A DNA stretch of 64,000 nucleotides from a virus. The stretch is from IMG/VR virus record IMGVR_UViG_3300042502_000941, positions 19,455 through 83,454 of that record. One strand, written 5' to 3'. Positions 1 through 64,000 of this stretch are shown here, in pieces. The translations under genes and the position numbers were made by a program. Under the pieces are notes generated by a model. That model did not search any database, was not told the origin of the DNA, and was given only the letters and a program-made list of their open reading frames with translations. Positions within the stretch are counted from its first letter, which is position 1. Every line of letters starts with the position of its first letter.

Positions 1-904
1 CACAGTCAGCTGTCAATATGTAGTTTTTACTATAATTAGGATAATCCCAGATCCATAGGTCTTGATTGTTACCTCGCTTTTCAACAGGATCTTTTAGATG
101 TGTTTGTTTGTAAAACTCAAGAATATCTACACTTACAACTTGATTACCAGATGTACTAAAGTCGCAATCACATTCTTGTGCTGCACCTTTTACTCCTGAC
201 AACTCAGTTTGTTTATCTCTCCACGTTTGATCTCTTTCTGGGTGTAAATGCCAAGGTAATCTAATTGTTTTAAAATTATTCTTGCCTTCTTCAGATTCAA
301 CCCAAATTTTATGGAAGAAATTGCCAACACCGTTTGGCGTACTTAGTATAATAGCTCTACCACCAGTAGACAGTGTATATTGAGAAGACAGCCAAATTTC
401 TTCAATACCATCGATAAATGCGGCTTCGTCGATAATTAGTAAAGATAGTGCTGATGAACGACCTGCTGTGCCGGCGGATGAAACTGCTTTGATTTGTGAA
501 CCATTTTTTAATCGTAATGACAATCTATTATCTTCTACACAAGGAACTTTTAACCAACTTGGAAGGTTATCGTTTGCAAATCTTACCTTAGTGACAATTT
601 CTTTCGCTGTTTCTTGCGTAATACTAATACAAAGAATGTTCTTATCATTATGAAATGTCATTAACCACAAACTATAAGCGGCTGTAAGGGTACTGATACC
701 CATCTGACGACTCTTAAGAACAATGTTTAATTGATTATCAACAAAGTTTTGTAAAGCATCTTCTTGAAATGGATATAGTTCAAATGCAACCGTGCCTCTA
801 ATAGGATGTTGAATCTTAACATACTTCTTCATAAAGTATATAGGATCCTCTATACACTTCTTATACTCTTGTTTTATTATTTCTCTGAGATTTGGCTGAC
901 TCAT
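1..904 (-). CDS. terL: Terminase large subunit (gp17-like), 3' part cut by window edge
   Basis: DNA-packaging motor ATPase and nuclease of tailed phages. The first 301 codons are present; the reading frame stays open to base 1. Visible motifs are a Walker A-like loop LKSRQMGIST (about residues 63-72), Walker B LLIIDEA (155-161) and the coupling motif ILSTPNG (186-192). The C-terminal nuclease domain lies mostly outside the window. The start at 904 (MSQPNLREI) overlaps the 3' end of the upstream zinc-protein gene by 44 nt, so the two are probably translationally coupled. The motif set makes the family call firm. Confidence 0.93.
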   Translation of the reverse strand, partial: MSQPNLREIIKQEYKKCIEDPIYFMKKYVKIQHPIRGTVAFELYPFQEDALQNFVDNQLNIVLKSRQMGISTLTAAYSLWLMTFHNDKNILCISITQETAKEIVTKVRFANDNLPSWLKVPCVEDNRLSLRLKNGSQIKAVSSAGTAGRSSALSLLIIDEAAFIDGIEEIWLSSQYTLSTGGRAIILSTPNGVGNFFHKIWVESEEGKNNFKTIRLPWHLHPERDQTWRDKQTELSGVKGAAQECDCDFSTSGNQVVSVDILEFYKQTHLKDPVEKRGNNQDLWIWDYPNYSKNYILTADC

Positions 905-1508
905 ATTTTTCTTCGTATTCTTTTATCTTAGGGGTCAGTTCATCTAATCGTATATCAATAACCCCTATATCTTTAATTAAATCTTCAAATATTTTATTGT
1001 AATCTATATTGCCATCCCATTTTTCAAATGATCCATCTTCTTCAAGAAATGTAACATCTTTATCTTTATTTTCTTCACAGAACTTTTTACTTTCTTCAAA
1101 CTTTTTCTTATAATCTTCTAAAATACTACGTTCATTTTTTAAATCCTGCAGTTCATTATAGACATCAAACATACCCATCAATTTTAACTCAGTTTGAAAA
1201 TTAATAAAACAGTCGTAACAATATCCAGTTTTAGGCCAAACTCGGTCGTCCAAATAATTGCCCCATCGAACATCCATATTACACGTTTTACAACGTTTTT
1301 CATTAATAATCGTGGCACGTTTTGAAACTCTGCGTTTACTATTATTCTTCCAAACCCATTTGTGTCCTTGACTATCCTCCCATTCTTCACCTTCTTTGCG
1401 TTTATTGTTCTCCAAATTGGCATCGTAGCCAACTTGTACGAATGGACGATTGCCTTCTAGGTAATCTTTAACGATGCCTAGATTACTTTTACCTGATGCT
1501 TTCTTCAT
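861..1508 (-). CDS. Zinc-ribbon protein directly upstream of terL
   Basis: A 215-residue protein with two CxxC pairs (C73/C76 and C97/C100) that should bind one zinc ion, and a charged, probably helical C-terminal half (about 115-210). It directly precedes and overlaps terL, the usual place of the small terminase subunit. A packaging role, for instance as a TerS equivalent, is therefore possible, but no TerS sequence signature was recognised. The start at 1508 (MKKASGKSNL) is the first in-frame ATG. Function unassigned. Confidence 0.6.
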   Translation of the reverse strand: MKKASGKSNLGIVKDYLEGNRPFVQVGYDANLENNKRKEGEEWEDSQGHKWVWKNNSKRRVSKRATIINEKRCKTCNMDVRWGNYLDDRVWPKTGYCYDCFINFQTELKLMGMFDVYNELQDLKNERSILEDYKKKFEESKKFCEENKDKDVTFLEEDGSFEKWDGNIDYNKIFEDLIKDIGVIDIRLDELTPKIKEYEEKYESAKSQRNNKTRV

Positions 1509-1526
1509 AACAAATACGTATTTAAT

Positions 1527-2561
1527 TTATTTCTTAAACTTACTTCCAAGACCTTTTATAATAAAACTTCCTGTAATTTTAAATGGATCACTGTAAATAC
1601 TTGAATCTCTCACAACTATACCTTCGTGTTTTTCTAAATCGCCAATTTCACTGGTAGCATTTTTTAATATTTCGTCTCCCAATTTAATTGTGGTTAAATA
1701 AACAATAGTATCATTAACTATTTTATTTACATCTTGACCGGCAAAATCTTGACTGATATTTTTACTATCAACCGATTTTAAAAATTGTTCACGGGTAATC
1801 AGTGGCGTTTTAAACTGTAATCCTTTTAACCAGTCTTTCAAAGACTTAGTTACAGCTTCACCTGTGGGATACAACGTAACTGATTGCGTCAAAACACTCG
1901 CTAGGTTTGGTTTTGATTTGAAAGTAGTATCAACACTACCCAATACCTTAAAACCACTCTTCATAGCAACCACATTTAATTTGTTTATATAAGATTGCAT
2001 AGCTGTTTTATCATACGGTATTTCAACAGCTTCTCTTGATTTAACACTTCCATCTTTACCAAAAGTTTTTGGCTTAATTTCTTTTAACCCGTGAATAGCT
2101 AAAAAGTTTCCAATTTCTCCATATCCAAGTACATTTGTTTGACCCTCTACATATTCAATGTTGAATAGTATATTAGGATTATCTAATAAACCCAATGTCT
2201 TTAACTCAGTTTGTGTAGATGAAATTGCTGCGTCGAATATATTAATAACTTTAGCCCCTATATTGACAAATCCATGACCAGCTCCAAATCTTGTTTGTAA
2301 GTCCTCAGGTCGCATTCCTTTAATATCAAGCGGTTTTGCTGATCCACGATCCATTACAAATTGACCGTTTACCATACGAATACTTGCATTAACACCGTCA
2401 ATCTTTACACTGCCAGCTCCTTGTTTTAAAGATTTAACTGATTTTGCAAATACATCTACCAATTTAGCGCCTGTATCGGCAAAATCAAATGGGTGTGCCA
2501 TATGTCCACCAACACCGCCTTCACTAATTACTTCGTTTAATATATTATTTAGTCTTATCAT
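1527..2561 (-). CDS. KxDG nucleotidyltransferase / ligase-like protein with capsid-targeting-like N-terminus
   Basis: A 344-residue protein with the ordered motifs of the covalent nucleotidyltransferase (DNA/RNA ligase) superfamily: KIDG at 53-56 (candidate AMP-accepting lysine K53), FNIEYVEG at about 133-140 (motif III-like), EGIVVRD at 313-319 (motif IV) and FIIKG at 333-337 (motif V). No extra binding domain is evident, so it could be an RNA ligase, a minimal DNA ligase or a catalytically inactive relative. The N-terminus MIRLNNILNE ends in L-x-E, like the T4 prohead-protease capsid-targeting peptide. The 3' end of the flavodoxin-like gene overlaps its start by 17 nt. Confidence 0.6.
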   Translation of the reverse strand: MIRLNNILNEVISEGGVGGHMAHPFDFADTGAKLVDVFAKSVKSLKQGAGSVKIDGVNASIRMVNGQFVMDRGSAKPLDIKGMRPEDLQTRFGAGHGFVNIGAKVINIFDAAISSTQTELKTLGLLDNPNILFNIEYVEGQTNVLGYGEIGNFLAIHGLKEIKPKTFGKDGSVKSREAVEIPYDKTAMQSYINKLNVVAMKSGFKVLGSVDTTFKSKPNLASVLTQSVTLYPTGEAVTKSLKDWLKGLQFKTPLITREQFLKSVDSKNISQDFAGQDVNKIVNDTIVYLTTIKLGDEILKNATSEIGDLEKHEGIVVRDSSIYSDPFKITGSFIIKGLGSKFKK

Positions 2562-3318
2562 ATGGTTTTAAAAATGTTTTATCAAATACAGGAATTGCTT
2601 TTTTGTAAGAACTCTTTGTTTCATCAAGAGCATTATCTGTAAATTGCCAATTCCAAAATAATTCATTTGGCGTTTTGAATCCAAAAAATTGTAATACTTC
2701 TTTTTGTGTTTGAGTAACATCTTTTCCATTCCAATTTTGACCAGTAGCAATAAATCCTGAATCTATATCTTTTACTATATTACTTTCACCCAAAGTAGAA
2801 TGTCTGTTCTCAATCCACGTCAATCTCTCAATTAATTTCTGATAAAAACCGTTGGCTTGTCCCCATCTCACACTAGCAAAAAATAAAACGACATCACTTT
2901 CAAATAATTCTTTACTTATTTTCCATAATTCATCACTTTTATTATTTATACTAGCCCAGCAACGATGATCACCTGTAGGATTTTTCTCTTTATCTTTTAA
3001 TGAAGAATCTTTTGTTCCACAATGATTTCCCCATTTAGATGATACGTTACCCTCACACGGAAATATGTTTAACTTGGTTGTATCAATCAAAGTTACTTTT
3101 TCTTTACCAAGTAATTCTTGTATTTTAAATGCAAGTTGTGTACTTTTAGCAATATCATCTTTATGTCCACTCCATCTATTACTAGTAGTTAATAATAGTA
3201 CTTTGTTTTTGGTACGTAAATAATCTATTGTTTTTTTGTATTTACGAGCATAAAGATCCATATCTTGCTCGCTCTGAGGAAGTTTGGCTTCTAATAATAA
3301 ATCGGTTAAACTGATCAT
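2545..3318 (-). CDS. Flavodoxin-fold NAD(P)H-dependent reductase-like protein
   Basis: A 257-residue protein with a flavodoxin-like/FMN-reductase pattern. A beta strand and phosphate-loop-like segment (VLLLTTSNRWSGHKDD, from about residue 40) is followed by a helix, then a central strand and loop (DVVLFFASVRWGQANGFYQKLIERL, about 142-166) as in NADPH-dependent FMN reductases. The middle has several Cys and His residues of unknown role. The N-terminus MISLTDLLLE fits a T4-like capsid-targeting peptide with cleavage after E10. It overlaps both neighbours by a few bases, so it is in one operon with them. Substrate unknown. Confidence 0.55.
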   Translation of the reverse strand: MISLTDLLLEAKLPQSEQDMDLYARKYKKTIDYLRTKNKVLLLTTSNRWSGHKDDIAKSTQLAFKIQELLGKEKVTLIDTTKLNIFPCEGNVSSKWGNHCGTKDSSLKDKEKNPTGDHRCWASINNKSDELWKISKELFESDVVLFFASVRWGQANGFYQKLIERLTWIENRHSTLGESNIVKDIDSGFIATGQNWNGKDVTQTQKEVLQFFGFKTPNELFWNWQFTDNALDETKSSYKKAIPVFDKTFLKPYDKTK

Positions 3319-3605
3319 TTTGCTAATTGGTCTAGTTTAGATTGCATAGTCATACCACGTATAACTTCAGGCGTACCACCATTATCTCTATTAAAATAAC
3401 GCTTATAATTACTTAATGCTACATCCAATTTAGCTTTATCAATAGTCCCTTCAGATAACATTTTTTTTACCATTTCCAAATTATTAACCACTAATACATT
3501 GGTATCAGTGATAACTCTGTCGATTAATATTAATAGGGATGGATCAATTGATTCTTTAACTTGTGGTTTGGTTAAATCTTCAATGATTTTAGTCAGTCGT
3601 ATCAT
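3315..3605 (-). CDS. Small protein, first gene of the terminase-proximal late operon
   Basis: A 96-residue protein not recognised by family. The N-terminus MIRLTKIIEDL resembles the capsid-targeting peptides of neighbouring genes but has D instead of the expected E. The rest is helical and charged. It is the first gene after the terminator at 3634-3659 and has TATTTATA 4 nt before its ATG. It overlaps the flavodoxin-like gene by 4 nt. A small internal virion protein is possible. Confidence 0.55.
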   Translation of the reverse strand: MIRLTKIIEDLTKPQVKESIDPSLLILIDRVITDTNVLVVNNLEMVKKMLSEGTIDKAKLDVALSNYKRYFNRDNGGTPEVIRGMTMQSKLDQLAK

Positions 3606-3609
3606 AATA

Positions 3610-3617
3610 TATAAATA
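3610..3617 (-). promoter_or_regulatory. Late-promoter-like TATTTATA, leaderless class
   Basis: TATTTATA in gene orientation, ending 4 nt before the ATG at 3605. If it acts like a T4-type late promoter element, transcription would begin at or next to the AUG. No Shine-Dalgarno fits in the gap. Confidence 0.5.
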
Positions 3618-3633
3618 TACCCATCAAATAAAA

Positions 3634-3659
3634 AACCCCGCTTATTTCTAAGCGGGGTT
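3634..3659 (-). terminator. Rho-independent terminator after the tail sheath gene
   Basis: Perfect 11-bp stem (AACCCCGCTTA / TAAGCGGGGTT) with a 4-nt loop, followed on the minus strand by a run of six T. It lies just downstream of the sheath stop codon. The stem nearly matches the one at 57449-57468. Confidence 0.9.
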
Positions 3660-3680
3660 CGTTATTATATTTACTTTAGA

Positions 3681-6600
3681 TTAGGAACTAAAACTAGCAC
3701 CTGTTGGTAGAATGTTGAAATCAAGAATAATGAATTCAGCAGTTCTAGTTGGTTGGATGAAGATTTGTCCGTAAAGAACATTACGATCAATCAAGTCAGG
3801 AGTATTGTTTTCATCGTCCATTTTGACTTGGAATGCGTAGATACCGTTACGTTGTTGTACTGATTCCAAGTATGGAGTTACAATACTCAAGAAACGATTT
3901 CTTGTAGAAGCAACGTTTTGTTCGAATACCAAGTAGTTGCTTGAACTTGCGATAAACTTCTTCAAGTTGATCAACAAACGACGTACATTGATACGATCCA
4001 AAGCGCTTGGGGCGATTTGTAGAGTCTTTTGACCCCATACACAGATACCTTGACCGGGGAATGCTGCGATTGGATTTACACGACCTTCGTACAACGTATC
4101 ACGTTCACCGTGGGTTACACGATCAAGTACTTGTACAGCGGTTGCAATACCACCACGGTTTAGACCTGCTGGAGCGTACCATTCAGCAGCGGAGTTATCG
4201 TTAGCAGCGTAAACTGCTGGTAATACCACTGAAGGAGGAACATTGATAATCTTGTTGGTGTTAGTATCTAGGATCTTAACCCAAGGATAATAAGTACCTA
4301 CATAATTACTGTCGATTGTGGCTACACTGTTGATAGCTGCATCAATCAATCCTACGGTTTGATTGCTTGCTGGGAACACTACGTTATCCATAATGTAGAA
4401 ACAATCTTGACGAGTTTCACACATATCGATAACCAATTCAGTTACATAACTGTGTTGTTCACGGAATATACCTGGGGTTACAATCAAGTTGATATCAAAT
4501 TCATCTGGATTACCGATTGCAGCAATAGATTGCTTATAAGCGATACTACCAGGACTATTGATATTTGTACAATCTAAACCTTGTGTATTACCAGCTGTAA
4601 TATTACCACCCACATTGATTGGAATTGCTGGCCATTGACCTTCAAATCCGCCTTGGAATCCAAGTACGAACTTACGTAGTCTGACATATGTAGATTCATT
4701 TACAGCGTCGTAAACACTTGGAATACTACCACTCAATGTTGGAGATAGTAATGATCCTGTACTCACGTATGTACCCTGAGCATAGAATTTACTATTTGTT
4801 GTACCCCATACCTTATCTTCTAAATCGAAGTCGATATTTGCACCATTACTATCAGTTGATCCATAGTATGGCAATGGCTTGAAGTATTGCTTAGTGTTAT
4901 TTTCTACACCTACACCAAATGAAGATGTTGGATATAGAGCTTGAATTTCAGTGTCAGTACCTGGTACACTACCAAATACTGTACCTGATGGATACTTACC
5001 AGGCCCTAGACCGTAGATACTTGCCTTACTGTATTGTATAGCAGGTACATAACTACTTGCAGTACTATCAATAGGTGTACTATATGATTCAAATCCGTAT
5101 GGTACGCAACTTACTGGGTAAGAAACGTCACTGGCTTCAATTCTGATATACTTACTTAATGTGGTAAAATCACCGAATTGAATTATTTTACCAGCATAAG
5201 TGATATATGCATATCTGTTACCAATTCTACGAGCAACATAGTTTGCGGATTCTGGATCCAAATTCAAGTTTTGATAGATTTCCAAATACTTTGGCTTCTT
5301 ATCAGTATCACTATAAGCACGTACTGATAGTGTGAAACTACCCCATTCACTGCCTGGGACAGTACCAGACAACTTAACGTTGCTGATTTCAATCTTGAAC
5401 TTAGTGTTACTTGGTGTGCCATCGCTCAAAGTGTGAACTTTGAACAACTTGAACTTAGTTGGTGAAGCGGCTACATCAGCACTACCTTTGAATGGAGCAA
5501 TCTTTTGACTGTAGATCCAAGGGGTAGAAGCATTGGTGATGCTAAATTGACTATCGCCGTTATTCAAATCAGTACTATATTGATCGACAAACTTTAGAGG
5601 TTCGCCAACAATTGAACTTCCTGATAGATTGCTTGTGCCTACTTGTAGTTTCCATCCATAAGCACTTGTCTTTTCAGCTACGAACTTCTTGATGCTATCT
5701 TCGAATAGAACGTAGTTGTAAGCAGCTTCAACTTTTTGACCAGCCACTTGTTTATTAGGATTGCCAACGGTTGGATCCATACCAAATACGTCTTTGATAT
5801 AGTTATTATCGTTTTCATTTAAACTGAAGTCGTAGTAACCATATGTACCAGCACTTGTGCCACCAGCTGTATTTGTATAACTATACTTTAATGCCAAGTT
5901 GTAAACATTTGCATTAGGGTCGATTACATTCTTATATGGGAATGTACTACTTGTCAATTGGCTCAATGTTGAGGTATTGAATCCGTATACTTCATAATCA
6001 TTGCTAAATTGTGTAGAAGCATTTTGGGTATTTGCTAATACTGACAAGATCAACTTTTGACGACCTGTTAGTACTGGATTACATTGATCTGGGCTTGCAT
6101 TGTCTTGACTTGTAAATGCGCCACTATACTTACCGAAGTCACCACTTATCACACCTATTACTTGTAGACCGGCTACACAACTTCCAACACCACGTAGTGA
6201 ATGGAAACTACCACTTTGTAGTGTTAGTGTTGTGCCTGCTTCTACATTGAAGTTTGATAAATTGTAAGCGATATTACCATTGAAGTAAGATGAACTTACT
6301 AGATCAACGGTTGTTGTACTTTCATCAAATGCTGTGGCCACGGATGTTTCGGCATCTATATTTGCGCCTTGTAAACTTGATGTCAACAAGAAGAATTTAG
6401 TACCAACTGGCTTTGCATTACCATTTGCTAGAGTAGCGGTACTAAATTTACGTACTAATAACCCAGAAGAAACTGTACCGATATCAACTGTTTTATTAGC
6501 GTACAAGATACTACCACTTAACTTACCTACACCGTCAGCGTCATCTGCAGTTACACCACTTGTTACAGCTGCGGATCCGAATTTTACATTCAACGATCCA

Positions 6601-7595
6601 CTGATTGTCATCGTCGAAATATCAATGCGTTGTACCAATTGAATTGAAGAACTCAATCCAGCACCACTCAAACTCGCAGTTGTAAATGATAATGATGAAT
6701 TTGCACCGTAGTTAGCAAAAACCAAACCAAATGTATTTGGAGCAGTAAATGATGCGGTTAAGTAATTATTGTTTGAACTATCAAATGTTAGTTTGAACTT
6801 ACTTGAACCACCACCTCCGACAGTAACACTACCACTTATACGCGATTTATCAAAATCAAATGCGGCCAAAGAATGATCTACTGAAGATCCCGCTTTTGCA
6901 ACTTTACCGTTTCTGGCAACAACAGAGCTGCTAAACAATTCATAATGTCTTGTGGAAACAACTTTGTATACTTTACCCAAACTGGATGAAGTTGCCAAAG
7001 AAGCTGAAAGTGCATTGATTCCAGTAACACTTCCGACTGTAGCTAAATATGATGAAATTTCAGCAGTTGTTGCTCTCGTAAATGTAGCTGATCCTGTTAT
7101 ACCACTGCCTACTGAACCCTTAATTTCAGCCGAACCAGTGATGTTAACAGCGGTACTAGTTTGTTGATAATTAACGTTTGATACATAGTCAGTAGTATCA
7201 ATATACATAAATGAAGCTGTTGTGATAGCTCCTTTATCAGCGTTTCTGTCCCAGATACCTGGTTGGGCATATACAATCAATGGATTCTTTTGCCAGTAAC
7301 CGGTTAGACCACCTACACGAACAATAGTAACTATACCTTGTTGTAGTAGATATTCTTTCGCTGTGTATGGTCCATAATACACACCATCAGCGACACCGAA
7401 TCTTGTTTCCAAGTCGGATACGCTGGTTATTGTATTTGGAAAAAACGCTGGTCCGTCAGCGAATGGAGCAATAATTGCTCCTCCAATGTTTGCTACTCCT
7501 TGAGCCAGACCGGAGAGGTCATTTTCACGTGTGAATACACCTGGGCTTACTATATTTTGTGTTGGGGCGAATCTTCCGCCTTCTGTTATTGGCAT
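3681..7595 (-). CDS. Tail sheath protein (gp18-like) with a very large insertion
   Basis: Contractile tail sheath subunit. The conserved N-terminal part (about 1-130) has VSPGVFTRE, the GGAIIAPFADGPAF stretch and TIVRVGG. The conserved C-terminal part (about 1000-1304) includes the TPGIF segment, AGLNRGG and the terminal strand region that forms the sheath handshake. Between them lie roughly 850 residues rich in Ser, Thr, Gly and Asn. At 1304 residues it is about twice T4 gp18 (659). The start at 7595 is supported by a good ribosome site (AAAGGAT) and an upstream TATTTATA. The insertion probably forms surface domains on the sheath and is a plausible substrate for the adjacent glycosyltransferases. 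Confidence 0.92.
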   Translation of the reverse strand: MPITEGGRFAPTQNIVSPGVFTRENDLSGLAQGVANIGGAIIAPFADGPAFFPNTITSVSDLETRFGVADGVYYGPYTAKEYLLQQGIVTIVRVGGLTGYWQKNPLIVYAQPGIWDRNADKGAITTASFMYIDTTDYVSNVNYQQTSTAVNITGSAEIKGSVGSGITGSATFTRATTAEISSYLATVGSVTGINALSASLATSSSLGKVYKVVSTRHYELFSSSVVARNGKVAKAGSSVDHSLAAFDFDKSRISGSVTVGGGGSSKFKLTFDSSNNNYLTASFTAPNTFGLVFANYGANSSLSFTTASLSGAGLSSSIQLVQRIDISTMTISGSLNVKFGSAAVTSGVTADDADGVGKLSGSILYANKTVDIGTVSSGLLVRKFSTATLANGNAKPVGTKFFLLTSSLQGANIDAETSVATAFDESTTTVDLVSSSYFNGNIAYNLSNFNVEAGTTLTLQSGSFHSLRGVGSCVAGLQVIGVISGDFGKYSGAFTSQDNASPDQCNPVLTGRQKLILSVLANTQNASTQFSNDYEVYGFNTSTLSQLTSSTFPYKNVIDPNANVYNLALKYSYTNTAGGTSAGTYGYYDFSLNENDNNYIKDVFGMDPTVGNPNKQVAGQKVEAAYNYVLFEDSIKKFVAEKTSAYGWKLQVGTSNLSGSSIVGEPLKFVDQYSTDLNNGDSQFSITNASTPWIYSQKIAPFKGSADVAASPTKFKLFKVHTLSDGTPSNTKFKIEISNVKLSGTVPGSEWGSFTLSVRAYSDTDKKPKYLEIYQNLNLDPESANYVARRIGNRYAYITYAGKIIQFGDFTTLSKYIRIEASDVSYPVSCVPYGFESYSTPIDSTASSYVPAIQYSKASIYGLGPGKYPSGTVFGSVPGTDTEIQALYPTSSFGVGVENNTKQYFKPLPYYGSTDSNGANIDFDLEDKVWGTTNSKFYAQGTYVSTGSLLSPTLSGSIPSVYDAVNESTYVRLRKFVLGFQGGFEGQWPAIPINVGGNITAGNTQGLDCTNINSPGSIAYKQSIAAIGNPDEFDINLIVTPGIFREQHSYVTELVIDMCETRQDCFYIMDNVVFPASNQTVGLIDAAINSVATIDSNYVGTYYPWVKILDTNTNKIINVPPSVVLPAVYAANDNSAAEWYAPAGLNRGGIATAVQVLDRVTHGERDTLYEGRVNPIAAFPGQGICVWGQKTLQIAPSALDRINVRRLLINLKKFIASSSNYLVFEQNVASTRNRFLSIVTPYLESVQQRNGIYAFQVKMDDENNTPDLIDRNVLYGQIFIQPTRTAEFIILDFNILPTGASFSS

Positions 7596-7628
7596 AATAT
7601 TAATATCCTTTCGAAGTTATATTTAATT

Positions 7629-7636
7629 TATAAATA
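7629..7636 (-). promoter_or_regulatory. Late-promoter-like TATTTATA with leader
   Basis: TATTTATA lies 33 nt before the sheath ATG, with a Shine-Dalgarno AAAGGAT between them. This is the expected order for a promoter plus a normal leader, which argues that the motif is a promoter and not a translation signal. Confidence 0.6.
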
Positions 7637-7674
7637 TAACTGAAAAATCCAAGAACTAACTATTTATTATATCT

Positions 7675-9819
7675 TTAAATTTTTTGTTCTATTAATAATT
7701 GATCGATAACATCAATAACCATCTTTGGGGTTATTTCTTTGGTACATTCAAATTCTTCTTTTTTATCTGATTTTGGACACCATTTCCAATTTCCCTTATC
7801 AAATAAAGAATCATTCCAACATCCTGTACATACTGAGTGATTTTGCACTCTATATGGAGTTTCAAATTCAGCATATGGATAAGAAAACCCACTAATAAGT
7901 ACAACTGGCTTTTTAACTGCCCAAGCTAACCAAGATAAGCCAGATGGTAAACCAATAAAGAATTCGCTGTGGTGTATCTGATTCATACGATCCACAAGTG
8001 GTTTATCTCCTGTATAATCTAACGCATTTGATGGCATATTGTTGACACAATCCCGGCCATTACCAAATACTTTATGTTTATCGATACAAATTACTTCAAA
8101 ATCTTTGGATTTAAGATACTCGATTACTTTTTCCCATCCGCCTTTATTATTCCAATATTTGGCTTGACAGGTACTTTGTGTTGCGATAGTAACATATCTT
8201 TTCTTTAGTGGTCGTTCTTTGATTTTAAAATCAATCAAAGGCGACTCTGGTTCATATGGCAATCCCAAATAATCACTTGCTATTTTTTGCAGTGGTTGTT
8301 TTCTAGGATCAGATTTACATCTATCATTGTTTGCTCCATTTTCGTCAACATAATATCCCAATTTGTAAGTAGCGAATACATCCGATACAAATTTGTTATT
8401 GTCAATAAACTTAATTTTAGGATATTTTTTCTCAAAAATATTTTTTAAAGGCAATTTTACGTAAAGATCGCATTCGTGTTTCTTTCTGAATTGTTCTATG
8501 ATAGGCATCCAAGCTAATTGATCGCCTAAAGAAAAACTTTCATATTCAATCAATACCTTTTTATTCTTTAAATTAAATTTATAAGTTTCTACCAATTCAT
8601 TTGTCTTATTATCTTTAATATGAATTTCATAAGGAATGTAATATGTAAAATTACAACTTCCCCACCAATTATGTTTTAAATCAGTTTCGTACTTAATCGT
8701 GTCGTCGTCACTATTATAGAATGTGACGTGGAAACTTTGATCTGTATCCAATGGATTGTCTACTTCTATCTTAGCTGCGTCATTGAACGTATATTTAAAT
8801 ATAGCTTTTGTTTTAATACTTTGTTCATTCTTTTTTATATTTTCATAAACATTAATATGACGAATGGCGAATAATCTTTCGGTATAGTGATCATATAAAT
8901 CAATTAATTGATGCACGCGATTGAAGTAAGAATTTTCGTTTGCGGATTGAAGTGCTTTATTTTTATACGTGTCATAATCACTAGTTATCGTTTGTACAGC
9001 AGACTTGATTTGTTCTACATTGCGATCAACTACAATCATACCGTTATATGATTTTTCTTCAAATGTACCTACTACAGGTAAACCACAACTCATTGCTTCT
9101 AACAAAGTTAAATTGGGATGTCCGGCTTCTAATTCAGATGGGTGTAAAAATATAGAATGATCATTGTATAAATTAATTAATTGTTCCTCCGTTAAATCAA
9201 ATAGCTTGGTTAATTTATCGTAATTATTTAATTCAGAATCTAAATGATCAAAGAACTTTTTATTATTTGATGGACCAGCAATTGTAATTGGATATCCTAA
9301 TTCTTTAGCAACTTTAATTGCGTATACAAATCCCTTTCTGTCATAAGATTGATTATTCGCATAACCATTATTTGCAACGCATAACAATTTATTTACATCG
9401 TTTTTATTATTTTTGCACACGAATACATCTGTGTTAACCGCGTGAGAAAAGTAACGTAATTTCTTACTGCCAAAATAATCAACCAAATATTTGGCTGGAC
9501 ATGTTGATAGTACACTGTTCTCAATAGCTTGAAGGTTTTCTTTATATACATCTGACTCTTTACCATATAAATAAGAATGGTGATCGTGTAAACTAAAGAT
9601 ATACGGTATACCACGTTTATGACATTCGTTCGCAAGATTTGCTACGTGGACGTGTACAATTGTGTCATCCGCATAATGAATTTCATTCAAATATTTTATT
9701 TGACAATCCAATCCTTTATTATTTAGAAGCTGGTAGTAATCCCAAATAATTTTTTCAACCGCTCCCCATCCATTGGGTGGAATAGGCAATAAACCCAGAT
9801 TAACTTGTATAATTTTCAT
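7675..9819 (-). CDS. Bifunctional glycosyltransferase: GT4 domain fused to autotransporter-heptosyltransferase-like (TibC-type) domain
   Basis: 714 residues in two catalytic modules. Residues 1-330 form a GT-B, GT4-like enzyme: GGxGxxE-like start (GWGAVEK, 17-23) and the signature SELEAGHPNLTLLEAMSCGLPVV (228-250). After a beta-rich linker (about 340-420), residues 420-714 resemble GT9 heptosyltransferases of the bacterial autotransporter type. Features are SLGDQLAWMP (430-439), PSGLSWLAWAVKKPVVLISG (625-644) and four cysteines C664, C667, C681 and C692 spaced like the iron-finger of TibC-type enzymes, which O-glycosylate Ser residues of surface proteins. It is encoded just after the second glycosyltransferase (4-nt overlap) and before the sheath gene. 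A role in glycosylating phage virion proteins is inferred. Confidence 0.72.
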   Translation of the reverse strand: MKIIQVNLGLLPIPPNGWGAVEKIIWDYYQLLNNKGLDCQIKYLNEIHYADDTIVHVHVANLANECHKRGIPYIFSLHDHHSYLYGKESDVYKENLQAIENSVLSTCPAKYLVDYFGSKKLRYFSHAVNTDVFVCKNNKNDVNKLLCVANNGYANNQSYDRKGFVYAIKVAKELGYPITIAGPSNNKKFFDHLDSELNNYDKLTKLFDLTEEQLINLYNDHSIFLHPSELEAGHPNLTLLEAMSCGLPVVGTFEEKSYNGMIVVDRNVEQIKSAVQTITSDYDTYKNKALQSANENSYFNRVHQLIDLYDHYTERLFAIRHINVYENIKKNEQSIKTKAIFKYTFNDAAKIEVDNPLDTDQSFHVTFYNSDDDTIKYETDLKHNWWGSCNFTYYIPYEIHIKDNKTNELVETYKFNLKNKKVLIEYESFSLGDQLAWMPIIEQFRKKHECDLYVKLPLKNIFEKKYPKIKFIDNNKFVSDVFATYKLGYYVDENGANNDRCKSDPRKQPLQKIASDYLGLPYEPESPLIDFKIKERPLKKRYVTIATQSTCQAKYWNNKGGWEKVIEYLKSKDFEVICIDKHKVFGNGRDCVNNMPSNALDYTGDKPLVDRMNQIHHSEFFIGLPSGLSWLAWAVKKPVVLISGFSYPYAEFETPYRVQNHSVCTGCWNDSLFDKGNWKWCPKSDKKEEFECTKEITPKMVIDVIDQLLIEQKI

Positions 9820-11828
9820 TGTGTAATATCAATAGAACCGTTAATATCTATATCCTCAAGTCGTCTAAAAGATTTTTTATAACTCCTCAACAAAATTTTA
9901 TTTTGATCATATAGATTGTTTTCGATTTCGTAAAAGTTATCATTTTCAAAATCATTTGCTAAATAGAAGCAAACTTTATCTGATACATTGTATGTATGAT
10001 AATTCTCCATTGTTCCGTTCTTTTTTATTATTATCTCATTTATTCTATCATCTACTTTATTATTAATATAAGTTAAAACGCCAAACTTATTTATATTCTT
10101 CATTCTCAGTACAGATAGATATTCTACCATCGAGAATAAATTATTCTTACTATTACTTAAATAAGTTTCTTCGTTGTTTGTATAATCTATGTGTAAATCA
10201 TTTTTATAAGAAATTAGTTTGTTATAATAAAATTGTTCTAATCCATTTGAAATATTCTTTTTAGTAACAAAATCCATATAATCATCCGGCGTATAATATT
10301 TGAATTTTTCCAAAAAGAATTGAGTATTAATTCCATGGAACACTGTCTTAAATGTATCTCCCTCTAATGCTTTATCATAAAAAAAGAATGCTTTTTTATT
10401 AATCAGGATATCATCAACGTCATATAACTTTGAAAAATCTAAATCTGAAATAATCATATCATAATTAAAGCAAATTGCATTTTTATATCCAATTTTATTT
10501 GCTAGAGATATACCGTTATAATAGTTTATTAATACAGCGAGTCCATGATAGTTGTCACAATCCGATGGTGGAAAGTATAAACTAATTTTAGTGTTATTTA
10601 AATCGTATGTCCACCTATTATAGAAGTTGTGTTTTAAAATAGGATTATTTGCATCATAAACATAGTGATCAGCTGCTTTTTGTAAATTCACACTAGCTGG
10701 ATAATGTGATGACAATAATACTTTATACCCAGCTTTTTTAGCTTGATTAATTGATTCTAGTGTCGTATCTTCAACAGCTTTAAAATTTGGATGCGTTGAT
10801 ATAATAACTACTGTATCTTTACTTGATGTTTTGTTAGAAATTAAATTAACCACTTCCAAATCTGAATTCATCCCCAATTTATTTTTTATAAGTTTTACAT
10901 TGCGGTTAAAATTGGTTTCATCCAAATACTTTATATTTTCAAACACATTATATCGGTTGAGATAAACAGGCAAATTATATAATAGCGATGGTATATTATA
11001 AGAGATAGCTTCTTTAATTACAATTGGAGCTGTTTCTTTATCGGTAGCGTGTCCTCTACTAGTGAATAAAAACAAATCCATACAACTATAGAAGTTCTCT
11101 ACATCTTTTCTTTCACCCCAGACTTTTACGTTGGATGGTAAATTTTCTAATATAGGCTGCCAATATGTTTTAAAGTTGTCGGCCATATTACCCAAACAAT
11201 GAAATTGAACGTTTTCATTTTCCATTGCTCGAGCGTATTCTACAAATTCTTTTTGATTTTTCCGTGGCGTAAATAATCCGACATGCAATACATGTTTTTT
11301 AGTTTCATCCAATCCCAAAAAGTTTAGTCCCTCCGTTCTATTTTTTCTACGTTTAACTGCAATTGGATACTCAATAACCGCCGTGTTTACATTTAACGAT
11401 TCAAGATTTTGTTTTTGATAATTACTTACAAAAGTAAACTGATCTGGAAAAACTCTTTTTTTCTTAGGATCAAAGCTGCTATCGTGTGATGTTTCAACGA
11501 TCAGATATTCTCTATCTTTATTATACAATTTAGTCGCTAAATTAACATCCATAAAATACTCTGGCATTTCTTCAAGATGAATAATATCAGGCTTTATGTC
11601 ATCTATTAGTTTAAATAATTCAAACTTGTTTGACGAGAGTGTGTAAAATCTTCCTCCGCATATTTTTTGAAGTTGTTTTCGTTGTACAACCAAAACCCCT
11701 CCCGTAATATCATCATATTCCACACAATATATTTCATAATCATTTATCAATGATTGTATCTTTTTTAACAAAAACTGAGGCAATCCGCCAGTGGAAAGAT
11801 GTGGCGCTATAAACAATATTTTTTTCAT
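9816..11828 (-). CDS. Two-domain glycosyltransferase (GT4-like plus second domain)
   Basis: 670 residues. The N-terminal ~330 residues are a GT4-like GT-B enzyme: the first strand LFIAPHLSTGGLPQFL, then HVGLFTPRKNQKEFVEYARA and the donor-site region DLFLFTSRGHATDKETAPIVIKEAISYNIPSLLY, with E-x7-E-like spacing. The C-terminal part (about 360-600) starts with a Rossmann-like strand (TVVIISTHPNF) and contains ICFNYDMIISDLDF, which resembles a GT-A nucleotide-sugar site, but the family is uncertain. It overlaps the next gene by 4 nt and follows the FkbM gene by 3 nt, so the three are co-transcribed. Confidence 0.7.
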   Translation of the reverse strand: MKKILFIAPHLSTGGLPQFLLKKIQSLINDYEIYCVEYDDITGGVLVVQRKQLQKICGGRFYTLSSNKFELFKLIDDIKPDIIHLEEMPEYFMDVNLATKLYNKDREYLIVETSHDSSFDPKKKRVFPDQFTFVSNYQKQNLESLNVNTAVIEYPIAVKRRKNRTEGLNFLGLDETKKHVLHVGLFTPRKNQKEFVEYARAMENENVQFHCLGNMADNFKTYWQPILENLPSNVKVWGERKDVENFYSCMDLFLFTSRGHATDKETAPIVIKEAISYNIPSLLYNLPVYLNRYNVFENIKYLDETNFNRNVKLIKNKLGMNSDLEVVNLISNKTSSKDTVVIISTHPNFKAVEDTTLESINQAKKAGYKVLLSSHYPASVNLQKAADHYVYDANNPILKHNFYNRWTYDLNNTKISLYFPPSDCDNYHGLAVLINYYNGISLANKIGYKNAICFNYDMIISDLDFSKLYDVDDILINKKAFFFYDKALEGDTFKTVFHGINTQFFLEKFKYYTPDDYMDFVTKKNISNGLEQFYYNKLISYKNDLHIDYTNNEETYLSNSKNNLFSMVEYLSVLRMKNINKFGVLTYINNKVDDRINEIIIKKNGTMENYHTYNVSDKVCFYLANDFENDNFYEIENNLYDQNKILLRSYKKSFRRLEDIDINGSIDITQ

Positions 11829-11831
11829 AAT

Positions 11832-12794
11832 TTACTTGTTGAGATAGATCGCATTCATATGTGATAGATTATGATCCAAAGCATTTTCTTTGTGAATCAA
11901 TTTATATCCTAAATTTTTAAATCTATTAATTATCTTTGGAACATTTATACCATCGTTGTAATGAAATTCAAAAAATATACTATGGACATTTTTAAAAAAT
12001 TCGTTGCTCGTACTTTCAAAAAATGTATATTCAGCTCCTTCAATATCAATTTTAAAATATGTTGGTAATTCCAAGTTATTATTTGCTACAAATTTTTCTA
12101 AATTAATAGCATCCACTTCAAATGTACCTGTATCACTAATCTTGGATCCTACCGTCCATTCTGTAGTACCAAATTTTACTTTTTTAAAAGTACCATCGAT
12201 TGCATTATTAAATGTCGTTACATTTTTTCCATACTTATCTAAGTTATAATTCAAATATCCAAAAATCTCTGGATGTGGTTCAAATGCATATATTTTTTTA
12301 ACATTATAATTAGAGCACGCAATTGAGAATGATCCTATGTTAGCTCCTAAATCATAAACAATATCGTTATCTTTTATTTTGAAATTATCTAAAAAATAAT
12401 CATCATTAAAAAAAGTATGATATGGTTGATATGTAACATCGCCATCTTTAGATTTTAAATCTAAACATCTAAACTTTTTAGATCCGTGATAATTTTTACT
12501 AAACAAAAGATTATTATTATTTACGTCGGTTATTTCTATGGAAAAACCAGGATGAGTTTTATTAAATACATCTTTTATGAAAAATAAACGACGTTCATAC
12601 GTCCACAAATCATAACCGACTGTGCAATGATGGTACAATAAATGTGATATGAGATTGGAATCTAAACTTCTAATTGTTATTAAGAATTCGCAATTAGTAT
12701 TGATATCACTTATAGTTTGAAATAATCCATCTTCCGAAATTTCAATAGTTATATTTCCGAATTTTTCTAGATAAATTGTATCTGATAATGACAT
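11832..12794 (-). CDS. FkbM-family SAM-dependent methyltransferase
   Basis: 320 residues. An N-terminal domain (about 1-125) is followed by a class I methyltransferase. SAM motif I is YDLGANIGSFS (147-157), motif II is AFEPHPE (170-176), and the FkbM-typical FKIDIEGAEY motif and IFFEFHYN follow. FkbM enzymes usually O-methylate sugars, so the product probably caps or modifies the glycan made by the two downstream glycosyltransferases. The gene begins 1 nt after the Mre11-Rad50 fusion gene's end region, in the same leftward operon. Confidence 0.8.
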   Translation of the reverse strand: MSLSDTIYLEKFGNITIEISEDGLFQTISDINTNCEFLITIRSLDSNLISHLLYHHCTVGYDLWTYERRLFFIKDVFNKTHPGFSIEITDVNNNNLLFSKNYHGSKKFRCLDLKSKDGDVTYQPYHTFFNDDYFLDNFKIKDNDIVYDLGANIGSFSIACSNYNVKKIYAFEPHPEIFGYLNYNLDKYGKNVTTFNNAIDGTFKKVKFGTTEWTVGSKISDTGTFEVDAINLEKFVANNNLELPTYFKIDIEGAEYTFFESTSNEFFKNVHSIFFEFHYNDGINVPKIINRFKNLGYKLIHKENALDHNLSHMNAIYLNK

Positions 12795-12795
12795 A

Positions 12796-15700
12796 TTAAA
12801 TATATACTACTTTACTAAACCCATTATCTTTTTTTATTTCTATTTGATTATCAACCATATCACGCATTTGATCCAAATGACTGATTACCCAAATAAAATC
12901 AAATTGATGTTTTAAATAGTTAAATAACGCACCCATTTGACCCAAATGATCACTGTCAGCACATCCGAAACCTTCGTCGATACAAATGATATTTGGTCTT
13001 GGTAAATTGCTAATATTAATCAATGCGACTCTAATGGCTAGACCACTCACAAACTTCTCCATACCACTAGCCATTTCAAGAGGCCACTGACGATCATCAT
13101 ATACGATATTAGTCATAATGTTCTTACCATCAGTTTGGAGTGTAATTGTAAATTCGACCAACTGTTGAAGAATGTTATTAACTTCTTTTTCAATTTCCGG
13201 TAGAGTTTTAGTTATGATTTCATATGGAATGCCGTCACGACTAACAACAGTTGTGTAATGTTTAAAAGATTCATAACTAGATTCAAGGTCTTTTACTTTT
13301 TGTAACTGATCGGTTACATTTTTATATTGCAATTCAAGTCTTCCTTTTTCAGTGGAAGATGAAAACAACTTTGAATTAATAGACTTAATATTTGTGTCTA
13401 GGTTTTTAATTATATCTTTTTGAACCCCTATTTCTTTCAATGTGGTATTATTATTTTCAATAATATCTTTATTTGTATAAAAAATATTAATATTATCAGT
13501 TACACTTTTGACCGTAGCTTGAATTTTAATTAGATCATTTTCTAATTTAAGAATTGTATTTGAAATTATACTTCTAGTTTTGTCAAAATTTACTTTTTCT
13601 AGATTTATCTTCTGACATTCTTTGAATTTGGATTCCACGTCACCACACCCATCCAAAGCCAACTTTAATGCATTGTATTCATCAAAAATAATTTTGGCTT
13701 TAGACTTATCATTATCTAATTCAGCTTTAACTTTAATTGCATCTTTTACGAATACGTTATTAACACAATATGAACAATTTGGATCGTATTTATGATCCTC
13801 TAATTTTTTTAATTTGTCCATTTTATTTTTTACAACGATCTTGAGATTATTCAATTCATTGGTTTTATTATCAAAATTTTGTTTGACCTGTTTGTAACTA
13901 TCATAATCTTGATCAATGTTTTCACAGTTTGATAGTGAAAAAGATAATGCTGAAATCTTTACTTCAATGTCTTTCAATTTATCTTTTTGATTTTTGACAT
14001 TAACATTAGTCTGTTCAATCTGACTTTCAATCTTAATCTTATCACTTTCCAAGTCTGAAATATTAAAATCAAAACTTACTGTTTTGGTGATATTATTAGA
14101 CAGTTCCAGTAACATATTGTTATGGGACTCTTTCAACAATTCGTGTTTCTTTATTTCTTCATTATACTCTGTGATTTTAGTATTATTATAATCTATACTA
14201 CCAGATACAACTTCTAATTCCTGAATAAGTTGATCTTTGCTAATATTCTTTAATAATATATTTGTTTCCTTAAACTTATCATTTGCAATTGTATAAAGTT
14301 GGTCGAATACATCCAATCCCATAAACTGACATAAAAGATCTTTGCGTTCTGTTTGACCCAAGTCGATAAATGATCCAACTTTGCTGTTTTGAATACTCAG
14401 TACAGTAAGAATAAAGTCTTCATATGTACCAACATAATCTCTAATGATGTCATTAGTACTACGCCGAGCTTCGCCGTTCAAAGGAGATTCATTTCCATTC
14501 TCCATCTTATAGAATTTAACTTCTACTTTAACATTTCCTTTTTTATCAGCCTTACCTTCACGTTGGATGAAATAATCAATTCCGTTTACTTCAAAATTAA
14601 ACTTACAACGAAAACTCATTTTCTGAGTATTTAATACGTGAACAGCTTTGTACCCTTTGCTGAATTTGTCAAATATACAAAACGCCAATGCATCCATAAT
14701 ACTCGATTTACCACTAGCATTTGGTGCAAATAGTCCAATAGTACCATTCAATTTAGCAAAATCAATTACATTTCCTTCGCCGTAACTGAACATATTATCA
14801 AACTCAAATTTCTTTGGTTTCCACCGAATGTTCTTGGGAGCTTTATCTTTGGGTACTTCTTTATTGATAGTCTTATTGAGATCCTTTACCATCTCAATTA
14901 CAGATTTATCAATGTTTTTAGATATCAAATTATCTTCAATTAACTTGTTTTGATAATCAACATCGAAAATATTATGTATATCAAATGATTTACCTGAATT
15001 TAAATTTATATCATTTAACGCATCATCTGCTCTAACATATGTAGTTTCAATGAGAGTAGATTTACACTTGAGATCATTTACAACCTCTTTTACCTGTGAC
15101 GGAATAGATTCACGACAAATGATTCGAAGAGTAACTTTTTTAGGAATATCAGAAATATCGGTAATTAACTTGCCTTTATCTACTTCAACCGTATAATACC
15201 CATATTCATTTACAAGTTCATAATGCTTATAAGTCTTATGATTTAGATTCCATATAAGTAATCCGTGTCCTTTGAGGTCTTCACCGTGATTTTGTTGAAT
15301 CATAGATCCAGCATACACAATAACGGGTAATGATTCATCTTCGTTGTACTCTTGTAACATTTGATGTTTATGAATATCACCAAGCATAGCAATATGATGT
15401 CCATTAAATGTTTCATTTGTAACGGATCTATTATTAACCGTATAACCAATGTCGGTTACAGCATTATATACTGGTCCGTGAAACAAAGCGATGTGGTGAT
15501 CTGTTTCGTCACGATATTTAGTTGGAATGTCCGTATATTTAATATATTTTTCAGGCGCATCCCAATCAAAAACACTGAGATTATTAAACAAAATATTTTC
15601 GTAACGATAAACATCTGTCTTTTTTAGATAATATAAATTGGGATGATTTAACGCATCAACAATTGGTGTAATACAATCTAATCTGGATTTATTAGCAAGA

Positions 15701-15987
15701 GTAGCATCGTGATTTCCAGCTGTCAAAATTACAGGAACTCTATCAGCACAACTTTTTAGAAAATCACTTCCTAGTTTGACACACTCAGGACTTAGATCGG
15801 ATTTATTGTGAAACAAATCTCCAGCAATTACCAGAATAGCGTCTAATGTTTTTGCTTTGTCCAACGCTTTATAGAGCTTCTCAAATACCAAAGTATACTC
15901 ATCGTGACGTTTTGTTAAACGAATATGAATATCAGCAATATGAATCACTGAATTAATTTTTTTATCCGTGCGTTTTAATACAATCAT
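12796..15987 (-). CDS. Single-chain Mre11-Rad50 (SbcD-SbcC; T4 gp47-gp46) fusion
   Basis: 1063 residues in one uninterrupted frame. Residues 1-345 are an Mre11/SbcD metallophosphoesterase with D19/H21, GD (56-57), GNHD (91-94), H170, GDIHKH (203-208) and AGS (226-228). Residues 390-1063 are a Rad50/SbcC ATPase: Walker A APNASGKSS (421-429), a long coiled coil with a CSYC zinc hook (738-741), the signature EMASGMEKFVSG (971-982), Walker B ICIDEG (1001-1006) and an H-loop ISH (1035-1037). The complex processes DNA ends for recombination-dependent replication. These are normally two adjacent genes. It overlaps the primase gene by 4 nt. Confidence 0.92.
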   Translation of the reverse strand: MIVLKRTDKKINSVIHIADIHIRLTKRHDEYTLVFEKLYKALDKAKTLDAILVIAGDLFHNKSDLSPECVKLGSDFLKSCADRVPVILTAGNHDATLANKSRLDCITPIVDALNHPNLYYLKKTDVYRYENILFNNLSVFDWDAPEKYIKYTDIPTKYRDETDHHIALFHGPVYNAVTDIGYTVNNRSVTNETFNGHHIAMLGDIHKHQMLQEYNEDESLPVIVYAGSMIQQNHGEDLKGHGLLIWNLNHKTYKHYELVNEYGYYTVEVDKGKLITDISDIPKKVTLRIICRESIPSQVKEVVNDLKCKSTLIETTYVRADDALNDINLNSGKSFDIHNIFDVDYQNKLIEDNLISKNIDKSVIEMVKDLNKTINKEVPKDKAPKNIRWKPKKFEFDNMFSYGEGNVIDFAKLNGTIGLFAPNASGKSSIMDALAFCIFDKFSKGYKAVHVLNTQKMSFRCKFNFEVNGIDYFIQREGKADKKGNVKVEVKFYKMENGNESPLNGEARRSTNDIIRDYVGTYEDFILTVLSIQNSKVGSFIDLGQTERKDLLCQFMGLDVFDQLYTIANDKFKETNILLKNISKDQLIQELEVVSGSIDYNNTKITEYNEEIKKHELLKESHNNMLLELSNNITKTVSFDFNISDLESDKIKIESQIEQTNVNVKNQKDKLKDIEVKISALSFSLSNCENIDQDYDSYKQVKQNFDNKTNELNNLKIVVKNKMDKLKKLEDHKYDPNCSYCVNNVFVKDAIKVKAELDNDKSKAKIIFDEYNALKLALDGCGDVESKFKECQKINLEKVNFDKTRSIISNTILKLENDLIKIQATVKSVTDNINIFYTNKDIIENNNTTLKEIGVQKDIIKNLDTNIKSINSKLFSSSTEKGRLELQYKNVTDQLQKVKDLESSYESFKHYTTVVSRDGIPYEIITKTLPEIEKEVNNILQQLVEFTITLQTDGKNIMTNIVYDDRQWPLEMASGMEKFVSGLAIRVALINISNLPRPNIICIDEGFGCADSDHLGQMGALFNYLKHQFDFIWVISHLDQMRDMVDNQIEIKKDNGFSKVVYI

Positions 15988-16904
15988 AGTTTAACCATTA
16001 ATTTAAATTTATATAGTAGACTCTCATCCATTCTAACACCGCTGTGTATGGTTTGCCAAGTCTTTTCGTGACCTAATTCATTTGGATCCTTACCATCAGG
16101 CCGAATCAAATAAGTTTCTATATTATTCTCAAGTAAAAAATCACAAATTCTCAGACTCGATGTTAACGCGTCGTTATCCAACAGTACATTTACTCTGGGT
16201 GGTTTATTTTCTATCAACTTCATTCTGAGTGTTTTGGATAAAGTTTTACCAAAAAGGGGTATCGCATTATATTTTACGGACATAGCATCAAATACGCCTT
16301 CAACCAATGTAATCGGTTGATTAAAATCTGTAAATAACTCAAATCCTATAATATCCTTGCTACCATCACATAATCTATATTTTAGATAACCATCACAAAA
16401 TGATCTACCGCAGTAAAAGTTAAGTTTTCCCACTGAGTCATATGATGGTATAATAACCCTATTAATAAATGCACCACTATTACAATATCCAATATTATAT
16501 CTAACTATATCAAGTGTAGTTATGTTTCGATTTAAACAATAACTTAAAGCACGTTTATATTCAATATCACTATTTGATTTACATAAAGGTTTAAATTCAT
16601 CGGGTAAATTTAGTATCTTTTTTTCTTCTTTTACTACAAAGTCATTTCGTTTTGGCGCATCTTTACACAAAATGTCATAATATTCTTTAGAGGCTTTTAC
16701 TTTTTTAAGAAGACTATAAAAACTTTTCCCACTAAAATTACAGACCCAACATTGATAAAACCCAGTTTTGGTGTTTATATTTAACTTCCGTTTATGATGT
16801 TTGCAGTTGGGACAAAAAACAATAATTTCTTCACCTCCCTTTTGGACGCGAACCTTTTGTTTAAATAATCTTGATAAAGTGTCAACCACAGTCATTTTAA
16901 ACAC
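15984..16904 (-). CDS. DNA primase (zinc finger plus Toprim)
   Basis: 306 residues. The N-terminal zinc ribbon has CPNC (31-34) and CWVC (52-55). The Toprim fold has VEGVFDA (E202) and LLDNDA (D243, D245), the metal-binding acids of DnaG/T4 gp61-type primases. It would make RNA primers at the replication fork. No helicase domain is fused. It overlaps the Mre11-Rad50 gene by 4 nt and follows the RuvC-like gene, forming a compact replication/recombination trio. An ATG three codons in (M4) is an alternative start. Confidence 0.87.
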   Translation of the reverse strand: MFKMTVVDTLSRLFKQKVRVQKGGEEIIVFCPNCKHHKRKLNINTKTGFYQCWVCNFSGKSFYSLLKKVKASKEYYDILCKDAPKRNDFVVKEEKKILNLPDEFKPLCKSNSDIEYKRALSYCLNRNITTLDIVRYNIGYCNSGAFINRVIIPSYDSVGKLNFYCGRSFCDGYLKYRLCDGSKDIIGFELFTDFNQPITLVEGVFDAMSVKYNAIPLFGKTLSKTLRMKLIENKPPRVNVLLDNDALTSSLRICDFLLENNIETYLIRPDGKDPNELGHEKTWQTIHSGVRMDESLLYKFKLMVKL

Positions 16905-16924
16905 TATAACACAGATTTTTCGAT

Positions 16925-17437
16925 TTACAACTTTTTATATAAAGAACAAACTATTCCATCGTACATATCACCATTTCGTGCATCCCAATTGCCTTTTTTA
17001 TTTAATACAGTAAATTTGGTAACAGCAGGTAATATCTTTTCGAGTTCTATTTTCACAAAATCTTTTGATTTAACCCCTTTAATTCTACACTTGCCAAACA
17101 ACTGTTTGCGTATAGTGTTAACAGACAATAAATTTACTTTGATTTTGAAGTGTTCTTCGATAATGTAAGCAAACACTGCATTGTGACGGGCTAATGTGAT
17201 AATAACTTGTTGTGATGTAAATCCGCCGGCAAAACCACTAAGAGCAGCTTCTAAATTAATGTCGGTAACATCTTTAATTAACTGATTTTTTTCCAATTCG
17301 GATATAACAAAGTAAGTTTTTTCTTTTGTAGTTTCAAACTTTTTTGTATCTATATAGCCAGCATCTAAGACGTTTCCGTCTTTACTAAATGCCCACCCTG
17401 TAACTGATGTAGATGAATCTAAACCTAATATAACCAT
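16925..17437 (-). CDS. RuvC-like Holliday-junction resolvase
   Basis: 170 residues with the RNase H-fold pattern of RuvC: LGLDSSTSVTGWA (D7 in strand 1), INLEAAL (E63) and a C-terminal DMYDG (D157, D160), supplying the acidic metal-binding residues. It would cut branched DNA before packaging, replacing T4 endonuclease VII in that job. It lies between a small unknown gene and the primase. Confidence 0.83.
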   Translation of the reverse strand: MVILGLDSSTSVTGWAFSKDGNVLDAGYIDTKKFETTKEKTYFVISELEKNQLIKDVTDINLEAALSGFAGGFTSQQVIITLARHNAVFAYIIEEHFKIKVNLLSVNTIRKQLFGKCRIKGVKSKDFVKIELEKILPAVTKFTVLNKKGNWDARNGDMYDGIVCSLYKKL

Positions 17438-17449
17438 TTAAAATACATA

Positions 17450-17758
17450 TCAACGGAAATATCGTTTCGTATTAAATCCTGGCAAGGTGTCAACGTAATT
17501 CAACGCTTCTTTATTAAAATTTACTTCTTGATTGTCGATTGATGTAAGAAATCCTGGATTAACTGTATATTTGCGAGATTTTTGTGAATAACCCATTTCT
17601 CCTTGTAATCCATCCAACATAGTACCACCTGGTATAAATCTTGTAGCTTTATATGCATTAAACGTACCGCCAGCTTTTTGTTTGGCTAGAAATCTAGCTT
17701 CCAAGCTGGTCTTTAATGATTCACGGTCGATTACTTTTGCGTCTGGTGATGTTGCCAT
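17450..17758 (-). CDS. Small protein of unknown function
   Basis: 102 residues, with no recognised family. It is rich in Lys, Gly and Asn and ends in FNTKRYFR. A TATTTATT motif lies upstream of the start at 17758, so it is probably a late gene heading the RuvC-primase-Mre11/Rad50 operon. It could be a minor virion protein. Confidence 0.55.
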   Translation of the reverse strand: MATSPDAKVIDRESLKTSLEARFLAKQKAGGTFNAYKATRFIPGGTMLDGLQGEMGYSQKSRKYTVNPGFLTSIDNQEVNFNKEALNYVDTLPGFNTKRYFR

Positions 17759-17776
17759 ATATTTGTTTTATTATAT

Positions 17777-17784
17777 AATAAATA
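17777..17784 (-). promoter_or_regulatory. Late-promoter-like TATTTATT (one mismatch)
   Basis: TATTTATT in gene orientation, 18 nt before the ATG at 17758. It is one base off the TATTTATA motif found at many other starts in the window. Confidence 0.35.
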
Positions 17785-17787
17785 TAA

Positions 17788-20364
17788 TTAAGTATCCCAT
17801 TTAACAGAAATATTTATTGGAATTTCACCCGTATTTTTAATTGGGTGTGCTAATTTAGCTACTGCGACCAGATCACATCCACTGTATAATCCGACGGTGG
17901 TTATATATGGCGCTAAATAAGATCCCGTTGGATCAATTGATGAACTATATTGATAATTGAAAAATGGTTGTTTGACATAATTCTTAATTGATTTACCTGT
18001 TTGATTGTCTAAGAATCTAATGATATCATCATAATTATTACGATTACTTAATGTGGACAAATAAGATTTATAGTTAGTGAAATTTAATTTTTCGATGAAA
18101 TACTTCCACATCATTTTACCATCGTTAACATCCACTCTACCATTACTGTCTATGTCCAAATTCTTTTCGGCTAATAGATTTTTTAAAGTTGGGGTTAATA
18201 GATTTGTATTGTAGTCTGAATAAGATGATGTATAAAACCCAAAGATATTCTGTTCTACATCATTGGATATCATATTCAAATACCACTTTTCAGAACCTGG
18301 GACAGTATTCTTGTAGTTTATATATCTTAAAATGATGTCCAAATTTTCAAAGTTAAATGTGCTTTTGTTAAATACACAATAATTTATAAGAGATGAAGTT
18401 GTAGATGTAGGATTAGTGGATATATTAAATTCACCAGGTATTATTGTGCAAATATATTGTTTCTCATAAGATGTTATGAGTGTTCTGTAATCCATATACA
18501 AAGATGGTTGATTTGGATCGACAGGATCTCTTGTTAATAGATTCAATACGCTACCTGTATTATTCAAAATCAAACTATTATTGTTATAAAAAATATTGCC
18601 AACTGGATAATTTGTCTTTAAGTCAGAACTATCGTATATATAAGCTTTACCAACGATGTCAGTGTATGTATCAGACTCCATCTGCAATGCAATTTTTGCT
18701 TTGATGCTACCACTACCATAAACCGTATCTTCTATTTGAAAATATACAACATCAGCCGATTCAGTACAGTTCTCAGGATTAAATGATGATGTATTTATAT
18801 AACTTGGATCATTATAACTACCCGATTCGGTTATCAATGGAATGCTTAAATACAAATCGTTATTTAGTGGAATTGGGGATCCAACTATCAAATTTGGTTC
18901 TGATAAAGCTACTGAATATCCAAATGCGCTAAATGGTTTATTATACTCTTTTCGTTTGGCAATAGGATCTGTGGTAATCGGTGTTACGACGGAATTGCTA
19001 ACATTGTAATATAAACACTGACCGCAATAACTTGATTCTCCATAATCATTTACATCATAGAATTTATCGTAATATTTAACTGAACTAGAAATATAAAGCG
19101 AACTAAATGGGAAATATGGTTTAGGCGAACCAATTAACACTTTATTATTGTGAGTCGAAACTGAATATCCCATCATATTATCTTTGAAAGTTATTTCATC
19201 ACCGTAAAGTTTTTTAATAAACAGATACTGATTGGATCCTGTTGGACACAGTCCGTTTTCATAAATATAAGTCGCTCCTCTTTGTCTCAGTGTCGTAGAT
19301 CCTGAATATTCATAGTATAAAAGATCATTGGGCGAACCCACGGTTAAAACATTTTTATGTAAAGATACAGAATAACCAAATCTATTTTTTTTCTGAGCGG
19401 CCGACAAACTTCCAGATGGATATAAATCAAATTCAAAACCTTCCAATTTCAAATATTCAGATCCTGTTATATTTTGGAATCTCTGAGATAGATGCCAACC
19501 GCCGGATCCAGATGTAAATAAAAATACTTTGCTAGCTGATACTTGGTTAGACCCAACCACCAACTTATCTTCACTATATTTGTCTATACAAACACTAAAT
19601 CCAAACGACGATTGATATGGGTCTAAAATAATACTACTACTTAATTTTTGTACCAAATCGTAGTTATTATTTACATTCTTAAAAACATAAACGCATCCTC
19701 TACCATTATTATAGCCAGGCGCGCCGACCGCTAAATAATTGTTTGAAATACTAACAGATTTGCCAAATTGAGAATTTATGGATGATGTTAAATAAGCAAT
19801 TGGAGTTGAGCTTATTTGATAAGTACTTGTAGTTTCTTTAGTAAACTCATTAGATTTATCTGTTATACGTCCGTTTTCATATATATAGTTTGGGTCTATT
19901 TCGTATATATTTACTTGATTTTGTGTGAAGAAATGTCTAGTATCAAGACTTTGACTTAGTGAAATATCACTCGCTGCGAGAAAATAATCACTAACATCTA
20001 AAGATTCTCCATATTTGCTTTGATAAACAAATCTACTTTGATCTTCAATTGTTAAATAACTGCAGGATGAATCTATGTTTGGTAAACTACCGCTATTAGC
20101 GATTAAAGAACTTGTATTTACCATACTACTACTTTGTTCGGTATAATATGGGGTAAACAAATTTAAATTTTCGTTTACTAAAGTTTTAATTACTTCATAA
20201 TTTGATTGAAATTGATTTTTACGAATTAAAAATATTTGACCTTTGCGAGAAAACCCCTCTGAATAATCCCAGTTTTTAGTTGGTGGGTTTCCTATTGCTA
20301 TTATACTGCCATTAGTAGCAACAGCGGATCCGTATCGTTCGTTATATATGTTAATTAAACTCAT
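17788..20364 (-). CDS. FG-GAP/beta-propeller repeat virion protein with a dockerin-like calcium motif
   Basis: 858 residues. The repeated pattern (FGKSVSISNNYLAVGAPGYNNGRGCVYVFK, FGYSVSLHKNVLTVGSPND, MGYSVSTHNNKVLIGSP, FGYSVALSEPNLIVGSP) is an integrin-alpha-like FG-GAP propeller. A C-terminal segment at about 720-740 carries DIDSNGRVDVND, which has the D-x-D-x-N-G-x-V-x-x-x-D calcium loop of dockerin/EF-hand repeats. It sits at the end of the tail-fibre block and overlaps or abuts it without gaps. It is probably a tail adhesin that binds a host surface ligand. Propeller repeats are clear; the receptor role is inferred. Confidence 0.7.
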   Translation of the reverse strand: MSLINIYNERYGSAVATNGSIIAIGNPPTKNWDYSEGFSRKGQIFLIRKNQFQSNYEVIKTLVNENLNLFTPYYTEQSSSMVNTSSLIANSGSLPNIDSSCSYLTIEDQSRFVYQSKYGESLDVSDYFLAASDISLSQSLDTRHFFTQNQVNIYEIDPNYIYENGRITDKSNEFTKETTSTYQISSTPIAYLTSSINSQFGKSVSISNNYLAVGAPGYNNGRGCVYVFKNVNNNYDLVQKLSSSIILDPYQSSFGFSVCIDKYSEDKLVVGSNQVSASKVFLFTSGSGGWHLSQRFQNITGSEYLKLEGFEFDLYPSGSLSAAQKKNRFGYSVSLHKNVLTVGSPNDLLYYEYSGSTTLRQRGATYIYENGLCPTGSNQYLFIKKLYGDEITFKDNMMGYSVSTHNNKVLIGSPKPYFPFSSLYISSSVKYYDKFYDVNDYGESSYCGQCLYYNVSNSVVTPITTDPIAKRKEYNKPFSAFGYSVALSEPNLIVGSPIPLNNDLYLSIPLITESGSYNDPSYINTSSFNPENCTESADVVYFQIEDTVYGSGSIKAKIALQMESDTYTDIVGKAYIYDSSDLKTNYPVGNIFYNNNSLILNNTGSVLNLLTRDPVDPNQPSLYMDYRTLITSYEKQYICTIIPGEFNISTNPTSTTSSLINYCVFNKSTFNFENLDIILRYINYKNTVPGSEKWYLNMISNDVEQNIFGFYTSSYSDYNTNLLTPTLKNLLAEKNLDIDSNGRVDVNDGKMMWKYFIEKLNFTNYKSYLSTLSNRNNYDDIIRFLDNQTGKSIKNYVKQPFFNYQYSSSIDPTGSYLAPYITTVGLYSGCDLVAVAKLAHPIKNTGEIPINISVKWDT

Positions 20365-20365
20365 A

Positions 20366-21064
20366 CTATGTATTCAATAAATAATAACCCAAACCATAAC
20401 TACCTTGGTTTTCTACAGTATCTTCATTATCCGTCGTAAATTCGTAACTATTAATAAAATAAGTTCCGCCTAATATCAAATTGTGATTGCCATCATCTAA
20501 TATGTTAGAAACGATGTCTCCTGATTGATTGTATATTACAACTGAATTTCTTTTAATGCCGTCGCCAGTTTGTGGAACTGATAATCTATACAACGAAAAA
20601 TCATTAGTCAAATCCAATTTAGTACGTTGGTGATCGTAATCGTCAAATCCAAATATATTGTAACTATTGTTGTAATTATTATAATACATTTTATTTACAG
20701 TATTATAAACTTGACCTTTATACGTCCCATTAACATTTACAGGATTAACCGTTGGATTCCAATTAACACTTGATGATGGATAAAAAACAGAACTTGAATT
20801 TACATATTTACCCACTGAAAAATCAATTTGTGAGGATTCCTCAAATTGTGTAATTGCTAAATATGCAGTATTTGATGAAATCTCTTCACAACTTCCTGAT
20901 TTATTATTGTCGCACGCAATATAAGACAATTGTATAGGAAATATACTATCGTCGATACCATCTATACCAGAAAGAAGATTATTTAAAACGTTATTAAACG
21001 TCTTTTCCTTAGAAACAGTAAATCTGGTTACTAGTACGTCTTGTGTTTTAAAAAATTTGATCAT
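20366..21064 (-). CDS. Putative tail/fibre-associated virion protein
   Basis: 232 residues, not assigned to a family. The N-terminus (MIKFFKTQDVLVTRFTVSKEK) resembles the start of the neighbouring 372-residue protein (MIFSTFNNDDIVVGRINQVS). Both look like members of a repeated tail-protein set. The composition is rich in Asn, Ser and Tyr, as in tail-surface proteins. It has a TATTTATA motif 5 nt before the ATG and is followed after 1 nt by the FG-GAP gene. Confidence 0.55.
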   Translation of the reverse strand: MIKFFKTQDVLVTRFTVSKEKTFNNVLNNLLSGIDGIDDSIFPIQLSYIACDNNKSGSCEEISSNTAYLAITQFEESSQIDFSVGKYVNSSSVFYPSSSVNWNPTVNPVNVNGTYKGQVYNTVNKMYYNNYNNSYNIFGFDDYDHQRTKLDLTNDFSLYRLSVPQTGDGIKRNSVVIYNQSGDIVSNILDDGNHNLILGGTYFINSYEFTTDNEDTVENQGSYGLGYYLLNT

Positions 21065-21069
21065 TCTAT

Positions 21070-21077
21070 TATAAATA
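21070..21077 (-). promoter_or_regulatory. Late-promoter-like TATTTATA, leaderless class
   Basis: TATTTATA in gene orientation, 5 nt before the ATG at 21064. No Shine-Dalgarno is possible between the two. Confidence 0.5.
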
Positions 21078-21100
21078 GAATAAAAACAAACTATTATATA

Positions 21101-22219
21101 TTAGAAATCAATCCGCACCTTAATCAATAATTCGTTGTCAAAAGATTTCATTGTAGGTTGACTAATTTTACCAATTGCCAATAGTTCATTATTATCATTA
21201 TACAAACCGACCGAGGTAATATAGGTTCTTGGATTATTAATCAAATCTTGATAAATAATAGTTCCTTTAGTCAAACCATCTGTTCCATCGGAAACAAAAG
21301 TTGGATTGTTGCTATAATTAAATTCTTTATTTTTTACACGGATAAAGTAATTTGTAGACGGTACAAATTCAGACTTTCTGACTCCCATCGTTGATTTGGA
21401 TCTTCTAAGAGCATTATAAAAATCTCTTGTCCATACTTTCCAATATCCACTTCGATTTGTAGAAGTTACGTTATTAGAATAATTAGCTCTATTTAAAATT
21501 TGTTGTCCTGCTGTAATACCAACGTGTTTGTCTAAATTTATTGCGTTAAATACGATGGTGCCGTTTGATGGATATACCAAACCTATACCGGCATAAACCG
21601 GCGATCCATTTTTCAAATAAGGCGTAGCAATGCCGTTTACAATGGAACCTGAAATTAAGTTATATGAAGTTTGTTGTTTATTCACTACCTGTGAATCGTC
21701 AATAAATGTGAATTTCTTAGGACCAACTGAACCACTAAAAGAAATCTGTATTTGCCCCGCGTCTATTTGATCTTTAAATTTGTCAGCTGCATAATTTATT
21801 ACATAAATAGCTGCACTGTCAACTATATTATCTACACTTCCAGATGCAAAACTGAATAAAGTATCGCCTGGTTGTAAAAGGGTATTTCTATATTGAGAAT
21901 AGATAACTTTCGTTTCATTTGTCAATACGGGGGTTGAATAAGTGGTCACATCGAATCGTGAACTACCACTGTTTGCATAATCGCCATATGCTACATCAAA
22001 ATATAAATCTCCGCCTGAGTAAATATCAAGATAATATTGACCATTTCTCACATCATATGGACTAGAACCAGTAAGTTGATTAGCTTGACCAGTAACACCT
22101 GATTGTGTTACAAAGGTAGATTGACTAACAAATAAACTACCAGTTCCAAATAAACCGGAAGATACTTGATTTATTCTACCGACTACAATGTCGTCATTAT
22201 TAAATGTACTAAATATCAT
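21101..22219 (-). CDS. Putative tail/fibre structural protein
   Basis: 372 residues, family unknown. The last ~60 residues (TYITSVGLYNDNNELLAIGKISQPTMKSFDNELLIKVRIDF) closely match the end of the FG-GAP protein (PYITTVGLYSGCDLVAVAKLAHPIKNT followed by INISVKWD). The two proteins therefore share a C-terminal docking or baseplate-attachment module. It is 2 nt from the 213-residue upstream gene and in the same operon. Confidence 0.6.
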   Translation of the reverse strand: MIFSTFNNDDIVVGRINQVSSGLFGTGSLFVSQSTFVTQSGVTGQANQLTGSSPYDVRNGQYYLDIYSGGDLYFDVAYGDYANSGSSRFDVTTYSTPVLTNETKVIYSQYRNTLLQPGDTLFSFASGSVDNIVDSAAIYVINYAADKFKDQIDAGQIQISFSGSVGPKKFTFIDDSQVVNKQQTSYNLISGSIVNGIATPYLKNGSPVYAGIGLVYPSNGTIVFNAINLDKHVGITAGQQILNRANYSNNVTSTNRSGYWKVWTRDFYNALRRSKSTMGVRKSEFVPSTNYFIRVKNKEFNYSNNPTFVSDGTDGLTKGTIIYQDLINNPRTYITSVGLYNDNNELLAIGKISQPTMKSFDNELLIKVRIDF

Positions 22220-22221
22220 AA

Positions 22222-22863
22222 TTATGTTGTTGTTGGAACTTTAACTGTCACTGTAATGGATGTATTACCACCACTTTCATTGCCAATAATTGTAATATTA
22301 GTGGTTGTTGTTTTAGACAAACCAGCGTTTGGTACAAATCTGAATTTATTACCAATTACTACTTGCGAAGTTTGTGAAGTTAAATCTCCTGAAAAAGTAG
22401 GAACTGTAGCACTGGTCGAATTCAAACTATTTGTTTCGGTCACAATCAATGTCCCAACATTTTTATTTGCCAAAATCGATGTGTATCCAAGCGTAACATT
22501 GTAAGTTGGGTTTGTACTAGGACTAATTAAAATTTCCCCCGTGTAATCTCTATCTACAGTAATTACACTTTGAGCTACACTTATAGTTGGTACAGATGTT
22601 ATTCCGTCATTCAAAGTCACTAACTTATATTTCATTGACTGTGATTCATCGGTAATCGGTTCCATAATAGGAGTGTTACGAATAGCTATATCGTAATACG
22701 CGCTACCCAATGGATGATTTGGATTAAACTGGGTGTAATCAATTTCATCGTCAGCCAAAGCGAACGCTGTAATGTTTAACCCACCCGTTTTTGCAAGAAT
22801 TTCTCTTCCTTTTTTAGTCAATACAGCATTCACTGTAAGAATGTTGTTATTTAAATATGCCAT
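22222..22863 (-). CDS. Putative tail structural protein with Ig-like beta domain
   Basis: 213 residues. The N-terminal 85 residues (NNNILTVNAVLTKKGREILAKTGGLNITAFALADDEIDY) resemble the start regions of T4-like tail-tip or fibre proteins. The C-terminal part is all-beta and Thr/Val-rich (about 90-213), compatible with an Ig-like fold. It is followed after 2 nt by the 372-residue gene. Exact role unknown. Confidence 0.55.
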   Translation of the reverse strand: MAYLNNNILTVNAVLTKKGREILAKTGGLNITAFALADDEIDYTQFNPNHPLGSAYYDIAIRNTPIMEPITDESQSMKYKLVTLNDGITSVPTISVAQSVITVDRDYTGEILISPSTNPTYNVTLGYTSILANKNVGTLIVTETNSLNSTSATVPTFSGDLTSQTSQVVIGNKFRFVPNAGLSKTTTTNITIIGNESGGNTSITVTVKVPTTT

Positions 22864-22909
22864 ATATAATAATTATTGATAAGTTTTAATTTTTACTCAA
22901 AAATGTGAA

Positions 22910-25900
22910 TTATAAATTCATTATGTATCTTTCCAAACTCGCGCTGGTTAGTAAAGAAGCGGTTAATGGTAATTGTATGAATAATGAGTCAGTACTACTA
23001 ATTGAGCCAGTTGTATCACCATATGAAGGAGCATTATTGGTTTCGATATTCAAACTTAAAAATCCTGGTATGGTAATAACAGGCGAACTTCCATTTGTAA
23101 CGCCTTTTCTATTTACAGTACTGTTCTTATCATTTTTACCTTTAATATAAGTATAATATGCAATATCGCCTTTTGTATTCAACTTCAATCCACTCAAAAG
23201 TTGCGTCTTAGAACCACTTACCGCTTGATATTTGGTTCGACTTCCAACAAATGTAAACTTACTTAAATGTCTATTAGAATATCCTGTATTAAATACGCCT
23301 TTATAGTAGTTTTTCAGGTACTTACTTCCGGTAACTTGAACATTAAATCCTATATAATCCGACGTGCCGGATGTGCCGGATGTGCCGGATGTACCGGATG
23401 TACCGGATGTACCGGACGTACCTGAGATGCCGGATGTACCTGAGATGCCAGATGAACCTACAGAATATCCCGACCCAGAACCAATAACTTGAACTTCGTC
23501 AAATGAAGAAGTAAATGTTACTAAAAATCCATCATTATTAACAGATTGATAATAATCTTTTTTGCCTACATTAACTGTGTCTCGTACATTATATCCATTT
23601 GAATCAATATATACATATTTTCCATACTTTGCATAAATAAAATCACGGTCGTCGATTGTGTCTTTAATTTCTAGACGAGAGTAATTATAAGTATTTTCAT
23701 CTCTGGTAATATTATTAACGTTAGAACTAGTTACTATAGCGAAGTTTGCAATATCAACCGTATTTAATAAAGAAGATGTAAATGTTGTCTTGTTATTAAA
23801 GTATATGTCAAATTCGTTATTTGTTAAAAATTCCACATCTCTGTAGTTAAACTTTTTACGTTCAAACAAGCTTGGTTCTAATACAAGGCCTGTCAATAAA
23901 TTAGATCTAGACGGTTTTAAATTTTTTACAACATCAAATATAGAAAAATCAATGTAGAATTTATATGTACTATAAAATTCTTGTGGGTATATATATTTTT
24001 CATTTATTTCGCCGAATTCACGTTGTAATTTAGTCAATCCATCATAATTTTGTTTGTTTAAATTTTGAGGTTCACCTATAATATCGGCTATACCATCCAA
24101 ACCTATAAAATTCTCTATTTTTTGATTTAAATAGTTATATGGACTTATAAAAAATCCTGATAAGATAGAATCGTCACCTAAACTGTCTTGAATTCTCGTC
24201 GAATAATCATACGGCGTTAAATTAGACAAAGCTGTTTCGGTTATTTTGTTTATTTTACCATTAATTTTGAAATTTGGTCCAAAGTTATTGGTGTTTATAG
24301 TTTGTTTAAGATCGATTTTATCAAATTGATATGGGAACTGAGTAATCATTACATTCGAACAAGTTGGATAGCTATAATACTTTTCTGTTTGTCCAAAATT
24401 ATAAGCAAAGAATTGCGTATTATAATAAATATTTTGATTATGTACGGTTGTACTAATCGATGTAGATGAATACAAATCTACAGGCGTGTCGAAACTCCAT
24501 AAATAAAACAAATTAGAATAAACATTTTCTTTATTTGGTATTGATATCGAATCTAAATTATAAGAATGTTCATCGAAATATTCATTATTAAGTGGTTCTT
24601 TTAAAATTTTGATTTTATCCAAATTTCCTATAAAAGAAACAGAAGACGAATAATTACCTATATAATAACTACCCGATGAAAACTTCTTGTTTGTATTATA
24701 ATTTATAAGTTTACGCTTTGTTGATGAGAAATTCTTAACGCTTCCATCATATTGATTAATGGATAGACTGTATATGTATGGAATAAATTCATTTGTCGAA
24801 TTAATAAAATAAGAAGCTGTTAATATTGTTTTTTGAGATGCTAATGTGACATAATCGCCATCGTCTTCTATCACAAAATCACCGTCGTCTTCTATAATAA
24901 AAGGAGTATCTTCATTAGTGGTTTTAATTGAACGAACCCGCAACTTATCGAAATCTCCAAGAACAGGCTCACGCTTTAACATAGCAGTGAAAATGCCGCC
25001 GTTTAATAATGGTATTTCATTTAATATCAAACTAGACGTGGTGTTACCCAATTCATATGGATGTATTTCAAATACTAATTGACCACTGTTAACTTGCTTT
25101 GATTTTTTTATAAATAAATTCCAATCAGACTTTTTATTTCTATATTTCGACATCAATTGTATCTTGTCGTCGAAGTTATAATTAGTCGATTTAAATCTAA
25201 AAGAAAATTCAATTGTAGATATACCATTAAATTTTGATGTGTATTCGGTGCTACTGGTGAATGTATTAATATTGGATCCAGATGCGTAGTAGCTACTAGT
25301 GGTATAAATAAAATCACTACTAGTATGTTGAAAATTCAAGAAATTATTTTCCTTGAAATCTGTCATATAAATAATATCATCGTATACGAAGTAATTATCA
25401 CGATTGGAAAAAGCGTCAGCACTTCCATACTCTCTGGTAGATATTAATCCAGATGGAATGCCAAACATAGTACGTATCATTTCAAATGAATTGATAGTAC
25501 CCTTGGATTTATATACAGATGAAATGTTATTTGCAAATCGATTTAAAATTGATTTTGTATAATCGAAATAAGAAGCGGAGTTGTAACCTGAAATTTCTTG
25601 ATTATTTAAATATAATTGATTTAAATCACTTTGAGAAAATTTGTCAATGTCAACGTTCCAATTAAAACTGTTCAATAATTCATCTATATAATTCTTTGGA
25701 TAGTAACTTGAATCATTGTTAGAAATAGGATATGTTTTAGGAAACTTCTTGATAAAGACTAATATATTATCAAAAAAATGTCCGGTCATTGCGGTGAATT
25801 TTATGTAATCCGCTGAATCGGAGTCATCCTTTACATATTCAGGAAGTTGATATACCAAACTATTATAGTTATCCGAATCATATGTAATAGCCTCATCGAT

Positions 25901-27556
25901 TTTGTTGTCTATACTGGATGAATTAAAAAACAAATAGGATTCGTATTCATCAAATGTATCCAGCAATGTGATTTGTTGAGATGTCTTCTGATTAACCAAC
26001 TGACTATAAGAAGATGAAATTGTCGCACTTGTATTTGTTGCGGAATTAATAGTCGATTTCTTAACGGACTCAAGTTGATTATAATCTTTGATTTTATTCT
26101 TAGCAATTTTAGTACGTAATTCAGCTGATGAATAATTAATAAAATTGTTGAAATCTGTATAATCTATATACAAATCATTATACTTTTCTTTTAATCTTAC
26201 TGTTGCTTTGTCCAGAGTAAACGCGTCATTACTTTGATATCTTTCTGTAGATGGATGCGACGTATTAACTTGAACATCAAAATTTATATCGTTTAAAAAT
26301 ACTTTTCTTGATATCTTCGAAGTAAATAAGTTAACTTTAAAATAAATTGGAGCAATTGATATGTTTGATATCCAACATGTCGATTTTATATTATATTGTA
26401 AAGGTAATGGAGCATCTAATTTTACTTGTATGTTAAAAGTATCATCTATTGAATTTAAATAATTTGTATGATCTAGAATTTTTATTAAATTTCCATTGTC
26501 AAAATTCAATGCGTTCTTATAATAACCATAATATTTTGTTCTATAATTTTCTAATAAATTAGTTACATTCGGCAATATCCAATCGGTATAAATCGTTTGT
26601 TCAAATAATCCCAATATATTTTGTAAATCGATATCATTTATAGAACTTTTTTGTAATACTCTATCTTGTGATACTTTTAATGTGATGATTCTGAAAGACT
26701 CTAATATTTCTTGATTGGTAAATTCTACATTGTTATATGTGTATATAAAATTGTTAATTTGTTCCTGTACACCTGAAAATTTACTTGTCTGTAAAATCGT
26801 AGTATCAGTATCACTATTTAATTTAATTACAGAATTATATCCAACGTATGTTGATGTTATAAATTCCTGCAATTCAGCTTCACTTTTTAGACCTAACTTC
26901 AAACAAATATCTGTATAATTATACTTATTTTTATTTAACAGAAAGTCTTGTTCGATTGGATTGTTTTTAATAATATCAATTAAATCTTGATATATTCTCA
27001 ATAACAAATATTTTTTATCAGCAAATGATCTTATCTTAACCGCATCTAACCTAGATGATTCATTTTTAGTTGTGTCAAATGCATAAGATAACCGTATTTC
27101 AGTTCTACTTGGAGATATCTCTTTTATAACCAATTTATTTGTCGGATTGCCGGCTATATTTCTAACTGGATTATACAACAAGTAATACAAACCTGGACCA
27201 ACTCCACTAGCATTTAAATCAAATTGTGGGTGTAATAAAATATCATTTTTGTGAGATACAATATTTGTAAATGGATTTGCGAATTGATACGATCTCAACT
27301 CATTATTTATATCTCTATAACTTCCTTGTAATATGGAATATGTAACGGATGGAATTACTCTGTTAAAACTTACAAGTTGTTGATTATTATTATAAAGAGT
27401 AAATTCAAACAAGTCGTCGTCGGATTCTCCATAAAATACATCATTACTTACAACTTGTTGTTCGTACAAAGACTGCAAATTGGCATTGAAATAAGATGCA
27501 CTTGTAATACCCTTATTCAAATCATTATCGTTTATTGTCAAATAGTCGTAAGGCAT
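22910..27556 (-). CDS. Giant baseplate/tail protein with LamG-like domain and Gly-Thr-Ser repeats
   Basis: 1548 residues, the longest gene here. The N-terminal ~600 residues are helical and beta mixed without clear homology. About residues 770-1000 contain a concanavalin/LamG-like segment (STIEFSFRFKSTNYNFDDKI and the following strands). Near the C-terminus (about 1367-1398) lies a run of G-x-S/G-T-S triplets, then a final beta region. Its place just downstream of the gp6-gp25 wedge genes suggests a baseplate wedge or side-tail protein like gp7 or gp10, though neither was recognised. A small internal duplication (IEDDGDF / IEDDGDY) is visible. Confidence 0.6.
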   Translation of the reverse strand: MPYDYLTINDNDLNKGITSASYFNANLQSLYEQQVVSNDVFYGESDDDLFEFTLYNNNQQLVSFNRVIPSVTYSILQGSYRDINNELRSYQFANPFTNIVSHKNDILLHPQFDLNASGVGPGLYYLLYNPVRNIAGNPTNKLVIKEISPSRTEIRLSYAFDTTKNESSRLDAVKIRSFADKKYLLLRIYQDLIDIIKNNPIEQDFLLNKNKYNYTDICLKLGLKSEAELQEFITSTYVGYNSVIKLNSDTDTTILQTSKFSGVQEQINNFIYTYNNVEFTNQEILESFRIITLKVSQDRVLQKSSINDIDLQNILGLFEQTIYTDWILPNVTNLLENYRTKYYGYYKNALNFDNGNLIKILDHTNYLNSIDDTFNIQVKLDAPLPLQYNIKSTCWISNISIAPIYFKVNLFTSKISRKVFLNDINFDVQVNTSHPSTERYQSNDAFTLDKATVRLKEKYNDLYIDYTDFNNFINYSSAELRTKIAKNKIKDYNQLESVKKSTINSATNTSATISSSYSQLVNQKTSQQITLLDTFDEYESYLFFNSSSIDNKIDEAITYDSDNYNSLVYQLPEYVKDDSDSADYIKFTAMTGHFFDNILVFIKKFPKTYPISNNDSSYYPKNYIDELLNSFNWNVDIDKFSQSDLNQLYLNNQEISGYNSASYFDYTKSILNRFANNISSVYKSKGTINSFEMIRTMFGIPSGLISTREYGSADAFSNRDNYFVYDDIIYMTDFKENNFLNFQHTSSDFIYTTSSYYASGSNINTFTSSTEYTSKFNGISTIEFSFRFKSTNYNFDDKIQLMSKYRNKKSDWNLFIKKSKQVNSGQLVFEIHPYELGNTTSSLILNEIPLLNGGIFTAMLKREPVLGDFDKLRVRSIKTTNEDTPFIIEDDGDFVIEDDGDYVTLASQKTILTASYFINSTNEFIPYIYSLSINQYDGSVKNFSSTKRKLINYNTNKKFSSGSYYIGNYSSSVSFIGNLDKIKILKEPLNNEYFDEHSYNLDSISIPNKENVYSNLFYLWSFDTPVDLYSSTSISTTVHNQNIYYNTQFFAYNFGQTEKYYSYPTCSNVMITQFPYQFDKIDLKQTINTNNFGPNFKINGKINKITETALSNLTPYDYSTRIQDSLGDDSILSGFFISPYNYLNQKIENFIGLDGIADIIGEPQNLNKQNYDGLTKLQREFGEINEKYIYPQEFYSTYKFYIDFSIFDVVKNLKPSRSNLLTGLVLEPSLFERKKFNYRDVEFLTNNEFDIYFNNKTTFTSSLLNTVDIANFAIVTSSNVNNITRDENTYNYSRLEIKDTIDDRDFIYAKYGKYVYIDSNGYNVRDTVNVGKKDYYQSVNNDGFLVTFTSSFDEVQVIGSGSGYSVGSSGISGTSGISGTSGTSGTSGTSGTSGTSGTSDYIGFNVQVTGSKYLKNYYKGVFNTGYSNRHLSKFTFVGSRTKYQAVSGSKTQLLSGLKLNTKGDIAYYTYIKGKNDKNSTVNRKGVTNGSSPVITIPGFLSLNIETNNAPSYGDTTGSISSTDSLFIQLPLTASLLTSASLERYIMNL
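23361..23456 (-). repeat. 9-bp tandem repeat encoding Gly-Thr-Ser / Gly-Ile-Ser triplets
   Basis: About ten tandem 9-bp units (gtgccggat / gtaccggat and variants) in the giant tail gene, encoding a collagen-like G-[TI]-S run. The units are more GC-rich than their surroundings. Slippage would change the length in frame. Confidence 0.85.
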
Positions 27557-27557
27557 A

Positions 27558-28034
27558 TTAAGAAGTTAATGGTAAAAATGGATAGTCGTCGCCAAAATCG
27601 GAAAGTACAGTTCCTTGTCCCAATTTGATTCGCAAACCAATAATTTCGTTTTTCATAGCCGCAATAACTTGTTTGTCATCGTTATTTTCATATTTTTCCA
27701 CCAAGCTATTTACCGTTTGATTTAAGATTCTATTTTCTTCGATCAGATTATTATATTGAATTATAACATCTGTCAAATTTCTCTTTTCTTCGACAGCGGT
27801 TGTTTGTAATTCAGTGAATTCTACTGTCGATGTATCGGCAATTTTGTTTTCATTATATAAAAAACTTTTAATTGGCAATTTAATATAATTAAATTTACCA
27901 TCAAATGATTGTGATATATTGTAAACTAATTGGTCATTTCCAAAATTATCAAAGTTATTTTGAAATGTACCGAAGTCTTTAAATGTTTGTATATCACTTA
28001 ATGATACGTTATATACTAATGGTATATTTGCCAT
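27558..28034 (-). CDS. Small tail-associated protein with C-terminal coiled coil
   Basis: 158 residues. The N-terminal half is beta-rich. The stretch from about 75 to 140 (EFTELQTTAVEEKRNLTDVIIQYNNLIEENRILNQTVNSLVEKYEN) has heptad spacing typical of a trimeric coiled coil. It is 1 nt from each neighbour, so it belongs to the tail-protein operon. It may trimerise or chaperone a tail protein. Family unknown. Confidence 0.6.
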   Translation of the reverse strand: MANIPLVYNVSLSDIQTFKDFGTFQNNFDNFGNDQLVYNISQSFDGKFNYIKLPIKSFLYNENKIADTSTVEFTELQTTAVEEKRNLTDVIIQYNNLIEENRILNQTVNSLVEKYENNDDKQVIAAMKNEIIGLRIKLGQGTVLSDFGDDYPFLPLTS

Positions 28035-28035
28035 A

Positions 28036-29928
28036 CTAACGAGTTATTTTAAATATTTTCCCAGTATCAACGATGTCAACTGTTCCATCTTTGTACTCTA
28101 CCTTAATAAATACTGTTAAATAACGTTCTTGCGGTAATCCGCTAGTATTTAATTTAAAATAATTACCATATGAAGCATCGCAACTTAATTTAGTATAATC
28201 GTCAAAATTAATTAAAACCTCTTCGGATTCAGCATCTTTTACCATATAATAGGAAGAAGTTGGTAAATACTTAGGAGTGACCATCGCGGGTTGTTGATAT
28301 GATTTATTAAATGTCTTTAAAGGATATTTATCTCTTGCAAAAACAAATATTTTAGCAACACTACCAGCTTTATATGCACTGTTTAATGACTGCAAGGTAA
28401 TTAGATTTTGTATAGAAGATGACACCGGTTTTAAACTGCCTGTGCTAAATACAGTATCATTCCATCCGACATCGATATATGGACTATAAATAGTATTGGT
28501 ATCTTTACTGAAGAACTGTAACAATCCATTGGTTGGTTGAAGAGGAGGCGTACTTATTTCAAATGAACTCAATAACATAAGTCCCTGATTTGGAATACAA
28601 CCACATAGCCAAGAACGGACAATCTGTGTTATATCCATTGATATATCACTTTGATTACCATAACTGAATGACTGACTACAAATCAATCCGTTGTTGACCA
28701 ATGATGGAAACGAAGTGGAGTTGCAAATCCATTTTGGTTTGTTTGTATAAGAAGTTGGAACTTTATAATACCAAGTACCGCCTTGATTTTGAAAACTAGC
28801 ACTTGAATATGAAGATGTTAATAGATAATTTACTTGTTGATAACTATTTGTTATTTTATTACCATACCATAAATTACTACCTGAGTAACTTCTATTGTTC
28901 CAAGTAGCTCCTAGTTGAGAACCATCGTCTGCATATCTACCGTTTCCATTTTCCCAACTTTGACTTATTGGATAAGCATATATAGAGTAATTTAGCGGAA
29001 GATTTCTCATACCGCATGCTTTTAAATTGAGTGTAAATTTTAACTTTGAACTGCTAATTTCATTCGTAGAAATAGACTGACTTAATGTGTTTAAGTCAAA
29101 CTTAATTAATGTTCTACTAAACTCTGGATAGTTTAAGTATATAGCTGTCGAAGGAGCTTTAAAAGACCCACTATATTTACCTTTGAAATAACCGGCAAAA
29201 TTTGTGACATCTGTGTAATACAATTTACTGGAAGTTAAAGTTTCTATATACAACTTAGAATTAGAACCACTAAAACTTCCTGTAAATGATCCTGAATTAA
29301 AAGCTCTTACCGGCGAATAAAAACTGGAGCTACACGGTATGCCTGTGTTTGATTTTCCTAATAGTTTCCCTCTTAAATTTTTAAAGCTTCCTGTACCTGT
29401 CAAAGACGAAGTTAATGGACTTGTTGTATATGTCCGTTTGTTTACTTTTAATTTTGTAAAAAAACTACCAACTCTCACAGAGCCAGAAAAACTACCTGTA
29501 CTCCAACTTCCTGTAAAGAATGAGTAACTAGTTATATTCATACTACCTGAAAATGATCCGGATGCATAATTTGCCGATCCAGAAATATAAAGTGGTTTTT
29601 TTGGGTTAGTAGTTACATTAGATAATCTACCTGTAAAATTAGCAATAAATGATGTATTTGGTATTACAGAAGATGTAAGATTAAAAGCATACCACTTACT
29701 ACCAGAATAAATGAACAGTGAAGACGTGGTGTATGACAACCATCCATTATTACCATATGAAGAGGCGGTAAGAGGTGCAGTGTGCCAATTTGGATCTGTG
29801 TACACAGTTTTTTTGCCTGTGTTCGACGCATATACTTCTAACACCTCGTCTATTCCAAAATTTTTGTTTTGGAATTTGTTGGAATTGTTAATATAAGTGT
29901 CTTGAGATGGATAAATGAAAATATGCAT
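28036..29928 (-). CDS. Tail protein with a DNRLRE-like domain and GSF repeats
   Basis: 630 residues. It begins YPSQDTYINNSNKFQNKNFG and continues at about 265-480 with RTLIKFDLNTL, SSSKLKFTLNL and SQSWENGNGRYADDG, the pattern of DNRLRE/CBM96-like jelly-roll domains seen on cell-surface proteins. Inserted at about 105-250 is a Ser/Gly-rich run with GSFSGS, GSFTGS and GKYSGSF repeats like those in the two tail-fibre genes at 41-46 kb. It lies directly downstream of the gp6-like wedge gene. A carbohydrate-binding side fibre or baseplate decoration is likely but inferred. Confidence 0.6.
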   Translation of the reverse strand: MHIFIYPSQDTYINNSNKFQNKNFGIDEVLEVYASNTGKKTVYTDPNWHTAPLTASSYGNNGWLSYTTSSLFIYSGSKWYAFNLTSSVIPNTSFIANFTGRLSNVTTNPKKPLYISGSANYASGSFSGSMNITSYSFFTGSWSTGSFSGSVRVGSFFTKLKVNKRTYTTSPLTSSLTGTGSFKNLRGKLLGKSNTGIPCSSSFYSPVRAFNSGSFTGSFSGSNSKLYIETLTSSKLYYTDVTNFAGYFKGKYSGSFKAPSTAIYLNYPEFSRTLIKFDLNTLSQSISTNEISSSKLKFTLNLKACGMRNLPLNYSIYAYPISQSWENGNGRYADDGSQLGATWNNRSYSGSNLWYGNKITNSYQQVNYLLTSSYSSASFQNQGGTWYYKVPTSYTNKPKWICNSTSFPSLVNNGLICSQSFSYGNQSDISMDITQIVRSWLCGCIPNQGLMLLSSFEISTPPLQPTNGLLQFFSKDTNTIYSPYIDVGWNDTVFSTGSLKPVSSSIQNLITLQSLNSAYKAGSVAKIFVFARDKYPLKTFNKSYQQPAMVTPKYLPTSSYYMVKDAESEEVLINFDDYTKLSCDASYGNYFKLNTSGLPQERYLTVFIKVEYKDGTVDIVDTGKIFKITR

Positions 29929-29929
29929 A

Positions 29930-31915
29930 TTATACTACCAATCCTTTTATATCGTTGTCGGGATATTTAATTTCAAATACTGATGGGTCTTTTGATGGAT
30001 AGAGAATATTATTTTGTGTAGCAATACTTACATTATATGCTATAGGTGAATAATTACCATCATCAATTGTTAAATTCTTAATCTTCAACTCAATTACAGA
30101 TTGGACCCCTTCGTTTTTCATTATTTCAAAATTGAGTTGACTGAGATTTATCGGTTGGTTAAAACTAATATTATCAATATTCAAATAGTTTTTTACAGAT
30201 TGAATACAATTGTTTAATACATCTCGTTTATTAAAGCCAGTGAATACTGTAATTTTAAAATCGAATCCTAAATTGATAATATAACCATCAATAATATTGA
30301 TTTTGTCCGTGAGTATTTTGAAATTATTTAGATAACTTATTAAATTTTGTAACGTAGCTGGATTCAATGTTGTCAAATTTTTATTAACATCATACCCTAA
30401 CAAATAAAGATTGTTTGTAAATGGATTACTCGATTCCAAAAACTTTCTTCTATCTAGTGGATTTAATGGATTTAAATCTAATGTTTCATTTCCGTCTTCG
30501 GTTATTACGCCTTTTATTAATTGGTTATATTGAACTCGTCTATTTGAATTGCTTTCAACATATGCTTTTGAAATATTACCTAAATAAGATGGCAATGAAT
30601 ATACTCTTAGTAGAATATCATCGGAAGTAACCATTCTATTTTGAGCGGAAAAGTTTAATATAGCATTTTGTCGTATTTCCTCATTTGTATCCGCGTCATT
30701 ACCACCAGTTGATGAAAGTGGATTATTTACTCTCAATGAATTTTTAAAATTGTTTAATAGAATCACTTCGCTATCAGTTAAACTGGTCACGTCATTTAAA
30801 TAATCCGTACTAGCAATCTTATTTATTTCATCGGAATTTACATTTGAATCTAAACCACCACCAACAACATAATTAACTGTCAATGTTGTATTTGATGGAG
30901 ACACACCGTATGAATTGGCCTTTAATACATTTGTACCGTCTAAAGATATATTTAGATTCTTTAAATTGGATAAAGCTACACCAACATTAGTTGGATTTGG
31001 TATAATAACTGTATTTTCGTAATTTTCTGTATTCGCCCCAAATTGAATATAAGTAAAATTATTCTGATCTACCGTTGTAATAAATCTACGTTCGGTTCTT
31101 AGATACTTTAAAATCTTAGGAGTTTCATTTCTATATGGTGATAACGTTTGATTGGTAAGAGGTACATTATCAATCAATAGTGGAATTGTATCTTGTGCTA
31201 GATACTGTGTTTCATAGTAATTGTTGCCATTAGAATCCACCACACTTATTATTTTAACCACATTAGTTTCATCTAACTTTATTTTTAAAAATGATTGTGG
31301 ATCGCCAACACTAAATGTTTTTGTTGTTATTCTACCAGAATAACATTGTGTGGATTTCTTTATCAGGTAAAATAATGGTGCTCCTGTATTATCACGATTG
31401 TAAACACTTATTTGTCTTGGTGAAAATAAAGTATCTTGACTAAAATCTACACTTTCTTCGACTATAAATGACACACCTGATACACTAGATAGTTGTGTAT
31501 ATGGTTTTAAAATCAAACAGTATCGTTCATCAGGTACATATTCGCCATTAACGCCCGAAGTACGTGTCGCGGGCAACAATTGAAACAATTCTACATTAGT
31601 GGATGATACCGAAGATACCTTTGGTTTATATCCCAAAAATTGAGCTTGGTTTATAATATTTTTACGTTCACCCGCGAATTGAATAAAACTTTCTTTAAAT
31701 TGATAATCAGTGTAATATGACAATACATCTCCCACAAAAGACGCTTGTTCGATAAAGATTTGGCCTGGTGAACTTTCACTAAAATCTTTATAACTTTGTG
31801 GATAATACTGTTTAGTGAAATCAATTAGTTGTTGTTTTAAAGAAGTAAAATCACGATTTAAATACAAAACGTCTTTTGTATTAGCCTTGAAGGTTTTGTT
31901 AATTAATTGTTGCAT
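29930..31915 (-). CDS. 6: Baseplate wedge protein (gp6-like)
   Basis: 661 residues. The N-terminal pattern YLNRDFTSLKQQLIDFTKQYYPQSYKDFSESSPGQIFIEQASFVGDVLSYYTDYQFKESFI is characteristic of T4 gp6 / J-like baseplate wedge proteins, which form the ring that couples baseplate rearrangement to sheath contraction. The length matches T4 gp6 (660). Its first codon overlaps the stop of the gp25 gene by 1 nt, and gp25-gp6 adjacency is conserved in T4-like phages. Confidence 0.88.
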   Translation of the reverse strand: MQQLINKTFKANTKDVLYLNRDFTSLKQQLIDFTKQYYPQSYKDFSESSPGQIFIEQASFVGDVLSYYTDYQFKESFIQFAGERKNIINQAQFLGYKPKVSSVSSTNVELFQLLPATRTSGVNGEYVPDERYCLILKPYTQLSSVSGVSFIVEESVDFSQDTLFSPRQISVYNRDNTGAPLFYLIKKSTQCYSGRITTKTFSVGDPQSFLKIKLDETNVVKIISVVDSNGNNYYETQYLAQDTIPLLIDNVPLTNQTLSPYRNETPKILKYLRTERRFITTVDQNNFTYIQFGANTENYENTVIIPNPTNVGVALSNLKNLNISLDGTNVLKANSYGVSPSNTTLTVNYVVGGGLDSNVNSDEINKIASTDYLNDVTSLTDSEVILLNNFKNSLRVNNPLSSTGGNDADTNEEIRQNAILNFSAQNRMVTSDDILLRVYSLPSYLGNISKAYVESNSNRRVQYNQLIKGVITEDGNETLDLNPLNPLDRRKFLESSNPFTNNLYLLGYDVNKNLTTLNPATLQNLISYLNNFKILTDKINIIDGYIINLGFDFKITVFTGFNKRDVLNNCIQSVKNYLNIDNISFNQPINLSQLNFEIMKNEGVQSVIELKIKNLTIDDGNYSPIAYNVSIATQNNILYPSKDPSVFEIKYPDNDIKGLVV

Positions 31916-32316
31916 TATATATTATTGTTTGTGATGATCACTTCAGTTGTGGATTGTAATTCTTTGTAACTAAAGGCTACTTTTATAAATATTTTATTAT
32001 AATTATTATTTACAACATCATTTTCCAATAATTGAACTTTAACGTCTTCAACTATTATACCGTTCATAAATCTATTTACATCATTTTGAATAAGATTTAC
32101 TAACATCGGCAACATTTCACCCAATTCATTTTGATCAAACAACACTTTATATAATGAAGAACCAAATGCATTATTAAACCTACGTTCTCCAGGTTTGGTT
32201 AATAAAAGATTCCGTATATTACTAGAAACTTGTGAAATAGTATCAGTATTTGTTTCAAAATAACCATCTTGACCCAATCTAAACGGTATTTTAAGTCCTA
32301 GTGCTTTTTTAGCCAT
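31915..32316 (-). CDS. 25: Baseplate wedge protein (gp25-like)
   Basis: 133 residues, the usual length of T4 gp25 (132). It has the gp25/GPW signature: early strand, VSSNIRNLLLTKPGERRFNNAFGSSLYKVLF with the conserved PGER and GS, then the C-terminal beta strands. gp25 initiates sheath assembly at the baseplate. The start follows the previous gene by 2 nt. Confidence 0.92.
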   Translation of the reverse strand: MAKKALGLKIPFRLGQDGYFETNTDTISQVSSNIRNLLLTKPGERRFNNAFGSSLYKVLFDQNELGEMLPMLVNLIQNDVNRFMNGIIVEDVKVQLLENDVVNNNYNKIFIKVAFSYKELQSTTEVIITNNNI

Positions 32317-32318
32317 AA

Positions 32319-32789
32319 TTAAACCTTAGACTTTTTACTATCCACTGCTTTTAGTAAAGCACGATAATCTCTGTTTATCGCTGAATAAACGCCTTTTACA
32401 GGAGCAGGAGCATTTTCAGGCACTTTGGTTTCTGTAATAACTTCTTGTGTACTGTTTCCATATCCACCCATCATACTAACCATACTGCCTTCTTGTGGCA
32501 CACCACCGGTGGTTTGGTTTAAAATATCATTCAACATTGGGTTACTGGTATACTTTACAAACTTTTTCGTGGGTTTAACTGGTTCCTCAACAACCGCAGA
32601 TTCATTCATCACATCCAATTCTTTTAGAATTTGTTGTTCTAAATCAGAATCAGATGATTTTTTCTTGGATTGAATAACTTCTTTAGAGAATATTTCTGCC
32701 AATTGAAGTTTAAGTTCAGATTGTACTACGTTTCGTACCTCTTGTTGTACTGTTTTCTTAATGAATTCTTTTAATATATCTATTTTCAT
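32319..32789 (-). CDS. Small protein in baseplate operon, unknown
   Basis: 156 residues. The N-terminal half (KEFIKKTVQQEVRNVVQSELKLQLAEIF) is a charged helix, the middle a proline/valine-rich linker and the C-terminus ends in KSKV. It lies between gp25 and the glycine-zipper protein. It could be a baseplate assembly chaperone or connector; nothing more specific can be read. Confidence 0.5.
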   Translation of the reverse strand: MKIDILKEFIKKTVQQEVRNVVQSELKLQLAEIFSKEVIQSKKKSSDSDLEQQILKELDVMNESAVVEEPVKPTKKFVKYTSNPMLNDILNQTTGGVPQEGSMVSMMGGYGNSTQEVITETKVPENAPAPVKGVYSAINRDYRALLKAVDSKKSKV

Positions 32790-32806
32790 ATTATTATATA
32801 TAATTA

Positions 32807-34054
32807 TTAACCCAAACGAGATTTAGGTAAATTTAATAATGCTTGTGCGCCTTTTGTATCAGATGGTCTGGGTATCTTGATAGTCTTGATACGGGGTGTA
32901 CTGGGTGGTTTTGGTATATTTGGTTTAGGCATTCCTTTTTTAACACTTGCTAATTTAGCAGCAGCTGCACCAACTGCTCCTCCTGATACAGCTCCAATTA
33001 AAGCACCTTTTCCACCCCCAACTATTCCACCTATTCCGGCTCCTAATCCACCACCGGCTAATGCTGCTCCTGTTACACCACCAACAGATAATCCGGCACC
33101 AAGTGCTGTACCACTCAATCCGCCTATTAATGCTCCTTTACCGCCTCCAGCTAAGGCCCCTACTCCAGCACCAAGAGCACCACCTAACAATCCACCTTTT
33201 AACCCTTTAGCTAATTTGGACGTGGATTCAATTATACCTGTTTTAGCATTTACAATTTTTTCATTTCCAGCTATAGATTCAGGACTAAACTTATCAGGCG
33301 ACCAATCCTTACCCAATCCATCCGGTTTACCAAATGCGCTTTGTGCTTTATCGGCGGCACCTTGAACTTCAGACGTAGTATTACTTGTAGCGCCCTGGGT
33401 TTTTGAAGCTGCTTGTTGCGCTACATTCGCGTCTAACCCCTTTGCTTCTTGGGTGGGGAGTTTTATGTTAGGATTGTCTACCAAAGGAGCTTTATTGGCA
33501 ACTCCTGATATCGTTTGTGTAGGCGGACCAGGCAACGCTGGATCTGGATCGGTAAATGGATCTTGTATTTCTACTTTAATTCCCCTACCCGACACATTAA
33601 TTTGATCTGCTAGTGTTCGTAAAAGAGATTCTCTTGCTTCTTTAAATGCATAATTAAAAGCTTCTTCAGGAGTTTTACCTATAGCAATTAAACTTTTATT
33701 GGCAGCAGCTATAATTACTCGTAAAGTTTTACCAGTTGACGTTATTCTTGGAACTTTAACATCTCCGCTCAAAACTAAAAATGCTCTAAAAAGACCAGAT
33801 ACTTCATCTCGGACTGTTGTTGAAAAGTTTCCATTTAAATCAAAACTCCATTCACTTGGAAAAGATGCATCAGGTGATAGATTTCTTATGGGTACATCAA
33901 ATACAGATGAAGCTGATTGATCAGTTTTTAAATTTGGATTAACTAAATCAATTTTAGAATAAAAAGCATTTATTGCTTTTCTATATTGATTAGCATTAAA
34001 TACCGTGCCATTCCAAGACACTACTTGTTTATAAGATACATAATAATTGCTCAT
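32807..34054 (-). CDS. Virion protein with glycine-zipper C-terminal domain
   Basis: 415 residues. The N-terminal ~155 residues are a mixed alpha/beta domain. At about 285-370 there is an extended Gly/Ala segment of GxxxG repeats (GGALGAGVGALAGGGKGALI and similar), the glycine-zipper pattern seen in membrane-inserting proteins. The C-terminus is Pro/Lys-rich. It lies between the baseplate wedge genes and the spike-like gene. A tape-measure-related, hub-associated or membrane-channel role at injection is possible. Confidence 0.55.
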   Translation of the reverse strand: MSNYYVSYKQVVSWNGTVFNANQYRKAINAFYSKIDLVNPNLKTDQSASSVFDVPIRNLSPDASFPSEWSFDLNGNFSTTVRDEVSGLFRAFLVLSGDVKVPRITSTGKTLRVIIAAANKSLIAIGKTPEEAFNYAFKEARESLLRTLADQINVSGRGIKVEIQDPFTDPDPALPGPPTQTISGVANKAPLVDNPNIKLPTQEAKGLDANVAQQAASKTQGATSNTTSEVQGAADKAQSAFGKPDGLGKDWSPDKFSPESIAGNEKIVNAKTGIIESTSKLAKGLKGGLLGGALGAGVGALAGGGKGALIGGLSGTALGAGLSVGGVTGAALAGGGLGAGIGGIVGGGKGALIGAVSGGAVGAAAAKLASVKKGMPKPNIPKPPSTPRIKTIKIPRPSDTKGAQALLNLPKSRLG

Positions 34055-34059
34055 GGTAT

Positions 34060-35736
34060 TTAATTCTGAAATTCAAATTCGACTTGTACTGGCCCTTCTC
34101 GACGATTTCTACCTTTGAAATCCCCCACAACTCCAGCACCTGTAACAGTATTAATTTTTATTGGATCTTTACACTCTCCGCCACTACCAGCTGGTTTAAC
34201 TCCATTGCTACCAGGCGCATATCCGCCTCCGGTAACAAATACACGTCTACTTAGTGTCTTGTGTAAATTATCTCTTAATAATTGTAGTTTAATTTGTTGT
34301 ACTGGTATTTGTGTTTGATCTGGATTAGCATCTCTTGTATTCTCTGGAGTTGCATTTCCTGATCTAGGATGTGTATGTGGATGTGGATGCACATGATGAG
34401 ACCAATGAACGTGGTCCAATAACCAATTACAAAGATCATACATCCAATCTACAGTTGTTTGACCTAACAATGCTGGTTCATTTGTTTCTCCATATTGTCC
34501 CAAAAATATTTGTGGCGCATTAATACAAGCGGTATTATTTGTAGTTATAACTACATTATCATTAGCATCCACTGTATATTCACTATCAGTAGTTATGGCA
34601 TACCGTTTTTTACTAAAATGTAATGTTTCTGCGAATCTACTACTTAGTACCAATCTATCTGTATTTATTACAATTTGATCGCTGTTTAAAGTTGGAAACT
34701 TAAATGATGTCGAACCTTTTGGATTGAATCTTATTTGTTCTTCTGTTGACTCTCCATTTGACGTTATACCAAATATACTTTTATAAACTGTAGTTTTCCA
34801 TTCACTTGATGTTTTGCCACTTGTTAGCTGAATAGTGGACCCGTCGTTGTTAATATCTTCTGGTATTTGTCCGCCAAAATTCTTTTCAACCGGTGTAATT
34901 TTACGAATAGGTGGCAACTTAGGATGTAATTGTTGTGGTTCATCCAAAGCAATATTTCGTTGTCTATTTCTAATAGTAAGTTTAGGATTACCATATCCAC
35001 CGCCGATTGAGTCTTTCAATAAATTACCATTCAAATCGTAAGATGAATATACACCTTTATCATTTTGTCTATTATCATCATATGCACTAAATCTAATTGA
35101 CTGACCAAATCTACTTTCTATTATAGTATCCCCTTCATTTTTCTTGACCAATCGTATAAATGGATTTGAAATGAAATATTGTCCTACATATCCTATATTA
35201 TTATACTTCGAATAAATTGGAGCGGATGTATAAGTGGCTCTATTACCATCAAAATAAAAAGGGACAGCCGGCGTTCCATCTTCGCTATATACTGTTTCAA
35301 CTGTATAATCAATATTATTGGGGAAGTTGAATTTGTTTAATGGTTTACTATAATAATAATTGTTTCCAACCTTTTGCACCAATACCAATTCATTAACCAG
35401 TGGATATTGTGTTATAGTTTGTTCAAGTGGTATAGCCCAAGGTAATTTTTCAACCGATGATTTTTTTTCTTGTGATAATATTCTTACTTTAGCACGTCCA
35501 ATATAAGAAAAATCCACATCGTTTTCATTTGCTGGTTCATTCTTATAATTAAGCGGAACCGTTTGCGGATTTATTTTTTGTTTATACGCATCTTGTAATT
35601 TTATATGAGTTTCGTCAAAAATTATATCGACTACGACAGCAAGTTGTATGGGTGAGCGAATATCAACCAAATCTTTTATTTGTTGATCATTTAACTGTGG
35701 TGATTTATTTGATTTGGATACGTCTGTGCTTACCAT
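34060..35736 (-). CDS. Baseplate hub/spike-like protein (gp5 position) with His-rich tip
   Basis: 558 residues. An N-terminal beta-barrel-like region (about 25-140) matches the position of the OB domain in hub proteins. The centre is beta-rich, and at about 445-465 is a histidine cluster HVHWSHHVHPHPHTHP. Iron-binding HxH clusters are known at the tip of contractile-tail spikes. No lysozyme domain is present. The final ~60 residues are Gly-rich. Adjacent to the glycine-zipper protein and near gp25/gp6, the context favours central spike or hub, but the family is not certain. Confidence 0.55.
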   Translation of the reverse strand: MVSTDVSKSNKSPQLNDQQIKDLVDIRSPIQLAVVVDIIFDETHIKLQDAYKQKINPQTVPLNYKNEPANENDVDFSYIGRAKVRILSQEKKSSVEKLPWAIPLEQTITQYPLVNELVLVQKVGNNYYYSKPLNKFNFPNNIDYTVETVYSEDGTPAVPFYFDGNRATYTSAPIYSKYNNIGYVGQYFISNPFIRLVKKNEGDTIIESRFGQSIRFSAYDDNRQNDKGVYSSYDLNGNLLKDSIGGGYGNPKLTIRNRQRNIALDEPQQLHPKLPPIRKITPVEKNFGGQIPEDINNDGSTIQLTSGKTSSEWKTTVYKSIFGITSNGESTEEQIRFNPKGSTSFKFPTLNSDQIVINTDRLVLSSRFAETLHFSKKRYAITTDSEYTVDANDNVVITTNNTACINAPQIFLGQYGETNEPALLGQTTVDWMYDLCNWLLDHVHWSHHVHPHPHTHPRSGNATPENTRDANPDQTQIPVQQIKLQLLRDNLHKTLSRRVFVTGGGYAPGSNGVKPAGSGGECKDPIKINTVTGAGVVGDFKGRNRREGPVQVEFEFQN

Positions 35737-35737
35737 A

Positions 35738-36079
35738 TTATTCGCCTTTACTGATTGTTATAACTTCCTCCATCAATTGTTTACGTTCGTCTTCACTTAA
35801 TATCATAGAAGAACCTTCGCCGCTAGCTTCACCTTTAGCCACCAAACGTTGTACAACAGACGCTAACTTAACTAACTGTTCATCGTTTTTAATTCCTACA
35901 TCATAGTAATCTTTAATCATAGGAACTATGATGGTAGCATCATTGATGGTTTTGATCAAACTCCGTAACTCCGATATTAATATATCGATTTGATCTTTTT
36001 TATTCTCTGAATTTTTCACTATATCCTTACAAAGACCCGAAAAATTCTTTCCTTTGTAAATTTCAAAATTTAAGTCCAT
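35738..36079 (-). CDS. Small helical protein in baseplate operon
   Basis: 113 residues, largely alpha-helical and charged (MDLNFEIYKGKNFSGLCKDI start). It is the first gene of the operon that continues through the hub, gp25 and gp6 genes. TATTTATA lies 5 nt before its ATG, and the terminator of the sigma-factor gene lies immediately upstream. Family unknown; a hub-assembly factor is conceivable. Confidence 0.5.
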   Translation of the reverse strand: MDLNFEIYKGKNFSGLCKDIVKNSENKKDQIDILISELRSLIKTINDATIIVPMIKDYYDVGIKNDEQLVKLASVVQRLVAKGEASGEGSSMILSEDERKQLMEEVITISKGE

Positions 36080-36084
36080 ATATC

Positions 36085-36092
36085 TATAAATA
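36085..36092 (-). promoter_or_regulatory. Late-promoter-like TATTTATA heading the baseplate operon
   Basis: TATTTATA in gene orientation, 5 nt before the ATG at 36079 and immediately after a terminator. That places a transcription start exactly where one is needed. Confidence 0.6.
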
Positions 36093-36095
36093 GAA

Positions 36096-36119
36096 AAACC
36101 ACTCCATTTGGAGTGGTTT
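36096..36119 (-). terminator. Terminator after the late sigma factor gene
   Basis: Perfect 10-bp stem AAACCACTCC / GGAGTGGTTT with a 4-nt loop, just downstream of the sigma-factor stop at 36137. The minus-strand tail is TTTTCTATTTATA and runs directly into the next late promoter. Confidence 0.85.
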
Positions 36120-36136
36120 ATTTGTTTTGTTTTGTG

Positions 36137-37147
36137 TTATACTTTACCGCTGTCTGCGTAATTTTTCATAACTACATTTTGATATGATTTCATCTTATTA
36201 ATGATTTTAGTAATTTGTTGTGTTTTGCAATTACTTAATTCTCTTATATATAAGTACAGTGTTTTTTTATTAAAATTTTCTATTCTATCACTACTACGAA
36301 ATAATTCGATTACTGCATATGCTATATTAAGATCTTTTTGTTTGGTAAATATCTTTGTTAGATTTTTTTCCCAATAGTTAATTAACAATTTCATAAACTC
36401 TTGTGTTTGAATAGTCTTATGATGTGCATCTTCTGTTTGCAAACAAACGCAGTCGTCACCTGGCGTGTCACTGATGTCTACATGTTGATTGAATCGTTTA
36501 TAATTGTTATTATTATGAAATATCAAATAGTTTTTAGCAACAATACTGAAATAACTAAAAGCTTTGCCTTTACCCGCTTCAAATTTATGCATATTAGAAA
36601 CTAAATGCGTTACAGTTTCTTTTTGAATTTCTAATGGACTATTATCAAAATAAGTAAATTTGAATGTATTGAATATGTTTTCAACTAATTTATCAAAACT
36701 ATACTTTATACGATTTTCATATATTTCGTTTCTTATTACCATATCTGTTGCTAAATTATACTCAATAATTGCTTCCTCAGTCTTTTTAGAAAAATAAATC
36801 TTTTCTTTTTTGTTTCTACCACGTCGTTTTTTTCTAACATCTGTTAATTCTTCTACTTCTTTATTAATAGCGTTTAGATCATTAATTACTATTATATCTT
36901 TACTGGTAATATTTCTTGGAACATTAATTTCAGATAAGTTTTTAGATTCGTATGTAATATCTAATTTTACTTTATTATTTTTTTTAGGCGGTTGGTGTGT
37001 AACTACTTTTTTAAAAGATGTTATTTTGGTTGGTTTTTTGATTTTTTTGTTAACACTATTTACCATAGAAGTAATTTTACGTTTTTTATCTGCTACTACT
37101 TTAGTCGTTTTTTTATTTACAACTTTACTTTTTTTTGTTTGTTTCAT
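36137..37147 (-). CDS. 55: Late-transcription sigma factor (gp55-like) with basic N-terminal extension
   Basis: 336 residues. The central and C-terminal part resembles T4 gp55/sigma70 region 2: an EIQKETVTHLVSNMHKFEAGKGKAFSYFSIVAKNYLIFHNNNNYKR core at about 182-227. T4 gp55 (185 aa) replaces sigma70 region 2 and reads the late -10 element. Here the first ~100 residues are a Lys-rich extension absent from T4 gp55. It is the best candidate to recognise the TATTTATA motif found before many structural genes in this window. Confidence 0.75.
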   Translation of the reverse strand: MKQTKKSKVVNKKTTKVVADKKRKITSMVNSVNKKIKKPTKITSFKKVVTHQPPKKNNKVKLDITYESKNLSEINVPRNITSKDIIVINDLNAINKEVEELTDVRKKRRGRNKKEKIYFSKKTEEAIIEYNLATDMVIRNEIYENRIKYSFDKLVENIFNTFKFTYFDNSPLEIQKETVTHLVSNMHKFEAGKGKAFSYFSIVAKNYLIFHNNNNYKRFNQHVDISDTPGDDCVCLQTEDAHHKTIQTQEFMKLLINYWEKNLTKIFTKQKDLNIAYAVIELFRSSDRIENFNKKTLYLYIRELSNCKTQQITKIINKMKSYQNVVMKNYADSGKV

Positions 37148-37160
37148 TCAAGTAATAATA

Positions 37161-37442
37161 TCAAACGTTATCGGTTTCTTCTTCTTTTACTTTTTTATTC
37201 AAAGTTTCCATTGTTTGTTTTAAATCGGAAAAGAGAAAACCAACGTCGTCATCTTTTTCAAAGATACCACGGTTATCAATAGCTTTCAATTTATTATAAG
37301 TATTTTCTACCGATTTTTTAAAGTTTATTATCCAGTCTTCCAAAATGTCAATCTGGTTAAATAACTTTTTCGATGTGATTAATAAAAACACATTAACTGC
37401 TACTGATATAAACAGTAATATTAATAACAAAATTTCAATCAT
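37161..37442 (-). CDS. Small membrane-anchored coiled-coil protein
   Basis: 93 residues from the ATG at 37442 (MIEILLLILL). The start is chosen because it overlaps the stop of the upstream 47-residue gene by 8 nt, a typical coupled junction; an in-frame ATG lies 11 codons upstream. One N-terminal transmembrane segment (about 2-22) is followed by charged helices (to about 90). Unknown function. It may be an inner-membrane protein transcribed with the sigma factor. Confidence 0.6.
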   Translation of the reverse strand: MIEILLLILLFISVAVNVFLLITSKKLFNQIDILEDWIINFKKSVENTYNKLKAIDNRGIFEKDDDVGFLFSDLKQTMETLNKKVKEEETDNV

Positions 37443-37578
37443 TGTCTGTAGGTAGTTCGTCGTCCACTTCCACAAATTCCGATATATAGTCTAAAGCGTC
37501 ATTCAATGTTTTCCAACACGATTCGTCGTATGATCTTTTGATCAGCCTATACAATTCTTTAAGTTCAGTTTCATCCAT
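37435..37578 (-). CDS. Short acidic protein (47 aa)
   Basis: A 47-residue frame starting MDETELKELYRLIK and ending with an acidic tail (EVDDELPTDND). The coding signal is indirect: tight overlap with the next start, and AT-rich DNA free of other features. Unknown function. It is the first gene of the small operon that includes the sigma factor. Confidence 0.5.
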   Translation of the reverse strand: MDETELKELYRLIKRSYDESCWKTLNDALDYISEFVEVDDELPTDND

Positions 37579-37635
37579 GCGTATAATTACATATATATGT
37601 AACCGTGACAAATTGATAAAAAAATTATTTTAATA

Positions 37636-38670
37636 TTAAAAACTAAACATACCTCTTAATCCTGTTTTACCTTTTCGCTCAACTATTTTTTCAACCTCAA
37701 CAGGCTTTTCCACTATACGTTCAACTATTTTTTCAACCTCAACAGGCTTTTCCACTATACGTTCAACTATTTTTTCAACCTCAACAGGCTTTTCAACTAT
37801 GCGCTCAACTGTTGAATGTGTTGGTTTGTCGGCGGACTCATCTGTGGGTTTTTCTTGTTTTTTGTATAATTCATAATTTTTGTCATTTTCTGAATAAACT
37901 TTATTTGTGCTTATATTATATGCCAATAATAATACAACAGCAAGTGGATCAAATACCGTAATAAGTACTACAATAAACCACTTTACTACGTTTTGGATCG
38001 TTGTATCAAATTGATCAGCAACAAATTTAAACGTTATAATATCTTTCTTCTGACTGTTATCTACCTTTAACTTGAAAATATCATCATCCACAGCTGTTGA
38101 TTTAGCACTATAGGTTTTGATTTTATCATTTTCGTTTTCTAACTGTTTATTGAGATCTGTAATTTGATCGTTGATTTGATTTTGAATATTTTGTAATTGA
38201 ATTGGATTACGAGCAATTAGTACATTTGTAAGCACTTCATTTAATCTATTTTCTTGACTACTTCTTAACGTATACAATTTTTCTATAGATTTTTTTGTAG
38301 ACTCAATTTTACCAATCTCTTCTTTTTTTTGAGATTCTAATGTTGAAATTTTATTCAATGACAATTCAGTTTCCAAAGATGATTTTTGAAAAGCCGCCGT
38401 TAAAAACCCAAATATACCCAATGATGTTATAGCCATCAATGCGAATACTGCAGTTATCATATAAATTTTCATTAGAATATTAGCATAGTTCCAATATCTA
38501 AATAACCAAGATGTTGTTACCAATTTACCCAGTTCTAAAGAGGATGCCATTATCATAACAGCAATCGTTGCGCCTGAAAATAATAATCCTATACCATATA
38601 CGCTAAAATAAGCAGCACATCCAGCGATTAAAAGTGATGTGAATATTACCAAATGTTTAAACTGTATCAT
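37636..38670 (-). CDS. Multi-pass membrane protein with coiled coil and C-terminal tandem repeat
   Basis: 344 residues. There are hydrophobic segments at about 7-27, 33-50 and 64-92, a long coiled coil (about 95-205), and a fourth hydrophobic segment (about 229-253). The C-terminal tail has three 14-residue repeats (VERIVEKPVEVEKI-type). The topology suggests an inner-membrane protein with a cytoplasmic repeat tail. The late motif is 3 nt before the ATG. A role in lysis control, exclusion or injection cannot be told apart. Confidence 0.6.
   Translation of the reverse strand: MIQFKHLVIFTSLLIAGCAAYFSVYGIGLLFSGATIAVMIMASSLELGKLVTTSWLFRYWNYANILMKIYMITAVFALMAITSLGIFGFLTAAFQKSSLETELSLNKISTLESQKKEEIGKIESTKKSIEKLYTLRSSQENRLNEVLTNVLIARNPIQLQNIQNQINDQITDLNKQLENENDKIKTYSAKSTAVDDDIFKLKVDNSQKKDIITFKFVADQFDTTIQNVVKWFIVVLITVFDPLAVVLLLAYNISTNKVYSENDKNYELYKKQEKPTDESADKPTHSTVERIVEKPVEVEKIVERIVEKPVEVEKIVERIVEKPVEVEKIVERKGKTGLRGMFSF
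37677..37802 (-). repeat. Three 42-bp tandem repeats in a membrane-protein gene
   Basis: Three nearly identical 42-bp units (37677-37718, 37719-37760, 37761-37802) encoding the VERIVEKPVEVEKI-type tail repeat. There is no spacer diversity. Confidence 0.92.
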
Positions 38671-38673
38671 ATC

Positions 38674-38681
38674 TATAAATA
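38674..38681 (-). promoter_or_regulatory. Late-promoter-like TATTTATA, leaderless class
   Basis: TATTTATA in gene orientation, 3 nt before the ATG at 38670 of the repeat-tailed membrane protein. Confidence 0.5.
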
Positions 38682-38693
38682 TCTACAAAATAA

Positions 38694-38723
38694 AAACCCC
38701 ATCCAATTAAATGAACGGGGTTT
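38694..38723 (-). terminator. Probable terminator after hsp20
   Basis: AAACCCC and GGGGTTT arms separated by 16 nt, followed on the minus strand by TTTTATTTTG. The loop is large, so it is weaker than the others in the window, but the place (downstream of the hsp20 stop) fits. Confidence 0.6.
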
Positions 38724-38749
38724 AATATAACCTTGATTGAATATGAATA

Positions 38750-39232
38750 TTACTCAATCTTTATTTTTTTGGTTTCTGGAATTGTAGGTTTGATCTTTGA
38801 CAATGTAACCTTTAACAACCCATTTTCAAATTTTGCGGATGGATTTCTGCGATCAATTTGATCACCTAATGTAAAACTTCGTTTGAAATTGCTATGTTTT
38901 AATTCTCTACGAATATACTTTCCTGTAAATTCCCTATCATCAATCTTTTTAATCTTTTGACCACTAATAGTAAGAACATTTTCTTGTACATCAACTGAAA
39001 CATCTTCTTTAGAGAGACCAGGAATCTCTGCTAGAATTTCCACTCGATCATTGTAATCAACAACGTCTACACGTGGATAACTTTGTTTTTCAAAGAAACC
39101 AACTCCCAATTCTTTATTTAATTCTGGGAAATGTGCCGCGAATACTTCATCGAATACACGGTCAAATGGCGTTAAAAACTCATCACGATCAACGTGACGT
39201 AATGCAAACGGACTATATTTAATTACTGACAT
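38750..39232 (-). CDS. Small heat-shock protein (Hsp20 / alpha-crystallin family)
   Basis: 160 residues with the complete alpha-crystallin domain (about 52-150): VDVVDYNDRVEILAEIPGLSKEDVSV, the VLTISGQK strand, KHSNFKRSFTLGD and GLLKVTLSK, ending in an I-x-I-like KIKIE. It acts as an ATP-independent holdase chaperone; T4-like cyanophages carry similar genes. A good ribosome site (AAAGG) precedes the ATG, and a sigma70-like promoter (TTGACA, 39353-39358) lies about 120 nt upstream, so it may be an early or constitutive gene rather than a late one. Confidence 0.9.
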   Translation of the reverse strand: MSVIKYSPFALRHVDRDEFLTPFDRVFDEVFAAHFPELNKELGVGFFEKQSYPRVDVVDYNDRVEILAEIPGLSKEDVSVDVQENVLTISGQKIKKIDDREFTGKYIRRELKHSNFKRSFTLGDQIDRRNPSAKFENGLLKVTLSKIKPTIPETKKIKIE

Positions 39233-39329
39233 ATATTTACCTTTCTTTTAATAATTCAATTGAACTTATTAACCTAATAGCCTCACTCGAGCACTATAGT
39301 AGATAATACACACGTACTATCTAAAAATA

Positions 39330-39358
39330 TATATAAACGAACTTCTGAAAAATGTCAA
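39330..39358 (-). promoter_or_regulatory. Sigma70-like promoter for hsp20
   Basis: -35 TTGACA (39353-39358) and -10 TATATA (39330-39335) with a 17-nt spacer. It would give a leader of about 90 nt before the hsp20 ATG. Confidence 0.6.
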
Positions 39359-39364
39359 TATTTT

Positions 39365-41311
39365 TTATCCAACAGACGAAACTCCGCCTGTTTGGCATAA
39401 ATTGATGTAATTTTCAGCATTTGGATTATTATTATTTCTTCTCAAAAATAAGATATAAAACTTTGCATTTCCTAATATAGCATTGCTTGTTACAACTGTA
39501 TAAGTGCCTGAAAATTGTCCAGATGTACAATCATATGACTGATCGCCAGCTGGATCTACTGTCCAAGAAATATTAATGGTATATCCATCTTGGGATATAG
39601 TTGTAGGTAATGTACATTCTGTATTTGGTAAAGCATTGACAACCGCCTTCGCAAAAGTTTTATCAGCCGATGTACCAGTTTTATAGGCAATTATTACCAC
39701 GGTACCAGATTTTATCTGCGTCCAACTTTCCAACATATTGGAATTGTAATTTACACATCCTAAATTACTTGTTACAGGCGTAACTACAGTGGGTGTTACC
39801 GGAGAAATAACGCATGAATTTTTATCAAAACTAGCTATAATTTCACAATTCTGTGATTGCGGTGAATATCCTGGTGGTAAGGTTAGACTAACCGAACCTT
39901 TAGCAGTAAAGGTTTTTGGCTGAAGTGTATTTTGATAATTAGAAATCCCAAAACCAATGTTAATTTTACGTGTACTGTTAGCTGAAATAGAAAACATCCC
40001 AGTTGGAGTAAAATCAACGGTACTAATTAACGAATTTAAAGCAGTTCCATCTAAGTTAGTCCAAGTAGGACTGATAGTAGCTAATAACTCCGCATTGTTA
40101 TTATTTGTCATTATGAAACTACCACTGTGTTTTATTTGTGTAGTTGTAGTTGGATTACAAACTGGTTGAGTATAACCATCTCCGCAATCCAAGTAACCAC
40201 ATCTTGGGCCTGTAAATGAAATATTGGTTGGAAAATTACCAACTAGTGTTGGTAGTGCCGTACACGTTGAGGTAGTTGAATCTTGATCACCTAAAATGTA
40301 AAGTGTAATTTGACCAAATGTTGATGTATTTTCAAACGAGTATTGGTATGTAGGATTTGTTCCGCCTAAGCTAGTAGCTGTTACCAATCCAGTATAAAAA
40401 TATCCAAGTGGACCATCAGGGGTGGTTGATTTTTGTAAAATCAATCCAGCGAAGGTCAACGTTCTAGTATATCCTAAATTGTCTTTATATGATATAACTG
40501 GCAAAAGTTGTCCACTCGATTTATAAGTTGTAATGTTTGGATTCGGCAATAAACTATTTAAGTTATTCAATGTGGTAGACAAATCTGTTATCTTTGTATT
40601 CGTATACCCATTGGTAGTTTTATCATTATTTATTTTCTGGAACAACAAAGAACTTGCTGTAGGTAAATCTACATCGGATATTGTGTATGTATAGGTTGTA
40701 TTATCAATAACCGTACTTGTACAAGTGCCTATAAACATACTAGATGTAAACGCATTTGACAAACAATCCTTACAAACCAATTTATATGCGTTTGTATTAA
40801 CTAAATTATAAAATGATTCAATGTTATCACCTGATTTAGCGTAAGAAAACATCTTATTCCACCCAGAATCTACAATAGGTGTAACGACATCTGACTTAGA
40901 ATATAGTGTGTATTGATAAACTTTGTCTTGTATATTATTAGTCAAAAAGTTATTATTTTGTACTACACTTGGCGAGTAAATTTTAACAGTAGCGACACCA
41001 GTAGAAGCAGCTACACTGAAAGAACTACTTATATAAGAAGCACCATAAAATTCACTAAACTTTATTGGTCGCCGATTGTCTTTATTTATGAATCCAACTC
41101 CTAAAGGTTTTGTAATATTAATCGTACTTGAATCAGAGTTTGAATTGCCAATTCTATTTTGCAATTGGTAATAACTTTGCGATATAGAAAAATTATTTGA
41201 GCCTGGATTATAAACGTTGCTTAATAAACTGTTGATCGAAAGATTTTCGCTATTATTTGTTTCACTTTTGAAACTCAATGGACCAGATCTGTTTAATATA
41301 TTGACAGGCAT
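39365..41311 (-). CDS. Large beta-rich virion protein
   Basis: 648 residues. No family is recognised. Features seen are an N-terminal segment (MPVNILNRSGPLSFKSETN) followed by Ser/Thr/Asn-rich beta sequence and Cys pairs in the C-terminal half (CGYLDCGDGYTQPVC at about 370-384). It lies just downstream of the S74 tail-fibre gene in the same direction, so it is probably a fibre-network or adhesin protein. Confidence 0.5.
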   Translation of the reverse strand: MPVNILNRSGPLSFKSETNNSENLSINSLLSNVYNPGSNNFSISQSYYQLQNRIGNSNSDSSTINITKPLGVGFINKDNRRPIKFSEFYGASYISSSFSVAASTGVATVKIYSPSVVQNNNFLTNNIQDKVYQYTLYSKSDVVTPIVDSGWNKMFSYAKSGDNIESFYNLVNTNAYKLVCKDCLSNAFTSSMFIGTCTSTVIDNTTYTYTISDVDLPTASSLLFQKINNDKTTNGYTNTKITDLSTTLNNLNSLLPNPNITTYKSSGQLLPVISYKDNLGYTRTLTFAGLILQKSTTPDGPLGYFYTGLVTATSLGGTNPTYQYSFENTSTFGQITLYILGDQDSTTSTCTALPTLVGNFPTNISFTGPRCGYLDCGDGYTQPVCNPTTTTQIKHSGSFIMTNNNNAELLATISPTWTNLDGTALNSLISTVDFTPTGMFSISANSTRKINIGFGISNYQNTLQPKTFTAKGSVSLTLPPGYSPQSQNCEIIASFDKNSCVISPVTPTVVTPVTSNLGCVNYNSNMLESWTQIKSGTVVIIAYKTGTSADKTFAKAVVNALPNTECTLPTTISQDGYTINISWTVDPAGDQSYDCTSGQFSGTYTVVTSNAILGNAKFYILFLRRNNNNPNAENYINLCQTGGVSSVG

Positions 41312-41325
41312 ATATCCTATATATA

Positions 41326-42816
41326 TTAAGATTCGATCTTATTTTTTAGTTCTTGAACTTCTTTGTGTAGTTCTTGAATAGATTTTAATAACAATGCGAT
41401 AAGTGGATTATATTTTACAACTTTATATCCTTCAAGATTTTCAGTTACTAAATCAGGATACAATTCTTCAATTTGTTGAGCAATAACACCAAAGTCTTGT
41501 TTTCCATTTGACTTCCAATTAAATTCTATTGGACGTATTTGATTAACTTTAGATAAAGCATTTTCTATAGTTTTGATATTGTCTTTGAGTCTTATATCGG
41601 ACGAAGCGAATGTTGAAAGTGCAACTATATCACCTCTCACGTCCAATTGACCACTGCCACTTACACGTAACAATTTTGTTTGATTGCTACCTGATGTAAT
41701 TAGAAATACATTGGTATTTGGGTTGTAACCTGTTGGCCAACCAGTGGATCCACTTAAATGTAAATGTAATTGAGCATTTACATTATCAGAACTTACTATG
41801 TTACCCACACTTAATAGTCTTTGTCTTGCGCCTAATATTCCCCATCCTGATTTACCAGACTGCCAAATTACATCTTTGCCTGGTAACGCTGATGTATTTA
41901 TATGAGATCCTGAATAATAAATTGCAAAATTAGCAGTTGTTCTTAAATAATTATTAGAAGTTTGTAATCCTAATCCAGAGACCGATTGTCCAGATGCCGA
42001 ATGTTGAATAATTTGTTCGCCAGCAGTAGAAAATTGCAGAGGATTATTCGCAGTTACTCTGCCAGCTGCCATACTACCTAAATTATTAATAGTACTATTT
42101 CTTACAAGATAATTAGTAGAACCCAATGCACTTGTTCCTGACCAATATGAAAATTGATTTGTAGTACCTGTACCTGTTATATTTCCACCTGAATTTAAAG
42201 AATAAGATGCGGTTTTAGCACAACTAGCTGTGCCATAAAATGCTACTTTTCTATTGGCATTATAATGATTTGAAGCGCTGATGTAACCTTTTATACTAGC
42301 TGAAACACTTCCTGAAAATTGTCCTTTTGAAATTCCACTGAAACTACCTGTTAGTTTTGAATTTTTACTAATTATAGTTCCATACAAACTTCCACTAAAA
42401 CTACCACTAGCATTTGCTTTTTTAGTTAATATGTAACCGTTAAAACTACCACTCAACGATCCAGATGTTTGGGATTTACCTGTAGTTAATCCTTTAAAAC
42501 TGCCTGTGAAACTACCTGTATTACGGCCATTAAAATTTCCACTAAAACTACCTGAATGTTTTCCTTTAAAACTGCCTGTAAAACTACCAGTAAAAATACC
42601 TTTTAATGTTTTTGCGGATCCAGAAAAACTTCCTGTGTAAGATCCCGTAACATCTGATAAAAATGTAACTATATCGCCAAATGTACTTTTTCGAGAGTAC
42701 AAGTTATTGGATGATCCAGATTCAATTGTTAAAATTAAATCCTTAGCTGTTAATGTGTTGTATCTTACAAGATCACTAACTTTTATTTGTTGTATTAAAT
42801 TGCAGGTAGTTGACAT
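41326..42816 (-). CDS. Tail fibre with GSF repeats and C-terminal S74 chaperone domain
   Basis: 496 residues. The middle (about 60-180) contains many GSFxG / TGSFxG repeats, beta-helical in other phage fibres. The last ~95 residues begin with SSDIRLKDNIKTIENALSKVNQIRPIEFNWK and continue with FGVIAQQIEELYPDLV, the conserved pattern of the S74 intramolecular chaperone that trimerises fibres and then cuts itself off. The presumed cleavage site is before S-S-D-I. Receptor-binding is inferred. It shares its first ~60 residues in style (MST-CN, QLIKVSDL, YSRKST) with the adjacent 180-residue gene. Confidence 0.83.
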   Translation of the reverse strand: MSTTCNLIQQIKVSDLVRYNTLTAKDLILTIESGSSNNLYSRKSTFGDIVTFLSDVTGSYTGSFSGSAKTLKGIFTGSFTGSFKGKHSGSFSGNFNGRNTGSFTGSFKGLTTGKSQTSGSLSGSFNGYILTKKANASGSFSGSLYGTIISKNSKLTGSFSGISKGQFSGSVSASIKGYISASNHYNANRKVAFYGTASCAKTASYSLNSGGNITGTGTTNQFSYWSGTSALGSTNYLVRNSTINNLGSMAAGRVTANNPLQFSTAGEQIIQHSASGQSVSGLGLQTSNNYLRTTANFAIYYSGSHINTSALPGKDVIWQSGKSGWGILGARQRLLSVGNIVSSDNVNAQLHLHLSGSTGWPTGYNPNTNVFLITSGSNQTKLLRVSGSGQLDVRGDIVALSTFASSDIRLKDNIKTIENALSKVNQIRPIEFNWKSNGKQDFGVIAQQIEELYPDLVTENLEGYKVVKYNPLIALLLKSIQELHKEVQELKNKIES

Positions 42817-42818
42817 AA

Positions 42819-43361
42819 TTACTTCCAGGCGTAAATTTTAATATACCACTTTGACGTATCGATGTTATATTGCGATATTACACTAGTACTACTATTGTAA
42901 TCATATGTGGTAATACTAGTGAAAGTGGGTACTATTACTAATATATTACTTGAACGTGAAACAACACTACATATTGGTTTTGTTTCATTATTAAAAAATG
43001 AAGTTACATCAACTTCTTGGTTTATAACAAATCTACCATCATTAGCTGCGCATTGTAAAACTACTCTTACTAAAGATGGTGTTGAAGAAAAACCATGCGA
43101 AAAAGAAAATACATTTCCCAACGAATATGTATAAATATTATTCAAGTCTGTTGTGGTGTTAAATAAAGACGTTGTATAACCAGATATACCATCTGAATTA
43201 ACATAATCTTTTAAATCTGATAAAGTGGATTTTCTAGAATATTTTGAACCACCTGTATTTTCAATAAGCATCAATTGGTCTGCGGCTTTTATATTATTAT
43301 AGCTCGCAAGATCACTGACTTTTATTAATTGAACATTTAAACTGTTACACGGCGTTGACAT
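42819..43361 (-). CDS. Tail-fibre related protein, short form
   Basis: 180 residues. The first ~70 residues (LIKVSDLASYNNIKAADQLMLIENTGGSKYSRKSTLSDL) match the N-terminus of the S74 fibre (QIKVSDLVRYNTLTAKDLILTIESGSSNNLYSRKSTFGDI), so the two share an attachment domain. The rest is a small beta domain. Paralogy or domain sharing within the fibre locus is seen directly. The late motif is 4 nt before the ATG. Confidence 0.6.
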   Translation of the reverse strand: MSTPCNSLNVQLIKVSDLASYNNIKAADQLMLIENTGGSKYSRKSTLSDLKDYVNSDGISGYTTSLFNTTTDLNNIYTYSLGNVFSFSHGFSSTPSLVRVVLQCAANDGRFVINQEVDVTSFFNNETKPICSVVSRSSNILVIVPTFTSITTYDYNSSTSVISQYNIDTSKWYIKIYAWK

Positions 43362-43365
43362 ATTT

Positions 43366-43373
43366 TATAAATA
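43366..43373 (-). promoter_or_regulatory. Late-promoter-like TATTTATA, leaderless class
   Basis: TATTTATA in gene orientation, 4 nt before the ATG at 43361. Confidence 0.5.
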
Positions 43374-43380
43374 TAAAGTA

Positions 43381-45807
43381 TTAAGAGTAAGAAGCTGCGA
43401 TCTTATTTATAAGAATTTCACTGCCCATCAATATGATGGAATATAGATCTCTGGATCCATTTGATGGATTTGACGCTGCACCACTTGGCCACTTTAAAGA
43501 ATTGGTAGTACCGGTTTGCCAGATAAATGATGTACCGCCACTATTATTATAGAAATATAAATAACACACTTTCTTCTGTGTGAGATTTACATTAAATGTT
43601 TGAGCGGCTGTAGCCGTTAGATAAATCATATCATAATCATCAAAACTCAAATTAGTTGTTGCAGCTGCAATAGTAGCACTTACAGTTGTATAATCTTTTT
43701 GATAATTGCCTTTAAAAGATCCAGTTATAATAGCACTATCTGTTTTGGAAATATACGAACCATTATCAACTTTGATACTTCCATATGAATACATCTTGCT
43801 ACCACTGATAGATCCATACGCACGCATATCACCGCTACTGGATACATAAAATGTATTTGCAAAACTACTTGATCCATATTGTACCAATATTGCGGTTTGT
43901 TTATTTTCTACACCAACTGGTGCTCCGCCAACAAATTTACCAGCTAATACTGATCCAGCAACGTTCGCTGCTTGATTACTACCACTAAACATTCTAATTT
44001 GCAACTTAGCACGTAAATACTTGTCTATAGAACCAGTTGGCTCTGCTGGAGGTTGTACGCCTATACCAACTGAACCATCTCTCGCAGCTGAATCTGACTG
44101 GATATATGGCCAGAAGTAAAAACCATTGCGTACTTGTTTAAGTGCAACCATTACACCTGCTGTGCCAGATACACCATTCCAACTTCCGCCACCTGATATA
44201 CCACCCGATAAAGGTGTATCCGATATTCTTGTTGTAATGGTACTATTTTTAAGATGATAGGATCCTGTGGTAATACTCAATGTCAAACTACCACTAGTAA
44301 CAGATGATATAAACCATTGATCTTGGTTTGGATAACCGGTTGATCTGTTTTTATTTTGTAATACAAACGCAGCTGAACTATATATACCAGATCCTCTATT
44401 GACCACTGTCAAATTAGATTGTGCATATTTAGCGGAAGCTGATATATAAAAATTAATTTGTCCAGACTCATTTTTATAAAATAGTGGGGATGTTGTTAAT
44501 CTATTACCGAAAAAATATGGTACAGCACTTGAACTATTTAAAGATCCTTTTAATAAATAAGAGGATGTTAATGAAGTAGTTGATGAATCAGCTGCTATGG
44601 CGTATAAAGCATTATCAACTGTTCCAAGAACCGTTGAAGCTCGCAATGCGTATGAAGCGCTAGTGGTTCTAGTAGAATAACTACCACTTATAGCTTTACT
44701 TGAAGTACGTGCGTAACTACTTGAAAAAGAAGAATATTTTAAATTGCCATTATATGAATAACTAGCTGTGCCGTTTGATCTTAAATTAGACCAATTCAAA
44801 TATGAAGCTGAATCTGCTGTGGTTGACATACACATACTTGAAGTTTGTGCATAGCTACTTGATAAAGATGATAACTCACCCAATCCGTTGTAAGAATAAC
44901 TGGATGTGCCTACAAATAATGGGGATTCAATATACACACTAGAATATATACTAGCAGCTGATATATTGTTAAAATCACTTGTGCCTGTTGTAGATGTTAC
45001 ATTGCCTCTTAATTTGCCTTTTAAACTACCCGTCATTGAAATATTACCACTGCCAGAAAATACTCCTGAAAATCCATTTACGGAATATATCTTTGACCCT
45101 GATATAATCCTCGGTAAAATTGTTCCAATTGTAGAATTGTTAATAGTAACGTTTTCAATTACACCAGAACTTATAGTAACGTTGTTTACCTCGGCATTTA
45201 CAGCATATAAATTATTATTTACGTCTACATTGTTAAATGAACTTTTACCTGTGCCAATCGTTACATTGCCTAATAAACGTCCTTTTAAACTGCCTGTTAT
45301 ACCCGCACTAGCTGTAATTTGTTCAAGTTTAAAAGGTGTATTTTCAAGAACCAATCCATTTGAATAGTCAAGCATTGTTATTTGACTATTTATAGAATTT
45401 CCAGTAAACGTAATATTACCACCACCGCCAGTTGCTTGATTAACATCTATTGTCTTTGCATAGATTCCCAAAAAGGTTGGCGCGGATGGATTATATCCAA
45501 TAGTAAGATAATCGCTTACTATGGCTCTTTTAAATACATTTGGTACATTTTGACTTATGACGGAATAGTTATCACCTTCAAAACTTCTGAATGAACCTAT
45601 GTATCTGTTATTTGGACCTGTAAAATTTAAACTATCAAACGACGTTAAAAGATCGCCGGTCTTTTGTACAAAACTATTGACAGTAGATTTTTTAGTTGAG
45701 TTGCTACTCACACTTTGTATGATTAAATAATCATTGTCGCCAATATTACCAGATGTTAATGTTGGTAATTCGGGAACGGTCCTACCTTGATTGGATACTA
45801 TCGCCAT
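43381..45807 (-). CDS. Long tail fibre with Ser/Tyr-rich and GSF repeats
   Basis: 808 residues. The N-terminal ~50 residues (PTLTSGNIGDNDYLIIQSVSSNSTKKSTVNSFV) match the attachment module of the neighbouring fibres. The mid-section has SYARTSSKAISGSY- and TGSLKGxLRGNV-type repeats. The C-terminal ~90 residues (SATIAAATTNLSFDDYDMIYLTATAAQTFNVNLTQKKVCYLYFYNNS) are a beta-rich tip domain. No S74 domain is present. Probably a long or side tail fibre. It is separated from PhoH by 20 nt. Confidence 0.65.
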   Translation of the reverse strand: MAIVSNQGRTVPELPTLTSGNIGDNDYLIIQSVSSNSTKKSTVNSFVQKTGDLLTSFDSLNFTGPNNRYIGSFRSFEGDNYSVISQNVPNVFKRAIVSDYLTIGYNPSAPTFLGIYAKTIDVNQATGGGGNITFTGNSINSQITMLDYSNGLVLENTPFKLEQITASAGITGSLKGRLLGNVTIGTGKSSFNNVDVNNNLYAVNAEVNNVTISSGVIENVTINNSTIGTILPRIISGSKIYSVNGFSGVFSGSGNISMTGSLKGKLRGNVTSTTGTSDFNNISAASIYSSVYIESPLFVGTSSYSYNGLGELSSLSSSYAQTSSMCMSTTADSASYLNWSNLRSNGTASYSYNGNLKYSSFSSSYARTSSKAISGSYSTRTTSASYALRASTVLGTVDNALYAIAADSSTTSLTSSYLLKGSLNSSSAVPYFFGNRLTTSPLFYKNESGQINFYISASAKYAQSNLTVVNRGSGIYSSAAFVLQNKNRSTGYPNQDQWFISSVTSGSLTLSITTGSYHLKNSTITTRISDTPLSGGISGGGSWNGVSGTAGVMVALKQVRNGFYFWPYIQSDSAARDGSVGIGVQPPAEPTGSIDKYLRAKLQIRMFSGSNQAANVAGSVLAGKFVGGAPVGVENKQTAILVQYGSSSFANTFYVSSSGDMRAYGSISGSKMYSYGSIKVDNGSYISKTDSAIITGSFKGNYQKDYTTVSATIAAATTNLSFDDYDMIYLTATAAQTFNVNLTQKKVCYLYFYNNSGGTSFIWQTGTTNSLKWPSGAASNPSNGSRDLYSIILMGSEILINKIAASYS

Positions 45808-45827
45808 ATTATATTAATAATTATTAA

Positions 45828-46538
45828 TCAACTAACGTTTTTTAGTTTTTTTAATATAAATTTTACTAAACCACTCCGAACAATGTCGTCTTCATCAAAT
45901 TTGAATACATAAATTCCATTATTTCTACTTTCTTCATCGTCGAAAACATTCATCATTGGCACAAATCCACTTTTACCGTTGATATCACTTTGATCTGGAT
46001 CGCCACAGATAAATAACTTACTGAATTCACCCACACGTGTGATCAATGTTATTAGTTCTTTTTTACTCATATTCTGAGCTTCATCTGCTACGATACATTT
46101 AGCATTCCAACTTAAACCACGTAAAAAATTGATTGGGAATCCGTGAATACGTTCCTCTTTTTTCAATTTATCAATATCGTGTTTTGGCAACAATTCTTCT
46201 AATTTGTCTATCAATGGTTGGATATATGGACTCATTTTTTCATCCATTTCACCAGGCAAAAATCCTAATTTACTATCGCTGCTTTCAACTATACTTCTAA
46301 CATATATAATTTCACTCACCCTTTTATGATTCAATAAGGTTAAACCTGCTAATATTGACGTATATGTTTTGGCAGTTCCAGCTGGCCCAGAAATAAAGAC
46401 TAGTTTGGTTGTTTTATTTTGTAATAAATTTAATAATTCAATCTGTTTAGATGTAAGTTGTCGTTCATCTATTCTAACTGATTCTTTAATTTTTTCGTTT
46501 TGGTGAACCTTTGGACTTGTGTCTTTTTTCTTGTTCAT
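45828..46538 (-). CDS. phoH: PhoH-like ATPase
   Basis: 236 residues. The P-loop is GPAGTAKT (51-58), followed by the PhoH patterns IIYVRSIVESSDSKLGFLPGEMDEKMSPYIQPL, LRGLSWNAKCIVADEAQNM (Walker B) and ICGDPDQSD. PhoH ATPases are widespread in marine phages; the substrate is unsettled (RNA helicase or nuclease associated). Its first ~18 codons overlap the end of the upstream gene by 53 nt, so either start is coupled or the exact PhoH start is later. Confidence 0.9.
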   Translation of the reverse strand: MNKKKDTSPKVHQNEKIKESVRIDERQLTSKQIELLNLLQNKTTKLVFISGPAGTAKTYTSILAGLTLLNHKRVSEIIYVRSIVESSDSKLGFLPGEMDEKMSPYIQPLIDKLEELLPKHDIDKLKKEERIHGFPINFLRGLSWNAKCIVADEAQNMSKKELITLITRVGEFSKLFICGDPDQSDINGKSGFVPMMNVFDDEESRNNGIYVFKFDEDDIVRSGLVKFILKKLKNVS

Positions 46539-46836
46539 TTTTTTGGTTTAGTTGTTGTTTAATATTTAAAACACGTCCGCAATGTTCATATGTCTCAGAT
46601 GAGATATAATAATTATAAATACTATTTAAATTACTTTCAAATGAATCACGGACTAATACTACTATGAAATCAGAATCTTTAAAATTAAAGACCTCTATCG
46701 CATTCAAATTGTTCTTCACCGCGTAACATATAGACGAAACAATTTGTTCCATCAACTTAATTTTATTGACTTTAATCAAACCCTCCATCTGACTATAATC
46801 AGATGGCAAAGTTAATGAAGAGTATTTATCTATCAT
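46486..46836 (-). CDS. Small protein upstream of phoH, unknown
   Basis: 116 residues from the second of two adjacent ATGs (MIDKYSSL). This ATG lies 4 nt from a TATTTATA-like motif (one mismatch, 46841-46848), the same spacing as at other late genes. No family recognised. The C-terminal ~25 residues are basic (NEQEKRHKSKGSPKRKN) and overlap the phoH start. It follows the terminator at 46862-46887. Confidence 0.5.
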   Translation of the reverse strand: MIDKYSSLTLPSDYSQMEGLIKVNKIKLMEQIVSSICYAVKNNLNAIEVFNFKDSDFIVVLVRDSFESNLNSIYNYYISSETYEHCGRVLNIKQQLNQKNEQEKRHKSKGSPKRKN

Positions 46837-46861
46837 CATATATAAGTATATAAGAAAAAAT

Positions 46862-46887
46862 AAAGACGTTACCGAAGTAACGTCTTT
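46862..46887 (-). terminator. Terminator with UUCG loop
   Basis: AAAGACGTTAC / GTAACGTCTTT arms around a 4-nt loop that reads UUCG on the minus strand, followed by TATTTTTTC. It ends the two-gene unit at 46910-47334. Confidence 0.9.
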
Positions 46888-46909
46888 TCACAATCAATTT
46901 AACCACCTC

Positions 46910-47143
46910 TTACTTTTTCTTTTTCTTCTTTACGGGTTTATTGTTGTCAGTTTCAACATTTTCTATTGCTGGTTTAGTTGAATTTAACTGATGTAATTTT
47001 TTTGTGGATGAATTTTTCCAAGAACGAATTGTTTCTGGAGACGCATCTACAAATGTTTTGCTCAACTGTAATAAATCTAATACTTCTTTTTCTGTGCTAG
47101 CTGCGTTAATCTTCTGTTTTAAGCCAAATATATTACCACTCAT
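46910..47143 (-). CDS. Small basic protein with Lys-rich tail
   Basis: 77 residues. The N-terminus is helical. The C-terminus ends in a run of lysines (PVKKKKKK). The start overlaps the previous stop by 1 nt (TAATG). Probably DNA- or capsid-associated by charge alone; no family. Confidence 0.55.
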   Translation of the reverse strand: MSGNIFGLKQKINAASTEKEVLDLLQLSKTFVDASPETIRSWKNSSTKKLHQLNSTKPAIENVETDNNKPVKKKKKK

Positions 47144-47334
47144 TATTTACCTTTCACTTCTACAATTTCAATTTTAGATCCATCAGGCCACCGATTAAGG
47201 ATTGATGACCAATGTTCATATTCAGTTTTAGCTTCGACTTTGGAAACATATTCCAAATCTGAAACTCGTCTGCCATCACGTAGAATTACGTACTTAATAT
47301 TGCTATCTATAACACTGTCACTTTTAACTGTCAT
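47143..47334 (-). CDS. Small early protein, unknown
   Basis: 63 residues (MTVKSDSVIDSNIKYVILRDGRRV). It is transcribed from a strong sigma70-like promoter at 47412-47440 and ends at the start of the Lys-rich gene. It has no late motif, suggesting early expression. Unknown function. Confidence 0.55.
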   Translation of the reverse strand: MTVKSDSVIDSNIKYVILRDGRRVSDLEYVSKVEAKTEYEHWSSILNRWPDGSKIEIVEVKGK

Positions 47335-47411
47335 ACTAATTTATACTTTAATATTTAAACGTGGTAATATATTTACGAGTTCTAAGATTACCAGTCTCAG
47401 AACATAATCTG

Positions 47412-47440
47412 ATAATACATACAAATAACAACTATGTCAA
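47412..47440 (-). promoter_or_regulatory. Sigma70-like promoter at the strand switch
   Basis: -35 TTGACA (47435-47440), -10 TATTAT (47412-47417), 17-nt spacer, driving the leftward small genes. It faces away from the plus-strand late motif at 47474. Confidence 0.75.
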
Positions 47441-47473
47441 CTTTATTTTAATCAACATTTATTTACATCTATA

Positions 47474-47481
47474 TATTTATT
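47474..47481 (+). promoter_or_regulatory. Late-promoter-like TATTTATT for the plus-strand virion genes
   Basis: TATTTATT in gene orientation, 4 nt before the ATG at 47486. The motif keeps its orientation relative to the gene when the coding strand changes, which supports a directional promoter role. Confidence 0.5.
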
Positions 47482-47485
47482 AAAT

Positions 47486-49897
47486 ATGATATCTTTATTG
47501 GGGGAAAATCAATGGTTAAATCTGAATTTATCTAAACGAGAGATTGATAATTTTAAAAAATCCGAATTTACATTCAATCGAATGTTAAATGAATTATCTA
47601 TTCTACACGGATGTATAGAAAATAACACTCTACATTTAGCAGAATTTAAACTAAGTGTTGGTACCCGCAAAACATTAAGAGAAATATACAAACACAATCA
47701 ACAAATTTCAGACACATCACTGTTAGTAGAAGCCGCCACCGATCCAGTATCAACAGCGGATACTTCAAAAAAGATATTATCTCTAATCAATAAATTCCAT
47801 ACAGATAATAAACAATATCTAGATAATGTTGGTTCTGATGCAAGACTAAAAGACATATCGTTACCAAAAAATATTGGAGCCGAGCCAAGCATCATTCAAA
47901 AGGCCGCATTAAAAACAAAAGAATTGGGTGGTAAAGCTGGCCAGATTGCAATAACTTTATTTCAATCAATTGTGGTAAATGCACTCAATAGATTTGTAAA
48001 GTGGTCGTCTACATTAAAATCAGATATTTTAGACGCTAAAAAACAAGGATCAGCTTGGCAAATGATAATGGCCAAATTGGGCCCAAGTATGAAGATTGCG
48101 AAAAGAGCAGCTGATGGTACCATAACATATGAGACTGATTCTTCTGGAACATCAATGTTGAGCAAATTACAAGATTTTACAAAGTTGAATCCAAAATGGA
48201 CCAATACAATAATCGGTTTGTTAATTAACATCACAAAAATGTTATCGGTATCATTCGCGGGTGCTACTGTAGGCACATCATTGGCAATCGGCGTTTTCGT
48301 TGGTTTATTAATAAGAACAGTCGCTGGTCATTATCTCAAAAAAGAAACTTGGGGAGAAGCATTTAAGAAGTCATTAGTAGTCACAGGTTTATCTTTAGTT
48401 GGTGGATCACTTACAAAAGGATTATTTAGTTACTTCAAAGGCGGGGGATTTATTGACGGTGCTAAATCTTACTTTACAGGAGATGCGGCGACTGCTATAT
48501 CAGATAAAAACGTTATCAGTGGAAATGTCGAAGTATCTGAAGTTGATATATCAAAATTAATGGTTAGCAAGCTTCCGGGTGGTAATACAAAGTTATTTGA
48601 TATTATCAGTACAAATAAAAAATTGTATGACGCTTTTAAAGAAGAAGCAGAATCACAAAATTTTAGTGCAGACTTGTCAGGAATAAAACAATATCTTAGA
48701 TTAACGGCCAACGATGACATTAGCGTTGTTATTAATGGCGCAGGTGGATTACCTAAAAATTTATTAAATGTAGCTGCAGATGCAGCAAGTGCAATGAAAA
48801 TAGGCGCATCAAATACAATTGCTGATATTGATTTGATGAAATTAAAACCAAATGATTTTGCTGATCAGCTCAAGAATTTTGCAGAAACTGTTGACAACAA
48901 TGATGGTATAGAAGTTCTCAAATCATTTCTCAAAACCAAAGGATATGATGAAAATGCAGTCAACGCCATAGTAAAAAAACTTGTAGGTGAAAAAGCAGGA
49001 CAAATAGATTCATTTAGTGATTGGTTTGATGCTAGAGAGTCTCATACTGATAAATGGTTAGATTGGATGTCACGTAGAGTAAAAAACAGCGGAATATTGA
49101 ATGGAGCAGCATCCAAATCAACATCAAATGCAGCAGATGTAGCATCACAAGCCGTAACACGCACAGCAACTGGTGCTACACAATCCCTAAAAGAACTTGG
49201 AAAACTCGCACTGGGCGGAGATGCAAAAGCAGCAGATGACTATATGCAAAAGTTTTTGGTATCGGGTAGAGGAGGCGAAGATCAATATAGAATCTTGAAA
49301 ACAGCTCTGGATGCCGGAATAATTGATAAACAACAATTTTATTCAGGAGTTGGAACAAAAACACTCAATTTGACTGCTGAATTAAGAGGTCATATACCAA
49401 TATCTATAAATGGCGTAAATGTTATTGATAAATTGACTCCGGATGAAGCGAAGGCTGCACACGTTGCAATGAGTGTGGCTAAACAGATGGGAAATGCAGT
49501 TGATGAAGATGCTTTAGCTAAGCTGGCAACAAAAGCTGGAAAGGCAGTAACAAACGTTGCGTCTACCGCTGTAAGTGGTCTTAAAAATATAACTGGTGAA
49601 CAGTTAAAAACATTAAATCAATCACTTGGATATGGAAATTTAATAGAAAAACTTGAGGATCCAGAATATTACAATAAATTTTTAAAACCAGCTTTGGAAA
49701 AAATGTATCCCGGCTCAGAACCCGACAGGGTTCTTACTTCTCTTGCTAATAGTATAGCTAGCAAAGACGTTTCTCAAGAAAATCTAGATATCTTCGCTAA
49801 AGTTATAAATTCAGCCGGCGGTTTACCACAATCCATAGTTGCTTCAACAGTAAAAGAATCAGTATACAAGACGCTGATTAAAAAACTATATATATAA
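47486..49897 (+). CDS. Large internal-type virion protein with membrane-active segments
   Basis: 803 residues. Hydrophobic stretches at about 240-283 ([18 protein letters not shown], then [16 protein letters not shown]) and 293-312 sit in an otherwise soluble, helical, Ala/Lys-rich protein. This layout resembles virion proteins that insert into the host membrane at injection. It is followed after 1 nt by the capsid-signal-bearing repeat protein. Its own N-terminus is not a good capsid-targeting match. Late motif present. Function unassigned. Confidence 0.55.
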
Positions 49898-49898
49898 T

Positions 49899-51761
49899 AT
49901 GAACGAAATAAATTACACCGAAGAGTTGTATAAAGAATTTTTAAACGAAGCTGGTTTTTTAGATAAACTAAAAGGATCAGTGGGCTTAGGCGGAAAAAAA
50001 GAATTGTCAGCTAATGATCTTGAAGTTTTGGATAAAAATGTAGACGCTCTTTTAACCAGTATTGCAGATGAAATAGGATCCACCAAAGAAAATCTTATTA
50101 ACGATCTCACAAATGGCCCAAGTAAATATTTAATTACCCCCGAAATAATTCCATATGCAACACAGTTAACAGATTTATCAAATAAGATTAAATCGGTAAG
50201 AAGTACTGCAGGCACCACAGGTACTGCAGGCACCACAGGTACTGCAGGCACAACAGGTACCACAGGCACAACAGGTACCACAGGCACAACAGGTACTGCA
50301 GGCACCACAGGTACTGCAGGCACAACAGGTACCACAGGCACAAAAGGTACAACAGGCACAACAGGCACCACAGGCACAACAGGCACATCGGGCACAACAG
50401 GTACCACAGGCACAACAGGCACATCAGGCACATCAGGCACAACAGGTAGATCTGGATATCAAACTACAAAAATTGCTAATTTAAATTGGGGTGATGATAT
50501 TGGACGTGGAATTACATTAAAACAAATAGATGTAAGTAAAATAAAACAAGATTTTGAGAATTTATATGATAATTTGCCGGTGGATGCCAAGAATGTTTTA
50601 AATAATATAACAGATAATAGTAAAATAATACCTAAAAATATAGAATTACCTATTAAATCTACTGTTATAAAAGAAATAGATGAATTATCTTATTGGGACG
50701 ATAATACTAAAAAGAATGAATTTATAAGTAGTTTCGAAAAAATAATTAAGACAGTTGCTCCATCATTGGGTATTGAACCATATGAACTTAAAAAACTTTA
50801 TATCATTTTACATAAAAATGGCATAGGTCCGATTTTCAATAAATTATATGCTGCTTATATTGTATTAAAAGCTGGCAAATCTATAGAAGATGCTTTTTCA
50901 AATGTAACGTTGCCAAGTGATCCAGGCACAACTGGCACTGCAGGCACAACTGGCACAACTGGCACAACTGGCACTGCAGGCACAACTGGCACAACTGGCA
51001 CAACAGGTACTGCAGGCACAACTGGCACAACTGGCACAACAGGTACTGCAGGCACAACTGGCACAACTGGCACAACAGGTACTGCAGGCACAACTGGCAC
51101 AACAGGTACTGCAGGCACAACAGGTACTGCAGGCACAACAGGTACTGCAGGCACAACAGGCACATCAGGTATAGATGAAGATAAATTGACACCGGATGAA
51201 ATAAATAAATTTGGTGCTTATTATTCACAATTAATAAGACTTCAATCCGAACTTAAAAAAGGATTGGGCAAAGATTTACAAATAAATAAAGGCGTAAGTA
51301 GATATTTCTCCACTTTAAAAAATTCATTGGAATCATTAAAACTACTTGATTTTATTTCAGTAGAAAATAAACCTATAGCAAAAAAATTAAAGAAAAAATT
51401 TATCAAACGATTTTTATGGGAATTGAATAACACTCCTTCAATTTCTCAAGTCAAAGATTTAATTGGTAAAATAAATGAACAAGAGTCGGCCGAGAGTCTC
51501 GGCAAGGCGGTGGAAACTGGAATCACACCTTCTTCTAATTTATTAGCACAATCAAAATCTATAATTGAAGATATAAAGAAAAGTTTACCCTCAATGGTAA
51601 TGTTATTAAAAGAACTTTCAAAAAGTAAAATATCTTCAAACGAGGATAAAATGTTAATGGGTGTTTTAAAGAAATTCTTAAAAGCGATAGTTAATAAAAA
51701 TACACAAGATTTAGTAATAGATCCCAAAGTAAAAAATTCAATCGATTCTTTATCAAAATAA
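49899..51761 (+). CDS. Virion protein with two long Gly-Thr-x repeat blocks
   Basis: 620 residues. The N-terminus [15 protein letters not shown] (residues 5-19) matches the T4-like capsid-targeting consensus with predicted cleavage after E17. Two blocks of collagen-like G-T-T/G-T-A/G-T-S triplets (about 102-184 and 342-424) separate three helical domains. The two blocks use different codon patterns, so they expanded independently. Gene pair with the 803-residue protein. Probably an internal head or scaffold protein. Confidence 0.6.
50203..50448 (+). repeat. 9-bp tandem repeat block 1 (Gly-Thr-x)
   Basis: Units such as ggcaccacaggtactgca and ggcacaacaggtaccaca, nearly perfect in 9-bp steps, encoding G-T-T/G-T-A/G-T-S. 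The minus-strand frames across it are open only because of periodicity. Confidence 0.93.
50923..51171 (+). repeat. 9-bp tandem repeat block 2 (Gly-Thr-x)
   Basis: Units such as ggcacaactggcactgca, with codon choices different from block 1. It shows a higher-order 36-bp period (T-T-T-A order of the third residue). Confidence 0.93.
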
Positions 51762-51812
51762 CACAATATAATAATTTACAAAAACAATTATTAGATATGT
51801 ATCTAAAATATT

Positions 51813-52097
51813 ATGAGTGATGTTACTAAATTTACAGAACAAGAAATGCAAGAAATCGCAATCGTTCAATCCAAATATCAACAAAAAATATTTGAACTCG
51901 GACAACTGCAATTGGAAGAAATTGAATTGGACCAAACCAAAACCGAATTAACTGATCGTAGATCAGCTATTCTCGTCGAGTGGAAAGATATTCAAAAACT
52001 AGAAGAAAGTCTACTTAATAATCTAGCTACAAAATATGGCGATGGTAGTCTCAATTTAAAAGACGGCACATTTAAACCCGCCGCCAAACAACAGTAA
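51813..52097 (+). CDS. Coiled-coil protein
   Basis: 94 residues, almost wholly a coiled coil (MQEIAIVQSKYQQKIFELGQLQLEEIELDQTKTELTD). Unknown function. It ends at a bidirectional terminator. Confidence 0.6.
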   Translation: MSDVTKFTEQEMQEIAIVQSKYQQKIFELGQLQLEEIELDQTKTELTDRRSAILVEWKDIQKLEESLLNNLATKYGDGSLNLKDGTFKPAAKQQ

Positions 52098-52101
52098 TAA
52101 A

Positions 52102-52127
52102 AAAACCCGGTTTTTACACCGGGTTTT
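52102..52127. terminator. Bidirectional terminator between convergent genes
   Basis: AAAACCCGG / CCGGGTTTT with an 8-nt loop and T-rich tracts on both sides. It serves the plus-strand coiled-coil gene and the minus-strand gene at 52131. Confidence 0.9.
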
Positions 52128-52130
52128 GTT

Positions 52131-52316
52131 TTATTTAGTTGGATCTCCAGACGAAGCTTCTTCTACTATAGCTTTAATTTCAGATTCAATTTCTTTCATT
52201 CGATCTTTGTATCCACTAGCTACATCCTTAAAATCTTTTCTAACATGCAAAAGATCTTCAGTTAATTGATACACTTTCTTTTCGGCTTCGGCCTTCGTTA
52301 GTTTAATATTACTCAT
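52131..52316 (-). CDS. Small helical protein
   Basis: 61 residues, helical (MSNIKLTKAEAEKKVYQLTEDLLHV). Its start overlaps the end of the ADP-ribosyltransferase-like gene by 4 nt, so the two are coupled. Family unknown. By analogy with toxin operons it could be a partner or antitoxin, but nothing in the sequence proves this. Confidence 0.5.
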   Translation of the reverse strand: MSNIKLTKAEAEKKVYQLTEDLLHVRKDFKDVASGYKDRMKEIESEIKAIVEEASSGDPTK

Positions 52317-52723
52317 AACTTTTTTAAATCTATAATTTTTGTTACTGATTCTATCGGTATATAACTAGTAACATAATTGCCTGGATCTACATTTTTTAAA
52401 TCAGGTAACTTACTTTTATCTATTACAACCACTATACCTTCTCCAGCGTCTCTGTAATTGACCAACGCAAACCTAGCTGCCAATTTAAAATCACTCGCTA
52501 GATAACTACCCACGATGTTTCTGGTATTTCCCTTACCTTTCGACGTAACTCTACCAGTACTCTTTAAAATATTATATTCTTTCTCAGACATTCCTCTATA
52601 AAGTTTAGAACTGTCGATTGGAATTTTATCCAATTCATCCGCAATATATTGCAATTTTCCAGTCGGTTCCCATACTAGATAATCATATATGCTTGATTCG
52701 TATAATAAACTATATCTTTTCAT
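52313..52723 (-). CDS. ADP-ribosyltransferase-like protein with capsid-targeting-like N-terminus
   Basis: 136 residues from the second of two adjacent ATGs, 5 nt after the late motif. LYRGMS (R43) fits the first conserved arginine of the ART fold. GSYLASDFKLAARFAL (72-87) matches the central S-T-S-like strand and helix. The third conserved acidic motif (E-x-E) is not clear, so activity is unproven. MKRYSLLYE at the N-terminus matches the T4 capsid-targeting peptide (MKTYQEFIAE) closely. T4 packages Alt, an ADP-ribosyltransferase, by the same signal. The 3' end overlaps a small helical gene. Confidence 0.5.
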   Translation of the reverse strand: MKRYSLLYESSIYDYLVWEPTGKLQYIADELDKIPIDSSKLYRGMSEKEYNILKSTGRVTSKGKGNTRNIVGSYLASDFKLAARFALVNYRDAGEGIVVVIDKSKLPDLKNVDPGNYVTSYIPIESVTKIIDLKKL

Positions 52724-52728
52724 CATTA

Positions 52729-52736
52729 TATAAATA
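52729..52736 (-). promoter_or_regulatory. Late-promoter-like TATTTATA
   Basis: TATTTATA in gene orientation, 5 nt before the chosen ATG (52723) and 2 nt before the other ATG. Confidence 0.5.
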
Positions 52737-52768
52737 TACATATTCAAAATATAAACTTTGAATAAAAA

Positions 52769-53154
52769 TGGTGGAGATGGCGGGGAGTCGCACCCCGCGT
52801 CCATAAAAAATTATTACTGCCAGACTACACGTTTATATATTTTAAATTGTTGGGAAGTAATAATTAAAAATATCTAAAAATATTACCCTTAAGATTTACC
52901 ATTTTCTCAGCCATTTACGCAAATCAAATATTTGGCCCAGTCCAATAATTTACACCCAATACAACTATCAGACTTCATTGTATTGAATGTGCAACAACTT
53001 AGGCTGCAAGGGCTACAACGTCATCATAAGAGAAGTCATAGCTAACTACGTTATCTTCAGCAGTTAATTTTCAATAGAACTTTTAAAGAGGCCAACTATT
53101 ATCCTCTACGTGCCTAACAATAGATATTTATCTATGTCGAAACTACACATCCCC
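52769..53154 (-). ncRNA. ssrA: tmRNA (ssrA) with a 20-residue tag
   Basis: 386 nt. The 5' end GGGGATG pairs with CATCTCC next to an encoded CCA, forming the alanyl-type acceptor stem. The D-like segment is TAGTTTCGACA. The reading frame at 52999-53061 gives the tag AEDNVVSYDFSYDDVVALAA and then TAA, with an A-rich approach to the resume codon GCT. The T-arm has a 6-bp stem (GCGGGG / CCCCGC) and the loop TGCGACT, instead of the usual TTC-type. The tag ends LAA like host tags that target proteases. The tmRNA rescues stalled ribosomes. A weak -10-like TAAAAT precedes the 5' end. Confidence 0.93.
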
Positions 53155-53181
53155 ATAAAATTTTAAAGAACTAAATAAATA

Positions 53182-53928
53182 CTAAACGTAAAAATTTTTG
53201 TAAGGATGTATAATCCTATCAGACATATTTAAATTAAAATTTTCATTATGTCTATAACTAGTTCCGTTCATATAAATTGGAAAAATTAAAGATAATAAAT
53301 AATCCCAATACCATCTTTGATTATACCCACTATATATAGATTTAATTTCATATGAGTATTTAATATAATTTTTCCAATCATTAATGATCGTTTTAGCAAA
53401 CTTTGTTTTATATATAAAACCACCCCCTCCTACGGTTAAATCAAAAAGTGGATTAATACATACATTGTTTTTTTGATAAAACTCAAACATACGAGGTAAT
53501 ATCTCGTTTCTCAATTTATCGTCGCCACTCATATAAAAACTCCACTGCAGATCGTTTAAATTTAAATTAGAACTTAACATATTAAGTTCTGTATCAGTTG
53601 CTAATTTAATAGTATCTTTCACTAAACAGTCCGGTTCAAGATTTATAAAATATTTTTCTCTAATTAAAAAAGAACACATTAAAAATCTATACGTATATTT
53701 TAAAGGTATTTCAAAATCATATGACGCTGGATACCCAATTTTTTCAGAATGTTGAATTAATACACACTTAAATGTATGAGCAATGTCATTTATATTATCT
53801 ACCTTACCATCAGCATATATTACTATGCTACTATTCGGATTAAATTCTCTAAATGATCGAATCATTTCATATGCCGATTGTTTTTGTTCCTCAGAAACAA
53901 TCGCGACAGCTCCAATATCAGATAACAT
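53182..53928 (-). CDS. Glycosyltransferase-like protein (GT-A type)
   Basis: 248 residues from the ATG at 53928. The N-terminal strand IGAVAIVSEEQKQSAYEMIRSFREFNP followed by SSIVIYADG, and FINLEPDCLVKD (DxD-like metal site region EPD), suggest a GT-A fold glycosyltransferase. GGGGFIYKTKF resembles the acceptor-loop region. It stands alone between the tmRNA and the tRNA-Gly gene. TATAAATA in the gene direction (53931-53938) is present, unlike the TATTTATA at other late genes. It may act on the same glycans as the 7.7-12.8 kb genes. Confidence 0.5.
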   Translation of the reverse strand: MLSDIGAVAIVSEEQKQSAYEMIRSFREFNPNSSIVIYADGKVDNINDIAHTFKCVLIQHSEKIGYPASYDFEIPLKYTYRFLMCSFLIREKYFINLEPDCLVKDTIKLATDTELNMLSSNLNLNDLQWSFYMSGDDKLRNEILPRMFEFYQKNNVCINPLFDLTVGGGGFIYKTKFAKTIINDWKNYIKYSYEIKSIYSGYNQRWYWDYLLSLIFPIYMNGTSYRHNENFNLNMSDRIIHPYKNFYV

Positions 53929-53943
53929 ATTATTTATAAAAAT

Positions 53944-54017
53944 TGGAGCGGGTAGAGGGAATCGAACCCTCACATCAACCTTGGCAAGGTCGAAGGCTAC
54001 CACTACATCATACCCGC
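53944..54017 (-). tRNA. tRNA-Gly(GCC)
   Basis: 74 nt with encoded CCA. Acceptor GCGGGTA / TACCCGC, anticodon loop TTGCCAA, canonical T-loop TTCGATT. Confidence 0.93.
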
Positions 54018-54024
54018 TCTCTGA

Positions 54025-54052
54025 ATATTAATATATAGTTGAAACTAATCAA
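54025..54052 (-). promoter_or_regulatory. Sigma70-like promoter for tRNA-Gly(GCC)
   Basis: -35 TTGATT (54047-54052), -10 TAATAT (54025-54030), 16-nt spacer, a few bases before the tRNA. Confidence 0.55.
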
Positions 54053-54069
54053 TATACACTAATTTAAAA

Positions 54070-54144
54070 TGGTGGACCTGTCCAGGGTCGAACTGGAGAT
54101 TACCGGATGCAAACCGGTCGTGTTACCACTAGCACCACAAGCCC
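54070..54144 (-). tRNA. tRNA-Ala(TGC)
   Basis: 75 nt with CCA. The acceptor carries the Ala identity pair G3:U70 (GGGCTTG / CAGGTCC). Anticodon loop TTTGCAT, T-loop TTCGACC. Confidence 0.92.
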
Positions 54145-54152
54145 ATTTAAAA

Positions 54153-54181
54153 ATCTTACACCAATATATAGTATAAGTCAA
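54153..54181 (-). promoter_or_regulatory. Sigma70-like promoter for tRNA-Ala
   Basis: -35 TTGACT (54176-54181), -10 TAAGAT (54153-54158), 17-nt spacer. It ends 8 nt before the tRNA. Confidence 0.65.
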
Positions 54182-54189
54182 ATCAAAAA

Positions 54190-54303
54190 TTCAACCCTAT
54201 CCTATCTGGATCAGATTCGTCCGGGTCAGACATACAGGGGTGTATCGTGTCCCTCACGCTGTTGGCCGTTTCCACCCAACACGCACATCATTGCAAATTG
54301 ATA
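54190..54303 (-). ncRNA. Candidate structured non-coding RNA
   Basis: Between the FkbM gene stop and the Ala promoter lies a visibly GC-richer segment with serial perfect hairpins in minus orientation: TGTTGG/CCAACA, CGTG/CACG, ATACA/TGTAT and ATCTG/CAGAT. No tRNA fold, known riboswitch or long frame was recognised. It could be a regulatory RNA or the structured 3' end of the FkbM transcript. Confidence 0.4.
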
Positions 54304-54312
54304 CCATAATTT

Positions 54313-55005
54313 TTAATTCTCTATATTTAGAAAGTTGAAGATAATCTTCTTGAACATATTCTTAATAGAATTTATATTCTTTAAAAGATTATTAATTATA
54401 AACGACTTTTCAACTATTTTTATAAATGTGTGAGTATCCATTGAATCTCTGGTACATTTAGAGATATTATAAAATTTAGAATATTTTGGTAAAATCTCAT
54501 TTTCAAAAAATTTTGGGCCAGTTTTAATTTCTTCTGTACAATCTATATCATGCGCCCAATATTCGCATTCTATGGTTTCTATATTATATTTTTTAATATC
54601 AATATTTTTTAAGATCCAATAATCATATCCTTCAGTATCTATGCACAATAATTTAATATTTTTACAATTGTAAATATTACACACCTCGTCAAAAGTCATC
54701 ACTGAAAATTTTATGTTATCAATCACATGTGGATGTGATTTTCTATTTAAAATACTAGACAATACAGCTGTATCATCTCCACGATAAGTATGCAATACAT
54801 TATTAGAATCGTAAGATATACCAACATTTAATATATTTATATCATGAATTTTATTTAAATCTTTATAACAATCAGTTAAGCGTTCAATTAAATTTGGATT
54901 AGGTTCTATTAAAATTATTTTACATGGTTCCTTTAATTCTTTTATTAAATTAAAGAAATAATCATATCCAATATTTGCCCCTATTTGTATATAAATGTCT
55001 TTCAT
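54313..55005 (-). CDS. FkbM-like SAM-dependent methyltransferase
   Basis: 230 residues from the ATG at 55005 (MKDIYIQIGANIGYDYF). SAM motif I IGANIGYD (8-15), motif II IEPNPNL and the FkbM-typical CIDTEGYDY are visible. It is a second, shorter FkbM-type enzyme alongside the one at 11.8 kb. It is flanked by tRNA genes, a typical place for recently acquired phage genes. Substrate unknown; sugar O-methylation is likely. Confidence 0.72.
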   Translation of the reverse strand: MKDIYIQIGANIGYDYFFNLIKELKEPCKIILIEPNPNLIERLTDCYKDLNKIHDINILNVGISYDSNNVLHTYRGDDTAVLSSILNRKSHPHVIDNIKFSVMTFDEVCNIYNCKNIKLLCIDTEGYDYWILKNIDIKKYNIETIECEYWAHDIDCTEEIKTGPKFFENEILPKYSKFYNISKCTRDSMDTHTFIKIVEKSFIINNLLKNINSIKNMFKKIIFNFLNIEN

Positions 55006-55037
55006 GTATAATATATATCTAAAATTTTTATTGGAAA

Positions 55038-55111
55038 TGGTTGGGGATGATGGAATCGAACCACCACAAGCAGATTCAAAGTCTGCCGCACTACCATTAT
55101 GCAAATCCCCA
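55038..55111 (-). tRNA. tRNA-Gln(TTG)
   Basis: 74 nt with CCA. U1:A72 as expected for Gln. Anticodon loop CTTTGAA, D-loop with GG, T-loop TTCGATT. Confidence 0.93.
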
Positions 55112-55122
55112 ATTACTAAAAA

Positions 55123-55198
55123 TGGAGCGTGTGGTGAGGTTTGAACTCACGACATCAAGTTTGGAAAACTCGTACTCTACCAACTGAGTTACACACGC
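55123..55198 (-). tRNA. tRNA-Gly(TCC)
   Basis: 76 nt with CCA. Acceptor GCGTGTG / CACACGC, U73, anticodon loop TTTCCAA, T-loop TTCAAAC. Confidence 0.92.
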
Positions 55199-55204
55199 AA
55201 AAAA

Positions 55205-55295
55205 TGGCGGTGAGGGAGGGATTCGAACCCTCGGTGGTTTTTTAGTCCACAACAGTTTAGCAAACTGTCTCTTTAGACCACTCAGACACCTCACC
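55205..55295 (-). tRNA. tRNA-Ser(GCT)
   Basis: 91 nt with CCA. Long variable arm, anticodon loop TTGCTAA, G73, canonical T-loop TTCGAAT. Confidence 0.93.
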
Positions 55296-55333
55296 GTAAA
55301 ATCTTTGACAAACTCCGATTTCTTCAAGGGACG

Positions 55334-55362
55334 ATACTATCAGTCCTCGGCTCCATTGTCAA
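55334..55362 (-). promoter_or_regulatory. Sigma70-like promoter inside the tRNA cluster
   Basis: -35 TTGACA (55357-55362), 17-nt spacer, -10 TAGTAT (55334-55339), upstream of tRNA-Ser(GCT). The -35 lies in a small hairpin (CTCCA ... TGGAG). Confidence 0.55.
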
Positions 55363-55379
55363 GTGGAGTTGTATTAAAA

Positions 55380-55471
55380 TGGCGGTTGATGTCCGTACTG
55401 CCCGGACCTTCGTCTTTCAACGAACTCAGTTTTCAAGACTGATGCAGCCAGCTTATATCTGCCTATCAACC
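55380..55471 (-). tRNA. tRNA-Ser(TGA), non-canonical elbow
   Basis: 92 nt with CCA, G73 and a long variable arm. Anticodon loop CTTGAAA, acceptor GGTTGAT / ATCAACC. The T-loop is GGCAGTA instead of TTCRANY, and the D-loop has AAGC where GG is expected. Confidence 0.85.
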
Positions 55472-55480
55472 GTATAAATT

Positions 55481-55565
55481 TGGTAGGTGTGGTAGGATTC
55501 GAACCTACATAGGATACAATATTTTAAGTATTGCGGTTGTTCCAGTTTCCCTTATCCACACACCC
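55481..55565 (-). tRNA. tRNA-Leu(TAA)
   Basis: 85 nt with CCA. Anticodon loop CTTAAAA, T-loop TTCGAAT, G1:U72. The variable region is only about 8 nt, short for Leu, and the D-arm is irregular. Confidence 0.8.
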
Positions 55566-55572
55566 GTTAAAT

Positions 55573-55650
55573 TGGTAGTTACGACTGGATTCGAACCAGC
55601 ACTATTCTATTTTTGAGATAGACGACTCCTTCCAGTTGGTCTACGTAACC
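55573..55650 (-). tRNA. tRNA-Leu(CAA), short variable loop
   Basis: 78 nt with CCA. Stem TCTAT/ATAGA with loop CTCAAAA gives anticodon CAA. The variable region is 5 nt, unlike normal class II Leu tRNA, so amino-acid identity rests on the anticodon only. T-loop TTCGAAT. Confidence 0.72.
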
Positions 55651-55658
55651 ATTGAAAT

Positions 55659-55742
55659 TGGTGGGCATAGAGGGACTTGAACCCCCACGGATTTCTCCAC
55701 GAGCTTCTAAAACTCGCATGGCTGCCATTACATCATATGCCC
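55659..55742 (-). tRNA. tRNA-Leu(TAG)
   Basis: 84 nt with CCA. Long variable arm, anticodon loop TTTAGAA, A73, T-loop TTCAAGT. Confidence 0.92.
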
Positions 55743-55749
55743 AATAAAA

Positions 55750-55823
55750 TGGTCGGCCACGTCAGAATTGAACTGACTCCACATGAACCCAAATCATGTA
55801 TGCTACCGTAACACTTGTGACCG
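55750..55823 (-). tRNA. tRNA-Pro(TGG)
   Basis: 74 nt with CCA. C1:G72 typical of bacterial Pro, anticodon loop TTTGGGT, T-loop TTCAATT. Confidence 0.92.
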
Positions 55824-55830
55824 ATTAAAA

Positions 55831-55906
55831 TGGTAGGTGGTATAGGATTTAAACCTATGACATTTTGCGTGTAAAGCAAATGCTCTATCAACTGAGCTAA
55901 CCACCC
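55831..55906 (-). tRNA. tRNA-Val(TAC) with compensated 19-56 pair
   Basis: 76 nt with CCA. Anticodon loop TTTACAC. The D-loop reads TTGATA (G18 A19) and the T-loop TTTAAAT (U56), so the usual G19-C56 pair is replaced by A19-U56. Confidence 0.9.
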
Positions 55907-56045
55907 ATTTAAAAATTGTTATATACTTTATGTCATTATCGCCAGATGGGTTCTGTATTTCAGCATAACACCCAGTGACCGATCAAATGTTTTAACTTAT
56001 GTTGGGGACATCAGATAGAGTTTCAACCCCGTTCGTTATATTTCT
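55907..56045 (-). other. Leader region of the tRNA cluster, no gene seen
   Basis: Between tRNA-Val and the promoter at 56046. It holds two GC-rich arms (GGGG ... CCCC in the minus-strand segment near 56014-56030, and a TGGGT ... ACCCA arm) but no reading frame of note and no complete tRNA. Probably the leader of the long tRNA transcript. Confidence 0.4.
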
Positions 56046-56073
56046 AATTTACCATACTTTATAAAATTGTCAA
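56046..56073 (-). promoter_or_regulatory. Sigma70-like promoter of the large tRNA cluster
   Basis: -35 TTGACA (56068-56073), 16-nt spacer, -10 TAAATT (56046-56051). The spacer end ATAAAGTATGG and -10 match the promoter at 62847-62874 almost base for base. Confidence 0.7.
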
Positions 56074-56087
56074 CCATCAAAATTAAA

Positions 56088-56118
56088 AACCCGTCATTCT
56101 TTTTAAAAGTGACGGGTT
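56088..56118 (-). terminator. Terminator after the 66-residue gene
   Basis: AACCCGTCA / TGACGGGTT stem with a 13-nt loop and a minus-strand T-tract (TTTTTAATTTTG). Confidence 0.85.
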
Positions 56119-56146
56119 GTATATTTTTTAGTAAACAACCTCGTCT

Positions 56147-56347
56147 TCAACTTTCGGATGGAAGTTGACTGGCTTGACTAGGTTCTGAAACCGTAACCGG
56201 TTCTGAAACCGTAACAGTCTGTGGAACCGTAACATCAACTTCTTTAAAAGAATCTTTCAATGAAAGATATAAAGCTTTAATCTCAGCTTCCGTTAGTGTA
56301 AAACTTCTACCTTGAATTACCAGTTTATATGTTTTTTCTATTACCAT
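56147..56347 (-). CDS. Small acidic protein with VTVSEP repeat
   Basis: 66 residues. A compact N-terminal domain (VIEKTYKLVIQGRSFTLTEAEIKALYLSLKDSF) is followed by a low-complexity tail with repeated VTVSEP. It lies between the protease gene's terminator region and the tRNA promoter. Unknown function. Confidence 0.5.
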   Translation of the reverse strand: MVIEKTYKLVIQGRSFTLTEAEIKALYLSLKDSFKEVDVTVPQTVTVSEPVTVSEPSQASQLPSES

Positions 56348-56429
56348 AAATTGAATATACTATATATAGTGTTTAAAATTCAAAATCAACAAAATTATTT
56401 AATAATTTTCAAATAAACTTTATTAACTT

Positions 56430-57401
56430 TCAAGATACCTTCTCAAATCCGGTCATATTAATTACGTTCAGTTTTTGGCCAATAATAGACTCGATTTGAG
56501 TTTTTCTACTGATTAACCAAGCAAAAGATCCAACTTTATACCATGCGCCCAACAGTGCCAGTTCACTGCCCACCTGTACAAATATTGGATTTCCAGAATC
56601 ACCACCTCGTTGTGTTTCATAATACGATTGTGATGTACCAAATACTGAAGATTCTACATCAGCAACTGCATCAATCAATCGCGTTATATCTCCTATTGAA
56701 ACTTGTTTGTCTTGATTAAGGAACAACACAGGTAATCGTAAAGTTACAAATTGCACACCCATTGCACTATTAATTTCAGTTTTGATATATTGTTGCCAGT
56801 TGTCGGGTAACACTGAATATATCTTCAAACTACTATCAATTGATCGATCAAGCGTTCCAATTGCAATATCACTTCCATCAATCTTGTCGATCTTGATGAT
56901 GATGTATTTGAATGTCACATTGTTATCGTTAACAAAAAAGATTTCTGAATTTGGCAAATATGGAACGTGTGCAGACAATAAGACATGCTTATCAGTGATA
57001 AGAGTTCCACCTCCAACACCACCTAGGCCATTTATACCGGCCGCAGTACCTGTCCATTTATAAGATATCACCCAAGATGCAGAATTTCGAACCCAAGAAA
57101 AAGTAGATTGGATAAACGCACTGAATAAACTGCGGTCTTTGCTGGCCGCCATCATTTTTATAAGTGTGGATTTGATACTCGATGCCCAGTTAGTACGAAT
57201 ACCATCAGAAGATCCACTACTACCACCCGTTCCGCTACTGCCACCTATTCCACTGCTACCACCGATTGTACTACGTATCACTTTTGGTAACAATGTATTA
57301 GATATAAATTTAGTTACTACAGATTTCGATTGAAGTACTATTGTTTTTAATGAGGAAGTACCTATTCGGTTACTACCATTTGATCCACTTGTTGATGACA
57401 T
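56430..57401 (-). CDS. Trypsin-like serine protease
   Basis: 323 residues. The chymotrypsin-fold triad can be read in order: H145 in GGGTLITDKHVLLSAH, D178 in GSDIAIG and S269 in QRGGDSGNP. The N-terminal ~115 residues contain a Gly/Ser linker (SSGIGGSSGTGGSSGSS) and helices, without a signal peptide. Expression: TATTTATA at 57422-57429, a Shine-Dalgarno AAAGG, and then ATG, so it is a late gene. Possible jobs are virion-protein maturation or attack on host surface proteins. The prohead protease of T4 phages is a different family. Confidence 0.82.
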   Translation of the reverse strand: MSSTSGSNGSNRIGTSSLKTIVLQSKSVVTKFISNTLLPKVIRSTIGGSSGIGGSSGTGGSSGSSDGIRTNWASSIKSTLIKMMAASKDRSLFSAFIQSTFSWVRNSASWVISYKWTGTAAGINGLGGVGGGTLITDKHVLLSAHVPYLPNSEIFFVNDNNVTFKYIIIKIDKIDGSDIAIGTLDRSIDSSLKIYSVLPDNWQQYIKTEINSAMGVQFVTLRLPVLFLNQDKQVSIGDITRLIDAVADVESSVFGTSQSYYETQRGGDSGNPIFVQVGSELALLGAWYKVGSFAWLISRKTQIESIIGQKLNVINMTGFEKVS

Positions 57402-57421
57402 AAAATAAACCTTTCTTTAAT

Positions 57422-57429
57422 TATAAATA
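57422..57429 (-). promoter_or_regulatory. Late-promoter-like TATTTATA with leader
   Basis: TATTTATA lies 20 nt before the protease ATG with AAAGGT as ribosome site between them: a complete promoter-leader-RBS order. Confidence 0.6.
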
Positions 57430-57448
57430 GATATCAAAAATAAAAAAA

Positions 57449-57468
57449 CCCGCTTATTTCTAAGCGGG
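57449..57468 (-). terminator. Terminator after the outer-membrane protein gene
   Basis: CCCGCTTA / TAAGCGGG stem with 4-nt loop and seven minus-strand T. The arms match the terminator after the sheath gene. Confidence 0.92.
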
Positions 57469-57494
57469 ATACAGATACACTATTTCTGGTCGGA

Positions 57495-58193
57495 TTAGAA
57501 AGTCAATCTCAAACCGCCGGAATATACTACATCGCCACTAAGTTCACGGGTAGCCCAATTATATTTAGTAGCATTAAAATTGTTGTCATACCATCCAGCA
57601 CTTGCAAATGGAGTCAATACACCAAATGAAGTTTCAAAAGGACGAGTCACTGACAACTTTGCATTTACAGCTGTATAGTCTTCTACCTTACCATATTCAA
57701 CAGCAGGAGTTACAACGAATCCAAATGGAAGTTTTTGAGCACGTTCTGCGCCAACAAACACACCACTTTGTTTCAAGTCTACATCATAAAATCCACGAAG
57801 ATATGGTGTTACATACTTATTTGGCAAAGCCAATTTAACACCAAATTCAGTACTATTTGGAATACCAAAGTTACCTGCTTGGTGACGAGTTACAGTTGTA
57901 TCCAATCGTGCGGAAAATACATCCTTCCATACGTTTACTTCCTTGCCAGCACCCAGAGTCCAATGTGACTGATCTAGGTCACCATTAGCCAATAGAGTAC
58001 CACCCAAGTATACATCTGCATACTTCAGACTCTTTACAGCACCTACACCAACAAATGCTGCACCTTCAGAACGAGATACACCATTGACGATGTATTGGTT
58101 GTTATACCCAGCTTCAACTGAGATGTTTGAGGTGTCGCCTGCAGATACAGCCAAAGCGGCCAATACTGACAATAATACTAATACTTTCTTCAT
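57495..58193 (-). CDS. Phage-encoded outer-membrane beta-barrel protein
   Basis: 232 residues. An N-terminal signal peptide (MKKVLVLLSVLAALAVSAG, cleavage expected near residues 17-19) is followed by alternating amphipathic strands typical of TorF/porin-like barrels and a C-terminal GGLRLTF ending in the terminal Phe of outer-membrane proteins. It would be exported to the host outer membrane. Possible roles are blocking superinfection or altering permeability. A sigma70-like promoter and a structured ~125-nt leader with AAAGGA precede it, suggesting early expression. Confidence 0.78.
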   Translation of the reverse strand: MKKVLVLLSVLAALAVSAGDTSNISVEAGYNNQYIVNGVSRSEGAAFVGVGAVKSLKYADVYLGGTLLANGDLDQSHWTLGAGKEVNVWKDVFSARLDTTVTRHQAGNFGIPNSTEFGVKLALPNKYVTPYLRGFYDVDLKQSGVFVGAERAQKLPFGFVVTPAVEYGKVEDYTAVNAKLSVTRPFETSFGVLTPFASAGWYDNNFNATKYNWATRELSGDVVYSGGLRLTF

Positions 58194-58230
58194 ATTTAAC
58201 TATCCTTTATTTTTTTGTTTATGTTTACTA

Positions 58231-58253
58231 CCCACGTTAAGAACAGCTTAACG
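58231..58253 (-). promoter_or_regulatory. Leader hairpin upstream of the outer-membrane protein
   Basis: CGTTAAG / CTTAACG stem with a 5-nt loop in the 5' leader. It lies between the promoter and the Shine-Dalgarno. It may stabilise the message or regulate translation. Confidence 0.45.
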
Positions 58254-58325
58254 TTTATTTTGAAAAGACACTAAAATGTACTTTTCAGAATAATTTTTTA
58301 TCAACTTATATATATAGTTTTTATA

Positions 58326-58354
58326 ATCCTATTATAACTAATTTATTTAGTCAA
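58326..58354 (-). promoter_or_regulatory. Sigma70-like promoter for the outer-membrane protein
   Basis: -35 TTGACT (58349-58354), 17-nt spacer, -10 TAGGAT (58326-58331), overlapping the 3' end of the upstream gene. Confidence 0.5.
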
Positions 58355-58671
58355 GCTGATTTTACCTTCTTGAGACGTTTGTTCAAAATCTTATCTTTTT
58401 CAGGCAAATAAACGTAAGAAGCCTTTAAACTTCGTTTACTTTCACCCAAAATAGACAACGTTTCTTCGTGAACGTCTAATGTTTCTAGTATCGCGTTCTT
58501 TACAAATCTAAAACTATCAGTGCCTACAACGTCAATACAAATACCATATGATAGATCTCTATATTGCACATCAGTCGCACCATATTTTGTACACAATACA
58601 TCCTTGATCTTAGCCTTCTTGTCATTACTAAAGACTAAATTCGCCATATCAATTTTACTTAGTTCATTCAT
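58351..58671 (-). CDS. Small protein, early-type promoter
   Basis: 106 residues (MNELSKIDMANLVFSNDKKAKIKDVLC). Mixed alpha/beta, with a basic C-terminus (KRLKKVKSA). It has a consensus sigma70-like promoter directly upstream. No family recognised. Confidence 0.6.
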   Translation of the reverse strand: MNELSKIDMANLVFSNDKKAKIKDVLCTKYGATDVQYRDLSYGICIDVVGTDSFRFVKNAILETLDVHEETLSILGESKRSLKASYVYLPEKDKILNKRLKKVKSA

Positions 58672-58682
58672 ACTATACTTTT

Positions 58683-58710
58683 ATTATACTTGTTTACGGT
58701 TGATTGTCAA
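58683..58710 (-). promoter_or_regulatory. Consensus sigma70 promoter
   Basis: -35 TTGACA (58705-58710), -10 TATAAT (58683-58688), 16-nt spacer, 12 nt before the ATG at 58671. Both boxes are perfect. Confidence 0.85.
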
Positions 58711-58719
58711 TAAAAAATA

Positions 58720-58747
58720 AAGCGATTAATTTTTACATTAATCGCTT
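58720..58747 (-). terminator. Terminator after the 138-residue gene
   Basis: AAGCGATTAAT / ATTAATCGCTT stem of 11 bp with a 6-nt loop and a T-rich tail (TTATTTTTTATTG). It abuts the promoter at 58683. Confidence 0.9.
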
Positions 58748-58773
58748 CACTTGTTTAAATTTAAATGTATTTT

Positions 58774-59190
58774 TTACTTCTTTTTGAGCTTATTTACAAG
58801 TTTTTTGAGTTTGTCAGGCTGATGTGTTTGTAACCATTTAAAATAATCTTCCTTCTCTCTACGTGAAAGTTCACTGTCTCTATAAAGACTAGCATACTTC
58901 TTCACAATGTCTCTAAAAGGATCGCCGCTTTCATTTTTTTGCTTTTTTAATCGATCAATTTTACCCATCAACATTTTCTTATAGTTTTCTAATGAACCAT
59001 AATCTTTTACTCTACTCGGATCCGGATTTTTTAACAATTTCTCTAAATCTGCGATATCCGCTACTTTATCATCTTCTGAAAGAGTAGCAGTCAACTTATC
59101 ACTCTCTACTTCAGCCGCGTTATCAAAATCTTCGTTTAATACCTCTCTTGTCAAACTTTTAATTAACTTCTTTAAATCATTTTTAGTCAT
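58774..59190 (-). CDS. Small basic protein with capsid-signal-like N-terminus
   Basis: 138 residues. The N-terminus MTKNDLKKLIKSLTREVLNEDF contains a longer version of the L-x-E cleavage motif (LNE). The rest is charged helix with a Lys-rich tail (LKKLVNKLKKK). Late motif 4 nt before the ATG. An internal head protein is likely by analogy with T4 IP proteins. Confidence 0.5.
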   Translation of the reverse strand: MTKNDLKKLIKSLTREVLNEDFDNAAEVESDKLTATLSEDDKVADIADLEKLLKNPDPSRVKDYGSLENYKKMLMGKIDRLKKQKNESGDPFRDIVKKYASLYRDSELSRREKEDYFKWLQTHQPDKLKKLVNKLKKK

Positions 59191-59194
59191 ATGT

Positions 59195-59202
59195 TATAAA
59201 TA
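59195..59202 (-). promoter_or_regulatory. Late-promoter-like TATTTATA, leaderless class
   Basis: TATTTATA in gene orientation, 4 nt before the ATG at 59190. Confidence 0.5.
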
Positions 59203-59225
59203 TAAATATTATTAATTAGCTACAT

Positions 59226-59396
59226 TTATTTTTCTTTTATACTGTCACCCCAACCATTTCTATGTTTAGACATCCAATCCAATAACGCGGTCTCAAATCC
59301 TATATCAGTCCCTCTTTTTTCACTCTCTATCCATTTGTGTATTTCTATCTCATTTTTTAATTGAAGAAACTTTTGATAGAGATTTAATTCGTTCAT
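59226..59396 (-). CDS. Small protein (56 aa)
   Basis: 56 residues: MNELNLYQKFLQLKNEIEIH, then a WIESEKRGTDIGFETALLDW-type segment and HRNGWGDSIKEK. Such short W-I-E-S-E-K/D-I-G proteins look like known small phage and bacterial proteins, but the family name is not recalled. It fits tightly between the genes on either side. Confidence 0.6.
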   Translation of the reverse strand: MNELNLYQKFLQLKNEIEIHKWIESEKRGTDIGFETALLDWMSKHRNGWGDSIKEK

Positions 59397-59415
59397 ACAC
59401 AAATAAATAGTATGA

Positions 59416-59886
59416 TTATCTAAGCGGTATATACAAATCTCCTGTTAATCCTTTTTGAGTTAAATAACTAGCATCACTTATCGCGAGTGGACTCTTAATA
59501 TATCCATATTTTTTACTCAATATCTTACGTAATTCTTTACCAGCTAATTGTATCAAATCTAATTGCTCTTGACCATTACTATATCTGATTTTACCAGCAA
59601 GTCCAGTCGGTAACATACTTTCATACTGTTTATATAAATTAATTATATCATTATAATGTGGTAACTCTAAGCCAGGTCCTTTTAACTTAGTAGTTATTAT
59701 TTGTTTACCAAATCGTTTAGCTACTTCTATATTATTTGTATGATTTGCTCCCAGTGTAGCCACTAATTTGTCACCTGGCTTGGTGCTGTTGATACCCAAC
59801 CCTATATCACCATACGTAGGATTAACACCTCTGTATACAGTCAACTCAGGCTGTACTTCGTTTAACAAATCTTTTAATAATATCAT
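59416..59886 (-). CDS. ADP-ribosyltransferase-like protein with capsid-targeting-like N-terminus
   Basis: 156 residues from the ATG at 59886 (a longer frame starts further upstream but lacks the late motif). MILLKDLLNE is a good T4-like capsid-targeting peptide with cleavage after E10. VYRG (R19) and the later ANHTNNIEVAKRFGK segment match the first and second conserved regions of an ART-like fold. The acidic motif is not evident, so catalytic activity is uncertain. Related in plan to the protein at 52.3 kb, so the window has two injected ART-like candidates. Confidence 0.48.
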   Translation of the reverse strand: MILLKDLLNEVQPELTVYRGVNPTYGDIGLGINSTKPGDKLVATLGANHTNNIEVAKRFGKQIITTKLKGPGLELPHYNDIINLYKQYESMLPTGLAGKIRYSNGQEQLDLIQLAGKELRKILSKKYGYIKSPLAISDASYLTQKGLTGDLYIPLR

Positions 59887-59891
59887 ATAGT

Positions 59892-59899
59892 AATAAATA
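59892..59899 (-). promoter_or_regulatory. Late-promoter-like TATTTATT
   Basis: TATTTATT in gene orientation, 5 nt before the ATG at 59886. Confidence 0.45.
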
Positions 59900-59908
59900 T
59901 ATAAAAAA

Positions 59909-59999
59909 TGGAGCACGATCAAGGTTATGCTCCTTGCATATGTACTTTCATACAACGATGTTTTGCAGACATCTCAGTTCTCTAGCTCTGTCATCGTGC
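59909..59999 (-). tRNA. tRNA-Cys(GCA) with long variable arm and non-canonical elbow
   Basis: 91 nt with CCA. Stem GATGT/ACATC with loop CTGCAAA gives anticodon GCA. U73 is the Cys identity base. The variable arm is about 20 nt (TGTA ... TACA), unlike normal class I Cys tRNA. The T-loop is AGCATAA and the D-loop has AG for GG. Confidence 0.78.
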
Positions 60000-60007
60000 T
60001 TTAAAAA

Positions 60008-60082
60008 TGGAGCCTATAATTGGTTTTGATGCAATATCTATCAATTTACGAAATTGATGCTTTACCTTTAAGCTATATAGGC
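60008..60082 (-). tRNA. tRNA-Thr(CGT), weak T-stem
   Basis: 75 nt with CCA. Acceptor GCCTATA / TATAGGC, anticodon loop TTCGTAA, D-loop with GG. The T-stem closes with a C.C mismatch at 53-61 and the T-loop is ATCAAAA. Confidence 0.75.
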
Positions 60083-60088
60083 GTTAAA

Positions 60089-60892
60089 TCATTCAGTTTC
60101 ACCCGAACCAAAAATACGTTTCCAAATTCCTATTCTTTTAGGTTTTACTTCGGTTTTTTCTTCTTTGTGTTGATTATCTTTGTCTAACTTAATGTGAACA
60201 CTTCGATTAGACATCCTCATCAATACCTCTGCACCTTTTGGCCACTCTCCCAATTTGTTCTTAAATTCATATCCATCTTTTTTCAGATTTAATCTCAAAT
60301 TTTGAGTCAAAAGAGCATTTTCTTTCTTCAACTCTTCTATGATCTTTTCATACTCCGCTATCTTGTTCTTCAAAAAATCTCTTTCTTTTGTAAGCATTTC
60401 AATCTTAGCTACAAGCTCATTTTGATCTTTATCAGTCTTCGCAACTTTAAGTTCATCACCTAAATCTACAATCTCTTTGGTCATATTAACAAGCGTATTA
60501 CGTAACGACTTTAAATCAGATTCAAGTGCAGATTTTTCTTGGGTCAAATCTTTAATCTTTACATCTTTTTCATCAGATGATACTTTCAACTGTTCAGTAA
60601 TACTATTTAATTGAGTCATATTAGTATACAATATACTCAACTTATTATCATAACTCTTCAATAATACAGATAACTCCGCATTCTTTTGATTTAAATTGGT
60701 AATCAATAAACTTTGATTTACAACAATCTCCGTCTGGTTAACAACTTTCTTAGTTAAAGCTTTATTATCTATATTCAATGAACTAAATAATGTATATAAT
60801 CCAAAAGTTATTAATACAATTACAGCAATTATAACATATAATAACTTTTTATTAGTAAGCGAAAATGTTTGGGGAGAGTTTGTAGATTCCAT
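60089..60892 (-). CDS. Membrane-anchored coiled-coil protein
   Basis: 267 residues. One transmembrane helix at about 17-39 (LLYVIIAVIVLITFGLYTLF) with a short cytoplasmic lead, a long coiled coil (about 45-200), and a small soluble C-terminal part. Topology N-in, C-out is predicted. It could be a spanin or envelope-associated protein, but no lysis motif was found. Confidence 0.6.
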   Translation of the reverse strand: MESTNSPQTFSLTNKKLLYVIIAVIVLITFGLYTLFSSLNIDNKALTKKVVNQTEIVVNQSLLITNLNQKNAELSVLLKSYDNKLSILYTNMTQLNSITEQLKVSSDEKDVKIKDLTQEKSALESDLKSLRNTLVNMTKEIVDLGDELKVAKTDKDQNELVAKIEMLTKERDFLKNKIAEYEKIIEELKKENALLTQNLRLNLKKDGYEFKNKLGEWPKGAEVLMRMSNRSVHIKLDKDNQHKEEKTEVKPKRIGIWKRIFGSGETE

Positions 60893-60959
60893 ATATTTAT
60901 TTTATTATATATATAATCCACCAACATTTATATATTTTTTTTAAAATATAATATCAAAA

Positions 60960-61439
60960 TTACCAAGCCCTACATGACCAATATCTCGCTTTAGTACGTG
61001 GACCAGGATTATCACAATTATGTCTCGCTCTAAAGTTTTTTCTACGTGCTGGATTATTCTTTTTTATGGTCATTCTTTTACCTTTAGCTGAAGATCCACC
61101 AAATCCAAAATTTACCTTAACCACTTTTCCTTTAGGATTTTTAACATATACTTTAAATTTCTTGACATCACCTTGCATTCGTTTACCAAGGCTCACTTTA
61201 CGACCCTGATATTCGGCTTCACATAATGGTTGATTATATTCTCGCATGAATTGAACAAATTCTTTTACATCTTGTTCACTTTCAACATCATATTCTTCTA
61301 TATTGTCGCCATCTTCTAAAGCTTCTTTTCTAACACAATTTGGTACCATTCTCCCACCTTTTGACTTCATACCAATTTGTTTATGAGTATCCCAACACGC
61401 CTCTTCAATCTCATTTAGAAGTTCTTTTAACTTAATCAT
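60960..61439 (-). CDS. Capsid-signal protein with Cys/His-rich basic C-terminus
   Basis: 159 residues from the ATG at 61439, 3 nt after the late motif. MIKLKELLNE is a strong capsid-targeting match with cleavage after E10. Beyond it lie CWDTHKQIGMKSKGGRMVPNC and a basic end with HNC ... YWSCRAW (C/H residues for metal binding). The pI is very high, like T4 internal proteins. The sequence recalls a protein family common in T4-like marine phages, but no name is certain. Confidence 0.55.
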   Translation of the reverse strand: MIKLKELLNEIEEACWDTHKQIGMKSKGGRMVPNCVRKEALEDGDNIEEYDVESEQDVKEFVQFMREYNQPLCEAEYQGRKVSLGKRMQGDVKKFKVYVKNPKGKVVKVNFGFGGSSAKGKRMTIKKNNPARRKNFRARHNCDNPGPRTKARYWSCRAW

Positions 61440-61442
61440 ATC

Positions 61443-61450
61443 TATAAATA
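61443..61450 (-). promoter_or_regulatory. Late-promoter-like TATTTATA, leaderless class
   Basis: TATTTATA in gene orientation, 3 nt before the ATG at 61439. Confidence 0.5.
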
Positions 61451-61543
61451 TATAATTTAATATAAAACATTGTAAAAATGATACTGTCACCTACAACATC
61501 ATTTTAATTCTATTTTTTATCTACCCCAACATATATATCAAAT

Positions 61544-62326
61544 ATGTCTACACAAACAAATACATCCGCTCAAATAAACAATTCTGCTACCGCAACATCT
61601 GATAAAAATTCAGCAAGTGTTTCTTATACAAATACCGCAGAAGCTTCTGCAGGCGCAAGTGTAGGAAATAAAAACGCATCAATAGGTGTTGAAACATCAG
61701 TTAAAACTGGTACAGAAGCATCCGCTGCCGGTGGACTTGATGGTAACAACGTCTACGCAAACGCAAGTTATAGTAGCGGTACAGAAGCTCACATTGTTGT
61801 AGATGGTAAAGTACAAAGTAATGGTGTAGGTGTTGCAGGTACTGCAGACGCTTACGCAGTCAGTGGTACAAAAGCATCCGCAAATGTTCAAGCTGGTGAC
61901 AAAGGTGTCGCAGTTGGTGCAGAAGGTTCTATTGGTACTGCTGTAGGTGTTGACGCTTCAGGTACAGCAAATGTAAGAGGCGCATCAGTTACCGCAGGTT
62001 CAGGAGTTAGTGTAGGTGAACAAGTTGGTGGTGGTGGTTCCGCTCAAGCCACTATGGACAAAGGTAAAGTTACCGTTGGTGTAAGTGGTGACGTTGCAGT
62101 ATTAGTTGGTGTAAAAGTAGATGTAAGTACTACAATTGATACAAATAAAGTTGTACAAGATGTTAATACAGTCGCAAAAGCAACTCAACCAGTAGTTCAA
62201 CAAACTACCAATGTAGCAAATACCGCCGTCAAAGAAACAACTAATGTTGTAAATAATGCAGGTAATGCAATTAATGATGGTGCCAAAAAAACAGGCAATG
62301 CCTTCAAAAAAGCATTCAGATTCTAA
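61544..62326 (+). CDS. Ala/Gly/Thr-rich beta-repeat protein
   Basis: 260 residues of low-complexity repeats (GTEASAxG, VSVGEQVGGGG, TANVRGASV), resembling repeat stalks of trimeric adhesins, with a basic C-terminus (GNAFKKAFRF). No signal peptide or anchor is visible. It is the only plus-strand gene in the tRNA-rich right part. It may be a fibre or a surface decoration. No family assigned. Confidence 0.6.
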   Translation: MSTQTNTSAQINNSATATSDKNSASVSYTNTAEASAGASVGNKNASIGVETSVKTGTEASAAGGLDGNNVYANASYSSGTEAHIVVDGKVQSNGVGVAGTADAYAVSGTKASANVQAGDKGVAVGAEGSIGTAVGVDASGTANVRGASVTAGSGVSVGEQVGGGGSAQATMDKGKVTVGVSGDVAVLVGVKVDVSTTIDTNKVVQDVNTVAKATQPVVQQTTNVANTAVKETTNVVNNAGNAINDGAKKTGNAFKKAFRF

Positions 62327-62328
62327 AA

Positions 62329-62405
62329 TGGTACACCCGGCAGGACTTGAACCTGCAACCTTCTCGGTAGAAACGAGTTGCTCTATCCAATTGAGCTACG
62401 AGTGC
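62329..62405 (-). tRNA. tRNA-Arg(TCT)
   Basis: 77 nt with CCA. Anticodon loop TTTCTAC, T-loop TTCAAGT, D-loop with GG. Confidence 0.92.
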
Positions 62406-62414
62406 ATTGAATTT

Positions 62415-62478
62415 GTTAGTAGTTATGTTCTCACCAGTGATCACTGAGTAAAGGGAATTGAACCCAACACTTACTAAC
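62415..62478 (-). other. tRNA-like element closed by a 7-bp stem, no anticodon
   Basis: GTTAGTA / TACTAAC (7 bp) encloses a T-arm-like GGGTTCAATTCCC and a second hairpin around CAGTGATCACTG. There is no anticodon arm, no CCA and no D-arm. It could be a degenerate tRNA or an unknown RNA. Confidence 0.4.
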
Positions 62479-62483
62479 AAAAA

Positions 62484-62557
62484 TGGTTGGCTATCACGGT
62501 ACCGCCCCGTGTTCTTTCGATTATCAGTCGAATGCTCTACTATTGAGCTAATAGCCA
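62484..62557 (-). tRNA. tRNA-Ile(GAT), non-canonical elbow
   Basis: 74 nt with CCA. Acceptor TGGCTAT / ATAGCCA, anticodon loop CTGATAA. D-loop AATAGTA (A18 G19) and T-loop GGCGGTA (G54, G55, C56, G58). Confidence 0.88.
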
Positions 62558-62564
62558 ATTGAAA

Positions 62565-62640
62565 TGGCGAGGTATATGGGTGCTGCCCCCACTATCTTTT
62601 CCGTGACAGGGAAATGAGTCTGCTGTTCCTCTTATACCCC
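62565..62640 (-). tRNA. tRNA-Asp(GTC), non-canonical elbow
   Basis: 76 nt with CCA. G73 as expected for Asp, acceptor GGGGTAT / ATACCTC, anticodon stem TTTCC/GGAAA with loop CTGTCAC. T-loop GGCAGCA, D-loop with AGC in the GG position. Confidence 0.85.
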
Positions 62641-62646
62641 AAAAAA

Positions 62647-62721
62647 TGGTAGGGCTCTACGGTAACGATCCGTATTCTACTGGTTAAAAGCCAGTTGCTT
62701 CACCGTTAAAGCTTGAACCCC
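62647..62721 (-). tRNA. tRNA-Lys(TTT), altered T-loop
   Basis: 75 nt with CCA. Anticodon loop CTTTTAA. D-loop retains GG; T-loop ATCGTTA retains U55 and C56 but swaps 54-58 to A-U. Confidence 0.88.
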
Positions 62722-62729
62722 ATTGAAAT

Positions 62730-62807
62730 TGGTGGATGCGGTGGGATTTGAACCCACAACCTTTCGGGTAAGAGCCGAATACTCTGATCCAGTTGAGTTA
62801 CGCATCC
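62730..62807 (-). tRNA. tRNA-Lys(CTT)
   Basis: 78 nt with CCA. Acceptor GGATGCG / CGCATCC, anticodon loop CTCTTAC, canonical T-loop TTCAAAT. Confidence 0.92.
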
Positions 62808-62846
62808 ATTAAAAATTGTATCTACTATTGTCAACGAACTATAATC

Positions 62847-62874
62847 ATCTTACCACACTTTATCACTTCGTCAA
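62847..62874 (-). promoter_or_regulatory. Sigma70-like promoter for the Lys-Asp-Ile-Arg tRNA group
   Basis: -35 TTGACG (62869-62874), 16-nt spacer, -10 TAAGAT (62847-62852), with the block ATAAAGTGTGGTAA shared with the 56 kb tRNA promoter. A second TTGACA lies at 62829-62834. Confidence 0.65.
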
Positions 62875-62892
62875 CAGCTTTTTTAAAAAACT

Positions 62893-63642
62893 TTAAACGT
62901 TACTTTGTTTCTTTGGATATGGTTGAATTGACTTAATCAATCCACCCAATATTCTTTTACCATCACTAGAATTTTGTCCGGATAAAATATAAATGTACAT
63001 ATGTTTTCCAGTAGCCGTTCTTATTTCAAATGGACTATTAGGATTGGTTCTTGCATCATTTGCTGCATCTTTACCAGTTTCAAAACCATACTTCTTTATT
63101 TGTGGTAATCTATACACCCACTTGTTTTCTTTTTTATCCCATAAACGTTTTGTATCTTTACTCTTGCCTAAATAAATTGCATTTGTTGCTTGATATATAG
63201 ATCCGGTATGTCCCTGTCCACTATCAGCTCTGGTAATAACCACTTTTAATTCGGGATAATCTTGTTTAATCTTTTTATTACCCAAACCAATTACATACGA
63301 CGCCAAGTTGCTTAACTCAGGTATTTGTTTTGCCTCAGGTTTCAAATATAATCTCAATAATTCAAATACCTCATTCTTTTGCAATAAACTGTTGCCCTCT
63401 GCATCTACAGCTATTTCTTCATAATCTTGTGGCTTGGTGGTTTGTCCATAAACAATCACTCCTACCATATCCACATTACCATCTGGCTTCTTGTACATCA
63501 CACCATAATTAGCAGCCACCGCCGTAGGATATGTCTTTAAATAATGCTGCTTAATAAAATTCAATACTTCAGATTTACTCTTGGGTTCCAAATATACACT
63601 ATCTTTCAAACCCTCCAACATTAAGTATTTCAATTTAATCAT
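62893..63642 (-). CDS. Mom-like DNA-modification protein with capsid-targeting-like N-terminus
   Basis: 249 residues. ELLRL (94-98), ASYVIG (114-119) and the block ITRADSGQGHTGSIYQATN (136-154) match phage Mom proteins, GNAT-fold enzymes that modify adenine in phage DNA to resist restriction. The N-terminus MIKLKYLMLE fits a capsid-targeting peptide (cleavage after E10), which Mu Mom lacks. The late motif is 4 nt before the ATG. If packaged, the protein could act on incoming DNA or host targets. Modification chemistry here is unknown. Confidence 0.68.
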   Translation of the reverse strand: MIKLKYLMLEGLKDSVYLEPKSKSEVLNFIKQHYLKTYPTAVAANYGVMYKKPDGNVDMVGVIVYGQTTKPQDYEEIAVDAEGNSLLQKNEVFELLRLYLKPEAKQIPELSNLASYVIGLGNKKIKQDYPELKVVITRADSGQGHTGSIYQATNAIYLGKSKDTKRLWDKKENKWVYRLPQIKKYGFETGKDAANDARTNPNSPFEIRTATGKHMYIYILSGQNSSDGKRILGGLIKSIQPYPKKQSNV

Positions 63643-63646
63643 ATGA

Positions 63647-63654
63647 TATAAATA
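63647..63654 (-). promoter_or_regulatory. Late-promoter-like TATTTATA, leaderless class
   Basis: TATTTATA in gene orientation, 4 nt before the ATG at 63642. Confidence 0.5.
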
Positions 63655-63663
63655 TAAAACTTT

Positions 63664-63788
63664 GAGGATTTCACGGCGAGCTAATTAAACTCAACGACAT
63701 CATTTTTAAGTAACGTCTTCCGTTCCACATTAACACGTTAACCAAAGGGAATCGAACCCCCGTGATGTGTCTCTCTCATCGTCAAAAA
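63664..63788 (-). other. tRNA-like fragment (orphan T-arm), no gene seen
   Basis: Contains GGGGGTTCGATTCCC and a GACGT ... ATGTC hairpin, but no complete tRNA could be folded by eye. A TCACGG / CCGTGA helix can enclose most of it. May be a decayed or rearranged tRNA. Confidence 0.35.
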
Positions 63789-63863
63789 TGGCCCGGCAGG
63801 TTGGTAACGCTCCAACATCTCGTCCTCTTCAGGGACACGCTAATCTATTTCAGCTACTACCGG
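63789..63863 (-). tRNA. tRNA-Phe(GAA), non-canonical elbow
   Basis: 75 nt with CCA. Acceptor CCGGTAG / CTGCCGG, anticodon stem TGTCC/GGACG with loop CTGAAGA. D-loop AAATAGAT (A18 G19) and T-loop AGCGTTA (A54, G55, C56, U58). Confidence 0.85.
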
Positions 63864-63875
63864 ATCTTAAATCTA

Positions 63876-63957
63876 TTGACAAGTCAAAGGAATCGAACCT
63901 TTTCGGAACAGAGTCGCCTGCTCCTTTACCACGCCCTGCGCACTAGCACCTGTCAAA
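63876..63957 (-). other. tRNA-like element, anticodon not resolved
   Basis: A TGACAGG / CTTGTCA closing stem and a T-arm AAAGG-TTCGATT-CCTTT are clear. The middle holds a hairpin like a long variable arm (GGAGCAGG / TCTGTTCC). A normal anticodon arm was not found and CCA is not encoded. A divergent class II tRNA is possible. Confidence 0.4.
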
Positions 63958-63967
63958 ATCAAGATGT

Positions 63968-64000
63968 ATGGTTGGATTCGAACCAACGGCTACTTTTACA
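63968..64000 (-). tRNA. tRNA 3' part, cut by window edge
   Basis: T-arm GTTGG-TTCGAAT-CCAAC followed by CATACAT. CCA is not encoded here, unlike the other tRNAs. The anticodon lies outside the window. Confidence 0.6.

Follow-up and report, generated by a model that had tools for sequence, protein, structure and literature searches.

We consider it very likely that the gene described here provides a large T4-superfamily phage, which probably grows on a Bacteroidota bacterium, with a functional tmRNA of the one-piece type, and that this RNA joins a long tag to a tRNA-like domain of an exchanged form (type B, described below). The gene is complete and occupies 52769-53154 on the minus strand of the window, i.e. 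the whole stretch of 64,000 nucleotides that was analysed, which belongs to an 83,454-bp record of a large freshwater virus of bacteria. The earlier note had placed a complete ssrA gene at these positions, naming no strand, and had proposed a covariance-model scan as a check. The Rfam model RF00023 returned identical coordinates with a score of 102.2 bits (E 8.4e-39), far over its gathering cut-off of 47 bits, and all 374 model positions (1-374) are covered. ARAGORN found the neighbouring tRNAs, which form two gene clusters near the tmRNA gene, and did not report the tmRNA itself; an annotation resting on that program would therefore miss it. Chance can be ruled out as the origin of the match because of the E-value, the recurrence of the gene among related viral records (16 of 25), the covariation in the acceptor stem and the coding constraint on the tag. 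For the gene adjoining it downstream (52313-52726, minus strand, 137 aa), neither Pfam nor PDB yielded a relative.

All parts of the tmRNA can be located on the minus strand. The acceptor stem is composed of a 5' strand GGGGAUG (53148-53154), which holds G3 of the alanine identity pair G3-U70, and a 3' strand CAUCUCC (52773-52779), followed by the discriminator A and an encoded CCA (52769-52772); after this ACCA comes TTTTTATT, a T-rich stretch. The D-loop region UGUAGUUUCG (53138-53147) contains AG in place of the canonical GG, as judged by comparison with type A relatives, and the T arm GCGGGG-UGCGACU-CCCCGC (52780-52798) has a 6-bp stem and G55. The tag reading frame of 20 codons lies at 53002-53061 and its stop codon TAA at 52999-53001. 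The window gene thus shows G3-U70, the encoded CCA, and a tag frame that includes a resume codon and a stop and is constrained as coding sequence. The D-loop/T-loop contact GG/UUC, which is usual in tmRNAs and not strictly defining, is replaced by AG with UGC here, and is canonical in type A. In a set of 21 distinct phage tmRNAs, pairing of the acceptor stem is complete (100%), four of its seven pairs change on both sides, and G3-U70 is present in every one (21/21). Double-sided changes were also found in all five T-stem pairs and in several pairs of the long-range helix.

The encoded tag is AEDNVVSYDFSYDDVVALAA, 20 residues followed by TAA, so that 21 residues would be added in all, including the alanine carried by the tmRNA. 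A degenerate DNA pattern of the tag core retrieved 53 stretches from IMG/VR, nearly all of them tmRNAs of the same family, which places this tag family in about 50 viral contigs. Its consensus is A[ED][DE]NV[VI][SA]YDF[SN]YD[DE]V, then V, T or nothing, then A[LIV]A[AT]; the YDF(S/N)YD core is invariant, and the C-terminus is ALAA, AIAA or AVAA in nearly all variants, with AVAT in a single one. Over 15 distinct tag sequences we obtained pS 0.40 and pN 0.08 (ratio 0.20), the variable columns fall at the third codon position 15 times, at the first six times and at the second three times, and length differences are whole codons. Therefore, judged from these substitution patterns, the tag is very probably translated and selected. 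A tblastn search of named phages with the tag gave no match, although a query of 20 aa is close to the shortest that this method can handle.

The tag is indeed unusually long, as the earlier note had held: the commonest length in the tmRNA database is 10 aa (PMC11915505). A comparison with host tmRNAs, also proposed there, was carried out on about 70 sampled Bacteroidota tmRNAs, whose tags have about 9-10 aa, for example GENNYALAA, ANDYSYAMAA and DNNYSYRLAA. One of them (locus L215) has the same resume context as the phage gene, TTAACT-GCT-GAA, and the tag AENNYALAA. The phage tag may be read as AEDN, some 11-12 further residues, and ALAA; it looks like a Bacteroidota tag of the AENNYALAA type that was lengthened inside by about 11 residues and is now specific to the phage lineage. 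The expectation that the tag should point to the host group did not hold. Its pattern gave nine chance matches in 84,980 species genomes, none of which is a tmRNA, and a related pattern gave no match in 297 Bacteroidota genomes; the tag was rejected as a host marker, since its family occurs in viral contigs and in none of the cellular tmRNAs searched. Clues to the host come instead from the capsid and portal relatives and from the resume-codon context.

The other proposal, that the tag reflects a changed protease preference, finds no support at the C-terminus. ClpX recognises a tag ending in LAA, as established in E. coli. The ALAA, AIAA or AVAA end is kept, and host ClpXP therefore still appears to be the likely protease. 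A different fate of the tagged products has to be weighed nevertheless: the tmRNA might work while its long tag alters recognition, which would become slower, dependent on an adaptor or directed to another protease, so that the products are spared or sequestered. The roughly 11 extra residues with their invariant core, and the lack of any such tag in the sampled hosts, speak for this possibility, but the retention of a ClpX-recognised pattern in nearly all variants (with the one AVAT) makes it unlikely in our view. As to the reason for the added length, our best guesses are that it provides an unstructured leader helping the protease to start or an adaptor site in YDFSYD.

The phage location of the gene is borne out by its surroundings. 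The window encodes a tail sheath protein together with T4-type tail-fibre and baseplate-like proteins, and a closely related record carries the gp23 capsid and portal genes as well as genes for the large subunit of ribonucleotide reductase, a DnaB-like helicase, RecA and a fused nuclease of the SbcD/SbcC type. In that relative the major capsid protein, Gp23, is 49.5% identical to that of Microcystis phage Mel-JY01 and 48.5% identical to that of Flavobacterium phage immuto, and the next matches are huge phage LR756508, Rhodothermus phage RM378 and huge phage LR756511. The portal matches agree in the main with these relatives and include Flavobacterium phage immuto. By these protein relationships the record is assigned to a myovirus lineage of the T4 superfamily. 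The host is probably a Bacteroidota bacterium, which is the most likely group because the gp23 relatives include Flavobacterium phage immuto; against it stands the closest capsid match, which leads narrowly and comes from a phage whose annotated host is Microcystis.

At the DNA level, no near relative was seen among named phages, and blastn of the tmRNA against them matched only 38 bases, in Acinetobacter phage BUCT628. At this phage's unannotated positions 1001-1100 (L132), what appears to be a tmRNA 3' end is followed by a tmRNA 5' end, so that the match looks like part of another phage tmRNA, possibly a circularly permuted one. Several other genes are also worth recording. The tail sheath protein of the window (3681-7595) has 1304 aa, but its sheath domains are confined to the final 300 residues, which leaves a very long N-terminal part. 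The window further encodes a Mom-family DNA modification protein at 62893-63642 (PF25680, E 2e-24), and a relative (L123, 6969-8744) encodes a phage protein that combines ankyrin repeats with a weak match to a nucleotide-cyclase domain.

Comparison of the phage tmRNAs reveals two forms of the tRNA-like domain. Type A (GGGCGYG...UGG...T-loop UUCRACU) is found in most lineages, the most diverged included, and type B (GGGGAUG...UAG...T-loop UGCGACU) is the form in the window; type A is probably the older of the two. When L016 (type B) is compared with L019 (type A), the middle of the gene is 100, 100 and 97% identical, whereas the tRNA-like segments are 42% (5') and 66% (3') identical. L097 and L108 form a similar pair, as do L024 and L067 in another tag background. 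Since nearly identical gene middles are combined with diverged tRNA-like ends, recombination between the tag and tRNA-like domains appears to have taken place at least twice. Two further copies (L013, 1410-1796; L029, 849-1235) have a type A 5' half, a type B 3' half and two acceptor mismatches. They may be recombination intermediates or assembly chimeras, the latter because the sequence between the two ends is about 97-100% identical among the strains.

Because these copies join mismatched halves, not every copy of the tmRNA need be functional. Recombined ends and chimeric copies, together with the common use of tmRNA 3' ends as integration sites (PMC11915505), would suit a captured host gene that persists as a functionless passenger or as a site of recombination. 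Such an origin would hardly account for a pN/pS of 0.20, compensatory changes and wide retention, and we regard it as very improbable next to a working tmRNA whose tRNA-like domain has been exchanged.

The type B domain differs from type A at the elbow, where the D-loop has AG instead of GG and position 55 is G instead of U, with a coherent alteration on both sides of the 18-55 contact. G18-U55 is treated as a conserved contact in a review (PMC7912444). The same change is found in tRNAs of these phages: 113 of 138 distinct tRNAs have GG with U55-C56, and 11 lack GG and have G55-C56, mostly with AG in the D-loop. The A18/G55 type covers about nine species (Gln, Trp, Asp, Cys, Thr, Phe, His, Ile and others), and in the window it is represented by tRNA-Ile (62484-62557) and tRNA-Phe (63789-63863), with AG/G55 in place of GG/U55. 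The association between D-loop GG and T-loop base 55 gives a Fisher p of about 7e-9, a value that overstates independence because related tRNAs are counted separately. None of the 55 tRNAs of huge phage LR756511 carries the AG/G55 exchange. A separate variation is seen in tRNA-Val of the window (55831-55906), which has GA with UUU, as if G19-C56 had changed to A19-U56. Within the literature open without subscription, we found no paper on the replacement of G18-U55 by A18/G55 in phages. Its occurrence in both tRNAs and tmRNA offers a natural test of how far a conserved elbow can change.

G55 in place of U or pseudouridine could weaken the tRNA-like fold. It might be asked whether the RNA is a decoy that inhibits trans-translation of the host, like the RNA of mycobacteriophage DS6A, which consists of the tRNA-like domain only; phage precedent for such an inhibitory form (PMC4131195, PMC11915505) and the unusual type B elbow lend this some plausibility. 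A decoy, however, needs neither a complete tag frame under purifying selection nor conserved pairs along the RNA, and we see scarcely any chance that the RNA serves in this way.

Two relatives suggest a further variation at the 3' end. The tmRNAs of L022 (the same gene as in L037) and L068 lack an encoded CCA, and directly after the discriminator A they continue with AAGTGCA...GAATGCCACCTTCACGTTGGTTGCACTTGAGTAACGCTAAGAGCATTC. This motif can form a 7-bp P1, a P2 and a 3-bp P3 with an 8-nt loop, in an HDV-like catalytic-C context. A hand-built descriptor locates this HDV-like (theta-type) nested double-pseudoknot motif flush with the tmRNA ends, near 6495 in L022 and near 5902 in L068, and the same core follows CCA-less tRNA 3' ends near 117 in L005, near 3716 in L022 and on the minus strand of L086. 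The raw count of the descriptor does not exceed that obtained with shuffled sequence: 31 hits there stand against 20 distinct motifs here, some of them present at more than one locus, and the two numbers were counted differently. Only the exact position at tRNA or tmRNA ends and the shared core are therefore taken as evidence. No Rfam HDV-family match was obtained at the motif, even at a relaxed threshold, and searching IMG/VR for the tmRNA-ribozyme pattern returned the same two contigs only. The motif is absent directly after the window tmRNA, and no gene for a CCA-adding enzyme was found in the 13-14 records searched.

During infection, broken mRNAs and stalled ribosomes are to be expected. 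The phage tmRNA would be charged with alanine by the alanyl-tRNA synthetase of the host, bind host SmpB and enter ribosomes stalled on broken mRNA. Alanine and AEDNVVSYDFSYDDVVALAA would then be added to the unfinished protein; after release at UAA the chain would be degraded, most probably through recognition of its C-terminal ALAA by host ClpXP. Host SmpB and host ClpXP are assumed because no SmpB gene was found in 14 records and no ClpP gene in 13-14 records, all of which are fragments of genomes that could encode either protein elsewhere. The benefit to the phage would presumably lie in extra tmRNA that recycles ribosomes for its own use. More tentatively, and with somewhat less than even confidence, we propose that the tmRNA is modular: a long phage-specific tag domain would have been recombined with alternative tRNA-like ends. 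One of these would carry the rewired A18/G55 elbow common to the phages' own tRNAs, which might help it to escape host enzymes or defences that target tRNAs; another would owe its mature 3' end to self-cleavage by an HDV-like ribozyme. Why phages carry a ribosome-rescue RNA becomes testable through a lineage-conserved tag that is about twice the host length and was seen in none of the cellular tmRNAs searched: peptides bearing it in infected cells would reveal the origin of the proteins that the phage marks, and their fate.

Phage tmRNAs are uncommon, as the earlier note stated, with 402 cases in 18,146 phage genomes (about 2%; PMC9004378). They are known from mycobacteriophages Bxz1 and Wildcat and Bacillus phage G (PMC4131195), OM43 phage Melnitz (PMC9004378) and huge phages (PMC7162821). 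The present gene resembles all of these in being a complete ssrA within a phage genome, but it belongs to a different lineage, in which the tag is long and peculiar to that lineage and the tRNA-like domains have been exchanged; the Melnitz tmRNA, moreover, is two-piece and riboswitch-linked, whereas ours is one-piece. The huge phages LR756508 and LR756511, which are capsid relatives, also carry tmRNAs, but with tags unlike ours in sequence: that of LR756508 (L139, 92434-92880), read by eye, has about 36 aa, GVNNADYESAGFTAEDFAQMDGESLYHGSERKPAAV, and ends in PAAV rather than LAA, and that of LR756511 is the 9-aa ANPEFAMAA. With the Bacteroidota-type one-piece tmRNA (RF00023) the gene shares the full-length model match, G3-U70, the resume context and the ALAA end, and differs in its tag of 20 rather than about 9-10 residues and in the type B elbow AG/G55. 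Theta ribozymes after phage tRNAs are known (PMC10879173), and in our relatives a ribozyme-like motif adjoins the 3' ends of tRNAs without an encoded CCA; tmRNA is unmentioned in that report, whereas in L022 and L068 the motif follows a tmRNA. If it is a ribozyme, theta ribozymes would extend from tRNA to tmRNA maturation. Phage tmRNAs as such were already known, and the novelty lies in the long tag specific to this phage lineage, in the exchange of the tRNA-like domain with its A18/G55 elbow and, in relatives, in the ribozyme-like neighbour.
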